NCBI RefSeq assembly: GCF_014876185.1 | Contig: NZ_JADALJ010000001.1 | Span: 62,001 to 126,000 of the forward strand | Direction of reading: 5' to 3' | From: Rufibacter sp. LB8 | Lineage (GTDB): Bacteria; Bacteroidota; Bacteroidia; Cytophagales; Hymenobacteraceae | Length of the DNA: 64,000 bases | Part shown: piece by piece, positions 1 through 64,000 of the stretch | Position numbering within the stretch: position 1 is the first letter of the stretch | Layout of the letters: each line of letters starts with the position of its first letter | Program-made: the position numbers and the translations under genes | The notes under the pieces: model-generated | Told to the model about the DNA's origin: nothing | Databases searched by the model: none | What the model saw: the letters and a program-made list of their open reading frames with translations, nothing else

Positions 1-18
1 CCGAAGGCAAATTAGCAC

Positions 19-47
19 ATCAGCACATTAAATCATCAGCACATTAA
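19..47. repeat. 13-bp direct repeat over the lysS stop
   Basis: ATCAGCACATTAA occurs at 19-31 and again at 35-47, period 16. A partial third unit (ATTAGCACAT) starts at 11. The second copy contains the lysS stop codon (minus strand, 44-46). Too short and too few units to be a CRISPR. Confidence 0.7.
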
Positions 48-1567
48 GAGTTGTTCTCTGGTTTCATCTGTGGGAAGAACAGCACGTCTTGAATGGAGTG
101 CGAGTTGGTCATGATCATGCTCAGGCGGTCAATGCCAATGCCCAAACCGGCGGTTGGCGGCATGCCGTATTCCAGGGCACGCAGGAAATCTTCGTCTAGC
201 ACCATGGCCTCGGTGTCGCCGCGTTTGCCTAGTTCCAGCTGTTCTTCAAAGCGGGCGCGCTGGTCAATGGGGTCGTTGAGCTCAGAGAAGGCGTTGCAGA
301 TTTCCTTGCCGTTGCAGATGGCTTCAAAGCGCTCCACCAAACCTTCTTTGCTGCGGTGTTTCTTGGCCAGCGGGCTCATTTCTACAGGGTAGTCAGTGAT
401 AAACGTAGGCTGAATCAGCTGCGCCTCACACTTCTCCCCGAAGATCTCGTCAATGATCTTGCCTTTGCCAATGTTGGGGTCAAGCTTGATATTGAGGCTG
501 GCGGCGGTTTCACGCAGTTGGGCTTCGTCCATCTCAGAGATGTCAATGCCGGTAAAATGCTGAATGGCCTCAAACATGGTGAAACGCTTCCAAGGCCGCG
601 CGAAGTTGATGATGTTTTCGCCTACCTGCACTTCCGTAGTTCCGTGCAATGCCAAGGCTACTTTCTCCACCATCTCCTCTACCAAGTCCATCATCCAGTA
701 GTAGTCTTTGTAGGCTACGTACAGCTCCACTTGGGTGAACTCCGGGTTGTGGAAGCGGCTCATGCCTTCGTTCCTGAAGTCTTTGGAGAACTCGTACACC
801 CCGTCAAAACCACCTACAATTAACCGCTTGAGGTACAACTCATTGGCGATGCGCAGGTACAAGGTCATGTCCAGCGTGTTGTGGTGCGTCTTGAACGGAC
901 GCGCTGCGGCTCCGCCGTACAAAGGCTGCAAAATAGGCGTTTCCACCTCTAAATAACCACGTTCGTTTAGATACTCGCGCATGGTGTTCACCAGCTTGGT
1001 ACGCTTGATAAAGGCCTCTTTCACGTGCGGGTTCACCACCAAGTCCACGTACCGCTGACGGTAGCGCAATTCTGGGTCGGTGAACGCGTCATACACGTGC
1101 TCCACGCCGTTTTCGTCTACTTCGCGCTTTACAATAGGCAGCGGTTTCAGGGATTTGGCCAGCAAGGTCAGTTCTGTCACGTGTACCGAGGTTTCGCCAA
1201 CCTGGGTTTTGAACACGTAGCCTTTCACGCCAATGAAGTCGCCAATGTCCAGCATTTTCTTGAACACGGTGTTGTAAAGGTCCTTGTTTTCGCCCGGGGC
1301 GATGTCATCGCGGCTCACATAGATCTGGATGCGGCCGGAGCTGTCCATGAGCTCCGCAAACGAGGCTTTGCCCATCACGCGGCGGCTCATCAGGCGGCCG
1401 GCCAGGCTTACTTCCTGGTAATTGTTGGCGTCTGGGCTGTAGTTTTCTTTTATGTCTAAGGCCGTGGCGGTCACGTCAAAAAGTTCAGAAGGGTAGGGGT
1501 TGATGCCCATTTTCTGGAGCTCTTCGCGCTCATGGCGGCGGCGTAGTTCCTGTTCGCTTAAATGCAT
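44..1567 (-). CDS. lysS: Lysyl-tRNA synthetase, class II
   Basis: This enzyme charges tRNA-Lys with lysine in the cytoplasm in an ATP-dependent reaction. The 507-residue protein has the usual length and order: an N-terminal OB-fold anticodon-binding domain (about residues 50-150), then the class II catalytic core. Motif 2 is visible as [15 protein letters not shown] and motif 3 as [11 protein letters not shown] near the C-terminus. The ATG at 1567 lies directly before the HLSEQE N-terminus expected for the bacterial family. A repeat-filled spacer lies upstream, so no operon partner is visible on that side. The tRNA-Lys gene is 7.5 kb away; I see no functional linkage. Identification is firm. 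Confidence 0.97.
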
Positions 1568-1664
1568 GGAAACGTGTGGTTCAGTGGATTCTAAAAATCA
1601 AACCGCGAATTTCGGAAATAATTCGCAGACATAGCGTGGTTCTGGGCCGAAATGCAAAAATGAG

Positions 1665-1702
1665 GCCCCACCCCAACCCCTCCCCAACGGAGAGGGGCTT
1701 TT
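1665..1702 (+). repeat. Hairpin/G-tail unit, variant A
   Basis: CCCCACCCCAACCCCTCC followed by a short CCCCTCC..GGAGAGGGG hairpin and TTTT. The same unit recurs near 31085, 38544 and (inverted) 39237. It could fold as a weak terminator on the plus strand, but its dispersal marks it as a repeat. Confidence 0.75.
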
Positions 1703-1710
1703 CTGGAGCT

Positions 1711-1750
1711 ACGTTTCGGGGCTCGTTTTGGGAAATGAAGGCAAAAACGG
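1711..1750. repeat. Palindrome P, degenerate copy
   Basis: A decayed copy of the palindrome described at 2940-2983. The outer arm GCAAAAACGG and the central GGGAAATGAAG remain recognisable, while the left arm reads ACGTTTCGGGGCTCG. Confidence 0.55.
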
Positions 1751-1754
1751 AGGG

Positions 1755-1792
1755 ACCTCACCCCCGGCCCCTCTCCCACGGAGAGGGGAGAG
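1755..1792 (+). repeat. Hairpin/G-tail unit, diverged A
   Basis: CCTCACCCCCGGCCCCTC followed by TCCCACGGAGAGGGGAG. It is a second hairpin/tail unit in the same orientation as the one at 1665, with a P copy between them. Confidence 0.65.
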
Positions 1793-1885
1793 TTGGAATG
1801 TAGAAATGGTTTTTATATATCTTCTGCTAGCCCATTCAAAACGCTAGAATAAAGGGCTACCAAATATATCTTAAAACCGATTTAA

Positions 1886-2005
1886 ATAGGCCCTGGCTTT
1901 AGCCAGGGTACTTTATGTAAACGATTTCGGCTTTAGCCAATCAATGTATTTGGCTAAAGCCAATTTATACCTTCGCTGTTTACCCCGGCTAAAGCCGGGG
2001 CCTAT
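1886..2005. repeat. Nested inverted repeat built on GGCTTTAGCC
   Basis: The outer arms, 1886-1910 and 1981-2005, are inverted repeats matching at 23 of 25 positions. The inner arms, 1929-1940 (GGCTTTAGCCAA) and 1950-1961, match perfectly. The whole 120-bp unit can fold as one long stem with an inner stem. It contains no ORF and looks like a miniature mobile or REP-type element in the lysS upstream spacer. The spacer 1568-2164 otherwise holds only the repeats listed here. Confidence 0.75.
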
Positions 2006-2031
2006 TCATGGATTGAATACGAAAACTGATT

Positions 2032-2071
2032 CTGTTTTCGGGCTCATTTCCAGAAACGGGGCCAAAAACGC
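2032..2071. repeat. Palindrome P copy
   Basis: The left arm is intact (GTTTTCGGGCTCATTTC, centre CA). The right arm has decayed to GAAACGGGGCCAAAAACGC. Confidence 0.7.
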
Positions 2072-2164
2072 AGAGCAGAAGAGAAGGTCATTTCCAAAGC
2101 CCGTCTTTTTAATCTTTCATAAGGTTTCATCGTTTAAGACAGCAACATCAATTTCCCCCCAAGT

Positions 2165-2632
2165 ATGAAATGTGAATTGACGCTTACGTTTGAAGAAAAT
2201 GACGGCACCTTGCGCTGGATTTTCAATATTCTGGTGTATGCCCACCAAATCAGTGACCCGCAGGTACGAAAGGCGCTGCAGCCAACTTTGCAGGAATTCC
2301 TGCACAAACGCAGTTACGAGGAAGTCATAAGATTAGCCGACACAGACATTGATGAAGGCGATTTTGTGCGCGATTACCTGAAGCAGAACCTCATCAAATT
2401 CAACGCCTCGCAGGTCAAGTTCAAGGGAGAAAAAATAAAGGCGCTCTGTTTTACCATTGAACAGGCCGGCCAGATGCAGGCCGCCGCCGACCCTGGCGCC
2501 GTGGCCCCGGAAGTGCTGGCTTTGTTTGAAGGGCATGAACTGAAACTAAACCAAATCAGGCACTGCGCGCAACAGGCCCTCACCGAAGCCGGGGCGCAGG
2601 GCGTGCAAATCAAAGCTTTCGGAAGTGCCTGA
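2165..2632 (+). CDS. Hypothetical protein, 155 aa
   Basis: I do not recognise the family. The 155-residue product is soluble, with no signal peptide or membrane segment. Its N-terminus (MKCELTLTFEEND) reads as a beta strand, followed by a mainly helical body rich in charged residues. The start at 2165 is supported by backbone-like codon use beginning immediately and by the repeat-filled DNA upstream. The last 28 bp of the gene are part of a roughly 100-bp segment duplicated at 2903-3001, so a pseudo-copy of its C-terminus (KAFGSA) sits 270 bp downstream. It appears to be transcribed alone. Confidence 0.75.
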   Translation: MKCELTLTFEENDGTLRWIFNILVYAHQISDPQVRKALQPTLQEFLHKRSYEEVIRLADTDIDEGDFVRDYLKQNLIKFNASQVKFKGEKIKALCFTIEQAGQMQAAADPGAVAPEVLALFEGHELKLNQIRHCAQQALTEAGAQGVQIKAFGSA

Positions 2633-2704
2633 AAATAAAAAATCCGTTTTCGGCCTCATTTCCAGAAATGAGCCCGAAAACGGATGTAAAAAAAGAAGCA
2701 CCGC
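2605..2704. repeat. Direct repeat, copy 1 (gene end plus P)
   Basis: About 100 bp covering the last codons of the 2165-2632 gene, its stop, the A-rich spacer and a P palindrome. It is repeated at 2903-3001 with roughly ten differences. Confidence 0.85.
2642..2685. repeat. Palindrome P copy
   Basis: Arms run from ATCCGTTTTCGGCCTC to GAGCCCGAAAACGGAT around centre CA. There is one uncompensated change (GGCC in the left arm against GCCC in the right). Confidence 0.85.
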
Positions 2705-2720
2705 TCAAACCTTCGCTGTC

Positions 2721-2892
2721 TGGAGTCTTCCGTAGGGTGACTCCAGACTTATAGTGGAATGGGAGTCTCTGACTCCCTGTTTGAGCGGAGCAAAGGCGTT
2801 CCATTGTCCTGTAGAACTGTTCTTGCCACCGGTCCGGAACGCAGTTCCTGCTGAATCATGGTTAGTTCGGAGTCACCTTCCGGAAGACTCCA
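2721..2892. repeat. Inverted-repeat element between the direct repeats
   Basis: Arms 2721-2749 and 2864-2892 are inverted and match at 25 of 29 positions. They enclose 114 bp without an ORF. The element lies inside the spacer separating the two 100-bp direct repeats. Confidence 0.75.
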
Positions 2893-2902
2893 AACAGCGG
2901 GA

Positions 2903-3001
2903 GCAAATCAAAGCCTTCGGAAGTGCCTGAAAATAAAAAATCCGTTTTCGGGCTCATTTCTGGAAATGAGCCCGAAAACGGATTTAAAAAAGAATCACCG
3001 C
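2903..3001. repeat. Direct repeat, copy 2
   Basis: Second copy of the 2605-2704 segment. It carries an untranslated replica of the end of the 155-aa gene, including the TGA stop, and its own P copy. Confidence 0.85.
2940..2983. repeat. Palindrome P, reference copy
   Basis: A perfect palindrome: the 21-nt arm AT + CCGTTTTCGGGCTCATTTC and its exact reverse complement flank a 2-nt centre (TG). The outer part of the stem is T-tract on the left and A-tract on the right. A transcript would therefore read UUUU-stem-AAAA, the opposite of an intrinsic terminator. About 23 copies occur in the backbone, mostly just downstream of stop codons. Confidence 0.9.
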
Positions 3002-3026
3002 CCAGGAGGTGCTTCTTTGCATAGTA

Positions 3027-4064
3027 TTAAGCGGCCACGGCCAGTTGCATAGTGGTAGTGCCTTCTGAGAAAAGCGGTTCAATCTGTTCTTTCAGGCGCG
3101 CCTGCACAAAGCTGTTCTGTAAATGCTGGGGCAGTTCACTTACCAATTGCTGGTATTTCTCTAGCCCCATGGCCTTGGCGATGTAGCTTTCATGAATCCC
3201 GTTGAGGTAACTCACAATAGAAAGCAAACTTTCATGGAACAGCTTGAAATCAATCTCGGCCTCCACAAAACGGTCAATCTCTTTCTGTGACGCCGAAATG
3301 CGCAAGCGGCCCAGCAGATCAAACAGCGTGGTGTAGCCCATGCGCCAGGTAATCTGCTGCCAGTGCTGCGCCGACCATTTGTTCAGTACCTCGCCGGTTT
3401 TGCTGCTCTTGATGGCCGTGGCCGGATTGCTCTGCACCTGCGCCCGTATGGTGGTGGCCTTCATTTTACGCGTGGTGCGCAAGAACTGCCCAATCTGTGC
3501 CTGTGCCTCAATCTCTTTGCCGGCAATCTGCAAACCCGCCTTGTAGCCCGCCAACGGCAACCGGTGAATGCTGAAGTCATTGTACGCGCCCGCCGCATAA
3601 AACCCGATGGCCCGTGGGTACGCATTCTTCACCACCAAACGGCCCGCCTCGCGGCGCAAAACGGCTTCATGGCTAGTCTTGATGCCCAGCGTGTACAGAA
3701 ACGCCTGCAAACCGGCAAACACTGAGTAGTACGCCTGCGGGAATGTCCAGTGCAGGGCATTGCGCAGGTAGGTTTCATCGCCCAACTCAGCGGTGGCACG
3801 CAAGGCGTATTCGGTGCTCCAGGAATTGAGCAAGGTCTTGGCCAGCGCCTTCAAATCCTGTTCAGACAAGTCGGCGGTATGGGACCGTAAGAAGACCTGG
3901 TGGTTGAGGCCAGACTCTTCGGCACTGTGGTTTATATGGTAGTTAATCGCGAAAAAATAGTTCAGGAACACCTGGGCCGGAATAGATTTCTGCCATGCCG
4001 AGTCCTGCGTCTTTTGCTCCTCCGGGAAGAGCGGAATCACTTGATCCTCTGTTACCTTCTTCAT
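3027..4064 (-). CDS. Hypothetical protein, 345 aa
   Basis: Unrecognised soluble protein with no signal peptide or membrane span. It is predominantly helical. The segment PQAYYSVFAGLQAFLYTLG (about residues 108-126) faintly resembles the YYxxF helix of HEPN-type domains, but I see no RxxxxH active site and do not assign that family. A basic stretch (FLRTTRKMKATTIRAQ, about 195-210) follows. The ATG at 4064 is preceded by a 335-bp AT-rich spacer likely to hold its promoter. It is monocistronic, and its stop lies about 25 bp beyond the second direct repeat. Confidence 0.75.
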   Translation of the reverse strand: MKKVTEDQVIPLFPEEQKTQDSAWQKSIPAQVFLNYFFAINYHINHSAEESGLNHQVFLRSHTADLSEQDLKALAKTLLNSWSTEYALRATAELGDETYLRNALHWTFPQAYYSVFAGLQAFLYTLGIKTSHEAVLRREAGRLVVKNAYPRAIGFYAAGAYNDFSIHRLPLAGYKAGLQIAGKEIEAQAQIGQFLRTTRKMKATTIRAQVQSNPATAIKSSKTGEVLNKWSAQHWQQITWRMGYTTLFDLLGRLRISASQKEIDRFVEAEIDFKLFHESLLSIVSYLNGIHESYIAKAMGLEKYQQLVSELPQHLQNSFVQARLKEQIEPLFSEGTTTMQLAVAA

Positions 4065-4399
4065 GTTTTAAAAACACCTGACCAAGGTAGTTAGTTGCAT
4101 TTTAAGCAATGATTTAAGGAGTGTAAATATTTGTATTTCAGTAGTTTGAAAATTATTTTTAAATAAATTTCCGCAGTGGTTAAAACCACTTTTCAGAGGC
4201 TGTTTTTTTTCTTGATTTGGCTGATGACAAGTGACACCGGAACGAGGCAAAAACCTACTTTCGTTACTTTTTTACTATCAAAAAGGGTTCTTTTGGCGAA
4301 GAATTCTATATTTGTCAACCGGGCAGCTGCTGAATTCAAGCAGAAAAAGGCAGCTTCTGCATAAAACCACCCCTAAACACCAACACCAAACAAAACTGT
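4065..4399. other. AT-rich divergent spacer
   Basis: The spacer lies between the divergent 345-aa gene and the first T9SS-tailed gene. It has no ORF, tRNA or palindrome copy. It holds the promoter-like element noted at 4307 and poly-T/poly-A tracts (4202-4211). Confidence 0.6.
4307..4314 (+). promoter_or_regulatory. Candidate -7 element TATATTTG
   Basis: Matches the Bacteroidota TAnnTTTG -7 box 85 bp upstream of the ATG at 4400. No TTTG -33 box sits at the ideal distance; the nearest, at 4292, is too close. Confidence 0.35.
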
Positions 4400-5464
4400 A
4401 TGATGAAACCTTTACAAAAATTAAGTTTATCGCTGGTCGCCTTTTTGGGCGTGGGCAGCATTTCTGTTTCTGCCCAGGAGTTCCATGACGCATTCTCTGG
4501 AACCGGCACCGTGTCTGGCCACAACGGTTGGGAATACGCCAACATAGGTACTTCCGGGCAAACCATGCTAGAGGCCGGCAGCCTGACCTATCCCGGTTTG
4601 GCCGCTTCTACCGGCAACAAAGTAGCCTTAAAGGCCACCAACAATGAGTACATCAACAAGATGTTCGCCACCCCGGTGACCACAGGTGAACTGTATGGTT
4701 CGTTCCTGTTGAATGTAGTGGACGGCGCCTCTTTGCGGGGAAATGAAACCATTGGGAATTACTTTATGCACTTTGTGCGGTCTCTGGGGGTAACGCCTTA
4801 CCAGGCAAGAATCTACGTGAGAGCGGGCAGCGCGCCCAACACCTTTAACGTGGGTATCCTGAACAATACCCTTGACGGCGTTCCTACCCCAGTCTCCGGT
4901 ACTGAGATGTACGGCACCAACCCCACCAACTATACCATTGGTCAAACTGTGCTTATTGTGTTCAAGCATGACCTGGGGAACAACTCCTCCAGCATATGGG
5001 TGAATCCCACGCTAGGAGCGGCGCAGGAACCGGCGCCAACGTACACGGCAACTGCCGGCGTGGCTACCACAACTTTAGGGGGAATAGCCTTTCGGCAGAA
5101 CAACACCAATGGCCAGGGAACCGGAAACCTGGAAATTGACGAAGTGAGGGTAGGCCCATCATTTGATGCGGTAACTCCAGGAACTACCACCAGCGTGAAA
5201 GACTTCGCCACTGCTAATATTGGCTTGTACCCAAACCCTACCTCCGGAAGCGTGAAACTGCAGCTGCCCGCCAGCCTGGCCAACGGCGAGGTAGGCCTGA
5301 CCGTCTACAGCCTGGAAGGGAAAGTGCTCCTGAAAACCGCCGGCTCTGAGCAGAAACTCAACCAGGAACTGGCCACCAAACTGAGCGCCGCCGCCAACGG
5401 GGTGTACATTGTGCGCCTTGAAAGCAACGGCAACAGCTACCAGACCAGAGTGGTGAAAAACTAG
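4400..5464 (+). CDS. Secreted protein with T9SS type A sorting domain
   Basis: Exported protein of 354 residues. A signal peptide covers residues 1-25 (MMKPLQKLSL..VSAQ). The central region (about 30-260) is beta-rich and lectin-like, with repeated LEAGSLTYPGLAASTGNKVAL-type strands, and I cannot name its ligand. The last ~80 residues form a type IX sorting tail (LYPNPTSGSVKLQLP .. GVYIVRLESNGNSYQTR-VVKN) that directs passage through the outer membrane and surface attachment. Either of the two adjacent ATGs (4400/4403) can start it. The next gene (5764-6843) is a paralogue with the same layout, so the pair looks like a tandem duplication. A strong terminator follows, so the two are probably transcribed separately. 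Confidence 0.88.
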   Translation: MMKPLQKLSLSLVAFLGVGSISVSAQEFHDAFSGTGTVSGHNGWEYANIGTSGQTMLEAGSLTYPGLAASTGNKVALKATNNEYINKMFATPVTTGELYGSFLLNVVDGASLRGNETIGNYFMHFVRSLGVTPYQARIYVRAGSAPNTFNVGILNNTLDGVPTPVSGTEMYGTNPTNYTIGQTVLIVFKHDLGNNSSSIWVNPTLGAAQEPAPTYTATAGVATTTLGGIAFRQNNTNGQGTGNLEIDEVRVGPSFDAVTPGTTTSVKDFATANIGLYPNPTSGSVKLQLPASLANGEVGLTVYSLEGKVLLKTAGSEQKLNQELATKLSAAANGVYIVRLESNGNSYQTRVVKN

Positions 5465-5487
5465 TCTATTCTGAAAATGCTAAAAGA

Positions 5488-5520
5488 AAGCCCTTCGTTT
5501 TACCCCGAAGGGCTTTTTTT
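5488..5520 (+). terminator. Intrinsic terminator
   Basis: The stem AAAGCCCTTCG / CGAAGGGCTTT with an 8-nt loop is followed by a T-run, 24 bp after the stop at 5464. Confidence 0.9.
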
Positions 5521-5547
5521 GTGCCCTTATTACATGCTTCAGGTTTT

Positions 5548-5587
5548 CCGTTTTCGGGCTCATTTTCAGAAACAAGGCCAAAAACGG
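5548..5587. repeat. Palindrome P copy
   Basis: Left arm intact; right arm partly decayed (GAAACAAGGCCAAAAACGG). Lies between the two T9SS paralogues. Confidence 0.75.
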
Positions 5588-5667
5588 AAACTGAATGCCC
5601 TCGTGCAGGCAAGGCAGCCAGCTGAAAAAAATAATTATTACATAACACAGAGTTTACGCCTTATCCT

Positions 5668-5675
5668 TACATTTG
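5668..5675 (+). promoter_or_regulatory. Candidate -7 element TACATTTG
   Basis: A TAnnTTTG match 88 bp before the ATG at 5764, mirroring the position of the candidate before the upstream paralogue. No clear -33 box. Confidence 0.3.
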
Positions 5676-5763
5676 CTTCACCATTTAGACGTCTGCCCTT
5701 GCAATAAGCGAACGGCTAGCTGGTGCCACCATTTGCATTACAAACCATCCTAACTTAATTATT

Positions 5764-6843
5764 ATGATTAAAAATCTACAAAAGCTGAGTTTCTTATTGG
5801 CTGCAGGATTTACATTAGAATGTTCAAGCGCAATGGCCCAAGGGACCACTACCCCTGTTTTTTATGAGGGTTTTGCAAGAACAGGCGCTATTGGAGATCC
5901 GGCAGTAGAAGGTGGTAACGGGTGGGTAACCCATAGTGGCTCTGGCCCAATCGCAATTTTAGAAGGTAGCTTGTCTTATCCAGGCTTAACTGCTTCTACA
6001 GGCAATAGAATTTTGTTGCCAGCCGCAGCTGCCACTAGTAGAGATGTGAACGCTGATATTTCCGGGACTATTCCGGCCGGTACTACCACTGCTTATTATT
6101 CAGCCATTATCAAAGTTCTTGATGACACCCAATTAGGTGATACGCCTGATTACTTTATGCACTTTGGTAATGACGCAGGTGCCGCCAACACTAACCTGTT
6201 CGGTAGATTGCATGCTAAAAAATCAGGAACTGGTTATCGGTTGGCTATTCAGAATATTTCTGGAGGTACTCCTACCCAAACAGATTTTCCTTTAGATCTT
6301 ACTTTTGGTACTTCTGTGCTGGTAGTGGTGAAATTTGAGATTAAGGATGGAAATGATATGGCAACACTTTGGGTGAACCCAACTCTTGGCGCGACAGAGC
6401 CAACCAACGGTGTGTCTAACTCTAGTGGTACCAACTCTGCTACCAGATTCCAGTCAATTGGATTGAGAAACGGTTTTATGTCCGCCTCTTCCTCCGGAAC
6501 CCCAAAAGTTGAGATTGATGAAATAAGAGTAGGAACTACATTTGCTTCGGTAACGCCAGGTACTACTACCAGCATCAAAGATTTCAAAGCGGGTAACCTG
6601 AACATCTATCCTAACCCGGCCAACGGAACCTTCAAGTTGCAGTTACCAGCCAACTTGTCTTCTGGCAAAGTGGCCATGACGGTGTACACCGTGAGCGGAA
6701 CTGTTTTGTTGAGCGCCACCGGCACTGAGAAAGCCTTGAACGAGCAACTGTCTTCTAAATTCAACAATGCCGCCGCCGGTGTGTACTTGGTGAAAATTGA
6801 AGCCAACGGCGAGAGCTTCCAAACCAGATTGGTGAAAAACTAA
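5764..6843 (+). CDS. Secreted protein with T9SS type A sorting domain, paralogue
   Basis: A 359-residue paralogue of the preceding gene with the same plan: signal peptide (residues 1-25, ending SSAMAQ), beta-rich lectin-like body, and type IX tail (NIYPNPANGTFKLQLP .. VYLVKIEANGESFQTR-LVKN). Shared landmarks are GSLSYPGLTASTGN, DYFMHFG/NYFMHF, LWVNPTLGA, VEIDEIRVG and VTPGTTTSIKDF. Function unknown; a surface-exposed carbohydrate-binding role is only a guess from the lectin-like strands. Codon use is more AT-rich in the first two thirds than in the tail, while the upstream paralogue is evenly GC-rich. This suggests the bodies diverged while the tails stayed similar. Confidence 0.88.
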   Translation: MIKNLQKLSFLLAAGFTLECSSAMAQGTTTPVFYEGFARTGAIGDPAVEGGNGWVTHSGSGPIAILEGSLSYPGLTASTGNRILLPAAAATSRDVNADISGTIPAGTTTAYYSAIIKVLDDTQLGDTPDYFMHFGNDAGAANTNLFGRLHAKKSGTGYRLAIQNISGGTPTQTDFPLDLTFGTSVLVVVKFEIKDGNDMATLWVNPTLGATEPTNGVSNSSGTNSATRFQSIGLRNGFMSASSSGTPKVEIDEIRVGTTFASVTPGTTTSIKDFKAGNLNIYPNPANGTFKLQLPANLSSGKVAMTVYTVSGTVLLSATGTEKALNEQLSSKFNNAAAGVYLVKIEANGESFQTRLVKN

Positions 6844-6873
6844 ATTCAGCGGCCCCGGCCAACCAATTTTATA

Positions 6874-6912
6874 GAAGGCTCCCAGATGCAGATCTGGGAG
6901 CCTTCTTTTTTT
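6874..6912 (+). terminator. Intrinsic terminator
   Basis: Perfect 14-bp stem GAAGGCTCCCAGAT / ATCTGGGAGCCTTC, 4-nt loop, then seven T, 30 bp after the stop at 6843. Confidence 0.93.
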
Positions 6913-6989
6913 GTGCAGGGCTAACTTATGCAGGTAAATTTGATTTCGGCCGAAAGGAATAAAAAACCGCCAGCTACCAAAAGCTGATT

Positions 6990-7029
6990 CCGTTTTCGGG
7001 CTCATTTCCAGAAACGGAGCCGAAAACGG
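6990..7029. repeat. Palindrome P copy
   Basis: Outer 11 bp of both arms intact. The inner right arm reads GAAACGGAGCCG. Immediately followed by GAACTAGTC. Confidence 0.8.
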
Positions 7030-7104
7030 AACTAGTCTTTTGCTTTTCCACAATCTGACAATCCTGAAAGTTCTTGTAGTTTTGCAGCCTGAACGGTAGT
7101 AACT

Positions 7105-7923
7105 ATGAAAGAGAACATGAAAGGCAAAGTGGTCATTGTCACGGGCGGTTCCTCGGGCATTGGGCGGGCCTGTGCGCTGGCCTACGGGAAGGCGGGGGCC
7201 ACGGTGGTCATCTCCGCCAGAAACGCGCAGAAACTGCAGGAGACCGGCCAGGAACTGGCAACAGGCAGGGTCACCTATCTGGCCGTGCCCGGTGACGTGA
7301 GCGTGGAAACAGACTGCCAGCAACTTATTGCGCAAACGGTGGCCAGCTTTGGACGGATAGACGTGCTGGTCAACAACGCCGGCATCAGCATGCGGGCCTT
7401 GTTCCAGGATGTGGACTTGGGCGTGATTCGGCAACTCATGGACATCAACTTCTGGGGAACCGTGTATTGTACCAAATATGCCTTGCCACATCTTTTGTCA
7501 ACCAAGGGCTCAGTCATTGGCGTGTCTTCTATTGCCGGTTTCCAGGGCTTGCCGGGGCGCACGGGGTATTCGGCGTCTAAGTTTGCCATGCAGGGTTTCC
7601 TGGGCGCCTTGCGCACCGAAACGCTTCACCAGGGCCTGCACGTGATGGTGGCCTGTCCTGGGTTCACGGCTTCCAACATCAGAAACACCGCTCTGGCCGC
7701 CAACGGGCAGCAGCAGGGCGAATCGCCGCGCGATGAAGGCAAGATGATGACCGCCGAGGAAGTGGCTGAGAAGATTCTGGAAGGCACCTTGCGGCGCAAA
7801 AGGGAGCTGGTAATGACCGGCCAAGGCAAACTCACCGTCTTCCTGAGCAAGTGGCTGCCCGCCCTCACTGACAAGCTAGTCTTCAACCACATGAAGAAAG
7901 AACCAGATTCCCCTTTCAAATAG
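7105..7923 (+). CDS. Short-chain dehydrogenase/reductase
   Basis: NAD(P)-dependent oxidoreductase of the classical SDR family, 272 residues. The Rossmann cofactor motif TGGSSGIG is at about residues 13-20, NNAG at about 90, the catalytic Ser in SSIAG near 142 and YSASK near 157. The C-terminal extension (about 220-272, ending KLVFNHMKKEPDSPFK) is typical of SDRs annotated as short-chain dehydrogenases of lipid or sterol-type substrates, but the substrate cannot be read from sequence. It is cytoplasmic, with no signal peptide. It stands alone between palindromes, with its stop 6 bp from the next P copy. Confidence 0.92.
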   Translation: MKENMKGKVVIVTGGSSGIGRACALAYGKAGATVVISARNAQKLQETGQELATGRVTYLAVPGDVSVETDCQQLIAQTVASFGRIDVLVNNAGISMRALFQDVDLGVIRQLMDINFWGTVYCTKYALPHLLSTKGSVIGVSSIAGFQGLPGRTGYSASKFAMQGFLGALRTETLHQGLHVMVACPGFTASNIRNTALAANGQQQGESPRDEGKMMTAEEVAEKILEGTLRRKRELVMTGQGKLTVFLSKWLPALTDKLVFNHMKKEPDSPFK

Positions 7924-7929
7924 CCTTTC

Positions 7930-7967
7930 CGTTTTAGGGCTCATTTCCAGAAATGAGCCCCAAAACG
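7930..7967. repeat. Palindrome P copy (GGGC/GCCC with one mismatch)
   Basis: CGTTTTAGGGCTCATTTC and GAAATGAGCCCCAAAACG around CA. The single A/C mismatch sits where other copies carry C/G or G/C pairs. The rest of the spacer to 8253 has only a fragment, GATCTTTCCGAGAGGACAAA at 8051, resembling the repeat arm at 35513. Confidence 0.85.
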
Positions 7968-8253
7968 CCTTCCTCTGGAAATCTTGGGATTGGTTCTCAA
8001 ATTAAGAGTGGGAGTGTGAGACAAAAATAACCTTTCCTTTCCCCGCACCTAGATCTTTCCGAGAGGACAAAAAGTATCGTTCATTCGTCTGCTTAGTTAG
8101 AATATCAACGATGTCCAATGAAGATTAAGGAAGACAGCTCCCCCTTCAATTTATCCTCAGCAAAACTGGCATTTTACCTGAAACTGAAGAAGCCGAAATC
8201 CCTTCAGTTGCGCAGCCCTGCGCCTTTGGTACGAAACAAGTAAAAGAAGATTC

Positions 8254-9015
8254 TTACAGCAGTTCCTGGCTCAGCGGTTGGGGAAGCAGCAGCAGGTTAA
8301 ACTTCCGGATATAGGCGGTTTGGTCTTGCCACTCTATGCGGTACCAGATGTCTTCCTCGCCCAGAATGGCCACCTTGTGCCCCAGGCTGGCCGTAGCCAC
8401 CAGTCCGGCCCCGGCAGAGGGCGCCGCCATAATGGGCACATGGGCGGTGGTAATAATGCCTTGCTGCCCCAATGAAAGAAAGTTGGCGAAGTAAAACACA
8501 AAGGCCAGGTAGCCTAGAAAGCCCCATTGCCAACTGCGCGCCACAGGCCTTTTCCTGTACCAGCCCATAAGCAGGAACGTAAGGAACACCGCCGCCGCCA
8601 GCAACAAGAGTTCCAGCAGCGTGGCGTAGTACTTGTAGAACTGTGTCTTGAAGAAATCCCAGTCGGTGTAGGCATACCCGGAGAGTTGCTGCTGCTGGCC
8701 CACTTCCTCCATCTTCCGGAGTACCGACCGGCTGGGGTTCTTGCTGTAGTACAGCTGCAGGTAATACATAGACTGGGTGTACTGCTGCAGGCCTTCCTGA
8801 ATGTAGGCCATTTTGAGGAGCATCTGGGGCGTGTAGACTTCGTTTTTGGTCAGTAACCGCTCGTAAACGGCAAAGGCTTGGGTGTATTGACGCTGGGCGT
8901 AGAGAGAATCGGCGTGTTGCAGGTTTTTTGCAGGAGCTTGAGCCAGAACCGGTTGCGCCAGGCAGAGCAGGGCCGCACAAAAAAGCCAGTATAATTTGCG
9001 GAAAATGTTTGGCAT
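8254..9015 (-). CDS. TPR-SH3 membrane protein, BatE-like layout
   Basis: A 253-residue envelope protein: signal peptide (residues 1-26, ending VLAQA), TPR-like helices (about 30-110), two transmembrane segments (LLELLLLAAAVFLTFLLMGW near 134-154 and FLGYLAFVFYFANFLSLG near 166-184), and a C-terminal bacterial SH3-type domain (about 190-245, ending VAILGEEDIWYRIEWQD). This order matches the C-terminal tetratricopeptide/SH3 components that accompany BatABC proteins, but no bat genes are adjacent, so the symbol is withheld. The start codon overlaps the -33 box of the divergent tRNA-Lys promoter, so the two may compete for RNA polymerase. Confidence 0.8.
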   Translation of the reverse strand: MPNIFRKLYWLFCAALLCLAQPVLAQAPAKNLQHADSLYAQRQYTQAFAVYERLLTKNEVYTPQMLLKMAYIQEGLQQYTQSMYYLQLYYSKNPSRSVLRKMEEVGQQQQLSGYAYTDWDFFKTQFYKYYATLLELLLLAAAVFLTFLLMGWYRKRPVARSWQWGFLGYLAFVFYFANFLSLGQQGIITTAHVPIMAAPSAGAGLVATASLGHKVAILGEEDIWYRIEWQDQTAYIRKFNLLLLPQPLSQELL

Positions 9016-9039
9016 TTACAGAAAGGGATTTTACTTTTG
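9008..9039 (+). promoter_or_regulatory. tRNA-Lys promoter
   Basis: A -33 TTTG (9008-9011), a 20-nt spacer and a -7 TACTTTTG (9032-9039) fit the Bacteroidota housekeeping sigma consensus. Transcription would begin about 40 nt before the tRNA. Confidence 0.7.
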
Positions 9040-9083
9040 CATCGCAATTGAGGGTAACGCCCTTCTAAGCAAAGGTAGTAAAA

Positions 9084-9156
9084 GATTCTGTAGCTCAGCT
9101 GGTAGAGCAATACACTTTTAATGTATGGGTCCTGGGTTCGAATCCCAGCGGAATCA
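9084..9156 (+). tRNA. tRNA-Lys(TTT)
   Basis: A 73-nt cloverleaf: acceptor GATTCTG (9084-9090) pairs with CGGAATC (one G-U), the D arm contains AGCTCAGCTGGTAGAGC, the anticodon stem is ATACA/TGTAT with loop CTTTTAA, anticodon TTT at 9117-9119, and the T arm is GGGTTCGAATCCC. No encoded CCA; the discriminator is A9156. The 3' end is reused as the attachment site of the island that follows. The original terminator now appears to lie at 14788, beyond the island. Confidence 0.97.
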
Positions 9157-9160
9157 CTTT
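9144..9160. other. attL (tRNA side)
   Basis: CCCAGCGGAATCACTTT covers the 3' T-arm/acceptor of tRNA-Lys plus four following bases. It is matched at 14766-14782. Confidence 0.85.
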
Positions 9161-9174
9161 TTAAATTATCTCTT

Positions 9175-9210
9175 AGCCTGTAAGTCATTGATTTACAGGC
9201 TTTTATTTTT
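9175..9210 (+). terminator. Island-supplied terminator for tRNA-Lys
   Basis: Stem AGCCTGTAA / TTACAGGCT with TTTTATTTTT, 18 bp after the tRNA and inside the island. It can replace the terminator displaced to 14788. Confidence 0.75.
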
Positions 9211-9222
9211 GGTATGAATTTC

Positions 9223-9249
9223 TTCGTACCGCAATTCTTCGTACCGTAA
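9223..9249. promoter_or_regulatory. Integrase arm-type repeats, left end
   Basis: TTCGTACCGCAA (9223-9234) and TTCGTACCGTAA (9238-9249), period 15. The same two 12-mers, also at 15-bp period and in the same orientation, occur at 14670-14696. Two inverted relatives (TTACGGTACG at 9270 and ACCGTACCGT at 9291) follow. Confidence 0.6.
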
Positions 9250-9392
9250 TATTCCCTTTTTAACACTTTTTACGGTACGTTCCCGTTTTTACCGTACCGT
9301 CCCATTATCAAACCATTTCATGGATGCTTGTATGAGTTGGTTTGGGGTTTGGCTTTTTAAGCGTTCTAAGACACTTTGGGTACTAGAGGCGT

Positions 9393-10394
9393 TTACTGAT
9401 GGGTGAGCAGTTTTAAAATCGTCTGGTAGGCCGTTGAGCACGTTTCATTAGGTATCAAGGTGGCGCTTACCAATACCTCAGCAACCTTCTTCATTATTCT
9501 GCTCAACTTTACGTCACCAAACTGAGTTCTTAGGTACTCTCTTGTTTGGTTTAAGTCAAACTTATTCTCCTTTAGAGCAAGGTAATAGGACAACTGGTTC
9601 ATGTTTTTAGGTTTATACTGCTCTTGGTGGTTCGGTTCGGTGTCCTTGAAAACCTTCTGAACCATATTAGCCACTACTGGCACTTCAGAATCTAAGACTG
9701 CTTTAAAGGTAGGTCTCACATCCTTAGTTAGTTTTAGATGGTGGCGCACCATGTGAGCACTATTAAATTTCACCTCAAACCTAACCTTCCCTTTTAATGC
9801 TTGCTGGAATCTGTGTCGGTCTTCAGAAGATAATGAGTTTAGGTACGCTTGGTTTGCCTTTATCTCGGGGTTAAGTTGTTCTACCTCTTTATCATATATT
9901 GATAGGTAATCTATGTACTTCCTGCTAAGGTTATTCTTCTTCATGTAAAATGAGCATTCCTTACCACCATGCTTGTAGCACCTCTTTGGAATCTTATAGG
10001 CCATTTGCTTTTTAGCAAGCGTGTATAGGTATCCTATAGCATCTGAAGGGCTGTCCACAGTTACATCCTGTGTCACCTCTCCCTTTTGGAATATGCTCTC
10101 TTCCAACTCAGCAGATGATATGCTTACAACCTTTGATACTTCCCTGTACATATCTGAAAATGTGTCCAAGGTAATAAGTCCTAATGCTTTTGCTTTTAAG
10201 AATTTGCTTGAGAGCGTGATTCTAGTGAAGCTTCTCTGGTAGTCTATGGTGATGCTCATTCCTACCTGTTGATGTGACAGCTGAAGCAATTCGCCAGTGT
10301 TGCTGTAGGTTTTTTTGCAGTCATACTGGTGATTGAAGTCAAGTGCTTTGTTTAGACCAAGAGTTATCTTGTCATAAGAGTTAACGGGTTTCAT
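9393..10394 (-). CDS. Replication-initiation-like protein (gene II/X-like)
   Basis: A 333-residue soluble protein. The segment KVRFEVKFNSAHMVRHHLKL (about residues 203-222) resembles the LRFEVR block of filamentous-phage/plasmid rolling-circle replication proteins (gpII/X type). The N-terminal half contains paired beta-strand segments and one short Cys pair (CYKHGGKECSF). I see no unambiguous HUH pair, so the assignment is by resemblance only. It is transcribed towards tRNA-Lys, opposite to the metal operon. The ATG at 10394 is followed upstream by a 9-bp dyad (10411-10442) that could be an operator. On a small integrative element, such a protein would allow replication of the excised circle. 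Confidence 0.5.
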   Translation of the reverse strand: MKPVNSYDKITLGLNKALDFNHQYDCKKTYSNTGELLQLSHQQVGMSITIDYQRSFTRITLSSKFLKAKALGLITLDTFSDMYREVSKVVSISSAELEESIFQKGEVTQDVTVDSPSDAIGYLYTLAKKQMAYKIPKRCYKHGGKECSFYMKKNNLSRKYIDYLSIYDKEVEQLNPEIKANQAYLNSLSSEDRHRFQQALKGKVRFEVKFNSAHMVRHHLKLTKDVRPTFKAVLDSEVPVVANMVQKVFKDTEPNHQEQYKPKNMNQLSYYLALKENKFDLNQTREYLRTQFGDVKLSRIMKKVAEVLVSATLIPNETCSTAYQTILKLLTHQ

Positions 10395-10931
10395 GTTTAA
10401 AATTTTAATTCCTTATGAGCATCTTAGTTTAAACTCATAAGGTTGTTATACTATGGAACAAAAATGGCCCCTTTGTTCCTATAATTATAAAAGGGTACAT
10501 GCCTATAGACCTTTTGTGGGGTAACAGGCCAATCATATGTTTTAGAAAATCTAAATAAAAAGCGAATTAAAAAAATCCTATAACAAAACTGGAAAAATTA
10601 TAAAAATTATGTATGTGTAGTAGGGCGTTAGTTTTTTTGAAATGGGTTTTCAGCAAGTGGCGGGATACATTAGTTGTCGGTGTATTTACAAGATAATGCA
10701 GGAAGAGGGCTGGGAGAGGGTTTTTATAACCGTGGCGGAGTGGGTCTCTTTCGGGCTGGTGAGTTCAAACACCCTATGATTTGCCGTCTGTAAACGTTCT
10801 GCAGTGACTTTTATAGAATAAAAGTGCAAATCTTGCTAAGTAAAGAGGGATTAAAGTACGTGAAGGTACTCAAGTATTGCGTTTTAGAGTATATAAAAAA
10901 TACTATATTAAGAAAGATTAAATAAGTTCTT
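10395..10931. other. Island spacer with dyad, possible origin
   Basis: A 537-bp AT-rich region without an ORF, between the Rep-like gene and the serine recombinase. It contains the inverted repeat CCTTATGAG (10411-10419) / CTCATAAGG (10434-10442) just upstream of the Rep-like start. The remainder is unpatterned; if the element replicates, an origin would most likely lie here. Confidence 0.45.
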
Positions 10932-11609
10932 TTACTGGGCACTCTTGTATAATCTCATTGCTTGAGTAGCTTGGAAGGTGCCACCCTTGCTAGTCTTAAA
11001 AGCTCCTTTATTTAGTTCATCTGCAATTTCTCTCCAAGTAAGGTTTTGGAAGTCCCGTAATGATTTTACCAATGCTTGGGCTTTTCTGTTGTTAAGGTTT
11101 GATTTTGCTTTTCCCTTTATTGCTACGATTCCTGCTGGTGATGCCTTGCCACTCCTGAAGGCTTCAGATGGTTTTCTCCATTCACCGTGTATTTTTCTCT
11201 TTTCGTCAAGGGCTGCTTTGGTGCGTAAGCTTATAAGTTGACGTTCTCTGTCGGCTATCGCCATGAACAAGGTCAAGGAAAATTTATCAAGGTTAGGCAT
11301 GTCACAGCTCTCCAAGCGCTCTTCCAGTTCCGCATAGATTTGTAAGGCTTGTTCTGTTGTTCTAGATAAACGGTCTACTTTCGCAACCACCAAGGTAGCA
11401 TTGCGTTGCTTACATAATTTGATAGCTTCTAACAGCATTGGTCTGTTGGTTATCTCTTTGCCACTTACCGTTTCAACAAATTCTTTGATTGGTTCTTGAG
11501 AGTAAAAGTGTTTAACGTAAGTACGTTGTGCCTCTAAGCCTAGACCGCTTTCACCTTGTCTCTTGGTTGATACTCTGTAGTAGACAACTATATCCTTTAA
11601 ATCTCTCAT
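10932..11609 (-). CDS. Serine recombinase (resolvase/invertase family)
   Basis: A 225-residue site-specific recombinase. The catalytic N-terminal domain starts YYRVSTKRQGESGLGLEAQ, giving the nucleophile Ser near residue 14. Arg-rich active-site segments (KVDRLSRTTEQALQ; FMAIADRERQLIS) follow. A compact HTH lies at about residues 170-215 (LTWREIADELN). Length fits the small resolvase/invertase group, not the large integrases. On this island it could resolve dimers or invert a segment; I see no paired inverted sites nearby. It is transcribed divergently from the ArsR operon across a 142-bp spacer. Confidence 0.9.
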   Translation of the reverse strand: MRDLKDIVVYYRVSTKRQGESGLGLEAQRTYVKHFYSQEPIKEFVETVSGKEITNRPMLLEAIKLCKQRNATLVVAKVDRLSRTTEQALQIYAELEERLESCDMPNLDKFSLTLFMAIADRERQLISLRTKAALDEKRKIHGEWRKPSEAFRSGKASPAGIVAIKGKAKSNLNNRKAQALVKSLRDFQNLTWREIADELNKGAFKTSKGGTFQATQAMRLYKSAQ

Positions 11610-11712
11610 GTTACAAAATCTCTACGCTCGTTGTAGTTATGTAACAAATATAGTGAAAATAAGATATACAAAAAGAGTATTTAAGTTTTTTCTTAAATAA
11701 TAAATTTGTTCT

Positions 11713-11720
11713 TACCTTTG
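11713..11720 (+). promoter_or_regulatory. Candidate -7 box of the metal operon
   Basis: TACCTTTG, 32 bp before the ArsR start. The -33 region is only a T-run. CTGACA at 11724 and 11745 may be half-sites for the ArsR protein. Confidence 0.45.
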
Positions 11721-11751
11721 TGCCTGACATAATTAAAGTCGCATCTGACAA

Positions 11752-12135
11752 ATGAAGCAAACTAGTAGTTCTTCGTGTATAAGAGTGTATGCTGACGAGA
11801 GCCAAATAAATTCCTGTAAAAGAAAATTAGAGGACTTGGCCGACTCATTGCACCATGTTGCAAACACCTTGAACCTAGCAGGGAATGAAGTTCGCTTTAA
11901 AATACTTTTTCTTCTAAAAGAAGAAGGTGAACTGTGTCCATGCGATATAAGTGATATTCTGGCAATGACCGTTCCAGCTGTGTCACAACACCTGCGGAAG
12001 TTAAAGGAAGGCAACCTCGTTAACACTAAAAAGGTAGCCCAAACAGTGTACTACTCCCTTGCGCCTGAAGCAGAATTGCACCTGCATCCGCATTTAGCAT
12101 TTATCACCCAAACAAAAGTTGATAAGGTTTTATGA
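11752..12135 (+). CDS. ArsR/SmtB-family metal-responsive repressor
   Basis: A 127-residue winged-helix DNA-binding protein. The metal-sensing motif ELCPCDISDIL (Cys62, Cys64) in the alpha-3 helix corresponds to the classic ELCVCDL site, and the recognition helix is TVPAVSQHLRKLKEG. The N-terminus adds two more cysteines (Cys9, Cys22) that could join the site. Its stop overlaps the merTP start (ATGA), so the regulator and transporter are co-transcribed and probably translationally coupled. In the family, metal binding releases the repressor from its own promoter, here most likely the element at 11713. Confidence 0.92.
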   Translation: MKQTSSSSCIRVYADESQINSCKRKLEDLADSLHHVANTLNLAGNEVRFKILFLLKEEGELCPCDISDILAMTVPAVSQHLRKLKEGNLVNTKKVAQTVYYSLAPEAELHLHPHLAFITQTKVDKVL

Positions 12136-12767
12136 AACAAAAACGAGTCTCTTTAAGAAGTCAGGATGCGTCAGAAGGGAAGGTTTGGTTGGGAACTGGT
12201 TTGCTTGCAGCGTTAGCGGCTTCAATGTGTTGTATTACGCCACTGCTTGCTTTGGTAGCTGGAACTAGTGGTGTTGCCGCCTCTTTTTCATGGCTTGAGC
12301 CATTAAGACCTTTCTTGATTGGCTTAACCATACTTGTATTAGGGTTTGCTTGGTACAAAAATCTTAACCCAGCTGTAAAACCTGATTGTGATTGTGATTT
12401 AACCTCAAAACCTAAATTTATGCAAACCAAATTATTCCTGTCTATCATTACCATGTTTGCCGTTGCTATGCTGGCTTTCCCATCTTATGCCCATGTTTTC
12501 TATTCCCAAGCGCCAGTACAACAGGTTGGTGCTAAGAAAGGAAGTGTTCAGGCTGTTGAGTTAAAGATAACTGGCATGACTTGTAGTGCCTGTGAAGGAC
12601 ACGTTAACGGTGAGGTAAATAAACTGAAAGGTATTCAGAAAGTGGAAACCTCTTATGCAAATGGCAATACAACTGTTTGGTTTGATAAGACCATAACAGA
12701 TGTAAAACAGATAGAAAATGCGGTAAAAGCTACTGGATATAAAGTGACTGCAATCAATAAAAAGTAG
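12132..12767 (+). CDS. merTP: Mercuric transport protein, MerT-MerP fusion
   Basis: An inner-membrane metal importer of 211 residues joining MerT and MerP. TM1 carries the vicinal pair SMCC (Cys33-Cys34). TM2 (FLIGLTILVLGFAW) and a cytoplasmic pair DCDCD (Cys86, Cys88) follow, then TM3 (about 100-120). The C-terminal HMA domain has GMTCSAC (Cys151, Cys154) for periplasmic capture. In the family, Hg(II) passes from the HMA domain to the TM1 cysteines and then to the cytoplasmic pair for reduction by MerA. No merA is present on this island or elsewhere in the window, so import would not be matched by detoxification unless merA is elsewhere. Confidence 0.9.
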   Translation: MKQKRVSLRSQDASEGKVWLGTGLLAALAASMCCITPLLALVAGTSGVAASFSWLEPLRPFLIGLTILVLGFAWYKNLNPAVKPDCDCDLTSKPKFMQTKLFLSIITMFAVAMLAFPSYAHVFYSQAPVQQVGAKKGSVQAVELKITGMTCSACEGHVNGEVNKLKGIQKVETSYANGNTTVWFDKTITDVKQIENAVKATGYKVTAINKK

Positions 12768-12980
12768 ATGTCAACAGTTATACTTGTATCGAAGATTACA
12801 TGTCCTAATTGTGGACATCAAAAAGAAGAGCAGATGCCTACGGATGCCTGTCAGTATTTTTACCAATGTGACCACTGTAAGGAAGTATTGAAGCCTAAGC
12901 TTGGAGACTGTTGCGTCTTTTGTAGTTACGCCACCGTTCCATGTCCACCAATCCAAGAAGGTAGTAGTTGCTGTGGATAG
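12768..12980 (+). CDS. GDCCVxC-domain small protein
   Basis: A 70-residue Cys-rich protein that starts at the base after the merTP stop, so it is part of the same operon. A zinc-ribbon-like set (CPNCG at 12-16, Cys28, CDHC at 34-37) precedes the diagnostic GDCCVFC motif (Cys48, 49, 52) with a further CP at 59-60. The family is recognised in mercury operons as a short partner of MerT/MerP, and its biochemical role is not established; metal handover is a reasonable inference. Confidence 0.9.
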   Translation: MSTVILVSKITCPNCGHQKEEQMPTDACQYFYQCDHCKEVLKPKLGDCCVFCSYATVPCPPIQEGSSCCG

Positions 12981-13014
12981 TGTTGGATTTGCTTTAAAAA
13001 GGTTATAAATAATA

Positions 13015-13056
13015 AAGGGAAGGTAGCATCTTAATTAATGCTAACTTCCCTTTTTT
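13015..13056. terminator. Terminator between convergent genes
   Basis: Stem AAGGGAAGGTAGCAT / ATGCTAACTTCCCTT with one mismatch, followed by T6 on the plus strand. It ends the metal operon and lies 7 bp from the integrase stop. Confidence 0.88.
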
Positions 13057-13062
13057 GTTTAG

Positions 13063-14649
13063 TTAAAGGTTGGTGTTAGTGCTGTCTTGATGTTCTCTTA
13101 CTTTTCTGAGAACGCTTTCTTTAACCTTGAAAGGGTTTTTAGATATATATTTCTTGAGTTCTGTGATGCTCTTGCTACCCAGTATGACAAGGATTTCTTG
13201 TTCGGAAAGCCCTAACTCAAAATGCCAGTTGGTGACTGCTGACCGCCTGTTGGAGTGACTACTGTACAGGTCATGTTTCAGTCTTTCAAACTTAAACTCT
13301 TCTCTGAATTTATATCTATAGAAGGTGATTGGTGTCTGATGTATATCATGGTGTTGGTTCATGTGTTTAAGCACGACCTTGATAAGTTTATTAAACTCCT
13401 GCTCCTGTATGATATTTAAGTTGTACTCATACTTCTTTAGTATAAGTTCTATTCTTGAGTCTAGCTGTAGTGGTATGTAGTAATTTCCCTTGTTTTTCAG
13501 CGTTTTAGCTTCTAACGCTTTGTCTCTCTTTAATATGTCGAGGTTGAATCTGCTGCGTTTGATGTCACTTATCCTCAATCCCGTAAGCGTGCCAAAAACT
13601 GCAATGTCCTGTACTAACCTCCAAGGCTTATTTTCCAGACCTTTTACTTCTGGCATCTGATACTCCCAAAGCATGTTTATCTCTTGAGGGTCTAGGGAAA
13701 TGATTTCCTTTTCCTCACTTAAGACTTTGTAATCCTTGTAACGCTCATTTACAGTTATATCGCATTCCTTCTCGCACCAACCAAGGAAGGTAGTTAGCCG
13801 CTTGACATGGCTTCCAAAGCTGTTGTTGTACAAGTCATTTTCATTTATACCATCACGTTTTCCGTACATCAACCACCTGCCGTAGCTTTTGTAGAAGTCC
13901 TGATTGAAATTATCCCACGTGAGTGCTATATCTGTCTGAAGGGAAAACTCAAGAATGGTGTTTAACCAGCTTCTCCTTTGCTTTCTTGTGCTTTCCGATA
14001 TGTCGGTTGACTCTTCTATGAAAATATCTGCATACCGCTTAAAATCCAAATAGGCCATTCGAGTGTCATTGGACTTGAATTGGGGCGTGAGAATCCTGAT
14101 GTAATCCAAGGCATAGATTTGAGTTACTATGTGGTCGTTACCATGTATGTCTTGGATGACTGTCGGCTCTCCATGCTTTTGCATCAACTTCTTATGCCAT
14201 TGAGAGTCTATGTCAGTTCTTAGGAACTCTTTCAGGGACATGTCTTTGATGGGTTTTAAGTTCCTATACCTACTTTTGACTGTCTTTTTTCCTTTGCTCT
14301 CAGTTTCCTTTCTCTTTTCTTCCTGTTGTTTGAGGGTGCGCTTATTATGTATGAAAGGGTTCTCGTCATACAATAGCCTTACGTTGTCGGGTGACGGTTT
14401 CGTGAATTTTGATTCTAACGTTTTAGCCAGAGACAAGAGGTGAGAGGATAGCGCATGTATAATTGCGTTGAATGGGGTATGATTCGGGTGTGACTCAAGG
14501 ACTCTGCCGTCTTCCTTGTCAAAATGCTCAGGTAAAATAGTAATCCCTGTGCTAAATGGTTTCCATGCTGATTGGTGGGTGTACTTTACCCAAACTTTAT
14601 ACTCGTTGTTCTTATTCTTATCCTTTAAAAATGCTTTGCATGTAGCCAT
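13063..14649 (-). CDS. Tyrosine recombinase (island integrase)
   Basis: A 528-residue phage-type integrase that would insert and excise the island at tRNA-Lys. It has an N-terminal arm-binding region, a SAM-like core-binding domain (about residues 190-300) and a C-terminal catalytic domain. Catalytic residues visible are Arg359 (TGLRISD), a Lys near 386, His465-x-x-Arg468 (HSNRRSA) and Tyr501 (LKKYIS). The position usually held by His or Trp in LGHxS reads Ser492 (LGSKS), a departure from the consensus. It is encoded at the end far from the tRNA, 118 bp from attR. Paired TTCGTACCG repeats lie just upstream of its start. Confidence 0.93.
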   Translation of the reverse strand: MATCKAFLKDKNKNNEYKVWVKYTHQSAWKPFSTGITILPEHFDKEDGRVLESHPNHTPFNAIIHALSSHLLSLAKTLESKFTKPSPDNVRLLYDENPFIHNKRTLKQQEEKRKETESKGKKTVKSRYRNLKPIKDMSLKEFLRTDIDSQWHKKLMQKHGEPTVIQDIHGNDHIVTQIYALDYIRILTPQFKSNDTRMAYLDFKRYADIFIEESTDISESTRKQRRSWLNTILEFSLQTDIALTWDNFNQDFYKSYGRWLMYGKRDGINENDLYNNSFGSHVKRLTTFLGWCEKECDITVNERYKDYKVLSEEKEIISLDPQEINMLWEYQMPEVKGLENKPWRLVQDIAVFGTLTGLRISDIKRSRFNLDILKRDKALEAKTLKNKGNYYIPLQLDSRIELILKKYEYNLNIIQEQEFNKLIKVVLKHMNQHHDIHQTPITFYRYKFREEFKFERLKHDLYSSHSNRRSAVTNWHFELGLSEQEILVILGSKSITELKKYISKNPFKVKESVLRKVREHQDSTNTNL

Positions 14650-14669
14650 GTTAATTATCCATCTTAAAT

Positions 14670-14696
14670 TTCGTACCGTAAGGTTTCGTACCGCAA
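14670..14696. promoter_or_regulatory. Integrase arm-type repeats, right end
   Basis: TTCGTACCGTAA (14670-14681) and TTCGTACCGCAA (14685-14696), the same two 12-mers as at the left end in swapped order and with the same 15-bp period. They also overlap the likely integrase promoter, suggesting autoregulation. Confidence 0.6.
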
Positions 14697-14765
14697 ATGT
14701 GCATTAAAACAGCCATTAAATAGCTTTTTTGCAGTAAAAACCTTTTAAAGTACGGAAATCGTGAC

Positions 14766-14782
14766 CCCAGCGGGATCACTTT
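14766..14782. other. attR
   Basis: CCCAGCGGGATCACTTT, identical to attL except G for A at 14774. Confidence 0.85.
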
Positions 14783-14787
14783 CTTTT

Positions 14788-14832
14788 AAACGAAAAGCCT
14801 CTTTGCATCGCGCAAAGAGGCTTTTCGTTTTT
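14788..14832 (+). terminator. Terminator, likely the original tRNA-Lys terminator
   Basis: A 15-bp stem CGAAAAGCCTCTTTG / CAAAGAGGCTTTTCG with T5, just outside attR. No gene on the plus strand ends here now, which fits displacement from the tRNA by the island. Confidence 0.85.
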
Positions 14833-14870
14833 GTCAGGTTGTCACTGCCTGCCTTTTGCCAACGCATAAA

Positions 14871-15383
14871 TCAAGATTGGTTGCCGCGTTGAATTTCATC
14901 CATGACCACTGAGGCCAGGTTCTCCAGTATTTTCTGGTCAACTTCAGTGAAGGTGCGGGGCTCTTTGTCTACCAGGCAGAGGGCGCCAATGTTATAGCCG
15001 TCGGCGGTAGTGAGCGGAGCGGCAGCGTAAAACCGCAAGTTGAAATCACCGGTGACCAAAGGGTTAGACAACAGGCAAGGTTCCTCCAGGGCATTCTCAA
15101 AAACCGTGGAATGGTCCCGCAAAATGGCCAGCGAGCACAGGCTGGTGCCTCTGGGAACCTGGGTGCCCGGCTCCATGCCCACGGCTTGCCTGGTCACAAC
15201 GTAGTCTTTCTCCACCAGGTTGATCAAAGCAATAGGCACGTTGAACATGCGCGAGGCCATGGCCGCAATGTGCTTGAAAGGGCCTTCTTCCTGGTAAGTA
15301 TCTAGAATGTCATAGCTTCTGAGTTTGGCCAGGCGGTCTTGTTCATTGGCTGGTATGATAGGTAATCCGAAGGTATTGTCCAT
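14871..15383 (-). CDS. GAF-domain sensor protein
   Basis: A stand-alone GAF protein of 170 residues. The start at 15383 (MDNTFGLPIIPANEQDRLAKL) is preferred because this is where stand-alone GAF proteins of this type begin; an in-frame ATG at 15464 would add 27 unconserved residues. GAF landmarks include LRSYDILDTYQEE, FNVPIALINLVEKD, PRGTSLCSLAI, FYAAAPLTTADGYNIGALC and DKEPRTF. Ligand unknown; such domains bind small molecules or serve as redox and light sensors. No partner kinase is adjacent. Confidence 0.85.
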   Translation of the reverse strand: MDNTFGLPIIPANEQDRLAKLRSYDILDTYQEEGPFKHIAAMASRMFNVPIALINLVEKDYVVTRQAVGMEPGTQVPRGTSLCSLAILRDHSTVFENALEEPCLLSNPLVTGDFNLRFYAAAPLTTADGYNIGALCLVDKEPRTFTEVDQKILENLASVVMDEIQRGNQS

Positions 15384-15617
15384 CTGGGCTTTTAAAATCT
15401 GGGCGGGTTCTCTGGTGCGTTTCTGGGAAATGCATGCTTCTGAGAAGGAACCCTGTTTGGCCAAAGGCCGAAGAACCCGTACTCTCTCTAACCTTTATAA
15501 AACCAACAAGGTTCTTTTCTGCTTTGTTTTAAGCCAGGCATACATAGTTTTTGGTTTGTACAAAGGAGGCAAGTGGTTGGCCTTCAGAGAAGTGGCTGTT
15601 TTTTCTGGCGCAAATAG

Positions 15618-15660
15618 AAACGCCTGCCACCTCAAGATTTCTTGACGCGGCAGGCGTTTT
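15618..15660 (-). terminator. Hairpin between GAF and pectate lyase genes
   Basis: Outer stem AAACGCCTGCC / GGCAGGCGTTT with an inner CAAG/CTTG stem. T-runs are short (3-4), so it is a weak terminator. On the minus strand it follows the pectate lyase stop at 15699. Confidence 0.6.
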
Positions 15661-15698
15661 AAGCGCTATCTATCGGGCTATATGGCCCAGGCGTTCAA

Positions 15699-17384
15699 TT
15701 ATTCCTTCACTAGGCGGTGGGTCAGGATTTTGTCTCCCATGGTTACGCGCACCAGGTAGATTCCTTTTTTAAGCGAGGCCACGTTCACTTCATAGCCAGT
15801 TTCAAAAGCTGGCGAAACAGTTTTACGGAACACTTCTTTGCCGGTGAGATCCACCACGGTAACTACTGCCTGCGGTTTGGCCGGCAAGCCCAGGTCCAGC
15901 ACCAGATGGGAATTGGTTGGTACGGGGTACACCTTCATGGAATGGGAGCGCTCAGTACGCGAAGACAGCAAAGTGGCGGCCTGGTTCAAATACATCTCCA
16001 GGTTGGTGTAGCCGTCGTTGTCCAGGTCTGCGTTGCGGTCTTCGGGGTCGTTGGGGTTGAGGCCCTTGCTTATTTCCCAGGCATCGGGCATGCCGTCATG
16101 GTCAGTGTCTGCTGGCGCGGTGGCTGCGGCGTAGGTAGGCAGGCCGCCTACCGCCGAGGGCGCGTCAATGATGCCAGCCTTGGCATACGAGCCCATGCCT
16201 GTGGCCGTACCCGTGCGGGTTTCCTCCACCACGCGGGCGTCTACGGCGTCACGTGCCGGAATAATGGCCCCAGCGCCGGCCAAAACCGCCTGGTATGCGT
16301 CTTCCGCCGATTGCTCCGGCAAGGCCGCCGTCACGGCAAACGGGGTCAGTGCTTTCATCTTGGCGCGGTCTGCGGTCGGAATTTTGCTTACATCCACCCC
16401 GGCCCAGTTGTCGGCGTTGAGGGTGGCGTTGCCTTCCATCACGTTGCCGGCCACGTACCATTCCCCAATACCTTTGGCGATGTCTGCGTTGTAACTCGCC
16501 TGAAAAAACCGCAGCGTGCTGGACGTGGCGGGTCCTTTTTTGTAGTAGTTGTTCACCATGTTCACCTGTGATTTGCCGTTGGTAATTTCCACTTCCCCGC
16601 CATACGCGGCACTGGTGCTGCCCCAGTTGTAAATCACGTTGTTGCGGTAATCAATAAGGGCAATGGTGTCATGGGCGCGGGCTCCGTTGAACCTGATGGT
16701 ACGGCTCACGTTGTGCGCAATAAGATTGTGATGGTAAGAGGCGTACTGCCCGCCCCACACGCCGCCGTAAGACCGCACCCCCTTGGCATGGCCCGCATTG
16801 TACAAACCTTCGCTCACAATTGACCACTGCACGGTGGTGTTCTTGGTGTCATACATGGCGGCGTTCTCTTCATTGGCCCAACTGAACGAGCAATGGTCCA
16901 CCATCACGTTCTGGCAGTTCTCCATGTCAAAACCGTACACGCCGGTGGGCCCCACGTACCCTGGCCGTGACCGCAGGTACCGGATGATGATGTTGCCGTG
17001 GTTACCGCCCTGGCTGACCGCCCGCGCGCCGTTGATGATAAACGAATGGCCGGTGAGCACAATGCCGTCGCCGGGGGCGGTCTGGCCCGCAATGGTGATG
17101 TGGGAGCGGTTTACTTTTATCTGGGACTCCAGCCTAATCACGCCACCCACTTTGAACACAATGGTGATGGGCTCACCGGGGAACTCCAGAAAGGCCTGCC
17201 GAAAGCTGCCGGGGCCGGAGTCATTCAGGTTGGAGACTTCCACTACCTTGCCGCCACGGCCACCGGAGGCATATTTGCCGAAACCCTCAGCGCCTGGAAA
17301 TGCGAGTTGCTGGGCATTTGCTTCAATAGGCGAAGCCGAAAGCAGCATGAATAAGGCGAAAACAGAACAGTAAAGGTTTTTCAT
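15699..17384 (-). CDS. Secreted pectate-lyase-like protein with T9SS tail
   Basis: Exported polysaccharide lyase of 561 residues. The signal peptide (1-25) ends EANAQ. A right-handed beta-helix follows (about 27-330) with pectate lyase 1 landmarks: FPGAEGFGKYASGGRGGKV, GPGSFRQA, ITIAGQTAPGDGI and NVMVDHCSFSWA. After a linker comes a thrombospondin-3-like acidic segment (DTDHDGMPDAWE .. DLDNDGYTNLEMYLN, about 430-470) and a type IX sorting tail (KVYPVPTNSHLVLDL .. GIYLVRVTMGDKILTHRLVKE). It probably cleaves pectin or related uronans at the cell surface. A LacI-type palindrome 40 bp upstream suggests sugar-dependent control. Confidence 0.9.
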   Translation of the reverse strand: MKNLYCSVFALFMLLSASPIEANAQQLAFPGAEGFGKYASGGRGGKVVEVSNLNDSGPGSFRQAFLEFPGEPITIVFKVGGVIRLESQIKVNRSHITIAGQTAPGDGIVLTGHSFIINGARAVSQGGNHGNIIIRYLRSRPGYVGPTGVYGFDMENCQNVMVDHCSFSWANEENAAMYDTKNTTVQWSIVSEGLYNAGHAKGVRSYGGVWGGQYASYHHNLIAHNVSRTIRFNGARAHDTIALIDYRNNVIYNWGSTSAAYGGEVEITNGKSQVNMVNNYYKKGPATSSTLRFFQASYNADIAKGIGEWYVAGNVMEGNATLNADNWAGVDVSKIPTADRAKMKALTPFAVTAALPEQSAEDAYQAVLAGAGAIIPARDAVDARVVEETRTGTATGMGSYAKAGIIDAPSAVGGLPTYAAATAPADTDHDGMPDAWEISKGLNPNDPEDRNADLDNDGYTNLEMYLNQAATLLSSRTERSHSMKVYPVPTNSHLVLDLGLPAKPQAVVTVVDLTGKEVFRKTVSPAFETGYEVNVASLKKGIYLVRVTMGDKILTHRLVKE

Positions 17385-17423
17385 ATGGGGTAACCGTTTA
17401 AGGGGAATAAGATAGCAGTATGC

Positions 17424-17435
17424 GCAATCGATTGC
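17424..17435. promoter_or_regulatory. LacI-type operator candidate
   Basis: GCAATCGATTGC is a perfect 12-bp palindrome with a central CG, the usual architecture of LacI/GalR operators. It lies 40 bp upstream of the pectate lyase ATG. Confidence 0.5.
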
Positions 17436-17697
17436 ATTAAATTGGGGAATAAATTTCGAAATTCAAAAAGGGAAGGGTCAGAAACATGAAATTAATGCCA
17501 ACGATGGCGTGAAATGCCTTTTTTACTGCGAAAAAAATAAAACTCTCCGCCCGTTGCCAATTATGAAACCAAGTAAGGATGACTTCTTTTATTTAGGCTG
17601 AAGAGGTAGCCTCTCCCTTTTTGTTTTTAAACCAGCTCAGGGAGTCTGGACCAGGAATTGGACAGGAAAATACACAATGAAGGAGGAATTGGATTTT

Positions 17698-17737
17698 CCG
17701 TTTTCGGGCTCATTCTGGTAAACGAGCCCGAAAACGG
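17698..17737. repeat. Palindrome P copy
   Basis: Outer 13 bp of each arm perfect; the centre has drifted to CATTCTGGTAAACG. Confidence 0.82.
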
Positions 17738-18073
17738 TTCCTCAGTTCAGTCTTGTTAGAGTGATAGCAGGAAAGTATGCAACTCTCAGGGTGTTTATAT
17801 TTCAGTGATTAGAAATCCGACTTAAAAAAGAAGATGTCTGAGTGTTATTTTAATCAGGTGCTGAAAGGAAATCTCAGAAGTAAATAAGTTGATACCCAGG
17901 GGGTGAATCGTAAAGCGCTGAAAATCTATTGGTTGGGATGGTTGCTTGAAATAAAAAGCTCCTGATTCTGACTTTGGCACGCAGTTTGAATAAGGGGAAA
18001 CAACTAAGAAGATGAAACCCCTCGGGTTTAAGAAATTTAGTCTGGAAAAGTAACCCTCAAATAAAGAAAGCAG

Positions 18074-18553
18074 ATGAAAAAGTTAGCAGCAATGATCGCG
18101 TTAGGAGTAATGGTAGCAGGAACTTCGTTCGCCCAGACAGCCCCTAAAAAAGACAGACAGCACAGAACAGAGCGGGCCGGCCAGGTAAAAGGCGACCGTC
18201 AGATGAAAAGCCCGGCAGAAAGAGCCGCCAAGAGGACGGAGATGCTGACCAAGAAGTACAACCTCTCGGCTGATCAGCAAGCCAAGTTGCAGGCCTTGTA
18301 CCTGCGCCAGCAAAGCGAAAGACCCATGACCCGCGGACAGCGTGGCCAAGGCGAGCAAATCAGCCAGGCGCAGCGTCAGGCCATGAAAGCCAAGCATGAC
18401 CAGTACAACCAGGAATTGAGAAGCATTTTGACTCCGCAGCAGTACGCCCAGTATGAAGCCGACCGCCAGACAAAAGGCAACGGAGAGCACAGAGGCAAGA
18501 AAAAAGGCTTCCCTAAGAAAATGGGCGAGAGAAGCCAAGACAAAAAAAGCTAA
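18074..18553 (+). CDS. Periplasmic LTxxQ-like (DUF4890-type) protein
   Basis: A 159-residue exported protein: signal peptide 1-20 (ending GTSFAQ), then a strongly basic helical body. MLTKKYNLSADQQAKLQALY (about 55-74) and LRSILTPQQYAQYEAD (about 115-130) are two LTxxQ-type helices as in Spy/CpxP-like periplasmic proteins and Bacteroidota DUF4890 proteins. These bind misfolded protein or metals in other systems; here the role is inferred. The Lys/Arg-rich C-terminus (HRGKKKGFPKKMGERSQDKK) is unusual. A terminator follows, so it is monocistronic. Confidence 0.8.
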   Translation: MKKLAAMIALGVMVAGTSFAQTAPKKDRQHRTERAGQVKGDRQMKSPAERAAKRTEMLTKKYNLSADQQAKLQALYLRQQSERPMTRGQRGQGEQISQAQRQAMKAKHDQYNQELRSILTPQQYAQYEADRQTKGNGEHRGKKKGFPKKMGERSQDKKS

Positions 18554-18576
18554 ACCACTAGATTTCTAATAAGAAC

Positions 18577-18606
18577 AAAAGGCCAGCATTTGCTGGCCTT
18601 TTGTTT
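18577..18606 (+). terminator. Intrinsic terminator
   Basis: AAAAGGCCAGC / GCTGGCCTTTT with an ATTT loop and trailing T-rich sequence, 24 bp after the stop at 18553; it runs directly into a P copy. Confidence 0.9.
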
Positions 18607-18638
18607 TGGGGCTCATTTCTGGAAATGAGCCCCAAAAC
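18603..18638. repeat. Palindrome P copy, compensated variant
   Basis: GTTTTGGGGCTCATTTC and its exact complement around TG. The C-G pair of the reference copy is replaced by G-C on both arms. Confidence 0.9.
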
Positions 18639-18786
18639 GGAGATCTTTGACAAGCGTGATGGGGTTGGGCGGCGTTTTTTATTACAGGTGGTTTTCTAAC
18701 AGAGCGGTTTGAACAACCCAGGGCAAAGTTGGTTATGTAGGTTATCATTCTCTACCCTAACCCGTAGAAGAGGAGAATTTTAACGT

Positions 18787-20445
18787 ATGGCCAACCTAAC
18801 CAGAACGCGTAAGTACAGAAAAATCCTGCTGGTGGCAGGCGGGGTGGTGGTGTTTCTGGCGCTGGCCATTTGGCTGTTGGCGAAGAACCTGAATCCCTGG
18901 GCCCAGAAAAAACTGGTGGAGCAAGTGGATACCCAATCAAAAGGCGTTTATGCGTTGCAAGTGGGTCAACTGAATCTTTCCTTGCTGGCGGGGACCGCTA
19001 CCTTAGACTCCGTGCAGCTTTTGCCCAAGCCGGAAGTGTGGGAAAAACTGCAGAAGGAAAACCCAAAAAACGCTTCTTCTAAGCTGGCCACGCTGCACGT
19101 TATGCAGGTGCAGGTCAAGGGAATTCCGTTTTATAAACTGCTGTTTGGCGGCGACCTTGGGGCCAGCCACATTTCGCTTAAAGACCCCAGGCTGGAATTG
19201 CGGTCCATGAAAAAAGACACCACTTCCCAGCCGTTGCATGAAACGGTGGGTCAGCAGCTCCGTGCCTTGCGCTTACAGGAGATTTCCGTCACCAACGGCA
19301 CCTTCAAATGGCATCAAACCGCCAGCAGTAAACAACCAGACCTTACCTTAGCAGGAGTGCAGACTACCGTCACCGACCTTCAGTTGGACAGCGCCTCGTT
19401 CCAAGATGCCAGCCGGGCTTTTTACAGCAAAGAGATTGATTTTTCGGTGAAATCTGGGTCTTATGTAACGCCAGAGGGAAATTACCAAATCAAAACTGGG
19501 GCTATCCAAGCCAATACCAAAGATCAAAACATAAGCCTGGCCAATCTTAGGTTGGTGCCCTTGCGGAGTGCGGCCCAGATGTCCAGGTTGGCGGGTGAGG
19601 CGGCCACGCGGTTTCAGGTGCAGGTACCGGCTGTGACCTTGAGCAAGGTGAACTTCCATGCGTATTACAAAAACGGGAACGTGGCCATGGCGGCGGTAGT
19701 GGTGCAGAAGCCCAAGGTGCAAGCCTACAAAAACGCTAAAATCTTACCGGCCAAAGGCGAAGGAAAGCTTCCGCATGACGTAGTGCGGCAGTTGCCGTTT
19801 GGGCTGAACATCAGAAAAGTGCGGGTAGAGAATCTGTTTGTGCGCTACGAGGAATTGGCGGAGAAAGCCCAGCGGCCCGGCTACGTGACCGGCTCCAACA
19901 TTGACCTCACGCTCACCAATTTCACCAATGACAAAAACTACATCTCGCGCAGCAAACCAGCCATTCTAAAAGCCAGCGGCCTGATTATGGGCAAAGCGGC
20001 CATGCAGGCCACCGTCAAAATGCCCCTGCTGGACCCCGCGGCCTCGCATTCATTGGAAGGCAGTATTGGCAAAGGCTATCCGGCTATTCTGAACCCCATG
20101 GTGGAACCCAGCATGCTGGTGCGCGTGAAAAGCGGCGTGTTGCAGCGCGGCTATTTCAACGTGAATCTCACCCGCAACACGGCCAGCGGCGTCATGCAAC
20201 TGCAGTATGATGAGTTCCAGATTGACCTGCTTTCCAAGGGCAAGGAGAAAAAGCAGTCCTTCGGGAAGAAGATAAAATCGTTTATCGCCAATAAAATTGT
20301 GTTAAAATCTGAGAGCGAAGACGATGGCAAAGCGCCCCGCAAAGGCACCATCTCGGTGCAGCGCCGCCGCGAACGCTCTTTTCTCACCTACTGGAAAGAC
20401 TGCCTGGCCAACGGCGTGCTCTCGGTGATTGGTGCGCCTATGTAA
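18787..20445 (+). CDS. AsmA/DUF748-like envelope protein
   Basis: A 552-residue protein anchored by one N-terminal membrane helix (ILLVAGGVVVFLALAIWLLA, about 13-32) with a long periplasmic region. Alternating beta-strand segments such as GVYALQVGQLNLSLLAGTAT, VQVKGIPFYKLLFGGDLGA and ISVTNGTFKWH give the repeated pattern of AsmA-like/DUF748 proteins, which form beta-groove lipid-transfer bridges in other systems. A basic segment (KGKEKKQSFGKKIKSFIANK) and RRRERSF lie near the C-terminus. It has no obvious operon partner. Family-level call, moderate confidence. Confidence 0.7.
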   Translation: MANLTRTRKYRKILLVAGGVVVFLALAIWLLAKNLNPWAQKKLVEQVDTQSKGVYALQVGQLNLSLLAGTATLDSVQLLPKPEVWEKLQKENPKNASSKLATLHVMQVQVKGIPFYKLLFGGDLGASHISLKDPRLELRSMKKDTTSQPLHETVGQQLRALRLQEISVTNGTFKWHQTASSKQPDLTLAGVQTTVTDLQLDSASFQDASRAFYSKEIDFSVKSGSYVTPEGNYQIKTGAIQANTKDQNISLANLRLVPLRSAAQMSRLAGEAATRFQVQVPAVTLSKVNFHAYYKNGNVAMAAVVVQKPKVQAYKNAKILPAKGEGKLPHDVVRQLPFGLNIRKVRVENLFVRYEELAEKAQRPGYVTGSNIDLTLTNFTNDKNYISRSKPAILKASGLIMGKAAMQATVKMPLLDPAASHSLEGSIGKGYPAILNPMVEPSMLVRVKSGVLQRGYFNVNLTRNTASGVMQLQYDEFQIDLLSKGKEKKQSFGKKIKSFIANKIVLKSESEDDGKAPRKGTISVQRRRERSFLTYWKDCLANGVLSVIGAPM

Positions 20446-20482
20446 TTTTTATCAGTCGAAATTCAACTTTGAAAACTCCTGT

Positions 20483-20518
20483 GTTTTGGGGCTCATTTCC
20501 AGAAATGAGCCCCAAAAC
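20483..20518. repeat. Palindrome P copy, compensated variant
   Basis: GTTTTGGGGCTCATTTC and complement, centre CA. Followed by GCTAGT, whose CTA is the stop codon of the minus-strand gene at 20520. Confidence 0.9.
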
Positions 20519-20519
20519 G

Positions 20520-21638
20520 CTAGTAAGAGGCGGCAATGGTCATGAAAATGTGGGGCCAATTGGCGTTACCGTGGTCTTCGCCCAGGCGCACTATGATCAG
20601 GTCTTTGGCGGGGTTCACGTACACAAACTGCCCCAGAATGCCCTGCATCATGTAATCGCCAGACTTGCTGGGGAGCCACCACTGGTATTGGTAGTGCCAG
20701 GCGCTGCCGTTGGAGGTGTCTACTTTGGTGGACTCTTTGACCCATGCCTGGGGCACCACCTGTTTTCCTTGCCAGTTGCCTTGCTTGAGGTAAAGTCTTC
20801 CCAGTTTGGCGAAGTCGCGGGCGCGGGCGTTCAGGCAGCAGAAGGTTTTCTCCAGGCCCTCATGCTTTTTATCTAAGCTCCAGCTGGCGTCATATTCCAT
20901 CTGCAGCGGGGCCCAGATTTTCTGCTGTAAATACTGCGTCACGTTTTTGTTGGGCAGGGCCTGTTCCAGCACCGCGCCCAGCAGCTGCGTACTCCCCGAA
21001 ACGTAGTCAAACTCCTGGCCTGGCGCTGATTTGGGTTTCATTTCCCTAATGTATTTGCGCAAATGCCTACCGTAGTAAAAGCTGGCCGCGTCCCCAAACG
21101 GGTTCACGTAACTTTCATTGAAGTTAATGCCGGCGGTCATCTGCAACAGGTGTTTGATGGTGACCTTCTCCAGTCCGTTTTTCTTGAGCTCGGGCAGGTA
21201 ATTGGTCATCGGTTCGTCAATAGATTTGATGAAACCGTCTTCCAGCGCGCACCCAATGAGCATAGACGTTACTGATTTGGCCATGGAAAAGGAGGCCACC
21301 ACGCTGCTCTGTTCATAGCCGTTAAAGTATTTTTCATACTGAAGGGTGTCATTCTTGATGATCAGGAACGCCACGGTTTTGTTCTGGGCCAAAAACGCGT
21401 CTATATCCATTTCCGGGCCGTCGGGGGGGACGATTTTCTTGGGTGCTTTGGGCGAAGCTGTGGTTTGAAACCTGAACGGCGTGGGGCTGGCCGTGAGCGG
21501 GCGCGCCGGGAAAATCTTGTGGTCAGTGATATCAGCGAAGTTGTAAAACACAAATCGGCTTAGCTGGCAGGCCGGCATCAAGGCCATCATACACAACAGA
21601 CACAAAAGCCAGACGGCCCGCACATTCCCGGTTTTCAT
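20520..21638 (-). CDS. Lipoprotein serine hydrolase (beta-lactamase/class C fold)
   Basis: A 372-residue penicillin-binding-protein-like hydrolase. The lipobox MPAC puts the lipidated Cys at residue 24, so it is probably membrane-anchored in the periplasm. The nucleophile motif is SMAK (Ser118, Lys121) and the second motif is YVSGS (about 216), in the YxN/YxS position. The C-terminal region (YMMQGILGQFVYVNPAKDLIIVRLG) supplies the GxxG strand near the active site. Substrate unknown; family members are esterases, D-amino-acid peptidases or beta-lactamases. Its stop codon lies in the flank of a P palindrome. Confidence 0.87.
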   Translation of the reverse strand: MKTGNVRAVWLLCLLCMMALMPACQLSRFVFYNFADITDHKIFPARPLTASPTPFRFQTTASPKAPKKIVPPDGPEMDIDAFLAQNKTVAFLIIKNDTLQYEKYFNGYEQSSVVASFSMAKSVTSMLIGCALEDGFIKSIDEPMTNYLPELKKNGLEKVTIKHLLQMTAGINFNESYVNPFGDAASFYYGRHLRKYIREMKPKSAPGQEFDYVSGSTQLLGAVLEQALPNKNVTQYLQQKIWAPLQMEYDASWSLDKKHEGLEKTFCCLNARARDFAKLGRLYLKQGNWQGKQVVPQAWVKESTKVDTSNGSAWHYQYQWWLPSKSGDYMMQGILGQFVYVNPAKDLIIVRLGEDHGNANWPHIFMTIAASY

Positions 21639-21689
21639 AGACGCATTTTAAATTTAGGATTAAGATACTATTTCTGGGGCTATTTTCCT

Positions 21690-21725
21690 GTTTTGGGGCT
21701 CATTTCCGGAAATGAGCCCCAAAAC
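21690..21725. repeat. Palindrome P copy, compensated variant
   Basis: GTTTTGGGGCTCATTTC and complement, centre CG. Like the copy at 20483 it is followed by GCTAGT, carrying the stop codon of the next minus-strand gene. Confidence 0.9.
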
Positions 21726-21726
21726 G

Positions 21727-22299
21727 CTAGTGCGGGCCGGCAGCGTTGATGAGCAATCCATAACAGACCAACCCCAGCGCGGTGCCTAAGGCCGTTTGGC
21801 CCACTTTGGTGCGGTGGGCCTGTTTCTGGTAGGCGCGTACATACGCCGGGTTGGCGAGCAAGACCACATCTGAAACGGCCTCGTGGGACATTTTAGGTTT
21901 CATCACCGCCACCACAATGGGCACCGGCAGAAAACCGATGGTGGAGGCGGCCATGCTGCCCCACAGCGCCTTGTTGCCACTGTAATAGCGCCGGGCGTCT
22001 TGCCTGCCCAGCCACGTGAATTCTGCCGGAGACCTTGGCGCCGGGCTTTCCGCTACCGGATTTGAAGCGGACATTACGTCTTTCTGCCCGTTGGCATAAG
22101 AAACCATGAACACTTCCGCTTTCCCGATCTGGAACACACTGTCTGAGCCATTTGCCGGCAGTTTGTACAAGATGTAACTCAGGTTGATTTCCAGAACTTT
22201 GACCTTCAGTTCATCGCCGTTGTTTTTCAAGATAACATCCTGGCCCTGGGCCAGCAAACTCCCCAATACCAGCAAAAGGCAACCTATAAACGTTTTCAT
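21727..22299 (-). CDS. Exported protein sharing a VFMVxYANGQK domain
   Basis: A 190-residue protein from the ATG at 22299 (an upstream TTG at 22308 is less likely). The signal peptide (about 1-19) ends LLAQG. The N-terminal ~60 residues (DVILKNNGDELKVKVLEINL .. VFMVSYANGQKDVM) are paralogous to those of the upstream gene. A hydrophobic segment (ALWGSMAASTIGFLPVPIVVAVM, about 114-136) and a second C-terminal one (VGQTALGTALGLVCYGLLI) suggest membrane insertion. It forms a two-gene operon with 22309-23040, with a 9-bp gap. Function unknown. Confidence 0.78.
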   Translation of the reverse strand: MKTFIGCLLLVLGSLLAQGQDVILKNNGDELKVKVLEINLSYILYKLPANGSDSVFQIGKAEVFMVSYANGQKDVMSASNPVAESPAPRSPAEFTWLGRQDARRYYSGNKALWGSMAASTIGFLPVPIVVAVMKPKMSHEAVSDVVLLANPAYVRAYQKQAHRTKVGQTALGTALGLVCYGLLINAAGPH

Positions 22300-22308
22300 G
22301 GCCGCCAA

Positions 22309-23040
22309 CTAGTTTGTGCGTGAATTAAACCCGAACAGCAGACTGAACCGCATGCCGTCTTTGTTGGGCACCACCGCCAGGTTCACCGGAAAGTTGATGC
22401 CCTCTGACTGAAAATTGGTGCCCACCGCCACTACCAGCGCCGACCCGGTCATAGACAAATTTGGCCCCAGGCCCAGCTCAAACCCCTTGGGCGCCCTAAA
22501 CCCGAACAACGCACTCACGCTGGGCAGAAACTTGCCCTGTTCCATGCCGGCCACCAACGGAATCACCTCGGCCAGGCCAGAGAAACCGCTGGAGGTGGTG
22601 AACACCCGCGTCTCAAACTGCCAGCCAAACTGCGTGAGAAACGGCGAGATGCTGTGTTCCTCTTTTAACTCTGATGCCAAGTCACCCGTGATAAACGTGA
22701 AGCCAATACGCGGGCCGCCCAGCTTAATGTTCTGGTTGGTTTCGGTTTCATAGGGGTTTGAAGTAGCATTGCCGGTAGTAGTAGGAGAGGGCGTGGCGGT
22801 AGCCGCGGGCGTGATAATTTCCTTTTGCCCGTTGGCATACTTAACCATGAAAACCTCTTGCTTCAGCAGGAAAATAGTGGGCCCGTCTGGGTAGTCAAAG
22901 CGTTTATACTTGATCACCTCCGGGGTAATCTCCAGAACCTTGGCCGATATTTCTTCGCCGGTTTTCTTGATGATGATGTCCTGCGCAAACGTGCCCAAGG
23001 CCAACAAACTGAAACACAGGGTGAGTAATTGTTTTTTCAT
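22309..23040 (-). CDS. Exported protein sharing a VFMVxYANGQK domain, with barrel-like C-terminus
   Basis: A 243-residue protein: signal peptide 1-19 (ending LGTFAQ), then the domain DIIIKKTGEEISAKVLEITP .. VFMVKYANGQKEII (about 20-75) also found in the downstream gene. A Thr/Pro linker (AATATPSPTTTGNATSN) leads to a C-terminal half with alternating strands (GPRIGFTFITGD, FGFRAPKGFELGLGPNLSMT, FPVNLAVVPNKDGMRFSLLF) that looks like an outer-membrane beta structure. It is the first gene of the operon. Function unknown. Confidence 0.8.
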   Translation of the reverse strand: MKKQLLTLCFSLLALGTFAQDIIIKKTGEEISAKVLEITPEVIKYKRFDYPDGPTIFLLKQEVFMVKYANGQKEIITPAATATPSPTTTGNATSNPYETETNQNIKLGGPRIGFTFITGDLASELKEEHSISPFLTQFGWQFETRVFTTSSGFSGLAEVIPLVAGMEQGKFLPSVSALFGFRAPKGFELGLGPNLSMTGSALVVAVGTNFQSEGINFPVNLAVVPNKDGMRFSLLFGFNSRTN

Positions 23041-23388
23041 GGCTTGAAAGGTTAATTCCAGTGAGAAGTAACCAAATGTAGGTCGCGTGCCTAGCCCTTC
23101 GCAGCTTTGTTTGTAAGTTATCAGACTTTTTGATTTGGAATTTTATGCTATAAATGTCTGATAATGAATGATGTGTATTTGTGAATTATTACTTTTGGAT
23201 TTGAGATTTTGGTTATCTTTAGAGGAGGAAAATGGCTTACAGTACTGCTAAACTTGGGGTAGGTTATTGTAGAGACGCAATACCTTGCGTCTTGCCTCCC
23301 TGGAACAAGAATGCCTGCCAACCGCAACGTATGTCTCTGCAAAAATCCTGTTACCTAATCATTAATAACGCCAACGCCTTTCTGCCAT
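23041..23388. other. Spacer with GACGCAA palindromic element
   Basis: A 348-bp divergent gap. It contains GACGCAA/TTGCGTC (23274-23291), with AGAGAC at 23271 and GTCTCT near 23333 in inverted orientation. This looks like a small repeat of the GTAGAGACGCAAT type. No gene seen. Confidence 0.55.
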
Positions 23389-24900
23389 ATGGATGACCTG
23401 AAGACTACCATTGAAACGCTTTCAGAAGAAGATGCGCGGGAATTTGTGCAGTTCATGCAGCGACTTAAAAAGAAGAAGAACCGCAAAGATGTGGAGCTGT
23501 TCAAGCTGCTGCTGCAGAAGAAAAAATACCCGCCGCAGGAGCTCATCCAAAAACTGTACCCTGAGGATCCCAACAACACCGCCTATTACGCCCTGCGCAA
23601 GCGGCTCATGCAGCACCTCACCGAGTTCATCATGCTTAAACGCATGGCCGAGGACCCCACCGCCAGCTCTACCGTCATGGGCCTGCTCTCTCTGGCCCAG
23701 TACCTTTTTGACGCCCAAGCCGACCGCCTGGCCTGGAACATGCTGCGCAAAGCCGAGAAAATTGCCCAACAGAACGAACAGTGCGAACTCCTGAACGCCG
23801 TCTATAACCTGCAGATAGAAAACGCCAACCGCCCCGCCGCCGATGACCTGAATGCTATCATTCTGAAATGGAAAGCCAACAAACAGAACGCCGACGAGGA
23901 CGAACGTGCCAACATAGCCAGCAGCCTCATTTACCAGCGGTTAGAACAGGCCAAAAAGGAGGGAAGGTTTCTGCAGTTTGAGGCCACCATGCTAGAAGTG
24001 CTGCACCTCTACGGCCTCACCAACGCGGTCAGCCGACGGCCTTCTTTGTTGTACAAACTCATGCAGATCACGCGCAGCGCGGTGTTGGCCACCAAAGATT
24101 TCTATTCGTTTGAGACCTATATTCTAGGGCAGTACCAACACGCCATGGCCACGCACGGGTTCTCCAAGGCACAGCAGTTTTACAAGGTGAGCCTGCTGTA
24201 CATGATCGCGCACGTATTGTACCGCACCCGAAAATTCCAAAAGTCAAACCAGTATTTAGAGGACCTCCACCAGGCCCTGCAGCACGAGGCCAAGCCGTAT
24301 TTTGCCGCCTTCTATACCAAATACATTTTTTTAAAATCTGCCAACGAAGCCTTTCTAAAAAACCTGCCCCAGGCCATTCTGGCTTTAGAGGATTTGCTGA
24401 AAACGAAGATCAACCTGTTGCAGCCCCGTGATATGCTCACGGCCAGGTTGGGCCTCAGTTTCCTGTACTTCGCCAGCGGCCAATTCCAGAAAGCCAACAA
24501 CACGCTGGTCTACATTAACCGCTCAGACCGGTGGTGCGAAAAACTGATGGGCCGCGAGTGGGTGCTCAAAAAAAAGCTGGGGGAGTTGATTATTCAATAC
24601 GAGTTCGGGAACCCAGATCTGGCCCTGGAACAGATCAAAGGGATCAAGCGCCACTACGCCGATGTGCTGGAACAGCCGCTCTACAAAAACGCCTTCATGT
24701 TCCTGCTGCTCCTGGAGCAACTTTTCCTGCAACCAGATGTGGCCTCCAAAAAAGCGTTTCTGCAACAGGTAGAGGAAAGCCTTGACTTTGAAGCCAACCA
24801 ACAGGAAGACCTGCCTTCCATGAGTTTCTACGCCTGGCTCAAATCAAAAATGGTAAACCGGCCTTATTATGATGTGCTGCTGGAATTGGCCACGGCGTAG
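23389..24900 (+). CDS. Hypothetical helical-repeat protein, 503 aa
   Basis: A cytoplasmic protein with no signal peptide. It opens with a charged helix and a Lys-rich patch (MQRLKKKKNRKD), then YALRKRLMQHLTEFIMLKRM, followed by TPR-like helical pairs through most of its length (for example QYLFDAQADRLAWNMLRKAE, LGLSFLYFASGQFQKANNTL). It resembles Bacteroidota proteins that combine an N-terminal basic region with TPR scaffolds, but I cannot name a family. The ATG at 23389 is the first good start. It is isolated, with P 20 bp downstream. Confidence 0.75.
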   Translation: MDDLKTTIETLSEEDAREFVQFMQRLKKKKNRKDVELFKLLLQKKKYPPQELIQKLYPEDPNNTAYYALRKRLMQHLTEFIMLKRMAEDPTASSTVMGLLSLAQYLFDAQADRLAWNMLRKAEKIAQQNEQCELLNAVYNLQIENANRPAADDLNAIILKWKANKQNADEDERANIASSLIYQRLEQAKKEGRFLQFEATMLEVLHLYGLTNAVSRRPSLLYKLMQITRSAVLATKDFYSFETYILGQYQHAMATHGFSKAQQFYKVSLLYMIAHVLYRTRKFQKSNQYLEDLHQALQHEAKPYFAAFYTKYIFLKSANEAFLKNLPQAILALEDLLKTKINLLQPRDMLTARLGLSFLYFASGQFQKANNTLVYINRSDRWCEKLMGREWVLKKKLGELIIQYEFGNPDLALEQIKGIKRHYADVLEQPLYKNAFMFLLLLEQLFLQPDVASKKAFLQQVEESLDFEANQQEDLPSMSFYAWLKSKMVNRPYYDVLLELATA

Positions 24901-24922
24901 AATAGAAAGCGAAGTTATCTTT

Positions 24923-24962
24923 CCGTTTTCGGCTTCATTTCTGAAAATGAGCCCGAAAACGG
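24923..24962. repeat. Palindrome P copy
   Basis: CCGTTTTCGGCTTCATTTC / GAAAATGAGCCCGAAAACGG; one arm change, otherwise intact. Confidence 0.85.
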
Positions 24963-25020
24963 GCCTAATTGTTAATGGATAGTAGCTGATTGCTTCTTAG
25001 GATAAAGCTTACTAAACGCA

Positions 25021-25502
25021 GATTCTCCCCTTGAGGGGAGCGCAGAGGGGTGTTTACACCTGCAAATACGCATTTCGTATAATCATTCATGCCCAACAAA
25101 ATCATTCCATACCGGCAAGACCTCAAAGAAAAAGCGAAACACATGCGCAAGAACAGCACCTTGTCTGAGGTTTTACTTTGGCAGGAAATCAAGGACAGAA
25201 AACTGGGATTCCAATTTCACCGACAGGTACCAATGCTCACCTACATCGTAGATTTCTACAGCCACGAATTGCAATTAGCCATTGAAGTGGACGGTGACAG
25301 CCATGATGAAAAAGTGGATTACGATTCCCACCGGGAGGAGGAATTGAAAGCGTATGGTGTGAGAATTCTCAGGTTTGAAGATATTGATGTAAAGCGAAGA
25401 ATTGGGTATGTGCTAGACGAAATTTTCCATTGGATTGAAGAGAACAAGAATAAATGCTCTCCTGTGTAAACACCCCTCTACGCTCCCCTCAAGGGGAGAA
25501 TC
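25021..25502. mobile_element. DUF559 gene framed by 39-bp inverted repeats
   Basis: Arms 25021-25059 and 25464-25502 are inverted repeats matching at 38 of 39 positions. Each arm has an outer hairpin (CTCCCCTTGAGGGGAG) and an inner G-rich tail (GAGGGGTGTTTACAC). The only gene inside is a DUF559 endonuclease, whose stop codon (25467-25469) is part of the right arm and whose ATG is 29 bp from the left arm. The tight fit suggests a transposable or repeat-homing unit of about 480 bp. I see no obvious flanking target duplication. Confidence 0.7.
25089..25469 (+). CDS. DUF559 endonuclease-like protein
   Basis: A 126-residue protein of the DUF559/Vsr-like group in the PD-(D/E)xK nuclease superfamily. 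Visible features are the entry helix STLSEVLLWQEIKDRKLGFQFHRQ (about 23-46), the catalytic core IVDFYSHELQLAIEVDGDSH with Asp55, Glu66 and Asp68, His72, and the following VRILRFEDIDVKRRIGYVLDEI. Vsr itself nicks mismatched DNA, but the activity of DUF559 proteins is not established. A homologue of the same length and layout lies at 31511-31894, also inside inverted repeats. The gene ends within its own flanking repeat. Confidence 0.85.
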   Translation: MPNKIIPYRQDLKEKAKHMRKNSTLSEVLLWQEIKDRKLGFQFHRQVPMLTYIVDFYSHELQLAIEVDGDSHDEKVDYDSHREEELKAYGVRILRFEDIDVKRRIGYVLDEIFHWIEENKNKCSPV

Positions 25503-25557
25503 CACGGTGAATTTGCGCTATTCCAAAAAGCAATCAACAACCAACAACAACAATTTT

Positions 25558-25597
25558 CCGTTTTCAGGCTCATTTCCCAAAACGAAGCCAAAAACGG
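25558..25597. repeat. Palindrome P copy, decayed
   Basis: CCGTTTTCAGGCTCATTTC with right arm AAAACGAAGCCAAAAACGG. Confidence 0.7.
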
Positions 25598-25646
25598 AAC
25601 GCGGGCTGCTTCGTCTTCATCATTCCTAATTCCTAATTCTCAATTC

Positions 25647-27203
25647 CTAATTAGGAGCAGTTCTGGTAAAATTCAAATCCTGGAAATCATAGCTGAAATC
25701 TGTGAGCGGCGAGATGGCGTTCATAGTCATGCCGGCGGCGCGGCCTTGGGTGTCCAGGGAAAAATTCACGAAGGCGTCAGCGTCTAGGCTGCGGTCTTTC
25801 CATTTGACTACGTAGGTGGTGCCTCTGTAGGCGAAGAGTTGGCCGGTGAGCTTGGGCGACCGCTTGGAATCAAACCAGAGCCCGCCGTTTTTGAGGGAAA
25901 TAGTCACCTCGCCCAGCCAAGGGTCACGGTAGGTGCCTATATAAGCGCTGTAGTCTGGGTTCTTTTTCTGCTGCTTCTGCGCGGTGGCAATGTCTTTCCA
26001 GATGGCGCTGGTCACGTTTCCGGCGTTGGCAAGGGCTTGTTGGCGGGCTTGGGCGTATTGGGTCACGCGGTCGGTGCCGGTCATCTGGAAGTAGCTGTCT
26101 TTGATTTGGTCGGCAATGGCCCTGAACGCGCCGCCTTCCTGCTGGTTGGTCAAGACCACAATACCCAGGTTCAATTCCGGAATCATAGTGATTTGGGTGA
26201 CCATGCCTTCCAGCCCGCCGGTGTGGTTGAGTTGCTTGTAGCCTTTTACGTCTGAGATACTGAAGCCCAAGCCGTAGGCCGCAAAATGCGTGTTGTACGG
26301 CCCCGGGCTGCGCACCGGCATTAAGGTCTGGGGTGTCCAGAGTTCCTGGTGCACGGCTTTGGACATCAATTGCTGGCCGTTGGGCAGTTGGCCCTGGTTC
26401 AGGAGAACCTGCACCCATTTGTTTAAATCTGCTACGCTGCTGTAAATGCTTCCGGCGGCGGCGTCTACGGTAGATTGGTGGCGGGCCACTACTTTCACGG
26501 TGCCTTCCACCGCTGCGTGGCCGTCAATCACGTTGGTTTTGTCTTTGAGGCGGTAGTAGGTGGCGCCCGAATTGGTCATGCCCACGGGGTGCAGAATGCG
26601 TTCTTCCACAAAGGCTTCCCAGCTTTTGCCAGAGACGCGGGCCACCACTTCGCCGGCTACCAGGTAGAGGTTGTTGTCATAGTCATACTTGGTTCTGAAA
26701 GACGACGTGGGTTTGAGGTAGCGCAGGTTATGGATAATGTCTTTGAGCGTGAAATCTGAGGAGTCTGGCCAGAGCATTAAATCACCGGCGCCCAGCCCCA
26801 GCCCGCTGCGGTGAGTGAGCAAATCCCTGATGGTGAATTCCTCGCTCACGTACGGGTTGTACAGCTTGAACTCCGGAATATAGTCCTGCACCTTGTCATC
26901 CCAGGTCAGTTTGCCCGCATCTACCAGCAGCCCCAGCGCCGTGGCCGTGAACGCCTTGGTGTTAGAGGCTATCCCGAAGCGCGTGTGTTCATCTGTTTTC
27001 TCCCAGCTGTTCAAACTCCGTACCCCGTAGCCTTTGGCGTGCACCACTTTCCCGTCTTTCACTACGCCCACCGCTAGGCCCGGCACGTTGAACGCCTGCA
27101 TGGTGCGCTGCGCCAACTCGTCTATCTGCGCGTTGGTCAACCCTTGACTAAAGCCGAAGGTGGTGGTTGTGAGGAGGAAGAGGGTGAGAAGGAGGGGTTT
27201 CAT
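25647..27203 (-). CDS. Secreted serine hydrolase with C-terminal DUF3471-like domain
   Basis: A 518-residue class C beta-lactamase-fold hydrolase. The signal peptide (1-20) ends FGFSQ. Active-site motifs are SNTK (Ser80, Lys83), YDN in KYDYDNNLYL (about 167-172) and HTGG (about 325) as the KTG equivalent. The last ~110 residues (YIGTYRDPWLGEVTISLKNGGLWFD .. DAFVNFSLDTQGRAAGM) form the lipocalin-like DUF3471 domain that often follows this fold. It probably acts on peptides or esters in the periplasm. It is a different subfamily from the lipoprotein at 20520. No operon partner is visible. Confidence 0.9.
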   Translation of the reverse strand: MKPLLLTLFLLTTTTFGFSQGLTNAQIDELAQRTMQAFNVPGLAVGVVKDGKVVHAKGYGVRSLNSWEKTDEHTRFGIASNTKAFTATALGLLVDAGKLTWDDKVQDYIPEFKLYNPYVSEEFTIRDLLTHRSGLGLGAGDLMLWPDSSDFTLKDIIHNLRYLKPTSSFRTKYDYDNNLYLVAGEVVARVSGKSWEAFVEERILHPVGMTNSGATYYRLKDKTNVIDGHAAVEGTVKVVARHQSTVDAAAGSIYSSVADLNKWVQVLLNQGQLPNGQQLMSKAVHQELWTPQTLMPVRSPGPYNTHFAAYGLGFSISDVKGYKQLNHTGGLEGMVTQITMIPELNLGIVVLTNQQEGGAFRAIADQIKDSYFQMTGTDRVTQYAQARQQALANAGNVTSAIWKDIATAQKQQKKNPDYSAYIGTYRDPWLGEVTISLKNGGLWFDSKRSPKLTGQLFAYRGTTYVVKWKDRSLDADAFVNFSLDTQGRAAGMTMNAISPLTDFSYDFQDLNFTRTAPN

Positions 27204-27324
27204 TTTGGATGGCGATAAATTAGTAATGGTTTGAAGTTATCTAAATGTAGTAATTAGGAATATATAATTGTCTCAATCAAGCATAACCTTTGATGATAAA
27301 TATAACAGTTAAACCATTTTTTGA

Positions 27325-28314
27325 TTAATGTTTATAGCTTGCAGTTTCTTGCTCTTTAATATCTTTAAGAGTTAAGGCAATTTGTCCGTCACCAATTCTC
27401 AAAATGTCATAATATGGTTCTGGTGGTTCTTGATCATAGTATTCATCTTGAACTCCGTAATAATTTTCATCATATACTCTCTCAATCCTGTCTCTAAAAT
27501 CTGTTGTAAGTGAGGTGACTTTTTCATCTTTAAATAAAATATTTGCGAAAATTTCATATTCTATTTCTTTGTCTAAAGCTATGAAATCCTCTAAATGCCT
27601 AAATTCAATAAATATGTATTTAAAGTTTTTGAATTCAAAAACCGGGAAAAGCACGGATATCTGATTTACGATAGTCTTTCCAAACTCAAAATTAAAATTC
27701 TGACAAATAGCTTTAGAAACTGGTTTTGGTTTTCCGGTAAATTTAACCTTTAGTTTAATTTCCCTGCCCGAGTAGATTGCAGGAGCCAAAAAAAATAAAT
27801 CAAGAATTTTTTTTGTATTATCATATTCATTCTCAATGATTGCTTCTTTTTTCGGCGTAAGATATTCCGAAAATTGTCTTTGGAGTTTAGAAACTAAATC
27901 TTGTGGATTTGAGAATGTATCAATTGTATGTTTTTCTTTTAGTATTGCTTTGAAGTTATTCAGCTTAGGAATTTTGTCGAATTGAATAAGACTAGGCTTT
28001 ACTGTTGAATTTTCTTCGTCTATTAGATAGATTAGTATTTCTAAATTTCGTTCGATTGCTTTTTCATATTCCAATTGAGAATAAGATTTTTCTGAATTAG
28101 GTTCTTCGCTTCCATACCTCATCCCAATAATTCCTACATATATGTCTGACTGCTCAACTTCTGCCAAACAAGTTTCTAAAGGAGTTGTTTTTCTCGCCCC
28201 AAATTGCTCCATTCCTTTAACAGCGACATCAAACTTTTCAAGGCTGTCCCAAACTTTTTTTCTTTCTTCTTTAAGATCTAAGTATGTAGATGAAATAAAA
28301 ACTGTTTTTCTCAT
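27325..28314 (-). CDS. DUF4062-domain protein
   Basis: A 329-residue soluble protein. The N-terminal ~95 residues are a DUF4062 domain: KTVFISSTYLDLKEERKKVW, then ETCLAEVEQSDIYVGIIGMRYG and SYSQLEYEKAIERNLEILIY. DUF4062 has a TIR-like flavodoxin fold and often forms the N-terminal effector of large NTPase defence proteins. Here it is instead followed by a ~200-residue beta-rich region I do not recognise (FKNFKYIFIEFRHLEDFIAL; YDENYYGVQDEYYDQEPPEP). It is very AT-rich compared with its neighbours. It lies downstream of the DUF3800 gene on the same strand with a 94-bp gap, probably one unit. Confidence 0.8.
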   Translation of the reverse strand: MRKTVFISSTYLDLKEERKKVWDSLEKFDVAVKGMEQFGARKTTPLETCLAEVEQSDIYVGIIGMRYGSEEPNSEKSYSQLEYEKAIERNLEILIYLIDEENSTVKPSLIQFDKIPKLNNFKAILKEKHTIDTFSNPQDLVSKLQRQFSEYLTPKKEAIIENEYDNTKKILDLFFLAPAIYSGREIKLKVKFTGKPKPVSKAICQNFNFEFGKTIVNQISVLFPVFEFKNFKYIFIEFRHLEDFIALDKEIEYEIFANILFKDEKVTSLTTDFRDRIERVYDENYYGVQDEYYDQEPPEPYYDILRIGDGQIALTLKDIKEQETASYKH

Positions 28315-28408
28315 TATTCTTTATTGTTTATTAGTGTTTTTCTTGCAATGGTAGAAAGAGGTTAAATAAATCAAGTGGCCAAAGTTGATAATAAATTGAG
28401 ACAAGAAG

Positions 28409-29572
28409 TTAGTTGCTCTTAATTTGTCCTATTAAGTTTTTAACCAATTGGAATCTTGCATCTTTTTCTAAAGGGTTTAGTTCATTAAATGATGAATTAG
28501 TCATTTTCTCATTTATGGCTTTAAGTTTTTCTAACATAGGAAGAACATATCTCATAAAATGATTAAAATGTTCTATAATATCATCATAGCTGCTGGCTAG
28601 TTTGTAACCTGGCTGACCTTTATGGCTAATTATAAAAAGTCCCTTGTATCTCAAATCCCGAATAGTCGATCTTAATTTGTCGTCTGTTAAATTAGGGTTG
28701 AAATGACGTAAATAGGTTAATATTTCATAACTGGGTACTAAGCGCCTAGGATCCATTCTATTTTGAATCGCTAAATATTCTACTAAGTTAAGACCTAAAC
28801 TTTCAGTTTTGCCTTCAGTAGACTTTACGTATTTTTCAATTATGTCCTGACTTAACCTTCTTATTAGTACATCTTTTTCTCTATCCTTTTCTGAAGTTTT
28901 AATTTCGTAATTTGATTTATAAGGAAAATGTTGTACTGATAATCTTGAATGTATAATATTAAATATATCCTCCATTCTTTCGCTCGCATGACTTGTACAG
29001 TATATTTTTCCTATTGAGCCAGATATAATATCTGCTAACTGTATAAGTTTTTCACCTTTTATATCATCAGAGATTTTATATGTTCTATCTTGATTGAATA
29101 AGTCGAGGAAAACTGCTTGGTTTCGAACAAATAATTCAAGTTCACTCGCGAATTCTTCACCTACTTTATCAGGAATTATATCATAAGAATCATAAAGTTG
29201 ATTGTATTTTGTTATAAAAATTTTTTGAAAGTATTTATAAAACACTTTCTTGAATCTAAGCCCTCCATCTTCACGATCAATATGTTTCTTGTCAATTACA
29301 AGTACGTCAATTGTAAAGTCTAAATTTTCAACTAGATATTTAAGAATATCTAAACGTTTGTAGAAATATTTTTTATCCCCAAGATTGTTTGATTTTATGT
29401 CAGGCCCTAATTTGAATTTCTTGCAAACTTCGGTTCGAAGTAACCGTGCCTTTTCTTCATTGTCCTCTGAAATTATAACAGAAGTGTAAACAAAATGGCT
29501 GAATGTCCCACCTTTTGATAAGTCTAAGTGAGTATTCCCAAATTCATCAATATAAATTTTTGCTTTTTTCAA
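28409..29572 (-). CDS. DUF3800-domain protein
   Basis: A 387-residue protein with a DUF3800 domain, predicted RNase H-like. Acidic residues in the expected places are IYIDEFGN (Asp9, Glu10), VLVIDKKH (about 90) and LIQLADIISGSIGK (about 175-188). A C-terminal region (about 245-380) includes a winged-helix-like stretch (EILTYLRHFNPNLTDDKLRSTIRDLRYKGLFII), an addition not typical of the minimal domain. The only workable start is TTG at 29572. Strongly AT-rich. With the DUF4062 gene downstream it forms a two-gene islet with no P palindromes; an anti-phage role is inference. Confidence 0.78.
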   Translation of the reverse strand: MKKAKIYIDEFGNTHLDLSKGGTFSHFVYTSVIISEDNEEKARLLRTEVCKKFKLGPDIKSNNLGDKKYFYKRLDILKYLVENLDFTIDVLVIDKKHIDREDGGLRFKKVFYKYFQKIFITKYNQLYDSYDIIPDKVGEEFASELELFVRNQAVFLDLFNQDRTYKISDDIKGEKLIQLADIISGSIGKIYCTSHASERMEDIFNIIHSRLSVQHFPYKSNYEIKTSEKDREKDVLIRRLSQDIIEKYVKSTEGKTESLGLNLVEYLAIQNRMDPRRLVPSYEILTYLRHFNPNLTDDKLRSTIRDLRYKGLFIISHKGQPGYKLASSYDDIIEHFNHFMRYVLPMLEKLKAINEKMTNSSFNELNPLEKDARFQLVKNLIGQIKSN

Positions 29573-29663
29573 TTCTCAACTTTTAAAATTTTCTTAACAC
29601 AATAAATCGTTATACACTTTTAATATTAAATATTATTTTCAATGTTCAATATATAATGTTCCA

Positions 29664-29705
29664 CTCTATTTTCCACCTCATTTCCAAAAACCAGCCCAAA
29701 AACGC
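29664..29705. repeat. Palindrome P, degenerate
   Basis: TATTTTCCACCTCATTTCC with right arm CCAGCCCAAAAACGC. It marks the return to backbone after the islet. Confidence 0.5.
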
Positions 29706-29841
29706 ATTACCACTTCCCAAACCACCACATCCCCCTGCATATCCCAGAAAGAAATCGCACCTTTGTAGAAGTTTCTGCCGGTACGCCGTACAAGGCGAAA
29801 CGCTTTGAACCTCGGTTCCCTCCACCGACACCCGTGCGCCC

Positions 29842-31086
29842 ATGAAATTCGACGATTACTCCATCAACCCCGCCATTAAGAAAGCCCTGGACAAACTGGG
29901 CTTCAAGAAACCCACAGACATTCAGTTCAAGGCCATACCGCCCATTCTGCGGGGCGAAGACGTGCTGGCCATCGCCCAGACGGGAACGGGCAAGACGGCG
30001 GCCTTCGCCATACCCGTGCTGCACATGCTGCATGAACGCAAGCAGTACGCGCGGCAAGACGGCATTAAGTGTCTGGTCATGGTGCCCACCCGTGAGCTCG
30101 CCATCCAAATCACCGAAGTCTTCCACACGCTGGGCAAACACACCCGCGTAGAAACCATGACCGTGTTTGGCGGGGTGGAGCAGGCGCCGCAAATTTCTAA
30201 ACTGGAAGACGGCATTGATGTGCTGGTGGCCACGCCCGGCCGTATGTTTGACCTGGTGAGCCAAGGCCACATCAGGCTGGAGCGCGTAGAGATACTGGTG
30301 CTAGACGAAGCCGACCACATGCTGGACCTGGGCTTTATCAAAGACATTAGAGACGTGCTGCGCCATTTGCCCCGCAAGCGGCAGACGCTGTTTTTCTCGG
30401 CCACCATCAATGAATACATCAAAGACCTGGCGTACTCGCTGGTGACCAAACCCATCAGAATCCAGATTTCGCCCAAAGACCCCGTATCTAAGAACGTGGA
30501 CCACTCGGTGGCCTACATCGGCATGGATGACAAACGCTTCTTTCTGGAGCGCGTCATCAAAGAGAACGAAGGCAAGAAGATACTGGTCTTCGTGCGTACC
30601 AAGGTCAGAGCCGAGCGCGTGCACCTGGCCATGGAACGCGTGGGCATCAAAACCGAAACCCTGCACGGCGACAAAGAACAGGTAGACCGCCTGGCCGCCC
30701 TCAACCGCTTCCGGAAAGGCGACGTGACCGTCCTGATTGCCACCGACGTGAGTTCGCGTGGCATTGACATCCCGCTGGTGGAGTACGTGGTGAACTATGA
30801 CCTGCCAGACGTCCCCGAAAACTACGTGCACCGCGTAGGCCGCACCGGCCGCGGCACCCACAAAGGCAAATCTGTGTCGTTCTGCAGCCCAGAGGAAAAA
30901 CCCATCTTAGACGTGATTGAAGAGTACCTGGGCAAACCCATCAAAGTGCTGGACATTGAGAAAAACGACTACTCCGCCACCATTGACTTCTCTGCCGAGG
31001 TAAAGCCAGATTTGAAAGCGCTTTTGAAAGAAGTAGAGGAATTTGAGAACGCCCCCAAGAAAAAGAAGAAGCCTAAGAAGAAGTAG
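29842..31086 (+). CDS. rhlE: DEAD-box RNA helicase, RhlE-like
   Basis: ATP-dependent RNA helicase of 414 residues acting in RNA metabolism or ribosome assembly. All core motifs are present: the Q motif (FKKPTDIQFKAIPPIL), Walker A AQTGTGKT (45-52), PTRELAIQ, TPGR, DEAD (about 155), SAT, ATDVSSRGIDIP and HRVGRTGR. The start MKFDDYSINPAIKKALDKLG is the classical RhlE opening. It ends with a Lys-rich tail (PKKKKKPKKK) that can bind RNA. Monocistronic; a variant A hairpin unit follows the stop and may act as its terminator. Confidence 0.93.
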   Translation: MKFDDYSINPAIKKALDKLGFKKPTDIQFKAIPPILRGEDVLAIAQTGTGKTAAFAIPVLHMLHERKQYARQDGIKCLVMVPTRELAIQITEVFHTLGKHTRVETMTVFGGVEQAPQISKLEDGIDVLVATPGRMFDLVSQGHIRLERVEILVLDEADHMLDLGFIKDIRDVLRHLPRKRQTLFFSATINEYIKDLAYSLVTKPIRIQISPKDPVSKNVDHSVAYIGMDDKRFFLERVIKENEGKKILVFVRTKVRAERVHLAMERVGIKTETLHGDKEQVDRLAALNRFRKGDVTVLIATDVSSRGIDIPLVEYVVNYDLPDVPENYVHRVGRTGRGTHKGKSVSFCSPEEKPILDVIEEYLGKPIKVLDIEKNDYSATIDFSAEVKPDLKALLKEVEEFENAPKKKKKPKKK

Positions 31087-31122
31087 CCCCACCCCAACCC
31101 CTCCCCAACGGAGAGGGGCTTT
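31085..31122 (+). repeat. Hairpin/G-tail unit, variant A
   Basis: GCCCCACCCCAACCCCTCC then CCAACGGAGAGGGGCTTTTT, starting at the rhlE stop codon. The T5 could end rhlE transcription. Confidence 0.8.
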
Positions 31123-31130
31123 TTGGAATC

Positions 31131-31170
31131 CCGTTTTTGGCCTCGTTTTGTGAAATGAGGCCGAAAACGG
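31131..31170. repeat. Palindrome P copy, second compensated variant
   Basis: CCGTTTTTGGCCTCG and TGAGGCCGAAAACGG. The GGGCTC/GAGCCC stem is changed to GGCCTC/GAGGCC on both arms. Confidence 0.85.
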
Positions 31171-31199
31171 GATTTTTTTGTTTTGGGGCAATGCGTAGG

Positions 31200-31230
31200 A
31201 ACCCACCCCTACCCCTCCGAGGAGGGGAGT
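31200..31230 (+). repeat. Hairpin/G-tail unit, variant B
   Basis: ACCCACCCCTACCCCTCC then GAGGAGGGGAG. First of four B units around the second DUF559 gene (31200 forward, 31465 reverse, 31910 forward, 32060 reverse). The 231-31464 stretch between the first two holds no gene. Confidence 0.8.
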
Positions 31231-31464
31231 TGCTTCGTTTTTATGGGGTATTGGGGAAAGGGTGTTGGTGGTATTTTGCTTTTAGGTGAGGTTGGTTAGG
31301 AATGGTTGATTAAGAAGGTTTGATCTGGAAATAGGTTGAAGTGAACTTCCCTAATTGATTGACTTAATTGTATTGGTACTATTTTCCGCAAGAGTGAAGT
31401 TCTTAATTGGAGTAAAACCAAAAGCCAACTTTCATGTTTCCACTTTACCTCCACGCATTCCCGA

Positions 31465-31941
31465 TACTCCCCTCCTCGGAGGGGTAGGGGTGGGTTCTTA
31501 CAACAGGAGGTCATAAAGGCTTTTTTTGTTCCCTCTTCTCTTCCACCCAAATCTCAATTGTACGCAGCACATTGCCCATGTCTTGCTTTACTTCTTCATC
31601 AGTAAACCGGAGTAAGCGCACGCCCAGACTCTCCAACCGTTGTTGCCGAAGTTCATCTTCTTCAAAAGTGTAGTCATGACTGTCGCCGTCAATCTCAATG
31701 GCCAATTGTAACTCCTTGCAATAGAAATCCACAATGTAACTGTCCAAGGGTTTCTGCCGGTCGAAGTCAAGGCCGAGCACTCCTTTATTTTTCAGTACAT
31801 CCCAAAGAAGAATCTCAGCTAACGTACTGTTCTGTCTGAGTTTTTTAGCCAGTTCTTTTAGATAGGGCTTGTAGGGAATGATGGTTCGGCGCATGGGCGG
31901 GCGTCTTTTTACCCACCCCTAACCCCTCCGAGGAGGGGAAT
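31465..31941. mobile_element. Second DUF559 gene framed by inverted hairpin/tail units
   Basis: Left arm 31465-31500 (hairpin CCCCTCCTCGGAGGGG, tail TAGGGGTGGGTTCTTA) and right arm 31910-31941 are inverted copies with one indel. The layout equals the unit at 25021: hairpins outside, G-tails inside. The gene between them ends 10 bp from one arm and starts 15 bp from the other. The arm sequences differ from those at 25021, so each DUF559 gene appears matched to its own arm type. Confidence 0.65.
31511..31894 (-). CDS. DUF559 endonuclease-like protein
   Basis: A 127-residue homologue of the 25089-25469 product. Same helical entry (STLAEILLWDVLKNKGVLG), core IVDFYCKELQLAIEIDGDSH with Asp56, Glu67, Asp69 and His73, and C-terminal VRLLRFTDEEVKQDMGNVLRTIEIWVEEK. 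All expected PD-(D/E)xK positions are intact, so it should be functional. No neighbouring methylase or restriction gene suggests a restriction role. Both DUF559 genes in this window lie inside inverted repeats. Confidence 0.85.
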   Translation of the reverse strand: MRRTIIPYKPYLKELAKKLRQNSTLAEILLWDVLKNKGVLGLDFDRQKPLDSYIVDFYCKELQLAIEIDGDSHDYTFEEDELRQQRLESLGVRLLRFTDEEVKQDMGNVLRTIEIWVEEKREQKKPL

Positions 31942-32059
31942 AGTTCATACTGTTGGTGAGGTTCTTCCATGAATTTAAGTGCTACTTCTTTTGAATTAGA
32001 TTTTTTCGGCAAAATACATATTGAGAGACCCTTGATTCCATTAATGCCAATACCAGAAA

Positions 32060-32091
32060 TTCCCCTCCTCGGAGGGGTTAGGGGTGGGTTC
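32060..32091 (-). repeat. Hairpin/G-tail unit, variant B
   Basis: CCCCTCCTCGGAGGGG then TTAGGGGTGGGTT. Fourth B unit; the 118 bp between it and the unit ending 31941 contain no ORF. Confidence 0.8.
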
Positions 32092-32193
32092 CTACTCTAG
32101 CTTTATGCCACAACTAGAGCATGTTAAGATTAATTGGGTCCCTGAAATTCATTCACTATAAACCTTCTCTAAACATAAGTATAAATCAATCGT

Positions 32194-32225
32194 AATAAAT
32201 GTTTAGGTTTGTCTAAATATTTATT
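32194..32225. promoter_or_regulatory. Dyad over the TonB-receptor promoter
   Basis: AATAAATGTTTAG (32194-32206) and CTAAATATTTATT (32213-32225) form a 13-bp inverted repeat with one mismatch. The -7-like TAGGTTTG (32204-32211) lies inside it, 33 bp before the ATG. The core TTTAGG..TCTAAA resembles DtxR/MntR-type metal operators. Confidence 0.5.
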
Positions 32226-32244
32226 GTGACTTGCTTTATTATTT

Positions 32245-34500
32245 ATGAATAGAAAAATACTGCTTCTCTTTGTCATACTATTACCCTTTCAACTTTTAGC
32301 CCAGAGCCTTTCCATTTCCGGCACGGTGAAAGATGGGCAGACGCTGGAGCCGCTGGGTTTCTGCACAGTACGCCTGCTGGAAACTACCAATGGCACCATG
32401 ACCGATGAAAAAGGAAGGTTCAAGCTGTCTGTTCCAGGGTCTGCTCAAAACCAAAAGCTGGTGGTCTCTTTCCTGGGCTACCGAAATGACACAGTTTCCA
32501 TTCAAGCGGGAAAAACCAGCTATGCCATCTCCTTAAGACCAACGCAGGGCGCGTTAAGTGAAGTGGTGGTCACTGGCACCATGAAGGAAATCAGCCGTCT
32601 GGAAAGTGCGGTGCCCGTGGAAGTCTACACGCCCAGCTATTTCAAGAAAAACCCGACGCCTACTTTGTTTGAGGCGGTGGTCATGATTAACGGCGTGCAG
32701 CCCCAGCTCAACTGCAACGTGTGCAACACCGGCGACATTCACATCAACGGAATGGAAGGCGCCTACACGCTGATTCTGATTGACGGCATGCCCATTGTCA
32801 GCAGCTTAGCCACCGTGTACGGTCTCAACGGAATCCCGAACAGTTTGGTAGAACGGCTGGAAGTGGTGAAAGGCCCGGCGGCCTCTTTGTACGGGTCAGA
32901 GGCCATGGGCGGCATTATCAACGTGATTACCAAGAGCGCCCTGAAAGCTCCCAAAGTCAGTGCCGAAGTCTTCGCCACGTCTTGGCAGGAACTGAGTACA
33001 GACGTAGGGTTGAAAGTGAAAGCAGGCAAGGCGCACGGGTTACTGGGCATCAATTACTTCCACTTCCAGAACAAGGTAGACAAAAACGAAGACGGCTTTA
33101 CAGACCTCACCCTGCAGCAACGCATCTCGGTGTTCAATAAATGGGATTTTGAGCGGGAGGAGAACCGGCAGGCTAGTATGGCGGCACGCTATGTCTACGA
33201 AGACCGCTGGGGCGGACAGACCAATTGGACGAAAGCAGACCGCGGCTCAGACCAGGTGTACGGTGAAAGCATCTACACCAAACGCTGGGAACTGATTGGC
33301 ATGTACCAGTTGCCGGTTCGGGAGAAAATTATGGCGCAGCTCTCACTTAACGGGCACAAACAGAATTCTTTCTACGGTACCATGCCGTTTCACGCGGACC
33401 AGTACGTGGCCTTCGGGCAAGTGTACTGGGACAAGCAGATAGGGTTGAGTCACAATTTGTTGGTAGGCAGCTCTTTTAGGTACACGCATTATGATGACAA
33501 CACGGTTGGTACGGCCAATACGCAAGGGGAGAATCAGCCCGCTACTACGCCCTTGCCTGGGCTGTTTGTGCAGGATGAATGGAGCCTCACGAAGAAACAC
33601 AAACTCCTACTAGGCTACCGCTATGACTATGACAAACGGCACGGGCACATCCAGTCGCCCAGGGTGGCGTTGAAATGGTCGCCGAGCCCGCAGCATACGT
33701 TCAGGGGAAGCTTCGGGACGGGTTACCGCGTGGTGAGCCTGTTCACCGAAGACCATGCCGCCCTCACCGGTGCCCGCGAGGTGGAAGTGCCTGAAGAACT
33801 GAATCCGGAACAATCCCTTAACAGCAACCTGAACTACGTGTGGCAAGCACCGCTGGAACCGTTCTTAGTAACGGTAGATGTAACCGGGTTTTACTCCTAT
33901 TTCAGCAACAAGATCATCGGCGACTTCGACACGGACCCAGACAAGATCATCTACCGCAACCTGCGCGGCCACGCCATTTCCAGAGGTGTTTCTGTGAACA
34001 GTGAGCTGTCTTTTTATATTCCGTTGAAGGTGCAGGCAGGCGTGACCTACATGCAGGTGTACCAGAAAGAAGCAGCAGAAGGAGAGGGACCATTAGTGAA
34101 AAAGCAGCAGTTGCACGCACCGGAATGGTCGGGGAATTTCCTGGTGGGCTACACGTTTCCGGGGCAGTTTGTGATTGATTTCACTGGTACCTTCACCGGC
34201 CCTATGCGCTTGCCTATCCTGCCCAATGATTACCGGCCGGAGTACTCACCGTGGTTCAGCATCATGAATGTGCAGCTGACCAAGAAATTCGGGAATGGCA
34301 TAGAAGTGTTTGGCGGTGTGAAAAACCTGCTGGACTTCGTGCCCAAAGACCCAATCATGCGCGCCTTTGACCCGTTTGACAAAACCGCCAATGACCCTGT
34401 CACCAACCCGAACGGGTACACCTTTGACCCCAGTTACAACTACAGTTCCTTACAAGGCATCAGAACGTTTTTGGGGCTGCGGTACAGCTTGTTTAAATAA
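32245..34500 (+). CDS. TonB-dependent outer-membrane receptor
   Basis: A 751-residue outer-membrane importer powered by TonB. Signal peptide 1-19 (ending QLLAQ), CarboxypepD-regulatory-like domain (about 22-100, SGTVKDGQTLEPLGFCTVRL), plug (about 105-235) with the TonB-box-like ALSEVVVTG and VVKGPAASLYGSEAMGGIIN, then the barrel ending in the aromatic C-terminus GLRYSLFK. The plug contains LNCNVCNTGDIHINGMEG, a Cys pair seen in a subgroup of Bacteroidota receptors. Ligand unknown. The dyad overlapping its promoter looks like a metal-responsive operator, which would fit a metal or metallophore substrate, but that is inference. Confidence 0.92.
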   Translation: MNRKILLLFVILLPFQLLAQSLSISGTVKDGQTLEPLGFCTVRLLETTNGTMTDEKGRFKLSVPGSAQNQKLVVSFLGYRNDTVSIQAGKTSYAISLRPTQGALSEVVVTGTMKEISRLESAVPVEVYTPSYFKKNPTPTLFEAVVMINGVQPQLNCNVCNTGDIHINGMEGAYTLILIDGMPIVSSLATVYGLNGIPNSLVERLEVVKGPAASLYGSEAMGGIINVITKSALKAPKVSAEVFATSWQELSTDVGLKVKAGKAHGLLGINYFHFQNKVDKNEDGFTDLTLQQRISVFNKWDFEREENRQASMAARYVYEDRWGGQTNWTKADRGSDQVYGESIYTKRWELIGMYQLPVREKIMAQLSLNGHKQNSFYGTMPFHADQYVAFGQVYWDKQIGLSHNLLVGSSFRYTHYDDNTVGTANTQGENQPATTPLPGLFVQDEWSLTKKHKLLLGYRYDYDKRHGHIQSPRVALKWSPSPQHTFRGSFGTGYRVVSLFTEDHAALTGAREVEVPEELNPEQSLNSNLNYVWQAPLEPFLVTVDVTGFYSYFSNKIIGDFDTDPDKIIYRNLRGHAISRGVSVNSELSFYIPLKVQAGVTYMQVYQKEAAEGEGPLVKKQQLHAPEWSGNFLVGYTFPGQFVIDFTGTFTGPMRLPILPNDYRPEYSPWFSIMNVQLTKKFGNGIEVFGGVKNLLDFVPKDPIMRAFDPFDKTANDPVTNPNGYTFDPSYNYSSLQGIRTFLGLRYSLFK

Positions 34501-34515
34501 TGGAAGTTTGAGTTT

Positions 34516-34555
34516 CCGTTTTCGGGCTCGTTTTCAGAAATGAGCCCGAAAACAG
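34516..34555. repeat. Palindrome P copy
   Basis: CCGTTTTCGGGCTCG / TGAGCCCGAAAACAG, 15 bp after the receptor stop. Confidence 0.82.
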
Positions 34556-34615
34556 TAATTCACGCGGTTGGTTTACGTATTTATGCTGAACCCAAAAGGG
34601 AGTGGTTCCTCGTAG

Positions 34616-35284
34616 ATGAAGGTACACCAACCTAATACGCCTATGACCCAGCTTCCTGCCACTCCCTCGCTCTTGTATGTCACAGACCCCATGTGCGCCT
34701 GGTGCTATGGGTTTACGCCCGTCATGCGCCGTTTGCGCGCGCTGTGGTTTGGCAGGCTGCAGGTGAAGGTGCTGGTGGGTGGATTGCGGCCGTATCCGCA
34801 GGCGCCGCTAACCGTGGAAGAGAAAGATAAGCTGGCCATCAGTTGGCACCGGGTGCAGGAAAAATCACACCTGCCATTTGACTATTCTTTTTTTCTGCAG
34901 CAGGAAATTCTGTATGACACGGAGCCCGCCTGCCGGGCGATTTTGACGGTCAGGCACTTGCGGCCTAGCCTTACCCTGGAGGTGCTGCGCGCCATTCACT
35001 CTGCCTTCTACGCAGACCGCCGCGACATCAGTCGGCCCGAAGTGCTGGTGGACGTGGTACGGCCCTTCGGGGTTTCTGAGAACCTGTTTCTGGCCGTATT
35101 TGAGACCGATGAAATTTATCAGCAAACCCGCCAGGAGTTCAGCCGGGTAGAGCAACTGGGCGTGACTACCCTGCCCAGTGTGTACCTGGAGCACCCGCTT
35201 GGTCCGCGCTTGATTTCCCGCGGGTTCAGTACCTTGGCCGACCTAGAGGAACGGCTTTTTCAGGCGCTGGAGATTCCGTATTGA
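34616..35284 (+). CDS. DsbA-family protein, FrnE-like
   Basis: A 222-residue thioredoxin-fold protein with an inserted helical domain. The redox motif CAWC (Cys27, Cys30) sits in YVTDPMCAWCYGFTP, and the cis-Pro loop is VTTLPSVYLE (about 181-190). There is no signal peptide, so it is probably cytoplasmic like FrnE and other DsbA-like oxidoreductases. The start at 34616 is used; an internal ATG at 34643 would leave 13 residues before the redox strand and is possible. It follows the TonB receptor after 115 bp with a P copy between, so co-transcription is uncertain. Confidence 0.88.
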   Translation: MKVHQPNTPMTQLPATPSLLYVTDPMCAWCYGFTPVMRRLRALWFGRLQVKVLVGGLRPYPQAPLTVEEKDKLAISWHRVQEKSHLPFDYSFFLQQEILYDTEPACRAILTVRHLRPSLTLEVLRAIHSAFYADRRDISRPEVLVDVVRPFGVSENLFLAVFETDEIYQQTRQEFSRVEQLGVTTLPSVYLEHPLGPRLISRGFSTLADLEERLFQALEIPY

Positions 35285-35380
35285 TTTGTTTAAGGTATAT
35301 GAAGCTTTATTTTGACGAAAAGCTGATAACTCCCACTAAAAACTCCCATCAATAGAAGTAGAGGCCTTTAGAAGTAAACT

Positions 35381-35444
35381 ATGGCGCGGATTTACTTCCG
35401 TGACTAACCAAAATTTGAAAGTCACTGAAGTAAATCCGCGCCAT
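35381..35444. repeat. Inverted repeat, ATGGCGCGGATTTA family
   Basis: Arms 35381-35405 and 35420-35444 match at 24 of 25 positions around a 14-bp loop. The first 14 bases (ATGGCGCGGATTTA) recur at 38921-38934. Confidence 0.85.
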
Positions 35445-35449
35445 GTTAC

Positions 35450-35542
35450 TTTGTCATCCTGAAAGGATCTTGGTGGCAAACTGAATTAGAGTTTACCACT
35501 GGCTTTTCTAGCTTGCCCACAAGATCTTTCCAAGATGACAAA
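35450..35542. repeat. Inverted repeat, TTTGTCATC family
   Basis: Arms 35450-35479 and 35513-35542 match at 25 of 30 positions. With the preceding inverted repeat it fills the gap before the DUF2723 gene; no ORF is present. Confidence 0.8.
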
Positions 35543-35593
35543 AAGGGAAGGGGACTAGTCTTTTTATTTCTGAATCCTTAAAAGTCCATCGTT

Positions 35594-38500
35594 TCATTGC
35601 CTCAACAGATTGTACTCCCGCATAAACATTTCCTCGTACTGCTTGGCCTTGGACAAACCGCTGGCGTGGGCCGACTGCACCAGATTCTGCAGCCCGAACA
35701 GATTCAATTGCTTTTCGCGGTCAAAATAGGCAGGTTGGGTTCGGTAATAATTAAGCTGCGCTTCAAACCGTCGGGCCAGTAAACCTGCCAGTTCCCCTGC
35801 TTTTTGCTTAAATCCCGATTGCGCCAAAGGCAGCACTAAACTCACGCTCTCGAAATTATGCGGTGCACCATGGTCAGGGATTTTCTGTAGGCAGGTTTTC
35901 AAGACGTGCTGCGCCCGCGCCACATCACCGGCCTGCAGGTGCGCCGTCGCCAATTCCGCGAAATTCCGTCGGTAGCCCGGCACCACCTGCGTCACGAAAT
36001 TCTCTTCATACGGGTGGTCGCTTTTATCTAAACCGGTAAACCGGAAATTCTTCATCAGGCTTTCGTGTGTACGGGCGCGGTCTACATAAAATTCAGCTTG
36101 CGGGTCTGGGTTACGGGCCGGAACCACGCGCAGGGCCTGGCCTTCCAGTTGTAAAAAAGGAGTCAAACCCAGCTCAGCGGTTTCTGCGCCAGTACCCGAG
36201 AAATAGATGGGCCGTTGCCAGTTGTTGGAGGCAAGCAAGTCCAGCATGAACAGGTGCTTTTTTTCCAGCGCCTCGGTTTTCAGTTCCCAGGTTATGGCGG
36301 CTGGTATTTGGTTTTCCCTTTCTGGTGATACATAACCAGCTTGTAAAACCGCATTCTTGTCTATTCGCAGGCTTAATTTTTTAGTGGGCAGCACATTCAG
36401 GGTTCTTCCGTCTTGAGTTTGTACTCGCAGGGCGGGGTGGTTTTGTTGGAGCAGATTCAGGTATTGGTTCAGGTCCATGCCGCTGTCTTGCACGCTGGGG
36501 TTGGGTACAAAAGGCAGGTAATTGTTCTTGCTGAAAGCGTAGTGCGGCAAATCTAAGGTGGTAGGCAGCGGGGCCGAGGCGTTCTGCGGGCGCATGGCCT
36601 GCTCGGCGTACCAATCGGTGTTGAGGTAGGTCATGACTAGCACCCGCACATCGGTCCTGAAACCTTCCACTTCCTGCGCATACCACAGCGGGAACGTGTC
36701 ATTGTCGCCGTTGGTGAACAGAATGGCATTGGACGCCACACTGCTCAATAGGTTTTTGGCAGCTTCCAAGGCGTGGTACCTGTCAGAACGATCATGATCA
36801 TCCCAGCCTTCAGCGATGAGGATGATTGGTACGGAAAGCGCCAGAACAATAGCCAACACTGCCGCCGTAATGGCAGATTTTACCAGTTTTCGAACTCCTT
36901 CGGCCAATGCCAACACGCCCAGGCCTATCCAGATGCTGAACGCGTAGTAAGAGCCCGCAAAGGTATAGTCGCGCTCCCGGGGTTCCAAGGGCGGCTGGTT
37001 GAGGTACAGCACAATGGCCACGCCGGTGAAGAAAAACAGCAGGAGCACCACCCGCGCGTCTGTGGTTTTGCGCCTGAATTGAAAATAGAGCCCGAAAACG
37101 CCCAGCAGAAACGGCAGCATGAAAAATTGGTTGCGGTAGGGGCTGCTGGCCATTGGCTCCGGCACTTCCTGCTCTCCTTCCCAGGGCCACAGCACGCCGG
37201 CATGCATGACATCGCTCTCACGGCCAATAAAATTCCACCCGAAGTACCGCCAGTACATGTGCCCCAGCTGGTAGTTCCACAGGAAACTCAGGTTTTGGCC
37301 GAAGGTTGGTTTCTGCCCTGGCCGTACGTCTACCCAATGTTGGTAGGCCCGCAGGTGCACCGGCTGGTCAGAGTACAGGCGCGGCAGCAGGTTTTTGTCC
37401 TTGTCGTCATATACACTCTCAAACTTCTGGTCTACCACCACATATTTCCCGTCTTTCGGCGCGAATACCTTGCCGGTGTTTTCATAGGTTTGCGCCTCCG
37501 CGTTGAACTGCGGCCCGTACACCAGCGGCCTCGACCCGTACTGCTCGCGCTTGAGGTAACTCACAAAAGACAGAATGTTCTCGGGGTTGTTTTCGTCAAT
37601 AGGCGGATTGTAGCCGCTCCGGATAGGCACCATTAAGTAAGACGAATAGCCCAGCAACACTAGAATAAACGCCACCAATGAACTATGCAGCAAGGCTTTC
37701 TGATGTATCTTCGCCCAACGCAGTCCGAAGACAACTCCAGCAACCAACAGCAACAGAAAGATAACCGCACCGCCCCCGTAGGGTACCCCCATGTTATTGA
37801 CAAAGAACACCTCAAACGCACCCGCCATACTGGGCAAGCCCGGAATCACGCCTTCCATCACGGCCAGCACCAGCGCGCCGCCCACCGCCAAGGCCGCCAC
37901 AATCCCGATTTTAGTTGGGGTATATTTCTGGAAGTAAATCAGCAGCGCCAAAGCCGGAAGGGCTACCAGATTGAGCAAATGCACGCCAATGGACAGTCCC
38001 ACCAGATACGCCAGAAAGAGCAACCACCGGTCAGCTTCCGGTTTATGGAACTGCGTATCGGCTTGCCATTTGAGCGCCGCCCACACCACAATGGCCGTAA
38101 AAAACGACGACATGCCGTACACCTCGGCCTCTACCGCGCTAAACCAGAACGAGTCGGTGAACGCAAACGCCAGCGCCCCCACCGCACCGCTGGCCAAGAG
38201 CAAAATGCGTTGGGCAGTTGTAGGCCCTTCGGCCGAAATTGGTATAAGACGTAGTCCCAAAAGTGTAATGCTCCAGAACAGAAACAACACCGTGCCCGCG
38301 CTGCAAATAGCCGACAGCAGGTTCATGCACCACGCCACCTGGGTCACCTCACCGAAACTCAACAGCGTGAACAGCCGCCCAATCAGCAGGAACAGCGGGG
38401 CTCCCGGCGGGTGCGGCACCTGCAGTTTGTAGGCCGCCGCAATGAACTCGCCGGTATCCCAGAAACTGGTGCTGGGCTCCAGCGTGACCACGTACACCGC

Positions 38501-38833
38501 CAACGCCAGCAAGGCCACCAGCCAGCCGGTGAGGAGGTTGAAAGCCCCACCCCAACCCCTCCCCAGCGGAGAGGGGCTTTCCGGCTGATGCGTTTTCGGG
38601 CTGTTTTTCCTGAAAATGCCCCAAAACGGAATGGCCAGGCCAGTTATCACCAACAGCGGCGCCAGCGTGAGCCCTTGAAAACCGTAGCCCTGCGGATGAC
38701 TATCGGTGGCCATTAGGAGGAAACCGAGCGCCACCAAGCCCATGCCTATGAACAGCGGAGTGAACTGGCGTTTGTTGAATAGAAAGGTGGTTTTTGAAGC
38801 TGTTGCTGGCGTGGTTTTAGTGGATGTGGTCAT
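35594..38833 (-). CDS. DUF2723 multi-pass membrane protein (GT-C-like)
   Basis: A protein of 1079 residues from the ATG at 38833; an in-frame ATG at 38953 would translate repeat DNA and is rejected. The N-terminal half has about a dozen membrane helices and the DUF2723 signature TLEPSTSFWDTGEFIAAAYKLQVPHPPGAPLF, with the acidic D-x-G-E-F of GT-C lipid-linked glycosyltransferases. The soluble C-terminal half includes SNAILFTNGDNDTFPLWYAQ and GYRRNFAELATAHLQAGDVA (TPR-like). A role in protein O-glycosylation is likely but unproven. Between the second and third helices about 29 residues (FWGIFRKNSPKTHQP, ESPSPLGRGWGGAFN) are encoded by a P palindrome and a variant A hairpin unit read in frame. 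Confidence 0.88.
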   Translation of the reverse strand: MTTSTKTTPATASKTTFLFNKRQFTPLFIGMGLVALGFLLMATDSHPQGYGFQGLTLAPLLVITGLAIPFWGIFRKNSPKTHQPESPSPLGRGWGGAFNLLTGWLVALLALAVYVVTLEPSTSFWDTGEFIAAAYKLQVPHPPGAPLFLLIGRLFTLLSFGEVTQVAWCMNLLSAICSAGTVLFLFWSITLLGLRLIPISAEGPTTAQRILLLASGAVGALAFAFTDSFWFSAVEAEVYGMSSFFTAIVVWAALKWQADTQFHKPEADRWLLFLAYLVGLSIGVHLLNLVALPALALLIYFQKYTPTKIGIVAALAVGGALVLAVMEGVIPGLPSMAGAFEVFFVNNMGVPYGGGAVIFLLLLVAGVVFGLRWAKIHQKALLHSSLVAFILVLLGYSSYLMVPIRSGYNPPIDENNPENILSFVSYLKREQYGSRPLVYGPQFNAEAQTYENTGKVFAPKDGKYVVVDQKFESVYDDKDKNLLPRLYSDQPVHLRAYQHWVDVRPGQKPTFGQNLSFLWNYQLGHMYWRYFGWNFIGRESDVMHAGVLWPWEGEQEVPEPMASSPYRNQFFMLPFLLGVFGLYFQFRRKTTDARVVLLLFFFTGVAIVLYLNQPPLEPRERDYTFAGSYYAFSIWIGLGVLALAEGVRKLVKSAITAAVLAIVLALSVPIILIAEGWDDHDRSDRYHALEAAKNLLSSVASNAILFTNGDNDTFPLWYAQEVEGFRTDVRVLVMTYLNTDWYAEQAMRPQNASAPLPTTLDLPHYAFSKNNYLPFVPNPSVQDSGMDLNQYLNLLQQNHPALRVQTQDGRTLNVLPTKKLSLRIDKNAVLQAGYVSPERENQIPAAITWELKTEALEKKHLFMLDLLASNNWQRPIYFSGTGAETAELGLTPFLQLEGQALRVVPARNPDPQAEFYVDRARTHESLMKNFRFTGLDKSDHPYEENFVTQVVPGYRRNFAELATAHLQAGDVARAQHVLKTCLQKIPDHGAPHNFESVSLVLPLAQSGFKQKAGELAGLLARRFEAQLNYYRTQPAYFDREKQLNLFGLQNLVQSAHASGLSKAKQYEEMFMREYNLLRQ
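38544..38582 (+). repeat. Hairpin/G-tail unit inside the DUF2723 CDS
   Basis: GCCCCACCCCAACCCCTCC and CAGCGGAGAGGGGCTTTC. Read in frame on the minus strand as ESPSPLGRGWGGAFN. Confidence 0.88.
38590..38630. repeat. Palindrome P copy inside the DUF2723 CDS
   Basis: GCGTTTTCGGGCTG / TGCCCCAAAACGGA, somewhat decayed. On the minus strand it encodes PFWGIFRKNSPKTH without a stop. Confidence 0.82.
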
Positions 38834-38868
38834 AGGTTTGCTTTTAATATTTGGATAGCTCGCATTTC

Positions 38869-39141
38869 GTCCCCCTTTGAAGGGGGTAGGGGGATGATAA
38901 CTCTTGCTGAGGTTTTTTCTATGGCGCGGATTTATATCATTTCTCTCCCGCAAGTTTAGCGGCAGCGTAACTTGTGGTGTTCCAAGTTGTGAGTTTATAA
39001 ACTCACGTCAGTTGATAAACTGACCAAGTGTATTCCCACAAGTTACGCTGCCGCTAAACTTGCGGGAGATTTCGTTTCATAGGCTTCGTTCTTCTTATTT
39101 GAGGCGTCTTTGTCATCCCCCTACCCCCTTCAAAGGGGGAC
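38869..39141. repeat. Perfect 30-bp inverted repeats, hairpin/tail type
   Basis: Arms 38869-38898 and 39112-39141 are identical in inverted orientation (hairpin CCCCCTTTGAAGGGGG outside, tail TAGGGGGATGA inside), the layout of the DUF559 units. They enclose 213 bp without a gene, and may be a non-autonomous relative. Confidence 0.8.
38944..39069. repeat. Perfect 34-bp inverted repeat
   Basis: Arms 38944-38977 and 39036-39069 are exact reverse complements; inside are the palindromes GAGTTTATAAACTC (38991) and GTCAGTT/AACTGAC. It lies within the 38869-39141 pair. The gap 38834-39384 holds no gene besides these repeats. Confidence 0.9.
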
Positions 39142-39187
39142 GGATTGCGTGACTATTTGAGTTAGTTTTCATGGCTTCACACGTTTT

Positions 39188-39227
39188 CCGTTTTTGGCTT
39201 CATTTCTGAAAATGAGCCCGAAAACGT
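39188..39227. repeat. Palindrome P copy
   Basis: CCGTTTTTGGCTTCATTTC / GAAAATGAGCCCGAAAACGT. Confidence 0.8.
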
Positions 39228-39236
39228 ATTGTCCAG

Positions 39237-39276
39237 AAAGTCCCTCTCCGTTGGGGAGGGGTTGGGGTGGGGCTCT
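39237..39276 (-). repeat. Hairpin/G-tail unit, variant A, inverted
   Basis: Reverse orientation of the unit at 38544: AAGTCCCTCTCCGTTGGGG then AGGGGTTGGGGTGGGGCTC. Confidence 0.85.
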
Positions 39277-39325
39277 TGCAAACATACCTTGTTCCTTCAC
39301 GCACCTAGGTTAACGGTTTGTAAAA

Positions 39326-39347
39326 AGATGTTAATGAGATGTTAATA
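39326..39347. promoter_or_regulatory. Tandem 11-bp repeats, response-regulator box
   Basis: AGATGTTAATG (39326-39336) and AGATGTTAATA (39337-39347), period 11, 38 bp upstream of the histidine kinase ATG. The spacing is typical of OmpR/PhoB-family dimers, suggesting control by the regulator encoded at 40797. Confidence 0.55.
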
Positions 39348-39384
39348 ACATAGAAGGCCTCCGGAAATTCTGTACTTTTAAGCC

Positions 39385-40662
39385 ATGAGCAGGAAGAAAA
39401 TCCAAATCATTCTGGTGCTGGCTAGCCTGTCGCTGGTGGCGTTGCTAGGTACGCAGGGCGTGTGGCTTTCCAAGGCCTACAGTGCACAGGAGCGGGCGTT
39501 CAACCACAGCGTGCAGGTGGCGCTCACCAATGTGGCCGACCAATTGCTGACCCAGAACGGACAGTCGCCCGCCACGGCCAAACCTATTCAGCAACTGGCA
39601 TCCAACTACTTCATTGCCGAGCTGAACGCCCCGATAGACCCGGCGCAGGCCGCTGAGTTATTACAGCAGCAACTGGCTCAGCGGCAGCTGAAGGAACCGT
39701 ATGAATTCGGGTTGTACAATGGTCTGGATGATACCTTGATGTTCGGGCGGTTTGTGCCGGCCACCCGGCAGATGGCGGCTGCGCAAGAGGAATCGCCGGT
39801 GATTAAACATGAAAAGGAAGGTTCTGCGCCGATGTATAATTTGGCGGTGGTGTTCCCTACCAAGACCTCGTTTATTCTAAAGGAAATGGAATTCTGGTGG
39901 TACAGCAGCGGCGCTTTGCTGGTGGTGGTGCTGTTCTTCGCGTATACCATGGTGCAGATTCTGCGCGAAAAGCGCTTGGCTGAACTCAAAACTGATTTCA
40001 TCAACAACCTCACCCATGAACTGCAGACGCCTATCACCAACATTGGGCTGGCCAGCGAGGTGCTGCGCAAACGCGCCGAAACCCTGCCCGCCGAACGCCT
40101 CACCCGCTACCACGAACTGATTTATTCTGAGAACGAACGCCTGCGTGCGCAGGTGGAGCGTGTGCTGCAGATGGCCACCATGGAAAGCCGCGAGCTGGTG
40201 CTCAAAAAGGAAACCGTAGACCTGCACGCGCTCCTGCAACAGACTTCTGACAACCTGGCTCCCCGGCTGCAGCAGCGCGTCGGGCACCTTAGACTAGACT
40301 TGCAAGCCACCCAGCCGCTGGTTCACGCCGACAGCCTGCATGTGGCCAATGCGCTCTACAGCCTATTGGACAATGCCGAGAAATATTCGCCCCAGGCCCC
40401 GGACATTGAAGTGAGCACCCGTGACGTGGAACAGGGCGTCTTAATCAGCATTAAAGACCGCGGCGTCGGCATCAAGAAGGAGTTTCAGAAGTTTCTGTTC
40501 GATAAATTCTACCGCGTGCCCACCGGCAATGTGCATGACGTGAAAGGCTTCGGGCTGGGGTTGAGCTACGTGAAAGCCATCATGGATGCCCACCATGGGC
40601 AGGTGACGGTAGAGAGTGCGGAGCAGGAAGGAACGTGTTTCAGGTTGGTTTTGCCTATTTAA
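39385..40662 (+). CDS. Membrane sensor histidine kinase
   Basis: A 425-residue kinase with two membrane helices (LVLASLSLVALLGTQGVWL, about 10-28; SSGALLVVVLFFAYTMVQI, about 174-192) bracketing a ~145-residue periplasmic sensor. HisKA follows with the phospho-acceptor His in FINNLTHELQTPITNIG (about 212), then HATPase motifs: N box LLDNAEKYSP, G1 DRGVGI and G2 GFGLGLSYVKAIM. The ligand is not evident. It is paired with the response regulator 134 bp downstream; the gap contains a P copy, unusual for a two-component operon. Confidence 0.93.
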   Translation: MSRKKIQIILVLASLSLVALLGTQGVWLSKAYSAQERAFNHSVQVALTNVADQLLTQNGQSPATAKPIQQLASNYFIAELNAPIDPAQAAELLQQQLAQRQLKEPYEFGLYNGLDDTLMFGRFVPATRQMAAAQEESPVIKHEKEGSAPMYNLAVVFPTKTSFILKEMEFWWYSSGALLVVVLFFAYTMVQILREKRLAELKTDFINNLTHELQTPITNIGLASEVLRKRAETLPAERLTRYHELIYSENERLRAQVERVLQMATMESRELVLKKETVDLHALLQQTSDNLAPRLQQRVGHLRLDLQATQPLVHADSLHVANALYSLLDNAEKYSPQAPDIEVSTRDVEQGVLISIKDRGVGIKKEFQKFLFDKFYRVPTGNVHDVKGFGLGLSYVKAIMDAHHGQVTVESAEQEGTCFRLVLPI

Positions 40663-40746
40663 TTGTTGATTGATCATTGATGATTGTTGGGGAATGAATG
40701 GTAGAGATCTAGAGCCGCCTTGCCTCCACACGCCTTGCTTTCTTTT

Positions 40747-40786
40747 CCGTTTTTCGCCCCTATTTTGAAAATGAACCCTAAAACGC
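40747..40786. repeat. Palindrome P, decayed
   Basis: CCGTTTTTCGCCCCTATTTT / GAAAATGAACCCTAAAACGC, within the kinase-regulator gap. Confidence 0.65.
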
Positions 40787-40796
40787 AGCGGAAGTG

Positions 40797-41501
40797 ATGG
40801 CACACATTCTGGTAGTGGAAGACGATCCCAGTTTGGGTTTCCTGCTGCAAGACAGTTTGGAAAGCGCAGGTTTTTTGGTTACGCTCTGCCCGGACGGGGA
40901 AGACGGTCTGCAGGCCTTGGCTGAGCAAAGATTTGACCTCTGCGTGCTGGATGTGATGCTGCCCAAGCTGGACGGGTTCACGCTGGCCCAGCAGTTGCGC
41001 GACCAAAGCCTGCAGACGCCGTTCATGTTCCTCACAGCAAAAGCCCTGAAAGCCGACAGGTTGCAAGGCTTTGAATTGGGCTGCGATGATTATCTGACCA
41101 AACCTTTCGGGTTGGAGGAACTGGTGTACCGCGTGAAAGCCATTTTGCGCCGAACCCAGCCACAGCCAGAAACTACGGCGGCAGAGAATGCAAAAATGGC
41201 AGACATGCATGCCTTCGGGACTTCTTGGCTGGAATTCAACAACCTGCAATTGCACGTGGCGGGCCAGACGTACACACTCACCCACCGCGAAGCCGAACTG
41301 ATGCGGCTCTTCGCGCAGAACGCCCACCAGCTCTTGAAGCGCGAGGAGATTCTGCAGCGCCTTTGGCAAGACGATGGCTATTTTGTGGGCCGCAGCCTGG
41401 ACGTGTTCATCTCCCGCCTCCGCAAATACCTGCAAGCCGACAGCACCGTGAAAATCACCACGGTGCACGGGCGCGGCTATAAGTTAGAAGTGGCGGTGTA
41501 A
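40797..41501 (+). CDS. OmpR-family response regulator
   Basis: A 234-residue regulator from the ATG at 40797 (a GTG one codon upstream is the alternative). The receiver domain has VVEDDPS (Glu8-Asp9-Asp10), the phospho-acceptor Asp52 in VLDVMLPKLDG, and the conserved Lys in FLTAKALKADR. The C-terminal winged helix (about 138-232) ends DVFISRLRKYLQ and VHGRGYKLEV. It is the partner of the kinase directly upstream and the probable ligand of the 11-bp repeats at 39326. Confidence 0.94.
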   Translation: MAHILVVEDDPSLGFLLQDSLESAGFLVTLCPDGEDGLQALAEQRFDLCVLDVMLPKLDGFTLAQQLRDQSLQTPFMFLTAKALKADRLQGFELGCDDYLTKPFGLEELVYRVKAILRRTQPQPETTAAENAKMADMHAFGTSWLEFNNLQLHVAGQTYTLTHREAELMRLFAQNAHQLLKREEILQRLWQDDGYFVGRSLDVFISRLRKYLQADSTVKITTVHGRGYKLEVAV

Positions 41502-41503
41502 CT

Positions 41504-41544
41504 GCGTTTTCGGGCTCGTTTCTGGAAATGAGCACCAAAACAGC
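41504..41544. repeat. Palindrome P copy
   Basis: GCGTTTTCGGGCTCGTTTC / GAAATGAGCACCAAAACAGC, next to the regulator stop. Confidence 0.78.
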
Positions 41545-41551
41545 CGAGCAT

Positions 41552-41585
41552 AAAAAAAGCCACACTTATAGGTGTGGCTTTTTTT
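41552..41585. terminator. Bidirectional terminator
   Basis: A7-GCCACAC-ttata-GGTGTGGC-T7: an A-tract and T-tract flank the stem symmetrically, serving the plus-strand regulator and the minus-strand gene at 41600. Confidence 0.95.
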
Positions 41586-41599
41586 ATGCTCAAAATAAC

Positions 41600-41914
41600 T
41601 TAGTCAATTTTCTCGTCTACTTTATTCACGCCTTTCTTGGTGGTGTTCTTCACGGCTTTACCGGCTTTCTTAGCGCCTTTGCCTACTTTCTTAACGCCTT
41701 TGCCGGTGGCTTTGGCGCCGCTTACGGCCAGGTTCTTAGTGCCTTTGCCTACAGACTTCGCGCCATGGCCCACTTGCTTGGTACCGGTTTTAGCGCGCTG
41801 TTTGTTGGTGGTGGTCTGGGTGGTGTCTTGCGTAGTGGTGGTTTCTGCCTGAACGGTAGTGGTCTGCAGCAGGGCGGCTACCGCCAAGGCTGCCAGGTAT
41901 TTCAAGTTTTTCAT
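41600..41914 (-). CDS. Exported Lys-rich repeat protein
   Basis: A 104-residue protein: signal peptide 1-23 (ending TTVQAE), then a Thr/Gln-rich stretch (TTTTQDTTQTTTNKQRA) and a very basic repeat region with units like GKGVKKVGKGAKKAGKAVKN (about 66-88). The repeats have an alternating small/Lys pattern that would form an amphipathic helix in the periplasm. Function unknown; a role in binding polyanions at the envelope is speculative. It shares a terminator with the response regulator on the opposite strand. Confidence 0.75.
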   Translation of the reverse strand: MKNLKYLAALAVAALLQTTTVQAETTTTQDTTQTTTNKQRAKTGTKQVGHGAKSVGKGTKNLAVSGAKATGKGVKKVGKGAKKAGKAVKNTTKKGVNKVDEKID

Positions 41915-42023
41915 AGCTGTGTTGTAGAATTAGGTTAAGGAACAGCTATCTAAAACGGGAATGATGGACCTAAGTTGCATTTTACTGCTAAAACCAATCT
42001 GGAAAGGTTTATTACCGATGTAG

Positions 42024-43889
42024 TCACTTTTTGAAATGCACGGTGAAAGTGGTGCCTTCGCCCACGGTGCTATTGACTGAGATTTTGCCGCCCAATGCCT
42101 CAATCTGGGTTTTTACTAAATGTAGCCCAAGGCCTTTGCCCTCAGTGTGGAAGTGGAAGCGTTTGTAGAGTTTGAACACGTTGTTTTTCTCTTTGTGCAG
42201 GTTAATGCCCAGGCCGTTGTCCTGCACCTCCAGGCAAAGGCCGCCTTTCTTCTGGTAATACGTGCGCAAAGACAGTTTCAGTTGCCGCTCCGGCGACCGG
42301 TACTTAATGGCGTTGGTGATCAAATTCTGCAGAATGCTGGTGATGTAGCTTCGCACCGAGGTCAGGTAGCTCTCCGGCACAAAGTCCAGTTCTACCAAGG
42401 CTTTGGAGCCTTCCAGTTGCTGCCGTACGCTGTTGAGAATGTCATTGGTGAGTTCCTGCAGATTGATTTTCTCCTTGGTTTCCACCAGGTCTGAACGCAG
42501 GGTGAGGATGTGGTTGAGGTCCCGTATCACGCTGTCCAGGTGGTGCGAGGCGCCTTTCAGGTTGTCTATGATCTTGTCTACAAAGGCGGGTTCTTGCCGG
42601 TGCACCGCCAACAGATCAACCAAACCCATAATGTTGGCTACCGGGGCTCTTAGGTTGTGTGACACAATGTACCCAAACTGCTGCAGGTCTTTGTTCTGGC
42701 GCAACAGCACATCAGTGAGCCTGATGCGTTCCTGCTGTGATTTTTTAATATCGGTGATGTCAGTGGCAATGGTGACCACCCGGTTCAGGTTCCCTTTTTC
42801 ATCTAGAATAGGGGTAAGTTCCAGGTGCAGCCAGGCAACAGAGCCGTCTTTGTTGTATTTTAGAAATTCCTCCCGCACCAACCCTTTGTTTTTGGTCACC
42901 TTTTCGGCCATGTCCCGGTAGGCGTCCATGCGCGTGTCTGGGCCAGTGAGCACCTGGGTAGGTTTCAGGCCTTTGATTTCGTCCAGGCGGTACCCGGTGT
43001 CTGTGGTAAACGCGGCGTTCACCCATTCAATGCGCCCGCGCCGGTCAGTGACCAGAATGGGGTTCTTGATCTTGCTAGCCACCGCTGAGAGTTTTTGCAA
43101 TTCCCGTTCGGCCCGCTTGGCCTGGCTTATGTTCCGGACTAAGGCATACACGCCCACAATCTGGTCATTCTGGTGAATGGGAATCACCGTGAGGCTGATG
43201 TCTACCTTAAGTTCTTTGAGGCTGATGAAAATGGTTTCCACGTGCGCCGCCTTGCCTGAAATACTGCTCCAGAACATATTAAGGCACTGGTCCAACTGCT
43301 TTTCATGGATAAACATGGTGAAGTGTTGCTGCACCACCTGCGCTTCCTGCAACTGCAGCAAAGCGCAGCCGGCCGCGTTCACCGCTTTAATATAGCCGTC
43401 AATGTCCAGGGAGAAAGCGGCGTCTGGGTGGTGGTCAAACAAGGACTTGTAGCGGTGCCCGTCGTCTGCGCTTTTACGGGGCGTAGGGGGAAGCTCCGCC
43501 AGCGCTACGGCAGGGGCGGCCACCCGGGCCACCGCGTACCAAACGCCTTCGTCACTCACCCACTGGGTGGTGCAGGCAAGCGTAACGGCGCGGCCATCTT
43601 TTCTCCGGAAAGTGTGGGTAGTGGTCTGCTGCTGACCGGCCCTGGCGCGGTTTTTCCAGGGTTGGGTAATTGCTGATACTTCGGGCAGGAAAAGGAATTC
43701 TGCGTAAGATTTGCCCACCAGTTCCTGGGGCGCGAACCCTAAAACGGCCGTGCAGGTGTGGTTGATGTGGAGCAAGGTGCCATGCCCATTGAAAACGCAA
43801 TGGAGATCAGGCGAAAGCCTTGAAAAACGCTCAAATTCTACTGCCTCTTTAAGTGCCTCCTCTGCCGGAGGGACAAGTAGTTGCTCCAT
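42024..43889 (-). CDS. Cytoplasmic multi-PAS histidine kinase
   Basis: A 621-residue kinase without membrane helices. Three PAS domains occupy about residues 20-125, 145-260 and 268-380 (FNGHGTLLHINHTCTAVLGF; ALVRNISQAKRAERELQKL linker; YNKDGSVAWLHLELTPI). A histidine-acceptor region follows with FGYIVSHNLRAPVANIMGLV (His near 405), a divergent HisKA found in Bacteroidota PAS kinases. The HATPase has LITNAIKYRSP, VQDNGLGIN and GKGLGLHLVKTQIEALGG. Phosphotransfer partner not adjacent. The ligand is unknown, since no haem or flavin motif is obvious. Confidence 0.92.
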   Translation of the reverse strand: MEQLLVPPAEEALKEAVEFERFSRLSPDLHCVFNGHGTLLHINHTCTAVLGFAPQELVGKSYAEFLFLPEVSAITQPWKNRARAGQQQTTTHTFRRKDGRAVTLACTTQWVSDEGVWYAVARVAAPAVALAELPPTPRKSADDGHRYKSLFDHHPDAAFSLDIDGYIKAVNAAGCALLQLQEAQVVQQHFTMFIHEKQLDQCLNMFWSSISGKAAHVETIFISLKELKVDISLTVIPIHQNDQIVGVYALVRNISQAKRAERELQKLSAVASKIKNPILVTDRRGRIEWVNAAFTTDTGYRLDEIKGLKPTQVLTGPDTRMDAYRDMAEKVTKNKGLVREEFLKYNKDGSVAWLHLELTPILDEKGNLNRVVTIATDITDIKKSQQERIRLTDVLLRQNKDLQQFGYIVSHNLRAPVANIMGLVDLLAVHRQEPAFVDKIIDNLKGASHHLDSVIRDLNHILTLRSDLVETKEKINLQELTNDILNSVRQQLEGSKALVELDFVPESYLTSVRSYITSILQNLITNAIKYRSPERQLKLSLRTYYQKKGGLCLEVQDNGLGINLHKEKNNVFKLYKRFHFHTEGKGLGLHLVKTQIEALGGKISVNSTVGEGTTFTVHFKK

Positions 43890-44095
43890 GGGTTAATGCC
43901 AGATACGTGTAAGGAAGGAATGCCTAAGGGTAAAAAAAATCAGGGGGAAAGTATGGCGAACACCTATAAAGGCAACTTAATGGAAGCAACGCATGGTAGA
44001 GAGAGTTTAACTAGGTTCAAGAGCCAAATACAACAAATTCCTCTGAAAAATCAAGTTGACATAAGTTGTTGAAACGATATTTATAAAAAATATTA

Positions 44096-44809
44096 TTAAT
44101 TGGGTAAGCTGGAGATATGCCCTTCTGAGTCATGAGAGTTTTCAGTTTGTAAGAAGGGAAGGAGTGAAGCCAGAAAGGCATGGTGCTGCGGTTCATAGAT
44201 GAGTTCACCTTTGAGCAGGAACCGGTTCACCTCCAGCAGAATTTCATAGATGGGCGTGTGTACGTGCATGGGTATTTTAAGCAGACGCGGGTCATGCTGG
44301 TCAAAGGGCGTGGCCACCTGTGACCCAAACAAGTACGGCACCAGAATTTTGGAGCAACTGATGGCCACGCGGTCTACTTGGTGCTGTTTGAAATACACCT
44401 GTAACCGCGTGTTGATGGCCTCAAAGAATTCCAGGGTTTCCTCCAGCCGCACCCGTGACCCGGCCCTGGACTTGCCCTTGGTTTTGAGGTGTTTGATCTG
44501 GCTCTTGCCTTGCTTTTTACGCACCATGTACGCCCGTATCACTTTGTGGTCCAGGTTTTTGCCGTCTTCAAAATAGCCTACCGCGCAACTGCCGCTCTGC
44601 ACCAACAGAATCACGTACCGCACCTTTTCTGCAGTTGCTATAGGTGGCACCGGCACCGTGATGGGCAACCGGAACTGCGCCAGTTCCTGGCCGCTGGCGT
44701 CTTGCACCAGCAGCCTGTGCCGCTCAAAATCATAGTCAGTAGGCACGCCATTTTGCTGGAGGCTTAGCAGCAGTTCCGAAGACGTTTTTCTATTCAGAAA
44801 TCTATTCAT
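44096..44809 (-). CDS. VLRF1-type release-factor-like protein (bacteroidetes family)
   Basis: A 237-residue protein with a Vms1/eRF1-like VLRF1 domain. Landmarks are VILLVQSGSCAVGYFEDGKN (about 66-85), HKVIRAYMVRKKQGKSQ with the catalytic-loop motif GKSQ at 101-104 (GxxQ, equivalent to GGQ of release factors), and then the basic KTKGKSRAGSRVRLEE. In eukaryotes Vms1/ANKZF1 uses this loop to cleave peptidyl-tRNA on stalled large subunits. A ribosome-rescue role in Bacteroidota is inferred from the family. Monocistronic; a 200-bp gap separates it from the PAS kinase. It has no Zn ribbon, unlike eukaryotic Vms1. Confidence 0.75.
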   Translation of the reverse strand: MNRFLNRKTSSELLLSLQQNGVPTDYDFERHRLLVQDASGQELAQFRLPITVPVPPIATAEKVRYVILLVQSGSCAVGYFEDGKNLDHKVIRAYMVRKKQGKSQIKHLKTKGKSRAGSRVRLEETLEFFEAINTRLQVYFKQHQVDRVAISCSKILVPYLFGSQVATPFDQHDPRLLKIPMHVHTPIYEILLEVNRFLLKGELIYEPQHHAFLASLLPFLQTENSHDSEGHISSLPN

Positions 44810-44892
44810 GGCGCGCGATTTTCGGGCAGGTTCTCAAGCACCAGGCAAGCGAACAGCCAACTCCGGCAAAGATACGCATTATCCTTCGGGCT

Positions 44893-44932
44893 CCGTTTTC
44901 GGGCTTATTTCCAGAATTGAGCCCGAAAACGG
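44893..44932. repeat. Palindrome P copy
   Basis: CCGTTTTCGGGCTTATTTC / GAATTGAGCCCGAAAACGG, two central changes. Confidence 0.85.
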
Positions 44933-45043
44933 AAAGTATACTAATTTGTTTAGAGAAGAAGCTAAATTCACACCAAGGTTTATAAATGGACAACTGCCAC
45001 AGATTGGCGTATAGCTACTAACCGAAAACAAAAATCAGAAAGT

Positions 45044-45292
45044 ATGGACACGCAGTTAATGGCCGCCGTGCAGGAAGCAGTAGAGAAGCGAAAGTTTGTG
45101 AAAGTGCAGTACCAGAGTGACATCCATGAATTTCTGACCGTCACCACCTTGATCAAAAACGTGGAAGCGCGGGAAGGCGGCTTCTTCTTGGAACTGGCTT
45201 CTGGCCAGGAGATTCCGTTTGACCAACTGGTAAAGGTGGGCGAGGTGGCGTCTAACCGGTTCACGCCCCGTGATTTTACCTGCAACTGTTAA
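45044..45292 (+). CDS. Small hypothetical protein, 82 aa
   Basis: Soluble small protein. After an N-terminal helix (TQLMAAVQEAVEKRKF), the remainder alternates strands (VKVQYQSDIHEFLTVTTLIKN, GFFLELASGQEIPFDQLVKV) that suggest a small SH3-like or WYL-like beta barrel. It ends in DFTCNC with two cysteines close to the C-terminus. It is unrelated in sequence to its neighbours and probably a regulatory or RNA-binding protein, but I do not assign a family. P copies lie on both sides. Confidence 0.75.
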   Translation: MDTQLMAAVQEAVEKRKFVKVQYQSDIHEFLTVTTLIKNVEAREGGFFLELASGQEIPFDQLVKVGEVASNRFTPRDFTCNC

Positions 45293-45303
45293 CGACGGTT
45301 TTT

Positions 45304-45343
45304 CCGATTTCGGGCTCATTTTTGGAAACGAAGCCAAAAACGG
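45304..45343. repeat. Palindrome P copy, decayed right arm
   Basis: CCGATTTCGGGCTCATTTT / GGAAACGAAGCCAAAAACGG. Confidence 0.72.
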
Positions 45344-45368
45344 AAATTATCGTCCTTTGCCGTTAAGA

Positions 45369-45809
45369 TTATGAAGGTTGGGTGGATTGCTTTTCGGCTT
45401 TGGCAGCGTCCAGGTCATAGGCCATTTTCATGTAGTGCAGTACTTCCTCGTTCAGGTCTTCTTTGTCATAAAACCGCACGTAATGGTTCACCTGTTTGTC
45501 AATGTGGCCAATTTTGTGAAAACAAAGCGTGTCAGGAAAGACTTTGGGCAAGGGAATACAAACATCCAGAAAATTTCGGCCTAACTGGTGCACCGAGCAG
45601 AAGCGCGTGTTTTTGGCCAGCGAAATCATGCTCTTGGACGGATGAATCTTGAAATCGCCAATGGTGCGGTACTGCGCCAGAAAATGCTGGTACAAGCCCA
45701 CCGTCACCTCAGATTTGCCCCGCAGAAAATCGGCCTCGGTTTTGTCAAGGCAGGAATGGCTTTGATTGTTTCTGAGAAACTGCTGGCCGCAGGTGGTACA
45801 GGTCCACAT
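45369..45809 (-). CDS. DUF5655-like protein with Cys ribbon
   Basis: A 146-residue soluble protein. It starts with a small Cys/His cluster, MWTCTTCGQQFLRNNQSHSC, then a compact domain (IGDFKIHPSKSMISLAKNTRFC, DVCIPLPKVFPDTLCFHKIG, YVRFYDKEDLNEEVLHYMKMAYD) matching DUF5655 proteins, which resemble small nucleic-acid or transport-related folds of unknown activity. It is the last backbone gene with a flanking P remnant before the AT-rich region. Confidence 0.75.
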   Translation of the reverse strand: MWTCTTCGQQFLRNNQSHSCLDKTEADFLRGKSEVTVGLYQHFLAQYRTIGDFKIHPSKSMISLAKNTRFCSVHQLGRNFLDVCIPLPKVFPDTLCFHKIGHIDKQVNHYVRFYDKEDLNEEVLHYMKMAYDLDAAKAEKQSTQPS

Positions 45810-45814
45810 AGATA

Positions 45815-45854
45815 TTCAGTTTGGGCGTTGTTTCAGGTTTAGAGCCTGAAAACG
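45815..45854. repeat. Palindrome P, degenerate; last one seen
   Basis: TTCAGTTTGGGCGTTG / AGAGCCTGAAAACG. No further copies were seen from here to 64000. Confidence 0.45.
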
Positions 45855-45884
45855 TAAAATTCTGTTCGCAAAGTAAAGCCAAAG

Positions 45885-46442
45885 TTATTTTACCTGCTTA
45901 AAATTGAGTTTTTTCTTTAGCTCTTCTGTGGCAATCTCTTCCCATTTTGAGTTTCTCATTAACCTAATGGAAACTACAGCTAGTTTTTTATCTTTCTCTT
46001 TTAAAGACCAAATGGACGAAGGCTGATAACCATCAGTATTCTCCACCTCAAATTGCGCCTCAACTATCTCAATTTTAATAGTGTCATTCTTTACATAGTA
46101 ATCACCTAGAAAGTGCCAGTCCATTTCACAGTCATAGACATAAATTTGCCCTTCCTTTAAGAATTCCAGGGAGTCAAAGCATTTTGGGTCTATAGGAGAA
46201 ATAGTATTCTCAGTTACCCACTTCATCCCTCTGTATTTGGTGTCTGTTTCTCTATTAGCCTGTTTGCTGGCCTTTATAGGTCCTTCGGTTACTGCACTTT
46301 CCTTACTTTCTCCATCCTCCAACTTGCTAGAATTTAAAGTTGATTTTTCTACAGACTTCGCCCTACTTTCTTCTTTGCTATCGCATGAATAAATGGTCAG
46401 AGAAGAAATGAAAGCAAGCATTACAACCAAATTCCTTTTCAT
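45885..46442 (-). CDS. Lipoprotein of unknown function
   Basis: A 185-residue lipoprotein from the ATG at 46442 (a GTG at 46448 is the alternative). Signal and lipobox are LAFISSLTIYSC; the mature part starts with charged residues (DSKEESRAKSVEK), a typical +2 to +6 acidic export signal in Bacteroidota that favours surface exposure. A globular domain follows (about 70-185, QIYVYDCEMDWHFLGDYYVKN, DGYQPSSIWSLKEKD). Unrecognised. AT-rich relative to the backbone. Confidence 0.75.
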   Translation of the reverse strand: MKRNLVVMLAFISSLTIYSCDSKEESRAKSVEKSTLNSSKLEDGESKESAVTEGPIKASKQANRETDTKYRGMKWVTENTISPIDPKCFDSLEFLKEGQIYVYDCEMDWHFLGDYYVKNDTIKIEIVEAQFEVENTDGYQPSSIWSLKEKDKKLAVVSIRLMRNSKWEEIATEELKKKLNFKQVK

Positions 46443-46627
46443 TTTCACTCTACTTGATTAAGCCTTTGGCTGGGTTGTGGTAATCCACCACGGAAAACCA
46501 GATTGAATGTAAAACATGCGTTTAAATCAAATGGAGAGGGTTTTAGTAAAGAATGTGTAACATTTGTTATACACGAACTGGCAAAATACCATAAAATGTT
46601 ATACACAAAAATTTATAGAAAAAATTT

Positions 46628-47305
46628 CTACAATAAGTATCGTTGCATCTCTCTGAGCATTGGGTGCTTCAAATCATTATAGATGACAAACAATTCCCTG
46701 CCCCTATTGTGAAAGTCTAGATATTCTTTAAAAATCTCCATTTGGGCACTGTTTGGTGAATCCTTGTGCTTATGGCTGTTTTCAATTGCCTTGACTTTAC
46801 TGTGGTACATTGCAATATGGATAAGAATTTCACTAAACCTGTTATTCATATCCTTAACTACCTTATTTTCCTGAATCCCTTTAAACAGGTAGGTGTTATT
46901 ATTTACTATAAAGTTCCTAAATAGATTCTGCTTCATCTTCAATACATCCCCGAAATCAAAAATCTTGGATTTGGTCATGAGTTCGTCATCATTCAAGCCT
47001 TTATTGATTTCATCTGAAATGGTGTTCAGAAGATTTAACATCTCTTTGTACTCAGTATGCCTTAATGATGCTTTGTTCCTAATACCTTGAATAATGATGT
47101 TTAACACCACTTGAAACACTGCAAACAGAAAACCTAGGGTAGATACAAGGATAGTGATTGAAGTGGTTGTGCCAGCCTCAAAATCAAGATTTGGCAATAC
47201 ATAATGGAAGATACAAAGCAAACCAAGGGATAAAATCGCTATTGGTGGAGTAAAGGGTAGGAGCTTCAATTTTACCCCTTGCAGGATTCTACTAAATCTA
47301 TTCAT
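46628..47305 (-). CDS. Hypothetical two-TM membrane protein
   Basis: A 225-residue protein from the ATG at 47305; a TTG 12 codons upstream is less likely. Two N-terminal membrane helices (IAILSLGLLCIFHYVLP and SITILVSTLGFLFAVFQVVL, about residues 25-75) are followed by a ~150-residue cytoplasmic helical domain (YKEMLNLLNTISDEINKGL .. HNRGRELFVIYNDLKHPML). No family recognised; the layout suits a membrane-tethered sensor or effector. AT-rich, in the region leading to the prophage, so it may belong to that element or to an older insertion. Confidence 0.7.
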   Translation of the reverse strand: MNRFSRILQGVKLKLLPFTPPIAILSLGLLCIFHYVLPNLDFEAGTTTSITILVSTLGFLFAVFQVVLNIIIQGIRNKASLRHTEYKEMLNLLNTISDEINKGLNDDELMTKSKIFDFGDVLKMKQNLFRNFIVNNNTYLFKGIQENKVVKDMNNRFSEILIHIAMYHSKVKAIENSHKHKDSPNSAQMEIFKEYLDFHNRGRELFVIYNDLKHPMLREMQRYLL

Positions 47306-47495
47306 CTGTTTTCCGTTTTTTAAAGATACAGAAAACCGCAAACTAAATTTTAATTTTAAGATTTGTATAGCTAGAAGTTGTCAGGCTAATTTATCTATAC
47401 AAAAATGTAACACTTAAAGCCTTTTTGGAAATTATTGAAACTTGCCTATATTTAGCTTATCAACTAACTATTCAATAAAATTAAAAAAAACAATA

Positions 47496-47918
47496 ATGAA
47501 AAATTTGCTAATTATATGCTTGTTACTTTTTGTTCCCATTCTTTCATACGGCCAATTTCCTTACCATTACGTGGGGAGTAGTGGTGATGCTGTTAAAGAG
47601 GATTTGGCTAAAAAAGGGTTGAAACTAGAAACTGTAAATAGAACTGCAAGTGAATATTTTGAACTGTATACTTATTCAATGAAAAGTTTAACGACAAATG
47701 AACTAAGTATTGTGCTTCATAAAGGAAATTCTATTTGCGTAAGTGCCACTTTAGAAATAACGGATGAAGAAGTTGTTGACTTTATTAAAACATTTAATGC
47801 TTCTTGGAAAAAAGATGGAAATTTAAAATGGGTTAATACTGCCAATAAATTAATTTCTTTTATAGATTTGGAGAAAAAACCATATACTTTAACTGTTGCT
47901 TTAAAAATTGAAAAATAA
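47496..47918 (+). CDS. Small exported hypothetical protein
   Basis: A 140-residue protein. The ATG at 47496 begins a clear signal peptide (MKNLLIICLLLFVPILSYGQ). The mature part alternates strands and helices (AKKGLKLETVNRTASEYFEL, NSICVSATLEITDEEVVDFI). Function unknown. It is on the plus strand, opposite to the prophage genes, and may be a moron-type cargo gene or a host gene at the boundary. Confidence 0.65.
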   Translation: MKNLLIICLLLFVPILSYGQFPYHYVGSSGDAVKEDLAKKGLKLETVNRTASEYFELYTYSMKSLTTNELSIVLHKGNSICVSATLEITDEEVVDFIKTFNASWKKDGNLKWVNTANKLISFIDLEKKPYTLTVALKIEK

Positions 47919-48199
47919 TTTATTTTAATTTTAAATTCACAGGCAACAGCCCCAATAATATATTCATGGTGTCTTATTGGCAAGTCCTCTCTGGCTGACC
48001 ATTTTTGAATCTAAATTTTTTTTGTGCTTTTGAACTAATTTTTATGGAGTTCAGTTTCCATACAAGCAATAACAGATGAATAATATATATCAAAGTTATA
48101 TTCTAGGGGAAATACCTGAGATAAAGAGATTGGCTTGAATAAGTTAAGACACTGCTAAGCGAACTTAAATAAATTTAGAAACTATTAATTAAATAATGT

Positions 48200-48463
48200 A
48201 TGTGGTACAAAGTATTCGATTATTGGAAAATAACAGAAATTATTGGGGGTAAGGAAATTCATTTTATCAACTTGAAGTCCGATTTGAGTGATAATGTTCA
48301 GGGTTTACTAGAATACTTCTGGAAGTCCCATCATGTTTTTATAAAATCAGGTAGGAATAATGTTTATGTCCATCCAGATTTAAAGGAGGATGAAAAGGAA
48401 CTCGGGTTTATTTTCAACAGTCTGAATTTTGGTGAAATGAAAACTGGTGCAGTTTTAGATTAA
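48200..48463 (+). CDS. Small hypothetical protein, 87 aa
   Basis: An 87-residue acidic soluble protein (MWYKVFDYWKITEIIGGKEI .. NFGEMKTGAVLD). An overlapping ATG at 48196 is in a different frame. No family recognised. It is followed by a strong terminator and sits at the outer edge of the prophage lysis genes on the opposite strand. The 281-bp gap before it (47919-48199) holds nothing I can identify. Confidence 0.6.
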   Translation: MWYKVFDYWKITEIIGGKEIHFINLKSDLSDNVQGLLEYFWKSHHVFIKSGRNNVYVHPDLKEDEKELGFIFNSLNFGEMKTGAVLD

Positions 48464-48487
48464 AATTTTTCAAATATACTAAGGGAA

Positions 48488-48520
48488 GGGTGTGGTTATT
48501 TGCCATACCCTTTTTTTTAT
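48488..48520 (+). terminator. Terminator separating plus-strand gene from prophage
   Basis: GGGTGTGG / CCATACCC (one G-T) with T8. It works for the plus-strand gene; the minus side lacks a T-run. Confidence 0.88.
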
Positions 48521-48921
48521 TCAACTTTCAATTCAAATTCATCAGGGAGTAGACCCAACAGGCTCTTCATTGTATCTTTGCTGCTAGTCACATCATGGTA
48601 ACCGTCTTTGTTCAAATCTGTAAGAGCCTTGCCCACCAGAACGCAGCCTAAGATGTCTGTAAAGTAGTTGCCTAGGTGAATTAATATCATGTCTCTGTTG
48701 GGCACGTTCGTTATATGGAAGTGGCTTCCATATTTGGGGGACTTCCTTTTTACTACTGTGTAGGTGCCTTTAGGAATGCAGGAAACCTTTCGTTTGTTGT
48801 TCAAGTCTGGTAGCTCCAAGGTTTTGCAGTTGAACACCTTTTGGCCTTTATCATTCAGTACTACAAGCTCTCCTAATGTCTGACGGTGTTGGTATTTAGT
48901 TCTAGTTATATTTACTTTCAA
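48517..48921 (-). CDS. DUF5675 protein, possible endolysin-like enzyme
   Basis: A 134-residue protein of the DUF5675 group, common at the end of Bacteroidota phage lysis modules. The segment SHFHITNVPNRDMILIHLG .. DILGCVLVG (about 62-96) has a His-x-Gly..Gly-Cys pattern recalling L,D-transpeptidase cores, which would fit a peptidoglycan-active enzyme, but that is inference. The start is TTG at 48921 (no ATG in frame nearby). It is the final gene of the late operon. Confidence 0.7.
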   Translation of the reverse strand: MKVNITRTKYQHRQTLGELVVLNDKGQKVFNCKTLELPDLNNKRKVSCIPKGTYTVVKRKSPKYGSHFHITNVPNRDMILIHLGNYFTDILGCVLVGKALTDLNKDGYHDVTSSKDTMKSLLGLLPDEFELKVE

Positions 48922-48933
48922 TGTAATCTTTAC

Positions 48934-49305
48934 TTAATTCAATTCTATTATTTTTACTATATAAGTGTTGTGCTTTAAAGTGCTGTCTGGAATGATGGTA
49001 ATACCTTTGCCAAACCTTTTGTCATCATTGATTATTAATCCTAATTCAACTGCCGAATCTTCAAAAATCTTTAATCCTGCCGAAACATTAAGACTATCTA
49101 ATTTGCTCCAATACCTTACCTCAAGGCAATATTTTTGTATTTGTGAGGTAATCCCTAGTTCTAATAATAAAGGCTTGTAGATAGCTTTAAAATCGTTTTT
49201 AACCTTACCTCTAGAAAACCTGTTGGAGTTGTAAGCTTGATTTATTGACAGCCATTTGCCAGAGTATGTTATCTGATATTCATTTTTAATTGTTTCATTA
49301 ATCAT
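48934..49305 (-). CDS. RusA-like crossover junction nuclease, probable
   Basis: A 123-residue protein. The central and C-terminal pattern YWSKLDSLNVSAGLKIFEDS .. LIINDDKRFGKG (about 68-102) follows the RusA family order, in which acidic residues near DxDN, D and DDR bind metal. Here the first motif reads KLDSLN, so one acidic position is altered. RusA resolves Holliday junctions during phage DNA processing. Its position inside the lysis module is unusual; such genes normally lie with replication genes. Confidence 0.5.
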   Translation of the reverse strand: MINETIKNEYQITYSGKWLSINQAYNSNRFSRGKVKNDFKAIYKPLLLELGITSQIQKYCLEVRYWSKLDSLNVSAGLKIFEDSAVELGLIINDDKRFGKGITIIPDSTLKHNTYIVKIIELN

Positions 49306-49328
49306 CTATTAGATTAACGTGGCAATTA

Positions 49329-49781
49329 TTATCTTCTAAACCAGAAGAAAAGACCGAATAACAGAATCACAACCCCTGTAATGAAATAAGAGGTACTATC
49401 AACCAATGATTTAAATTTTGATGGTTTCTCGCTTATAGTCTTTACAGATTCTTTATTGACAATAGTAGTTACTTCTGGAACATAAACAACAGTATCAACA
49501 CCAGCATGCACAACATCCAATTCAACTTCATTTTCTGACTTCTTTACAAGCTTGTAAGATAATTTGCCCTTGGTTTTTTGGGCTATTACAGAGCCTTTGG
49601 GAGCACTTGTAATTTTACTGATAGTTACGGTGTCTTTAAGGCTGGAAGGTGGTGTTGATACCTCAAATGGCTTGTATTGAATAGTGGTTTCAGTCTTCTC
49701 TATAGTGTCTGTATTTGTTTTTACTGATTTACATGATGTAAAGAAGAGGATTGCAAGGAAAAGTGTTAGGTATTTAATCAT
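49329..49781 (-). CDS. Candidate unimolecular spanin
   Basis: A 150-residue protein with a lipoprotein signal at the N-terminus (LAILFFTSC, lipidated Cys17) and one membrane helix at the extreme C-terminus (YFITGVVILLFGLFFWFRR), joined by a Thr/Val/Lys-rich, strand-forming periplasmic segment. This is the defining topology of u-spanins, which tether and fuse outer and inner membranes at the end of lysis. It sits beside two holin-like genes, and its start overlaps the end of the preceding gene by 8 bp. Confidence 0.6.
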   Translation of the reverse strand: MIKYLTLFLAILFFTSCKSVKTNTDTIEKTETTIQYKPFEVSTPPSSLKDTVTISKITSAPKGSVIAQKTKGKLSYKLVKKSENEVELDVVHAGVDTVVYVPEVTTIVNKESVKTISEKPSKFKSLVDSTSYFITGVVILLFGLFFWFRR

Positions 49782-50091
49782 TTGTTTTCTCCTTTGCTTT
49801 TGCTATTGCATTTTCTATTCTAAGTTGAATCAACATATCCTTTATTTCCTTCAATTCGTTTTGAATTAAATTATCAATTTTGGCTATATTTTGGGTATTG
49901 GTGTTTACCTGTGGTTCTAGCACTGATATTGTCTTAACCTGTGAACTTACAATTGTATTTAAACGCTCAATGTCTTCTTTGTCTGTTTGTGCAAGTAACT
50001 CTAATTTAGAAATCTTGTTATTTAATGTTACATATATTCCCACTAGGGCGAATGCATAACCTATTATCTTTAAAATCAATTCAATTTCCAT
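49774..50091 (-). CDS. Holin-like/coiled-coil membrane protein
   Basis: A 105-residue protein with one N-terminal membrane helix (LILKIIGYAFALVGIYVTL) followed by a long coiled coil (KISKLELLAQTDKEDIERLN .. IQNELKEIKDMLIQLRIE). The topology fits a phage antiholin or pinholin-type partner, or a DUF7365-like phage protein. It lies directly after the two-TM holin candidate with no gap. Confidence 0.55.
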   Translation of the reverse strand: MEIELILKIIGYAFALVGIYVTLNNKISKLELLAQTDKEDIERLNTIVSSQVKTISVLEPQVNTNTQNIAKIDNLIQNELKEIKDMLIQLRIENAIAKAKEKTND

Positions 50092-50367
50092 TTATACACT
50101 TTCATCTGTTTCTTTGTTCTTATTTTTAAATTCCTTGATTGCCTTGATAATATGGGAAGGGTAAATGATATTCAACAGCATCATGAATACAACAGCGCAC
50201 GTCAGGATAGCGAAAAATACATACATTTCGCCATTATTATTAACTACATAGTGGACTAGGCAATAGTTATAGACTAACCCTATAACCAGTGCCAATAGTC
50301 TCCTTATACTTAATTTATTGTCCTCACCAGACAATGAAGGTTTTACCCAATCTATTAAAGATTTCAT
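50092..50367 (-). CDS. Two-TM holin candidate
   Basis: A 91-residue protein with two membrane helices (LLALVIGLVYNYCLVHYVV and YVFFAILTCAVVFMMLLNII) separated by a short NNNGEM turn, and a Lys-rich C-terminal tail (EFKNKNKETDE). Size, topology and position make it the best holin candidate. Confidence 0.6.
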   Translation of the reverse strand: MKSLIDWVKPSLSGEDNKLSIRRLLALVIGLVYNYCLVHYVVNNNGEMYVFFAILTCAVVFMMLLNIIYPSHIIKAIKEFKNKNKETDESV

Positions 50368-50395
50368 ACAATACTTTAGTTAATTAACGATATTA

Positions 50396-53300
50396 TCAAT
50401 TAGGTAAATCAATACTTGTTATTATCTGCTTTACTGAGATGCTTGGCAATGTACCGTCAGTGGCCCTTAATTTCATCAATGGGTACTGTGTCATATATTT
50501 AGCCAATGCATCAGAATATGCCATTGAATTGTTCCAAGTCTTTATGCTGTGGGTAATTGGCTGTGATTTCGTCACGTTTCCGAACATGTCAAAGCACTGC
50601 AATTCACCTGTCACCGTAGATTCATCTGCATTGTACCAGATGTAGGCAGTGTAGGCCAAACTGTGGTTAACAACCATAGGCACACCGTTTTGGTCTAGTA
50701 CTGCTGTCTCTTTTGTTCCTGTCTCGTCACCAGCAAGAAACGTCCATCCTGTACTGTTGGGGTGTTGGCACCTGAAAAGTATGTCACCAGTGGTATAACC
50801 TGTGTTCAAAATATTTTGGTTATTTGAGAACCCAATATTGACGAAACTGTTAGACAATGCCTGTGTCAGAGCAAAACGGAACAAGCCTTTAAAATTCTGA
50901 CGGTACGTGTAAACGTTGGCGGGATTTAGTGCCACACCAAATATCCCATTATTGTTCGCTGTCACCTTCACATATTTACCCAATACCACTTCAGCATTGG
51001 CACCAGCCGCAAAGGTGTTAGTAGTGCTAAGGGAGCCTGATGCAATACTTTGCCCGTTAATTGACAGGATTGAAATACTTGTACCCTGTGCGTATAGCTG
51101 TGAAATAAAGTTAGTTCCTATGTCAGCAAATGAATACTTATTAGAGACAGTTCCACCACCACCAGTACCACTATTAGCCTTTAAATCCGCTACATCATTC
51201 GCTATACCATCAACAGTATTAACCAAGCTATTTAAACCTGTTTGCAAACTGCCAATATCATTAGATAAATGCGCCCATGAGATAGACCAAACCGAATCAT
51301 TTCCAGTAATGATGTTGTACCCTCTCCCGATTGCCACGGGGTCTGGTTCTACTCTTTTAATTCCGTTTGCAAGAAAATCCAGTGATTTACCGTCAATCTT
51401 TAAATCTGAGAATACTTCGTTAGGAAACTGGAAACGGTCTAGTTTAAATTTATCATTATCCTGCATTAATCCGTTAGTATTGGCAGTTGCCAAGGGAACA
51501 TTAACAATACCATTAGAATCAATTGTTAGGTTATTACCCACCACAACACCGCCCAATGTCAGGTTGGTAGCTTTCGGCAATACATAGTCACTACCACCAG
51601 TACCACCACCGCCATTAGCTTTTAAATCTGCAACATCTTGGGCTATAACATCAACAGTAAAAGCCAAATTGTTTACATTAGTATTAATGTCAGATAGGTC
51701 ATTTCCAATACCATCTACTGTATTAACTATTTCTGTTATATCAGTAGAAATAATATCAACATTGCTTACTAGAGAATCAACAGTGTAATTTAAATTATTG
51801 ACAGTTGTAACGGTATCTGATATACTGTTGGATATACCGTCTACTGTGTTAACTACTTCTGATAATTCAGTACTAATTACATCTGAATTACTGGCTACAC
51901 TGTCAATATAAACATTCAACTCATTTACACGGTTGTCAATACCTGAAATTTGGTTACCTAACACAGTTACTTCAGTAATAACATTACCCATGTCAATCTC
52001 TAAATTAGAGGCAAGGATAGCCGTATTATTCACTGTTGTAACTATTTCGCCAATTACAATTTGGTTATTATATGATACGTCTGTAGCAGTATTCACAGCA
52101 CTGACCAATTCAGGGTCAACACTCAAAACCCCATCTGTAATACTTAGATTTTCCCCGACTTTAACACCACCCAACACCGTATCAGATGCCTCTGGCAATT
52201 CATAATCAGTTTTAATCCTGTCATTCCATTTATTGATATCTTCAATAGTGATGTTCTTAATGTGACCGCCCACCGTTGGGTCAGTCTCAGTAACTGCAAT
52301 CTCAGATGCTGCTTTTTCACCGTTTACAGACGTAAGGTTGTACCCTGTCAAATCCCAAAATACATCTTCAGTAAATAACTCTAATAGAGTTAAAGAGTAT
52401 GTAAAATGGATTGTAGAATAGGTGACAGAATAATCTGTTATTTTATACCTCTTACCATCAAATAAAATCTGAGTATTATAATCAAAAACCAAGAAATTAT
52501 TGGCAATTACCGTAAGTCTCAACCTGTTCCTATACCCCTGCTTCAGTCTCAATAGATTCACTGGTACTAACTGCTGAAGACGTAGATTCTCTGTCCTGTT
52601 AAAGGTGTTCCAACGTGCCGTTAATTCATTCCCAACGTACAGGTTTGAGATGTCATTTTTCTGCAATCCGTCACCAACCATAACCTCTAAAGATTCATCT
52701 AAATCAATTGCCGTTGAAGGGGTGTTGGTTGCACTGAATTGTTCATCATAGGTAATTACGTCACCAGCGTCACCAACGCCACCAGAAGAGCCGAAAACAG
52801 GTATAAAAGATAGATTATCCATCCTGAATTCAATAGAGTAGAAAGGGGTAGGGGATGCCGTTCTATTTGTCAAAGTAACATGATAGTCACCACCCTCAGT
52901 ATAGGGTATATCATAGGTATAATTAACCCATGTACCCAATTGCATCATTAGAGTAGTGTACCAGAACTCAACCCCGTTTTTAAACACCCTCAACTCAAAC
53001 GTTACGTTGGTTATTGGTCTTGTTACATTGGTTCCATCGTAATCTATAGCCTGCAACCTACCGTCAAACGATAATTTAATTATATCATTCGCACTTCTGC
53101 TGGCAACGTCCATTAAACCAGTGGTAATTGTGCCTTTTACAGTGGAACCAAAAGGCTGGTTAATAAGAATATCTAGTGCGCCTTGGTTAATAGCTGTCTC
53201 AATACCAGTGAAAGTAAAGAATGATAAATCAGTTGTAGAGAAATCACCGTTTTCCACCAGTGATTCCTGCGTGTTCTTATTCAAGAAAGTAATGGTAGCC

Positions 53301-54133
53301 GTTTTCAGTGGGCGTTCTTTGGTTAATTCGTTTGATGTATCGAAAAAGTAAGAAGATAAGTCAATTGAATTGGTGTTAACTCCCACGCTCTGTTGGGTAA
53401 GGTCAGAATAGGCATAGTAATGCACTGGTGAATCAGTCTCTAATTCATTTACTATATAGATTTTATTATTCGCCTGAAACAATTTGCAGTTAAACGCCTT
53501 CAGTATTTCATTAATAACAGTTTTAGCGTCTGTTATCTCAATCTTACCATCTTTTACATCCTTGAACCTCTTGGAACTCAATGAAGCCAAGGCCAATGCA
53601 TTGTCATTCACACCTACCATCAAATCAACCTCTTTGGTGTTGTTAATAATAGCAAAGTCTAACTCTAAATCAGTGTATTTAATTGAGTTCTTAATCCATG
53701 AAAGTAAAGTATAGCGACCTGAAATTTCGCCACCCTCATTATTGGTTACTTTGTACCTGTCTAATTCCGCTAATGCATCTGCAAAGGAAAGATTTATAGT
53801 ATATTGGTAATCATAATATGAAGTAGTGATATTGTCAATCACTAAATAGCCTGACCAAAACAATACACCGTCAATATAATATTGCGCCTTGTAGTCTTTG
53901 TAATTACTTTGGATTAAATCTAAAAAAGGTGCTTTATCCTTGACAATAAAACTAAATGATAATTCAGAGCCTATAACAGCATCTTCTGAAGGTTTGTATT
54001 TTAGCGAAATACTGGAATTTATATACTCAATATTGGTAACATCGCCAGTATAATCCTTCTTCAGAATATTTACTTTAATGTTCTTATTAGTCTTGGTGTT
54101 ATATTCTACTTTGTATTTAATATTGTAACTCAA
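50396..54133 (-). CDS. Large tail-tip/fibre protein
   Basis: A 1245-residue virion protein, the longest in the window. The N-terminal ~330 residues (VKVNILKKDYTGDVTNIEYI, AQYYIDGVLFWSGYLVIDN) resemble Bacteroidota phage tail-hub proteins. The middle has a jelly-roll-like region (TGLMDVASRSANDIIKLSFD). Residues about 690-860 are tandem trimeric coiled-coil repeats (IISTDITEIVNTVDGIGNDL) with two LGGVxVGxNL knots (LPEASDTVLGGVKVGENL, LPKATNLTLGGVVVGNNL), each near a Gly-rich hinge (DLKANGGGGTGG). The C-terminal 250 residues form a globular domain (probably receptor-binding). Start is TTG at 54133. Confidence 0.8.
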   Translation of the reverse strand: MSYNIKYKVEYNTKTNKNIKVNILKKDYTGDVTNIEYINSSISLKYKPSEDAVIGSELSFSFIVKDKAPFLDLIQSNYKDYKAQYYIDGVLFWSGYLVIDNITTSYYDYQYTINLSFADALAELDRYKVTNNEGGEISGRYTLLSWIKNSIKYTDLELDFAIINNTKEVDLMVGVNDNALALASLSSKRFKDVKDGKIEITDAKTVINEILKAFNCKLFQANNKIYIVNELETDSPVHYYAYSDLTQQSVGVNTNSIDLSSYFFDTSNELTKERPLKTATITFLNKNTQESLVENGDFSTTDLSFFTFTGIETAINQGALDILINQPFGSTVKGTITTGLMDVASRSANDIIKLSFDGRLQAIDYDGTNVTRPITNVTFELRVFKNGVEFWYTTLMMQLGTWVNYTYDIPYTEGGDYHVTLTNRTASPTPFYSIEFRMDNLSFIPVFGSSGGVGDAGDVITYDEQFSATNTPSTAIDLDESLEVMVGDGLQKNDISNLYVGNELTARWNTFNRTENLRLQQLVPVNLLRLKQGYRNRLRLTVIANNFLVFDYNTQILFDGKRYKITDYSVTYSTIHFTYSLTLLELFTEDVFWDLTGYNLTSVNGEKAASEIAVTETDPTVGGHIKNITIEDINKWNDRIKTDYELPEASDTVLGGVKVGENLSITDGVLSVDPELVSAVNTATDVSYNNQIVIGEIVTTVNNTAILASNLEIDMGNVITEVTVLGNQISGIDNRVNELNVYIDSVASNSDVISTELSEVVNTVDGISNSISDTVTTVNNLNYTVDSLVSNVDIISTDITEIVNTVDGIGNDLSDINTNVNNLAFTVDVIAQDVADLKANGGGGTGGSDYVLPKATNLTLGGVVVGNNLTIDSNGIVNVPLATANTNGLMQDNDKFKLDRFQFPNEVFSDLKIDGKSLDFLANGIKRVEPDPVAIGRGYNIITGNDSVWSISWAHLSNDIGSLQTGLNSLVNTVDGIANDVADLKANSGTGGGGTVSNKYSFADIGTNFISQLYAQGTSISILSINGQSIASGSLSTTNTFAAGANAEVVLGKYVKVTANNNGIFGVALNPANVYTYRQNFKGLFRFALTQALSNSFVNIGFSNNQNILNTGYTTGDILFRCQHPNSTGWTFLAGDETGTKETAVLDQNGVPMVVNHSLAYTAYIWYNADESTVTGELQCFDMFGNVTKSQPITHSIKTWNNSMAYSDALAKYMTQYPLMKLRATDGTLPSISVKQIITSIDLPN

Positions 54134-54173
54134 TTTGATGTTTAATTAACCTATATCTATTATTTTTGATGTA

Positions 54174-56075
54174 TTAGAACCTGTTGCCGTTTCTCCTTTT
54201 TGTTTCTTCAATTAGGAGAATAAGACTTTCCCCACTAGTTTCAATCCTGCCAGTTACCTGAACATTATTTGATTTGCTCAATAACTGTTCTGTCTTGTTC
54301 GCTCTTGTAACATTGGCACCACTAGGTAATGATACTAGTTCTGGGCCTCTCTCTCCAACCATAGCCAAACCACCAGAAGAGATACCACCGTTTGCAAACG
54401 CTGGCATAGCACCCTTGGCAAGCATAGCACTAGCCATACTAGTTAGAGCCACTAGAGCACCACCCGCCACTATGGCACCTATGCCGCTAATGGCTAAACT
54501 CTCTAGTGCTACCTTGGCTGTACCTATTGAGATTAGGAGCTTACCAAAGTTGGAAGCAAAGTCTATAACCATCATTAGCATACCATCCAAGAAACCTTTA
54601 AAGGCTGAAGTGTCACCAGCCAATGCACCGCCAATGGCAGATGCAAAACCACCAATTGCAGAATTCAGGCTATCCCTAATGCCACTGCTTAATTCAGATG
54701 CTGCACTATTCATTCTGTCTAATAGACTTCTGGTAGCACTGTCAATAGGTTCAAATACTGATTCAACTTCTTTAGGGTCAATGCCCTTTAGCTTAACACT
54801 TAAATCAATTGGTTTTAATGCAGGTAGCTTGATTCCTGCATCTGTCTTAGTTTCTAACTTTTGAATTGAACCAGCTTTAACAGCTTTATTATATTCTTTC
54901 TGTAATTCTACCAGCGTTTTATGCTCTGCTACCTCGCCTTTTAACTGCTCCTTTACCGTTACCCTCTGTCCTGCAATTTCTTCTAATAACTCCTTAGCCT
55001 CACCTTGTTTATCTGAAATAGCCCTCTCTAATTCATTAGTTGCCTGTAAGTCCTCAAGCATGTTATTCCCCAAAGAATCCAAGGCTTTTTTGATTGCGAA
55101 TTCCCTTTGGGCTAATGCAATGTTTGTATTACCTACTCTTTTTGCCAGTGCTTCAGATTGAGTGATAAATTTTATTCTCTCTGCTGCACTGTATTTATCC
55201 TCTTCTGCAATCTTGAGTTTATTGGCCTTTAATTGGGCAAGTATTTTGCCCTCTTCAACATTCCATTTTAATTTATCCTGTGCTAGTTTCTGTGCCTGTC
55301 TCTCTAATTCAATTGCTTGTTTAGCCTCTTTGGATGCTTCACCGTATTTCTTTTTAACAGCATCAACTGCAACACCTAAACCATCCATTGCCCACGCAAC
55401 AGGATTAGTGGCATTCACTATATCTTTTAATGATTGACCTGCAACCGTTGCTGCTTGTTGGAATTTACCCTCAAACAATAATTTGAAGGCAGTACCGATA
55501 CCTTTTAAACCGCCAATCAACTGTTGGAATTTATCAATTATAAAACCCTTAATTAAGTTACCGAATTTCTTTAAACTCTCTGTTGGATTTGAGAAGACGT
55601 TAACCAGAACTTTACCAAAATCTGCAAGTGTATCAATCACAACTTTCACCACCGCTTTTAGTCCTGCCATACCTTGAGATAATAGCTTTGAACCGTCTGA
55701 AGTTTGGGTGAAATAGGTTACTAATGCTGCCAGACCAACCACCAACAGACCAACGCCAGTACTTGCCATTGCGACTTTAAATAGATTCATGCCAGCCGTT
55801 GCATTTTTGACACCAGAAATAATACCAGTAAATGAACCAGCCATGTCACCTAAACCGCCTGTCATTTCGCTTAATTTGCTGCCAATGGTACTAGCCATAT
55901 TACCAAGGCTATCCTTGATATTACTGAATCCTTGCCCTACACTTTTAGAATCTTCTTTTGCCTTGGTTGCAAATTTGTTGATTCCAGATTGCGCCTTGTC
56001 TAATCCTGTTTTTAACTCTGCTGTGTTCGCACTAATTCTTAATGAAAGGTCAGCTAAAACGCCATTATTTGCCAT
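54174..56075 (-). CDS. Tape measure protein
   Basis: A 633-residue tail length-determining protein. It starts NNGVLADLSLRISANTAELK, then a helical region (about 20-90), a hydrophobic segment (FKVAMASTGVGLLVVGLAAL, about 99-118), long Lys/Glu-rich coiled coils (about 250-420) and a second hydrophobic block (IGAIVAGGALVALTSMASAM, about 530-550) ending AFANGGISSGGLAMVGERGPEL, the typical C-terminal signature. The short length predicts a short tail (about 90-100 nm by family scaling). It follows the G/GT chaperones as expected. Confidence 0.93.
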   Translation of the reverse strand: MANNGVLADLSLRISANTAELKTGLDKAQSGINKFATKAKEDSKSVGQGFSNIKDSLGNMASTIGSKLSEMTGGLGDMAGSFTGIISGVKNATAGMNLFKVAMASTGVGLLVVGLAALVTYFTQTSDGSKLLSQGMAGLKAVVKVVIDTLADFGKVLVNVFSNPTESLKKFGNLIKGFIIDKFQQLIGGLKGIGTAFKLLFEGKFQQAATVAGQSLKDIVNATNPVAWAMDGLGVAVDAVKKKYGEASKEAKQAIELERQAQKLAQDKLKWNVEEGKILAQLKANKLKIAEEDKYSAAERIKFITQSEALAKRVGNTNIALAQREFAIKKALDSLGNNMLEDLQATNELERAISDKQGEAKELLEEIAGQRVTVKEQLKGEVAEHKTLVELQKEYNKAVKAGSIQKLETKTDAGIKLPALKPIDLSVKLKGIDPKEVESVFEPIDSATRSLLDRMNSAASELSSGIRDSLNSAIGGFASAIGGALAGDTSAFKGFLDGMLMMVIDFASNFGKLLISIGTAKVALESLAISGIGAIVAGGALVALTSMASAMLAKGAMPAFANGGISSGGLAMVGERGPELVSLPSGANVTRANKTEQLLSKSNNVQVTGRIETSGESLILLIEETKRRNGNRF

Positions 56076-56090
56076 GTTATATTAATCTAT

Positions 56091-56107
56091 TGTACTAATA
56101 AACGTGG
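56091..56107 (-). promoter_or_regulatory. ACGTTTAT motif before tape measure gene
   Basis: On the minus strand CCACGTTTATTAGTACA, about 17-32 bp upstream of the start, directly after the hairpin at 56113. Confidence 0.45.
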
Positions 56108-56112
56108 GGCAT

Positions 56113-56139
56113 AAAAAAACCTGCAATTTATAGCAGGTT
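56113..56139 (-). terminator. Terminator after tail chaperone T
   Basis: Minus strand AACCTGC / GCAGGTT with an 8-nt loop followed by T5 and more; the T-frame stop (56128) lies in the loop. Confidence 0.75.
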
Positions 56140-56843
56140 CCTTTGTTTGTTTAAATATCTCTTTTCTAATTCAATGAATTTGTCTTCTGTATAGTCCTCT
56201 AGCTTGATTGTGATAACTAGTTTCTTATCCCAAGGATAGTTGATTAAATCTGATGGTTTTTTGATATTCGCTTCCTTGAACTTTACGTGTGGTGCTACTA
56301 TGTAATATGTCTGAAGCCTCAATAAATCCGCATTCCTTTTATACTCTTCATAAATTATTTTATCCTGCATGTAGATGAAAGGTTCTGCCTCTTTAGGGGT
56401 CATTACCAACACATCTTTAAGATTCAATGCAGTGTAATTTACAATGTAAGCAATAAAGTAATTGACATCCTTATTAATCATTTCCAGTACATCTTCAATG
56501 TCTTCTGTTGATGCACTAGGATTGACTAGTCTTTTTTTTGGTCAGGGAAAAAATCAGGTACAACATCAATAAACTGTTTTGCCAATTCGTCAAATACGGG
56601 GTCAAATTCATCAAATTCATAACGAACTTTAAACCCTTGATTCTTTAGAGTCTTGCAACCTGCAACATAACTATAGTAGAATAGAGCAAATGCATCTTCC
56701 ATGTCATCGGAAAACTCTGCAATTGATTTACCTGTTTTATTTTGAAAATTTTTAATAGCTGAAAACGAAACTGTAATAGGGATTTTAACAATAGAGTCTT
56801 CCCCATTTTCGTCAATTGATTTGTGTTCTAATATTTTTATCAT
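56128..56843 (-). CDS. Tail assembly chaperone GT, -1 frameshift product
   Basis: Reading -1 at the A8 run (56532-56539) joins the G frame (start 56843) to the T frame without a stop. The codons after the slip are AGA CTA GTC AAT CCT and 12 more before the internal ATG at 56481. The fusion is 238 residues (104 + 17 + 117). This equals the lambda G/GT arrangement, where a few per cent of ribosomes shift. T alone has an ATG at 56481 but no clear ribosome-binding site, so fusion is the likely route. Confidence 0.8.
56526..56843 (-). CDS. Tail assembly chaperone G
   Basis: A 105-residue protein between tail tube and tape measure: MIKILEHKSIDENGEDSIVK, NKTGKSIAEFSDDMEDAFAL and a Phe-rich acidic C-terminus ending DFFPDQKKD. 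It coats the tape measure during tail assembly. The gene ends in the slippery run that yields GT. It starts 28 bp from the hairpin after the tail tube gene. Confidence 0.8.
   Translation of the reverse strand: MIKILEHKSIDENGEDSIVKIPITVSFSAIKNFQNKTGKSIAEFSDDMEDAFALFYYSYVAGCKTLKNQGFKVRYEFDEFDPVFDELAKQFIDVVPDFFPDQKKD
56532..56539 (-). promoter_or_regulatory. -1 ribosomal frameshift site
   Basis: Minus strand C-AAA-AAA-AA-G: zero-frame codons CAA AAA AAA GAC then TAG. A-AAA-AAA is the classic X XXY YYZ slippery heptamer, and the -1 frame is open into T. Confidence 0.8.
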
Positions 56844-56879
56844 ATTTATATTTAATTGTTTTTATCTAATGGTAATAAA

Positions 56880-56905
56880 GGAACTACTGAATAACCAGTA
56901 GTTCC
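56880..56905 (-). terminator. Hairpin after the tail tube gene
   Basis: Perfect 10-bp stem GGAACTACTG / CAGTAGTTCC with a 6-nt loop, then TTTATTA on the minus strand, 10 bp after the tail tube stop. Confidence 0.75.
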
Positions 56906-56914
56906 TGTTGGGGT

Positions 56915-57346
56915 TTATGGTAACGGGGCTGGTACTGTTTCTTGGATTAGTTCATCTGAACCAGAGAAAGACACTGAATAGGTCATTACTTCGCCTAAAC
57001 TCCCAGATTGTGATAATGATGTTATCAAGGCATTACCTCTATAACACTTGTCACCAGTTACATCTGAAGACAGAATTAAAGACACTGGATTGTCAGAGCC
57101 TACCATTGAGGTAAAGAGTTCATGGAATTCAGTTTTACCAGCTTCAGTACCTCTCAATACCAGTGCATCAGTAGATGCCGACCAGTTTTTCATTCCACCG
57201 ATTTTTTTAGACCATCCACCAGAATCAAGGGTAGTCACGTCAATTTCTTCTCTGCTAATTTCTAACGAAAATGATGTTGCTCTTGCAATTATTTTACCGT
57301 TGTATTCAATTGCTAATTCTTTGCTTTGTATTTCATTTAAAGGCAT
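56915..57346 (-). CDS. Major tail tube protein
   Basis: A 143-residue virion protein. SKELAIEYNGKIIARATSFSLE, REEIDVTTLDSGGWSKKIGG and the strand-rich C-terminal half (DKCYRGNALITSLSQSGSLG .. YSVSFSGSDEL) are typical of TP901-1-like major tail proteins, which stack as hexameric rings. It has its own upstream ACGTTTAT motif and a following hairpin, fitting high expression. Confidence 0.9.
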   Translation of the reverse strand: MPLNEIQSKELAIEYNGKIIARATSFSLEISREEIDVTTLDSGGWSKKIGGMKNWSASTDALVLRGTEAGKTEFHELFTSMVGSDNPVSLILSSDVTGDKCYRGNALITSLSQSGSLGEVMTYSVSFSGSDELIQETVPAPLP

Positions 57347-57363
57347 ATTGTTATATTATATTT

Positions 57364-57380
57364 CTATAATAAACGTAATA
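57364..57380 (-). promoter_or_regulatory. ACGTTTAT motif before tail tube gene
   Basis: Minus strand TATTACGTTTATTATAG, 18-34 bp upstream of the ATG. Confidence 0.5.
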
Positions 57381-57391
57381 CCTGTGAATGC

Positions 57392-57709
57392 TTAAATCTC
57401 GGAAATAAAGCCTATAGCCCATTCATTATTGCCTATTACATCGAAATCAATTTGTAATGTGTGGTTTGCGTTGAAGTGGCTTTTGGCGTTATTGATTATA
57501 GTGATTTGCTCTGGTGTGAATCCATTTTCGTCTGATTCTAACCATCTAAAGGTTATCCATTTTTTTAGCACCTCTGATTCCTGACCAGAAGCATCTGTTA
57601 TAGCCACTGATTCTAAAATGTGGTTGAAATTGAAATTAGATACCACTGGAAATAGCAATGCTATCTCTGGTGTTATGAATTCCTCTGTGATTAATCCGTA
57701 CATTTTCAT
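57392..57709 (-). CDS. Hypothetical phage protein, 105 aa
   Basis: A small protein next to the tail tube gene (MKMYGLITEEFITPEIALLF .. IDFDVIGNNEWAIGFISEI). Strand-rich, no membrane segment; probably a minor tail or tail-completion protein by position. Confidence 0.65.
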   Translation of the reverse strand: MKMYGLITEEFITPEIALLFPVVSNFNFNHILESVAITDASGQESEVLKKWITFRWLESDENGFTPEQITIINNAKSHFNANHTLQIDFDVIGNNEWAIGFISEI

Positions 57710-57715
57710 AATTTT

Positions 57716-58234
57716 TTATTGATTGTATTTAAAATAATATCCTTTAGTTTGATTTGCTTTTCCTTTTAAAACTGAATAGATATTTCCTTTATTTAAATTA
57801 TACTTTCTTGCTGTATGTGATTGGCTTATTTCTACTGAAATTAATTTATTAGTTAAATAGGAATAAACTTCTATAGGTTTAATGCAATGGTCGCTATTTA
57901 TCAAGCCATTTTCCCATGCGTGAACCATATTTTGCTTTGGTGTACACCATTCTAAGTTTTCAATTCTGTTATCAGTCTTTATTCCATTTTTATGATTTAC
58001 AAACGGCAAATTATTTTTGTTATTTAAAAATGTGATTGCTAATAACCTGTGGATATTAAATGTTTTGTATTTGCCACCACTACTAAGCGAGATATATAAA
58101 TAGCCCGTTGATTTGTTTCTTGTTGGCTTTAAAACTTTTGTTTTACCAGTTCTACTGTAATTTTTACTTCTTACTTCACCTCTATTAGATATTTCATAAT
58201 TAGGGTATTGATTGATTTCTTTCCATTCTTCCAT
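57716..58234 (-). CDS. HNH homing endonuclease (NUMOD4-HNH)
   Basis: A 172-residue selfish endonuclease. The NUMOD4 motif MEEWKEINQYPNYEISNRG opens it. The HNH core FVNHKNGIKTDNRIENLEWC and TPKQNMVHAW follow with the His-Asn-His-type residues intact, then a NUMOD1-like DNA-binding C-terminus (HTARKYNLNKGNIYSVLKGK). It sits as a free-standing intruder between tail genes, separated from the next gene by 6 bp. Confidence 0.92.
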   Translation of the reverse strand: MEEWKEINQYPNYEISNRGEVRSKNYSRTGKTKVLKPTRNKSTGYLYISLSSGGKYKTFNIHRLLAITFLNNKNNLPFVNHKNGIKTDNRIENLEWCTPKQNMVHAWENGLINSDHCIKPIEVYSYLTNKLISVEISQSHTARKYNLNKGNIYSVLKGKANQTKGYYFKYNQ

Positions 58235-58301
58235 ATTATCTAATACGATAAAACCAGAAGATATTGGAATTTTAATCCGTATTGTTTCATAATTATATTT
58301 A

Positions 58302-59717
58302 TTAATCTCTTTCTATGAATGATATACCATTCATGCCAACAGTGTGAAAGTTGTTGCCTGATAAATCATCAAATGTATTATCTAATGTATAATTAACCAC
58401 AAGATTTTCCTGTGGTGTTGTAATTGTAATATTCATATTATCGACTATCTGCGCTTGTGTTCTTTCTGTATTCCATATTCTGAAATCGTGAATGTCACCT
58501 ATGAAATGATTTGCAAAATTTGGCAATCTCGTACCTATCACACCTGTATTTAAGTTAGGCACGTTGCTACTTAAATTCCCTCTTGTTAAATCGTTATTAC
58601 TGTTTCCAGTAGTTTGCAATACGCCATTTATATAAAACAACCATTCATTGTTTTTTAACACTATCGCTGCGTGGCTCCATACATTCACCATCTGTGAAAC
58701 AGTTGTGCTAGTGACACCTACAACTATATCATCACTTCTAATGCTTATTGATTCACCTTGGATTGCAGAAGTCCAGTCAGCAAACGTGATTAATAAGTAT
58801 ATATTATTTGCGTTTTTGAATCCTGCAATCACACGCACACTAGATGCTTTAGGTCTAATCCAGAATTCAATAGTTTGACTGTTTGTCGTATTTAACAAAG
58901 ATGTTACATTGTCTATAGGTATGTAATCATTTACACCGTCAAAACTTGCTGCCGTTTTGGTTTTATATGGAAATGCTACACCATTAGTGGGAGTTGCATT
59001 GATTGAATTACCAGAATTGTCATTACCATCACCATTTAACAATAAATTCATTATTAAACCTGTCGTTGGGGTTGTTATAGACTTAGTTCTGAATGCATTA
59101 ATCTCTGGTAATGTCCTTTCTGTATTCCATATTCTAAAATCGCTTAAACCACCACCATACCAGCCTGTGTCGTTTGACCTCTGACCAATAGCAGTAGCAC
59201 CTAGAATCCCGAAATCCTTGAATGTTCCTTGTTTTAGGCCGTTAAAAGTAGTCTGGTTTGCATAGGTAGCCTCAACACCATCAATATATATTTTCCAGTA
59301 ATTAGGTGACATTACTATTGCAATGTGTACCCAAGTAGTATGTGTGATATACGATGGTCTGGCACACATCAAGGCTGACGTGTTGCTGCTACTGCTTGTG
59401 TTAGAACAACTAACTGTCAACCATTCACTAGATACGTTGCTTGTGTAATTTCCTAACCAAATCAAGAATTCATTAGAAGAACTACCTCTGATTCCCATTA
59501 CCGCCCCGCTGTCAGTACCAGTACCGTAAGCGTTGCGCATCCTGAACTCGATGGTAACAGTGTCATTGATTAATGAGTATAGTTTATCTCTATCTTCTGA
59601 TGTGATATTTAGATAATCATTAACATCGTCAAAAAGTGCATATTTATTTACGATGATTAAATTCTGTAATGTCTTTGCTGAATAAAAATTAAACTTCTTT
59701 CTCCTTATTAACTGCAT
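58302..59717 (-). CDS. Two-domain LamG-like virion protein
   Basis: A 471-residue protein of two concanavalin/LamG domains: one at about 45-215 (ALFDDVNDYLNIT, WVHIAIVMSPNYWKIYIDGV, GGLSDFRIWNTERT) and one at about 245-460 (SFDGVNDYIPIDNVT, WSHAAIVLKNNEWLFYINGV, GDIHDFRIWNTERTQAQI). The repeated DFRIWNTERT marks both. It is probably a carbohydrate-binding decoration or tail adhesin; position between tail terminator and tail tube fits neither class strictly. Confidence 0.82.
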   Translation of the reverse strand: MQLIRRKKFNFYSAKTLQNLIIVNKYALFDDVNDYLNITSEDRDKLYSLINDTVTIEFRMRNAYGTGTDSGAVMGIRGSSSNEFLIWLGNYTSNVSSEWLTVSCSNTSSSSNTSALMCARPSYITHTTWVHIAIVMSPNYWKIYIDGVEATYANQTTFNGLKQGTFKDFGILGATAIGQRSNDTGWYGGGLSDFRIWNTERTLPEINAFRTKSITTPTTGLIMNLLLNGDGNDNSGNSINATPTNGVAFPYKTKTAASFDGVNDYIPIDNVTSLLNTTNSQTIEFWIRPKASSVRVIAGFKNANNIYLLITFADWTSAIQGESISIRSDDIVVGVTSTTVSQMVNVWSHAAIVLKNNEWLFYINGVLQTTGNSNNDLTRGNLSSNVPNLNTGVIGTRLPNFANHFIGDIHDFRIWNTERTQAQIVDNMNITITTPQENLVVNYTLDNTFDDLSGNNFHTVGMNGISFIERD

Positions 59718-59721
59718 TTAA

Positions 59722-60609
59722 TTAGTAATTCTTTAGTGTGACAGATGCAGTGTTAGCCGTATTCGTCTTTGTTATTTCAACCGTCAACCCGTCACCAGCA
59801 ATTAATGCAAATGGCAAGGCTGTTACTGCCCCATTCTTCTTATACACTACAGCACCCACATTTACTAGTGTATTTGATGTGTAAGTAGCTGCGCTTGAAA
59901 CTGTCGCTGCTATGGAAAGCTCTGTGTTGGAAGGATAGTTGAATATCAAATCTATCTCTTCTTGAATCATAGGTAGGGTATAGGTACTGCCAGCTTCTGC
60001 CGTTACACTAGAACCATCATTAGGATTAACTATGGTAACATCTGGGATAGGCACAACAGGAACCACGTAGGAGCCACCAGAAGGCACCGTTACACTAGAA
60101 CCATCATTAGGGTTAGTAATGGTCACAGGTTCGGCTGGTGGTGGTATAGGCACCGTAAAAGAGCCGCCTGAAGGAATGAAGGTAGTAGAGCCGTCAGGAT
60201 TCAGGATAGTAACAGGTAGGCATACAGAGGGTGTGTTAACCTCTGCATCATGGTAGACAGTGAATAGCAGTGTAAGCTGCTTGGTATTCAAGTCTGGGTC
60301 TTGGAAAATTGGTACACTTGATTTATAAACTATGTCCTTGGTGTGGATAAAGAAGGTGTTGAGTAATTCCCCTTTTACCTGTTCTGCCAAACCTATTAAT
60401 GTTGCTGCATCTTGGTTGAATATCTTGACTTTTAAATCTAAAGTATTGGCATAGTTATTTACATCCAATGTATTGAATGATGCGCTTTCATTAACCTCAT
60501 AAACTATTTGCGTTGAAGTTTCATCAATACCCAACGGTAATTCCAAAAAATGTACGCTATCAGTGATTGCTAAAAGTTTATTATATATTTCTTCAATTAA
60601 ATTAATCAC
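59722..60609 (-). CDS. Tail terminator with repeat extension
   Basis: A 295-residue protein. The N-terminal ~130 residues (INLIEEIYNKLLAITDSVHF .. QLTLLFTVYHDAE) match tail-completion/DUF3168-like proteins in size and position. They are followed by three ~30-residue repeats (ILNPDGSTTFIPSGGSFTVP, ITNPNDGSSVTVPSGGSYVV, IVNPNDGSSVTAEAGSTYTL) separated by Pro-rich links, and a final beta domain. The start is GTG at 60609, overlapping the previous stop (GTGA). Confidence 0.7.
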   Translation of the reverse strand: MINLIEEIYNKLLAITDSVHFLELPLGIDETSTQIVYEVNESASFNTLDVNNYANTLDLKVKIFNQDAATLIGLAEQVKGELLNTFFIHTKDIVYKSSVPIFQDPDLNTKQLTLLFTVYHDAEVNTPSVCLPVTILNPDGSTTFIPSGGSFTVPIPPPAEPVTITNPNDGSSVTVPSGGSYVVPVVPIPDVTIVNPNDGSSVTAEAGSTYTLPMIQEEIDLIFNYPSNTELSIAATVSSAATYTSNTLVNVGAVVYKKNGAVTALPFALIAGDGLTVEITKTNTANTASVTLKNY

Positions 60610-61061
60610 AGTCCATTCTTTTTATTCTTACGGTTTATTGTTTTGACTTCCTTGGTTAGATATTTATTCACCAATTCAGCGTAATTCTTTGTTATATATT
60701 CAAGTGCCTGTGGTGTACTCCTGTCAATGGCAGATTTTACAAATGGTTGAGGGTTCATGACACCCCTATTAAATTTCTTGTCTGTCTGTCTCTTTACAGT
60801 GCCATATTCCAGCCACCTAACATAATATGCAGTGCGTCCATCTGGGGTAACATACACACCCGTTGTGTTCTCTTTGTCACCTACCAGTATAATTGACTCT
60901 GGAATCTCACTGCCAGAAGGTGCGCTCCTGATTATCTCCTTTTGCACAATCTTTGCACCCTCAACATTAATAGCCTTCAATATTTTGGCTTGCATCTTCA
61001 AGGGTAGGTTGTCCAATATCTTTTCAATATCAGATGCACCTGTAAAATCCATTTTAATCAT
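60606..61061 (-). CDS. HK97 gp10-like connector/tail-completion protein
   Basis: A 151-residue neck protein: FTGASDIEKILDNLPLKMQA, then EGAKIVQKEIIRSAPSGS, YYVRWLEYGTVKRQTDKKF (the RxxxEYGT motif of gp10-like proteins) and a basic C-terminus (KEVKTINRKNKKNG). Overlaps the upstream gene by 8 bp. Confidence 0.85.
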   Translation of the reverse strand: MIKMDFTGASDIEKILDNLPLKMQAKILKAINVEGAKIVQKEIIRSAPSGSEIPESIILVGDKENTTGVYVTPDGRTAYYVRWLEYGTVKRQTDKKFNRGVMNPQPFVKSAIDRSTPQALEYITKNYAELVNKYLTKEVKTINRKNKKNGL

Positions 61062-61368
61062 TTTTGAAGGCCGTTATTTTCCTGCCAGTACCGTCTAATA
61101 AATCCTGAATACTGATTATTTTAAATACATCTGAATTAAATTTGATGTAATGGTTATATGTGATGGTTGGGTAATTCCTTACTATGAATGTACCCTTGGT
61201 GGTGAACAACACCCTGTCTTCATTTGTAGCAACCGTACCAGCTTCAATGACAGCATCTGAATAGACACTATCAATATAATTTGATGTAGTTGTAGTGGCA
61301 CCAATACTATCTTTAACCTTGACAGTTTCCCAAATCTCTATTTTGTGTTTTAGTTTATGGCTTAACAT
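61054..61368 (-). CDS. Head closure protein (SPP1 gp16-like)
   Basis: A 104-residue protein: KLKHKIEIWETVKVKDSIGA .. VLFTTKGTFIVRNYPTI .. YIKFNSDVFKIISIQDL, the strand order of head-tail adaptor proteins. Located between the connector and gp10-like genes, as in HK97-type phages. Confidence 0.85.
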   Translation of the reverse strand: MLSHKLKHKIEIWETVKVKDSIGATTTTSNYIDSVYSDAVIEAGTVATNEDRVLFTTKGTFIVRNYPTITYNHYIKFNSDVFKIISIQDLLDGTGRKITAFKND

Positions 61369-61371
61369 TGA

Positions 61372-61902
61372 TTAGAACATTAATATTTTGCGGTAGGGCA
61401 TTAGAAGCGATTCAAAGGCCGTGTTGGTGTTATATCCTGCGGTGTGGTATGAACTCCTTGTTACCTCGTATCTATCCGCTATGCGTATTAAAATAGCTTG
61501 ATTGATAGCATGTACTTTTGATGTCTCATTAGTTCCAGCTTTATAGGTAATTACCAACTCAGAAGCTGTGATATTGCCACTAAATGAAATGTTGAAATTA
61601 AATTCATTGATATCTAATTCATAATCAGTAATGGCTATATTATCTGCCATGATTGATACCACCTCTTTTAAATTACCTTGCTCAATCTCAATTTCGCTAG
61701 ATTCAAAGTTCTTTATTTTACTTTCCAATTCCTTGAATGCAATATTATTATCAATGAATGATTCAGCTTCAGAAGTAGCTACATTCAACAGTGTAATTAA
61801 CTGCGTGTCTTCGTCTGTGTAGTTAGGGCTAATCCTTAAATGCTGTTTAATCTCATTTAATGTTATATGCAAATGCTCAATATTTTTAACTATAGTTTTC
61901 AA
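61372..61902 (-). CDS. Head-tail connector (gp6-like)
   Basis: A 176-residue adaptor: ITLNEIKQHLRISPNYTDED, LLNVATSEAESFIDNNI, then LVITYKAGTNETSKVHAINQ and AFESLLMPYRKILMF, typical of gp6/gp15-like connector proteins with the final R..P.Y segment. The only in-frame start is TTG at 61902, with AAAGG 10 bp upstream. Preceded by a terminator and an ACGTTTAT motif. Confidence 0.88.
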   Translation of the reverse strand: MKTIVKNIEHLHITLNEIKQHLRISPNYTDEDTQLITLLNVATSEAESFIDNNIAFKELESKIKNFESSEIEIEQGNLKEVVSIMADNIAITDYELDINEFNFNISFSGNITASELVITYKAGTNETSKVHAINQAILIRIADRYEVTRSSYHTAGYNTNTAFESLLMPYRKILMF

Positions 61903-61916
61903 TATATTATACCTTT

Positions 61917-61934
61917 GTAATCATAAACGTATAG
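61917..61934 (-). promoter_or_regulatory. ACGTTTAT motif before connector gene
   Basis: Minus strand CTATACGTTTATGATTAC, 15-32 bp upstream of the TTG start and just after the capsid terminator. Confidence 0.5.
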
Positions 61935-61945
61935 TAGGGTTTAAA

Positions 61946-61975
61946 ACAAAAAATGCAGCCCTTTTGGGACTGCAC
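61946..61975 (-). terminator. Terminator after the capsid gene
   Basis: Minus strand TGCAGTCCC / GGGCTGCA (one bulge) with TTTTTTGTTTT, 30 bp after the capsid stop. Confidence 0.85.
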
Positions 61976-62005
61976 TTTAAGTAGATAAAAATAATTATCT
62001 TAATA

Positions 62006-63115
62006 CTAAAGGACGTTCTGAATTGAACGGAAAGCGTAAGGATTTACTTTAGCATCTGCCATAACAGTGTAAGTAATTTTAACCTGTCCTGTTGAGGCCA
62101 AAGAATAAGGGTCAACTAGGATTTCAACACCGTCACCGAAGGTTGCAACGTGTGCATGTTTGAAGTCACCAAAGATTAATTTGTTAGCACTCAATTTAGA
62201 ACCTGCGTTCACCACTGGCACACCGTCAACCATTGAGTTTTCAGCTAGGAACAATCCTGAACCAGCATCTTTCTTAAGTGTCTTCATGCCGTAGTAAAGA
62301 GACTTTCCAGCAACAAACCTAGCATTAGTGAAATCTTCAATATCTACTGAACCTTGAAGCAACATAGCATCTTCATAAGTCAATGTAGTCTTGGTAGCTC
62401 CTGAGGCTCTACCTGCCAAAGTCAAAGTAGCATCATTGATAACTTGGTTAGCCAATTCACCAGAGATAGCCCAACCAATAGCGTTTTCAACTTGCATAAG
62501 GAACTCAGCGTTGGTAGCTGTCTGGGCAAGATACTCTCTTGAAAATGTCATGGAGCCTTGAACACGTCTAGCAGATAGCGTAGCATATTTCAAGTCTTTA
62601 GCAGAATCTGCAACTGCTGCACCCTCGGCATAAAATGCCGCACCTGTCGATTTAGAGAATACCAAACCAATATTGGCCTTAGAGTTAGGGTACATGGTTA
62701 CGCCCAATTTTTCAAGGATTCCACCCTCACTAACTGAAGTAAAATTGGTTACCTTATCATAATGGTCTGCATGGCTAGCCTTGGTGTAGCTTCTAAGTTC
62801 AGGGATATTGAATTTACTTACATTGCTTCTACCTTCAAGAACATCTCTCAAAGCTTTAAGAGCGTCAAAACTTCTACCTTCTTCTTTCACTTCAGCCTCA
62901 ACCTCTTTTTTTACTTCTTCTTTATTCAATTCTTGTTCAGCTTCCAAAGTTTCAATTTCAACTTTCAAAGCTTCTACTAATTCTTTAGCAGTATTCCAGT
63001 CTCTCAATTCCAATTCAGTCTTCATTCTACCTTCTGTTTCTGCGAGGGTAGTAATAGCTTTCATTTTTTCAATTGTAGAGTTTCTTTGATTTTTTAGTTC
63101 TGTAATTCTTTTCAT
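62006..63115 (-). CDS. HK97-family major capsid protein
   Basis: A 369-residue capsid subunit. The N-terminal ~95 residues are an acidic coiled-coil delta domain (ETLEAEQELNKEEVKKEVEA) that serves as scaffold and is cut off by the protease. The mature fold follows: SEGGILEKLGVTMYPNSKAN, SARRVQGSMTFSREYLAQTA, NAIGWAISGELANQVIND, VDGVPVVNAGSKLS and KVNPYAFRSIQNVL. Transcribed after the protease gene with a 37-bp gap containing an ACGTTTAT motif. Confidence 0.95.
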   Translation of the reverse strand: MKRITELKNQRNSTIEKMKAITTLAETEGRMKTELELRDWNTAKELVEALKVEIETLEAEQELNKEEVKKEVEAEVKEEGRSFDALKALRDVLEGRSNVSKFNIPELRSYTKASHADHYDKVTNFTSVSEGGILEKLGVTMYPNSKANIGLVFSKSTGAAFYAEGAAVADSAKDLKYATLSARRVQGSMTFSREYLAQTATNAEFLMQVENAIGWAISGELANQVINDATLTLAGRASGATKTTLTYEDAMLLQGSVDIEDFTNARFVAGKSLYYGMKTLKKDAGSGLFLAENSMVDGVPVVNAGSKLSANKLIFGDFKHAHVATFGDGVEILVDPYSLASTGQVKITYTVMADAKVNPYAFRSIQNVL

Positions 63116-63130
63116 TTAGTATTTTAGTTT

Positions 63131-63148
63131 CTTATATAAACGTAATTT
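63131..63148 (-). promoter_or_regulatory. ACGTTTAT motif before capsid gene
   Basis: Minus strand AATTACGTTTATATAAG, about 16-33 bp upstream of the capsid ATG. Confidence 0.5.
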
Positions 63149-63152
63149 TTAT

Positions 63153-63782
63153 TTATTTTAATTTTAATATTTCAATTTTAAATGCATCGTAATAAGTATC
63201 AAATATTTTAGGCTCTTCTACTTTGGTAAATTCATTATAACTTCTTTCAGCTACCTCTAAATCAGTGTTAGCATAAGCACCATCAACCACAACCGAAACA
63301 TCATATAAACCTGAAACCTCACTGATATACCTAACTGTATCTTCGCCCTCAGTTACCCATCTTTCATTGTCTTTTGATACCGTAAAAACAAAAGAACATT
63401 CAAACAAGTCACCAGATTTAACCCTTTCATAAGTGTCATTACTAACAGTTGAGTTATTTAATGTTGCTCTGAATTTCAAACCGAATTCATCTACTGACAA
63501 TTCAAGTGAATTAACGTTTTTGCTTTTATTCAAACGTGCCAAAGGTTCATTCCTGTTATGCTGGTATGTCAACACTACATCTAAATCAGAAGAAGCTAGA
63601 ACGCTATCAAATGCAGAACGCTCAATTACTTCATAAAAGATTTTGCCGTTTTCAAATAGCAATTTAGAACGCTGGTTAAACACTGAAGCGTAACCCTCAA
63701 TTATTTTATTACCAGATTCATCTGTTGATGCTCTGGTATTTTCGCTTTCTGTTGCCTTAAATAATATTCTCTTTTCCTTCAT
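63153..63782 (-). CDS. Prohead maturation protease (HK97 gp4/U35-like)
   Basis: A 209-residue serine protease that trims the capsid delta domain. Landmarks are IIEGYASVFNQRS, YQHNRNEPLARL (catalytic His near 76) and FECSFVFTVSK (catalytic Ser near 125), followed by LYDVSVVVDGAYANTDLEVA. Its start overlaps the portal gene end by 26 bp. Confidence 0.93.
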   Translation of the reverse strand: MKEKRILFKATESENTRASTDESGNKIIEGYASVFNQRSKLLFENGKIFYEVIERSAFDSVLASSDLDVVLTYQHNRNEPLARLNKSKNVNSLELSVDEFGLKFRATLNNSTVSNDTYERVKSGDLFECSFVFTVSKDNERWVTEGEDTVRYISEVSGLYDVSVVVDGAYANTDLEVAERSYNEFTKVEEPKIFDTYYDAFKIEILKLK

Positions 63783-64000
63783 TTTCTTGTGTTGTATTTT
63801 GGTCTTCTACCGCTATATATTGCGCCTGTAGATAATGCTTGTCACCACCCTCAAAAGTTTCAAAGCCTTCTAATGTTGCTATCTCATTTGCAGTGATTGC
63901 GCCCATTGATTGCATTGATTTGAAATAATTGACTCTTGTAGCCATGTCAGATTCCATGTTGCCATTGAAATTAAATTCAATAGATACACCTGCATCAATT
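63757..64000 (-). CDS. Portal protein, C-terminal part (cut by window edge)
   Basis: The last ~80 residues of an HK97-type portal protein, open to the window edge (the frame continues IDAGVSIEFNFNGNM upstream of an internal Met at 63957). Diagnostic is YFKSMQSMGAITANEIATLE .. EGGDKHYLQAQYIAVED, the conserved C-terminal portal region. The complete gene would extend about 1 kb further right. Confidence 0.88.
   Translation of the reverse strand, partial: IDAGVSIEFNFNGNMESDMATRVNYFKSMQSMGAITANEIATLEGFETFEGGDKHYLQAQYIAVEDQNTTQENEGKENII

Follow-up and report, generated by a model that had tools for sequence, protein, structure and literature searches.

The question raised by this locus is why a small DUF559 nuclease gene should be tightly enclosed by two nearly identical inverted hairpins, and whether gene and hairpins travel together. 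It lies in a 64,000-nucleotide stretch of the Rufibacter sp. LB8 genome (hereafter the window, in whose coordinates positions are given). The unit at 25021–25502 measures 482 bp and consists of a 39-bp arm, 29 bp, an ORF of 126 aa and an inverted 39-bp arm:

25021–25059, plus strand: left arm, hairpin CTCCCC-TTGA-GGGGAG with an inward G-rich tail; class II triplex motif at 25025–25051
25089–25469, plus strand: DUF559 (PF04480) nuclease gene, 126 aa, EDxHD/Vsr-like fold; stop codon within the right arm
25464–25502, minus strand: right arm, 38/39 identical to the left arm and inverted; triplex motif at 25472–25498

An earlier note on this DNA had described arms that match in inverted orientation at 38 of 39 positions, fit the gene tightly and each consist of a hairpin plus an inward-pointing G-rich tail, and all three points were confirmed: the sole mismatch is GCGCAG versus GCGTAG, the ORF starts 29 bp past the left arm and it stops inside the right one. 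The symmetry of the tail goes beyond that description. After the hairpin and a 3-nt spacer comes the tail AGAGGGGTGTTTACAC, in which GAGGGG repeats the hairpin arm GGGGAG in mirror order and not as its complement. The order is pyrimidine arm, loop, purine arm, mirror tail, and a scan for this layout recovers both window arms, which on their sequence fit the class II intrastrand-triplex layout set out in PMC4666352. The unit has terminal inverted repeats, a trait of insertion sequences and MITEs, and a domain search of its ORF gave DUF559 only, with no known transposase and no Y1_Tnp match.

The arms resemble the BoxC/PIT/TM_ECO repeats of PMC4666352 as far as the accessible sections of that paper describe them, these also being dispersed hairpins with a mirror-repeat G-rich tail that are partly arranged as inverted pairs. 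The TM_ECO consensus (CCCTCNCCC N3-6 GGGNGAGGG N3 GGGNGAGGG) has the same three-part layout as the window motif (CTCCCC-GGGGAG-GAGGGG) but another sequence, and those sections give the repeats no nuclease partner, whereas here DUF559 is proposed as the partner. With strong hairpins at both ends, the arms could also simply terminate transcription in both directions around a small gene that is perhaps toxic. We consider this very improbable, as the arms have no T-run and do have the mirror-repeat tail, PIT/BoxC elements had neither promoter nor terminator activity in an earlier study cited in the portion of PMC4666352 consulted, and the copies that lie in frame within metH (below) would presumably have to be transcribed through.

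Three DUF559 genes are present in the LB8 genome, each with a repeat family of its own beside it (A, B and C); the three families have one architecture. The window gene at 25089–25469 has one A arm on each side, the second gene (at about 31.5 kb of the window) has a B inverted pair on each side, and the third, elsewhere in the genome, has both copies of its C motif on the 3′ side only. The B and C copies within the window are:

31511–31894, minus strand: second DUF559 gene, about 127 aa (ends of the frame placed by eye), with B-type repeats on both sides
31203–31493, no single strand: B-type triplex motif inverted pair (31203–31227 minus, 31469–31493 plus), 3′ of the second DUF559 gene, with no DUF559 between
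31913–32087, no single strand: B-type triplex motif inverted pair (31913–31938 minus, 32062–32087 plus) directly upstream of the second DUF559 gene
38871–39139, no single strand: C-type triplex motif inverted pair, of the family found beside the genome's third DUF559 gene

The exact A hairpin occurs in 15 copies in the 4.75-Mb genome (reversed-pattern control, 0). Besides the pair around the gene there are solo copies and four A inverted pairs spaced 141–227 bp start to start, which is too short to hold DUF559. The sequence GTTTACACAGGAGAGC of the DUF559 unit recurs exactly at one end of one of these four gene-less pairs; two others of the four have it at an end with a single difference. Such a shared sub-terminal sequence, though short, is what deletion derivatives would be expected to show.

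In REP/RAYT systems a single-gene enzyme, a Y1 HUH (Y1_Tnp) transposase encoded between the repeats, is accompanied by hairpin repeats that have a conserved GTAG-type tag beside the hairpin, match the lineage of the enzyme and are dispersed as non-autonomous inverted pairs. Dispersed hairpins, many of them in inverted pairs, are also seen in the LB8 genome, and the analogy with REP/RAYT drawn in the earlier note holds in architecture, in that here too a single-gene enzyme goes with hairpin repeats, gene-less inverted pairs, solo copies and lineage-specific repeats. It does not extend to the parts themselves: the enzyme is a DUF559 nuclease instead of a Y1 HUH transposase, and the window repeat has a mirror (triplex) tail without the GTAG tag of REP, both arms beginning with GATTCTCCCC.

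Flanking arms were then looked for around DUF559 genes in relatives, 70 of 98 of which have DUF559. The sample comprised 93 loci (three own, 30 from the search and 60 fetched) picked by score and genus, not at random, and was divided into 83 short DUF559 genes (reading frame <250 aa) and ten longer frames that were counted separately. An inverted pair scoring at least 20 within 400 bp was present at 67 of the 83 short genes versus 2 of 600 segments drawn at random from the same loci, and such a flanking pair was present at seven of the ten longer frames. In a control, flanks mispaired between different DUF559 loci also scored at least 20 in 52 of 410 pairings, which is explained by the motif class that these loci have in common. 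With genes called by a simple ORF rule, 42/55 DUF559 genes and 13/468 other genes of the same loci have a flanking inverted repeat scoring at least 20; for genes with intergenic gaps on both sides the figures are 31/36 and 9/210. By the layout scan, 77 of the 83 short genes (17 of 600 random segments) have a triplex motif no more than 300 bp away, the motif density being 2.48 per kb near the relatives' DUF559 genes and 0.073 per kb in random segments. Across all 93 loci the scan put the motif on one side only in 32 and found none in eight, and at the 53 two-armed loci the nearest arms have tails inward in 21, tails outward in 19 and direct orientation in 13. Flanking arms around DUF559 are not a chance occurrence.

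A second sample of named loci, mostly Pseudomonadota by title, consisted of the best 80 of 512 from one genome scan, which used the closer alignment A2 as the cross-phylum alignment A1 was too diverse. Among these best 80 an inverted pair scoring at least 20 was found at 46/78 loci (an N-run artefact having been dropped from 47/79) versus 16/740 segments, and a triplex motif within 300 bp at 69/80 versus 20/750 random segments, the layout scan giving no motif at the other 11. Where these best 80 have the motif on both sides, it is inverted with tails inward in 42 of 46 cases, outward in one and direct in three. The earlier note had named a usual lack of such arms at DUF559 genes in related genomes as evidence against its reading; in both samples most DUF559 genes have them. 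Thirty-one plasmid records have a DUF559 match, and of the 12 examined four have a flanking pair scoring at least 20 (Pseudanabaena, two Deinococcus and Sphingomonas), two have one scoring 18–19 (Synechocystis and Picosynechococcus) and six have a best pair of 16 or less. By record labels, the arm–DUF559 bracket recurs in several phyla.

The relationship between a nuclease and its arms was examined by comparing protein and arm similarity between genomes, with values centred per genome pair to remove the effect of host relatedness. For 85 loci with arms (3238 gene pairs, 805 genome pairs) the correlation was r = 0.746, while 300 shuffles of the arms among the DUF559 genes of one genome gave a mean of 0.006 (sd 0.097, maximum 0.33). 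The arms of two DUF559 genes in one genome are unlike (median similarity 0.325, n = 56) and those of similar DUF559 proteins in different genomes are alike (median 0.80, n = 228). Nuclease and repeat evolve together, and arm sequence follows DUF559 lineage once host relatedness is removed. This bears on the possibility that a repeat mobilized by something else, for example a Y1/RAYT transposase, has caught the DUF559 gene between two of its copies as a passenger. Y1_Tnp (PF01797) matches do occur in 15 of 16 genus genomes, that of the window included, and one genome of the genus (G006) is rich in A-type repeats (41 A-pattern matches, 10 of them a 3-mismatch variant) and has no A-type DUF559, its one DUF559 being of another type. 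However, G007, which also has one DUF559 of another type, has 24 A-pattern matches yet no Y1_Tnp match, and lineage-matched arms would not be expected of a passenger, nor would bracketing by one motif class across several phyla, which makes this explanation quite unlikely. Conversely, an A-type DUF559 gene can be present with few A repeats (one match in G005, three in G001). A simple link between gene and copy number was not found within the genus, unlike in the enterobacterial family described below, and given these copy numbers loss, decay or another mobilizer must be allowed for.

The 126-aa window protein was assigned to PF04480 (DUF559) with E = 3e-30 in the domain search, PF18741 also being matched but below the cut-off. 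In a Foldseek search with a structure model of the protein (mean pLDDT 85) 3hrl ranked first and the catalytic domain of the homing endonuclease I-Bth0305I (3r3p) second with E = 8e-5; later matches, with E above 0.01, include mitochondrial ribosomal proteins and 5hmC restriction enzymes, and Vsr (1vsr) was at rank 12 (probability 0.97, E = 0.08). Among 173 sequences conserved positions were D55 (173), D68 (172), H72 (171), E27 (170) and D79 (170), and in our reading E27, D55, H72 and D79 correspond to the letters of EDxHD. The median dN/dS of the domain was 0.065 (45 A-type pairs, of which 10 gave a usable value and 35 did not), which indicates that the DUF559 gene has been kept functional. 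PADLOC gave only weak matches for the window nuclease (E = 1e-4 at best). In the literature, a cyanobacterial genome paper placed a DUF559 gene in the EDxHD family (PMC9403480), a YcjD profile detected Vsr (PMC1189080), and Caulobacter VsrA, which contains DUF559, was proposed to be a mismatch-repair nuclease (PMC12907096). Vsr has a fold related to that of the window protein, whose partner here is a repeat.

If the unit is mobile its location should differ between genomes, and the genus was searched accordingly. Eleven related units, ten with A-type arms and a more distant one (L072) with another arm, occupy nine contexts, and at the threshold used flanks are common to three of them only (those in G001, G005 and G011), the other eight sharing none. 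The clearest comparison is provided by metH, in which four genomes (G001, G010, G013 and G018) have a DUF559 unit in the linker between two B12-binding domains. The halves of the host gene are 497–537 bp apart in these four, whereas the other 18 aligned genomes have 36–60 bp there, and among the metH relatives examined the closest to each filled gene has an empty linker of 36–48 bp. Each filled metH thus has an empty closest relative among the 22 aligned (G001–G005 at 97.9%, G010–G015 at 96.8%, G013–G007 at 96.3% and G018–G027 at 93.7%), so that presence of the unit changes between close relatives. Both arms are clear in three of the filled genomes and the left arm is degenerate in G013. The unit is read through in frame within metH of G001, where the arms encode peptides such as PHPQPLSHGEG and PSPRERGQG, and of G010 and G013; G018 differs in that its metH reading frame is broken into two that overlap. 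For the window unit itself no empty site was found, since the neighbouring 503-aa and 518-aa genes did not turn up side by side in the genus genomes searched. No clear target-site duplication was seen at metH or at hrpB–mrcB of Escherichia coli (below), the alleles at both places being diverged. The earlier note had suggested that endonuclease and repeats move or convert as one unit, and had named fixation in every relative as evidence against this; the nine contexts and the filled and empty metH genes show that such units are not fixed and support the suggestion, the action of the nuclease on the arms being the step that we infer.

DUF559 was also found inside other long reading frames. Of the 26 long frames all but L309 and L310 were scanned for further domains, and L300 and L312 gave no second domain. 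DUF559 lies in frame in genes for leucyl-tRNA synthetase (four), a UvrD-type helicase (four) and restriction methylases (three); further frames holding it are one for a PD-(D/E)XK protein, three glutamine-amidotransferase (GATase_5) genes, at whose end it lies, and one recQ-like gene, at whose start it lies. Two more are again metH, with DUF559 inside the activation domain in one (L306 in G083) and in the same linker as in the four filled genomes in the other (L308 in G093), the layout scan finding no triplex motif near the latter. A triplex motif lies near 12 of the 16 long DUF559 frames fetched later. Some in-frame copies outside metH may be old domain fusions, metH being the gene that was compared with empty relatives. 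The restriction-methylase genes are of the Eco57I and Type ISP types (L303, L304 and L305). Rickettsia palindromic elements are similar to the in-frame units in being palindromic and inserted in frame in unrelated genes but differ in size (about 150 bp) and, in the segments of PMC10969869 at hand, no nuclease gene is mentioned for them.

The metH insertions and the fold match to the I-Bth0305I homing domain also suit classical homing, in which a fixed target is cut in empty alleles and double-strand-break repair copies the gene, the arms being by-products or repair structures. DUF559 resembles the EDxHD homing endonucleases (I-Bth0305I, 3r3p) in catalytic-domain fold, conserved residues and filled and empty alleles; occupied and empty alleles at one site were found at metH, for other copies of the family and not for the window's locus, and there the patchy insertions fall four times in the same linker with the closest of 22 aligned relatives empty each time. 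However, a fixed long target does not predict lineage-matched repeats, dispersed gene-less repeats or nine contexts in one genus. DUF559 units differ from the EDxHD homing endonucleases in lying outside introns and inteins, in having triplex arms and in occupying many locations, and DUF559 comprises little more than the catalytic domain, without the extended DNA-binding region of the EDxHD homing enzymes described in the available part of PMC3943268. Classical homing is therefore rather unlikely. It is also conceivable that DUF559 is a VSP-like mismatch or structure repair enzyme kept against hairpin and triplex repeats, co-occurrence reflecting tolerance and not mobility. In the sections consulted, PMC12907096 reports that Caulobacter VsrA, with its DUF559, drives (and is needed for) the SOS response in a methyltransferase mutant, and PMC4666352 links triplex repeats in E. 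coli to instability and places them at unstable sites. A trans-acting repair enzyme has no need, though, to lie between two repeats of matching type or to enter metH together with them, and we regard this explanation as improbable.

A mobile unit with triplex-capable ends might also account for repeats already known in E. coli, whose DUF559 gene is ycjD. The ycjD–fabI gap of K-12 holds CCCTCGCCCCTCTGGGGAGAGGGTTAGGGTGAGGGG, which is TM_ECO number 9 of 23 (1351239–1351204; Table 1 of PMC4666352). In strain 118UI the end of ycjD runs directly into another such motif, 12 nt of which are missing in K-12, and the available text of PMC12817139 reports a 12-nt length difference that matches. Presence and absence of ycjD was considered as a clean empty site and rejected, since the one ycjD-less strain read has efflux genes in its place; that text reports the like for an operon in many strains. 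In three E. coli strains the hrpB–mrcB interval has an inverted motif pair (K-12), none (254D-1) or an internal deletion (an O111 strain), and zntA–tusA has the motif in all three strains read.

The association was also tested at the level of whole genomes in the family of the Lelliottia genome G100, which we take to be Enterobacteriaceae. Of its 119 genomes 13 were scored as having DUF559 (best E 3e-19 or better), among them one with an internal stop and one with the gene broken in two, and seven with weak matches (E 1e-5 or worse) were scored as lacking it although three of these carry the motif. The published TM_ECO motif occurs in 12 of the 13 DUF559 genomes versus 10 of the 106 others. 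At least five motifs are present in 11/13 versus 5/106 (Fisher p = 3e-10, an optimistic value because genera are not independent), and without the 48 genomes under 3.5 Mb the association has p = 1e-7. In at least four carriers (G188, G201, G204 and G216) a motif lies 9–12 bp from the matched DUF559 domain. In the portion of PMC4666352 available (Holder 2015) no mobility functions were found around triplex motifs and their origin is called unclear, and its main text has no occurrence of DUF, ycjD or endonuclease. Triplex motifs that sit at unstable places and lack a known mover fit the mobile-unit account.

From these results we consider it probable that the window locus is a compact mobile unit, a DUF559 nuclease gene bracketed by two inverted triplex-capable hairpin–tail motifs that serve as its ends. 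The bracket, its recurrence, the lineage matching, the shorter pairs and solos, the filled and empty metH sites, purifying selection and intact catalytic residues are the observed part of this reading. In the mechanism that we propose, the DUF559 nuclease would recognize the motif of its own unit, probably in single-stranded, folded form where the replication fork exposes it, and would nick or cut there, whereupon repair or template switching might copy the unit, or a gene-less deletion derivative of it, to a new place. Movement would resemble that in homing or REP/RAYT but proceed by hydrolysis rather than through a covalent tyrosine transposase, and in E. coli ycjD together with the BoxC/PIT/TM_ECO repeats would be a decayed remnant. 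We infer, in other words, that the nuclease binds or cuts the arm and so drives movement. The orphan A repeats of G006 and G007, the few in G001 and G005, the 13 direct pairs, the one-sided loci and the lack of a visible target duplication fit poorly. Also to be weighed against the account are the loci at which the layout scan gave no motif, the six plasmid loci lacking a flanking pair, the degenerate left arm in G013, the third LB8 gene with its two motif copies on one side, and the mismatch-repair role proposed for VsrA.

Packages of this kind at changing places in many bacteria suggest that the DUF559 family spreads the widespread repeat known in E. coli as BoxC. Taken further, and with somewhat less assurance though we still lean towards it, they would form a new class of selfish DNA in several phyla, made up of units of about 0.5 kb with an EDxHD-fold nuclease and two triplex-forming ends, in which each lineage reads its own end, enters intergenic DNA and, in frame, housekeeping genes, and is the source of the gene-less BoxC/PIT/triplex repeats. 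The repeats and the nuclease family are each already known and it is the joining of both that is new; no report linking DUF559 to these repeats was found among open-licence PMC papers. We have filed the unit as a new kind that works like REP/RAYT and homing genes and is a member of neither, because its enzyme differs from RAYT and its ends differ from REP. If this is true, BoxC/PIT/triplex repeats, which are present in hundreds of genomes with no known source, become tied to a named enzyme family, a hydrolytic nuclease can fill the part played by a tyrosine transposase for REP sequences, and DUF559, hitherto of unknown function and carried by 70 of 98 relatives, is the enzyme of a mobile element. 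The metH insertions are natural filled/empty pairs for work on mechanism.

Some further observations were made on sequences in and around these units. The gap between two syntenic genes (31000–32400) that holds the B-type DUF559 unit in the window holds an A-type unit in G001, G005 and G011. A lone triplex motif at 1755–1793 belongs to the CCTCACCCCCGGCCCCTCTCC type, which occurs around the DUF559 units of other genera. Several A-type copies (L030, L031, L032, L033 and L035) contain or adjoin another short palindrome, GTAGGGGCGTATCGCATACGCCC or a near form of it. A second, different hairpin family (CGTTTTCGGGCTCATTT...) brackets the window unit on the outside, at 24923–24962 and 25556–25599. 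Genome-wide this family gives 126 forward and 115 reverse matches with up to three mismatches (the hairpin is palindromic, so the strands overlap; control, 0), and it brackets another A-type unit (L085) as well.
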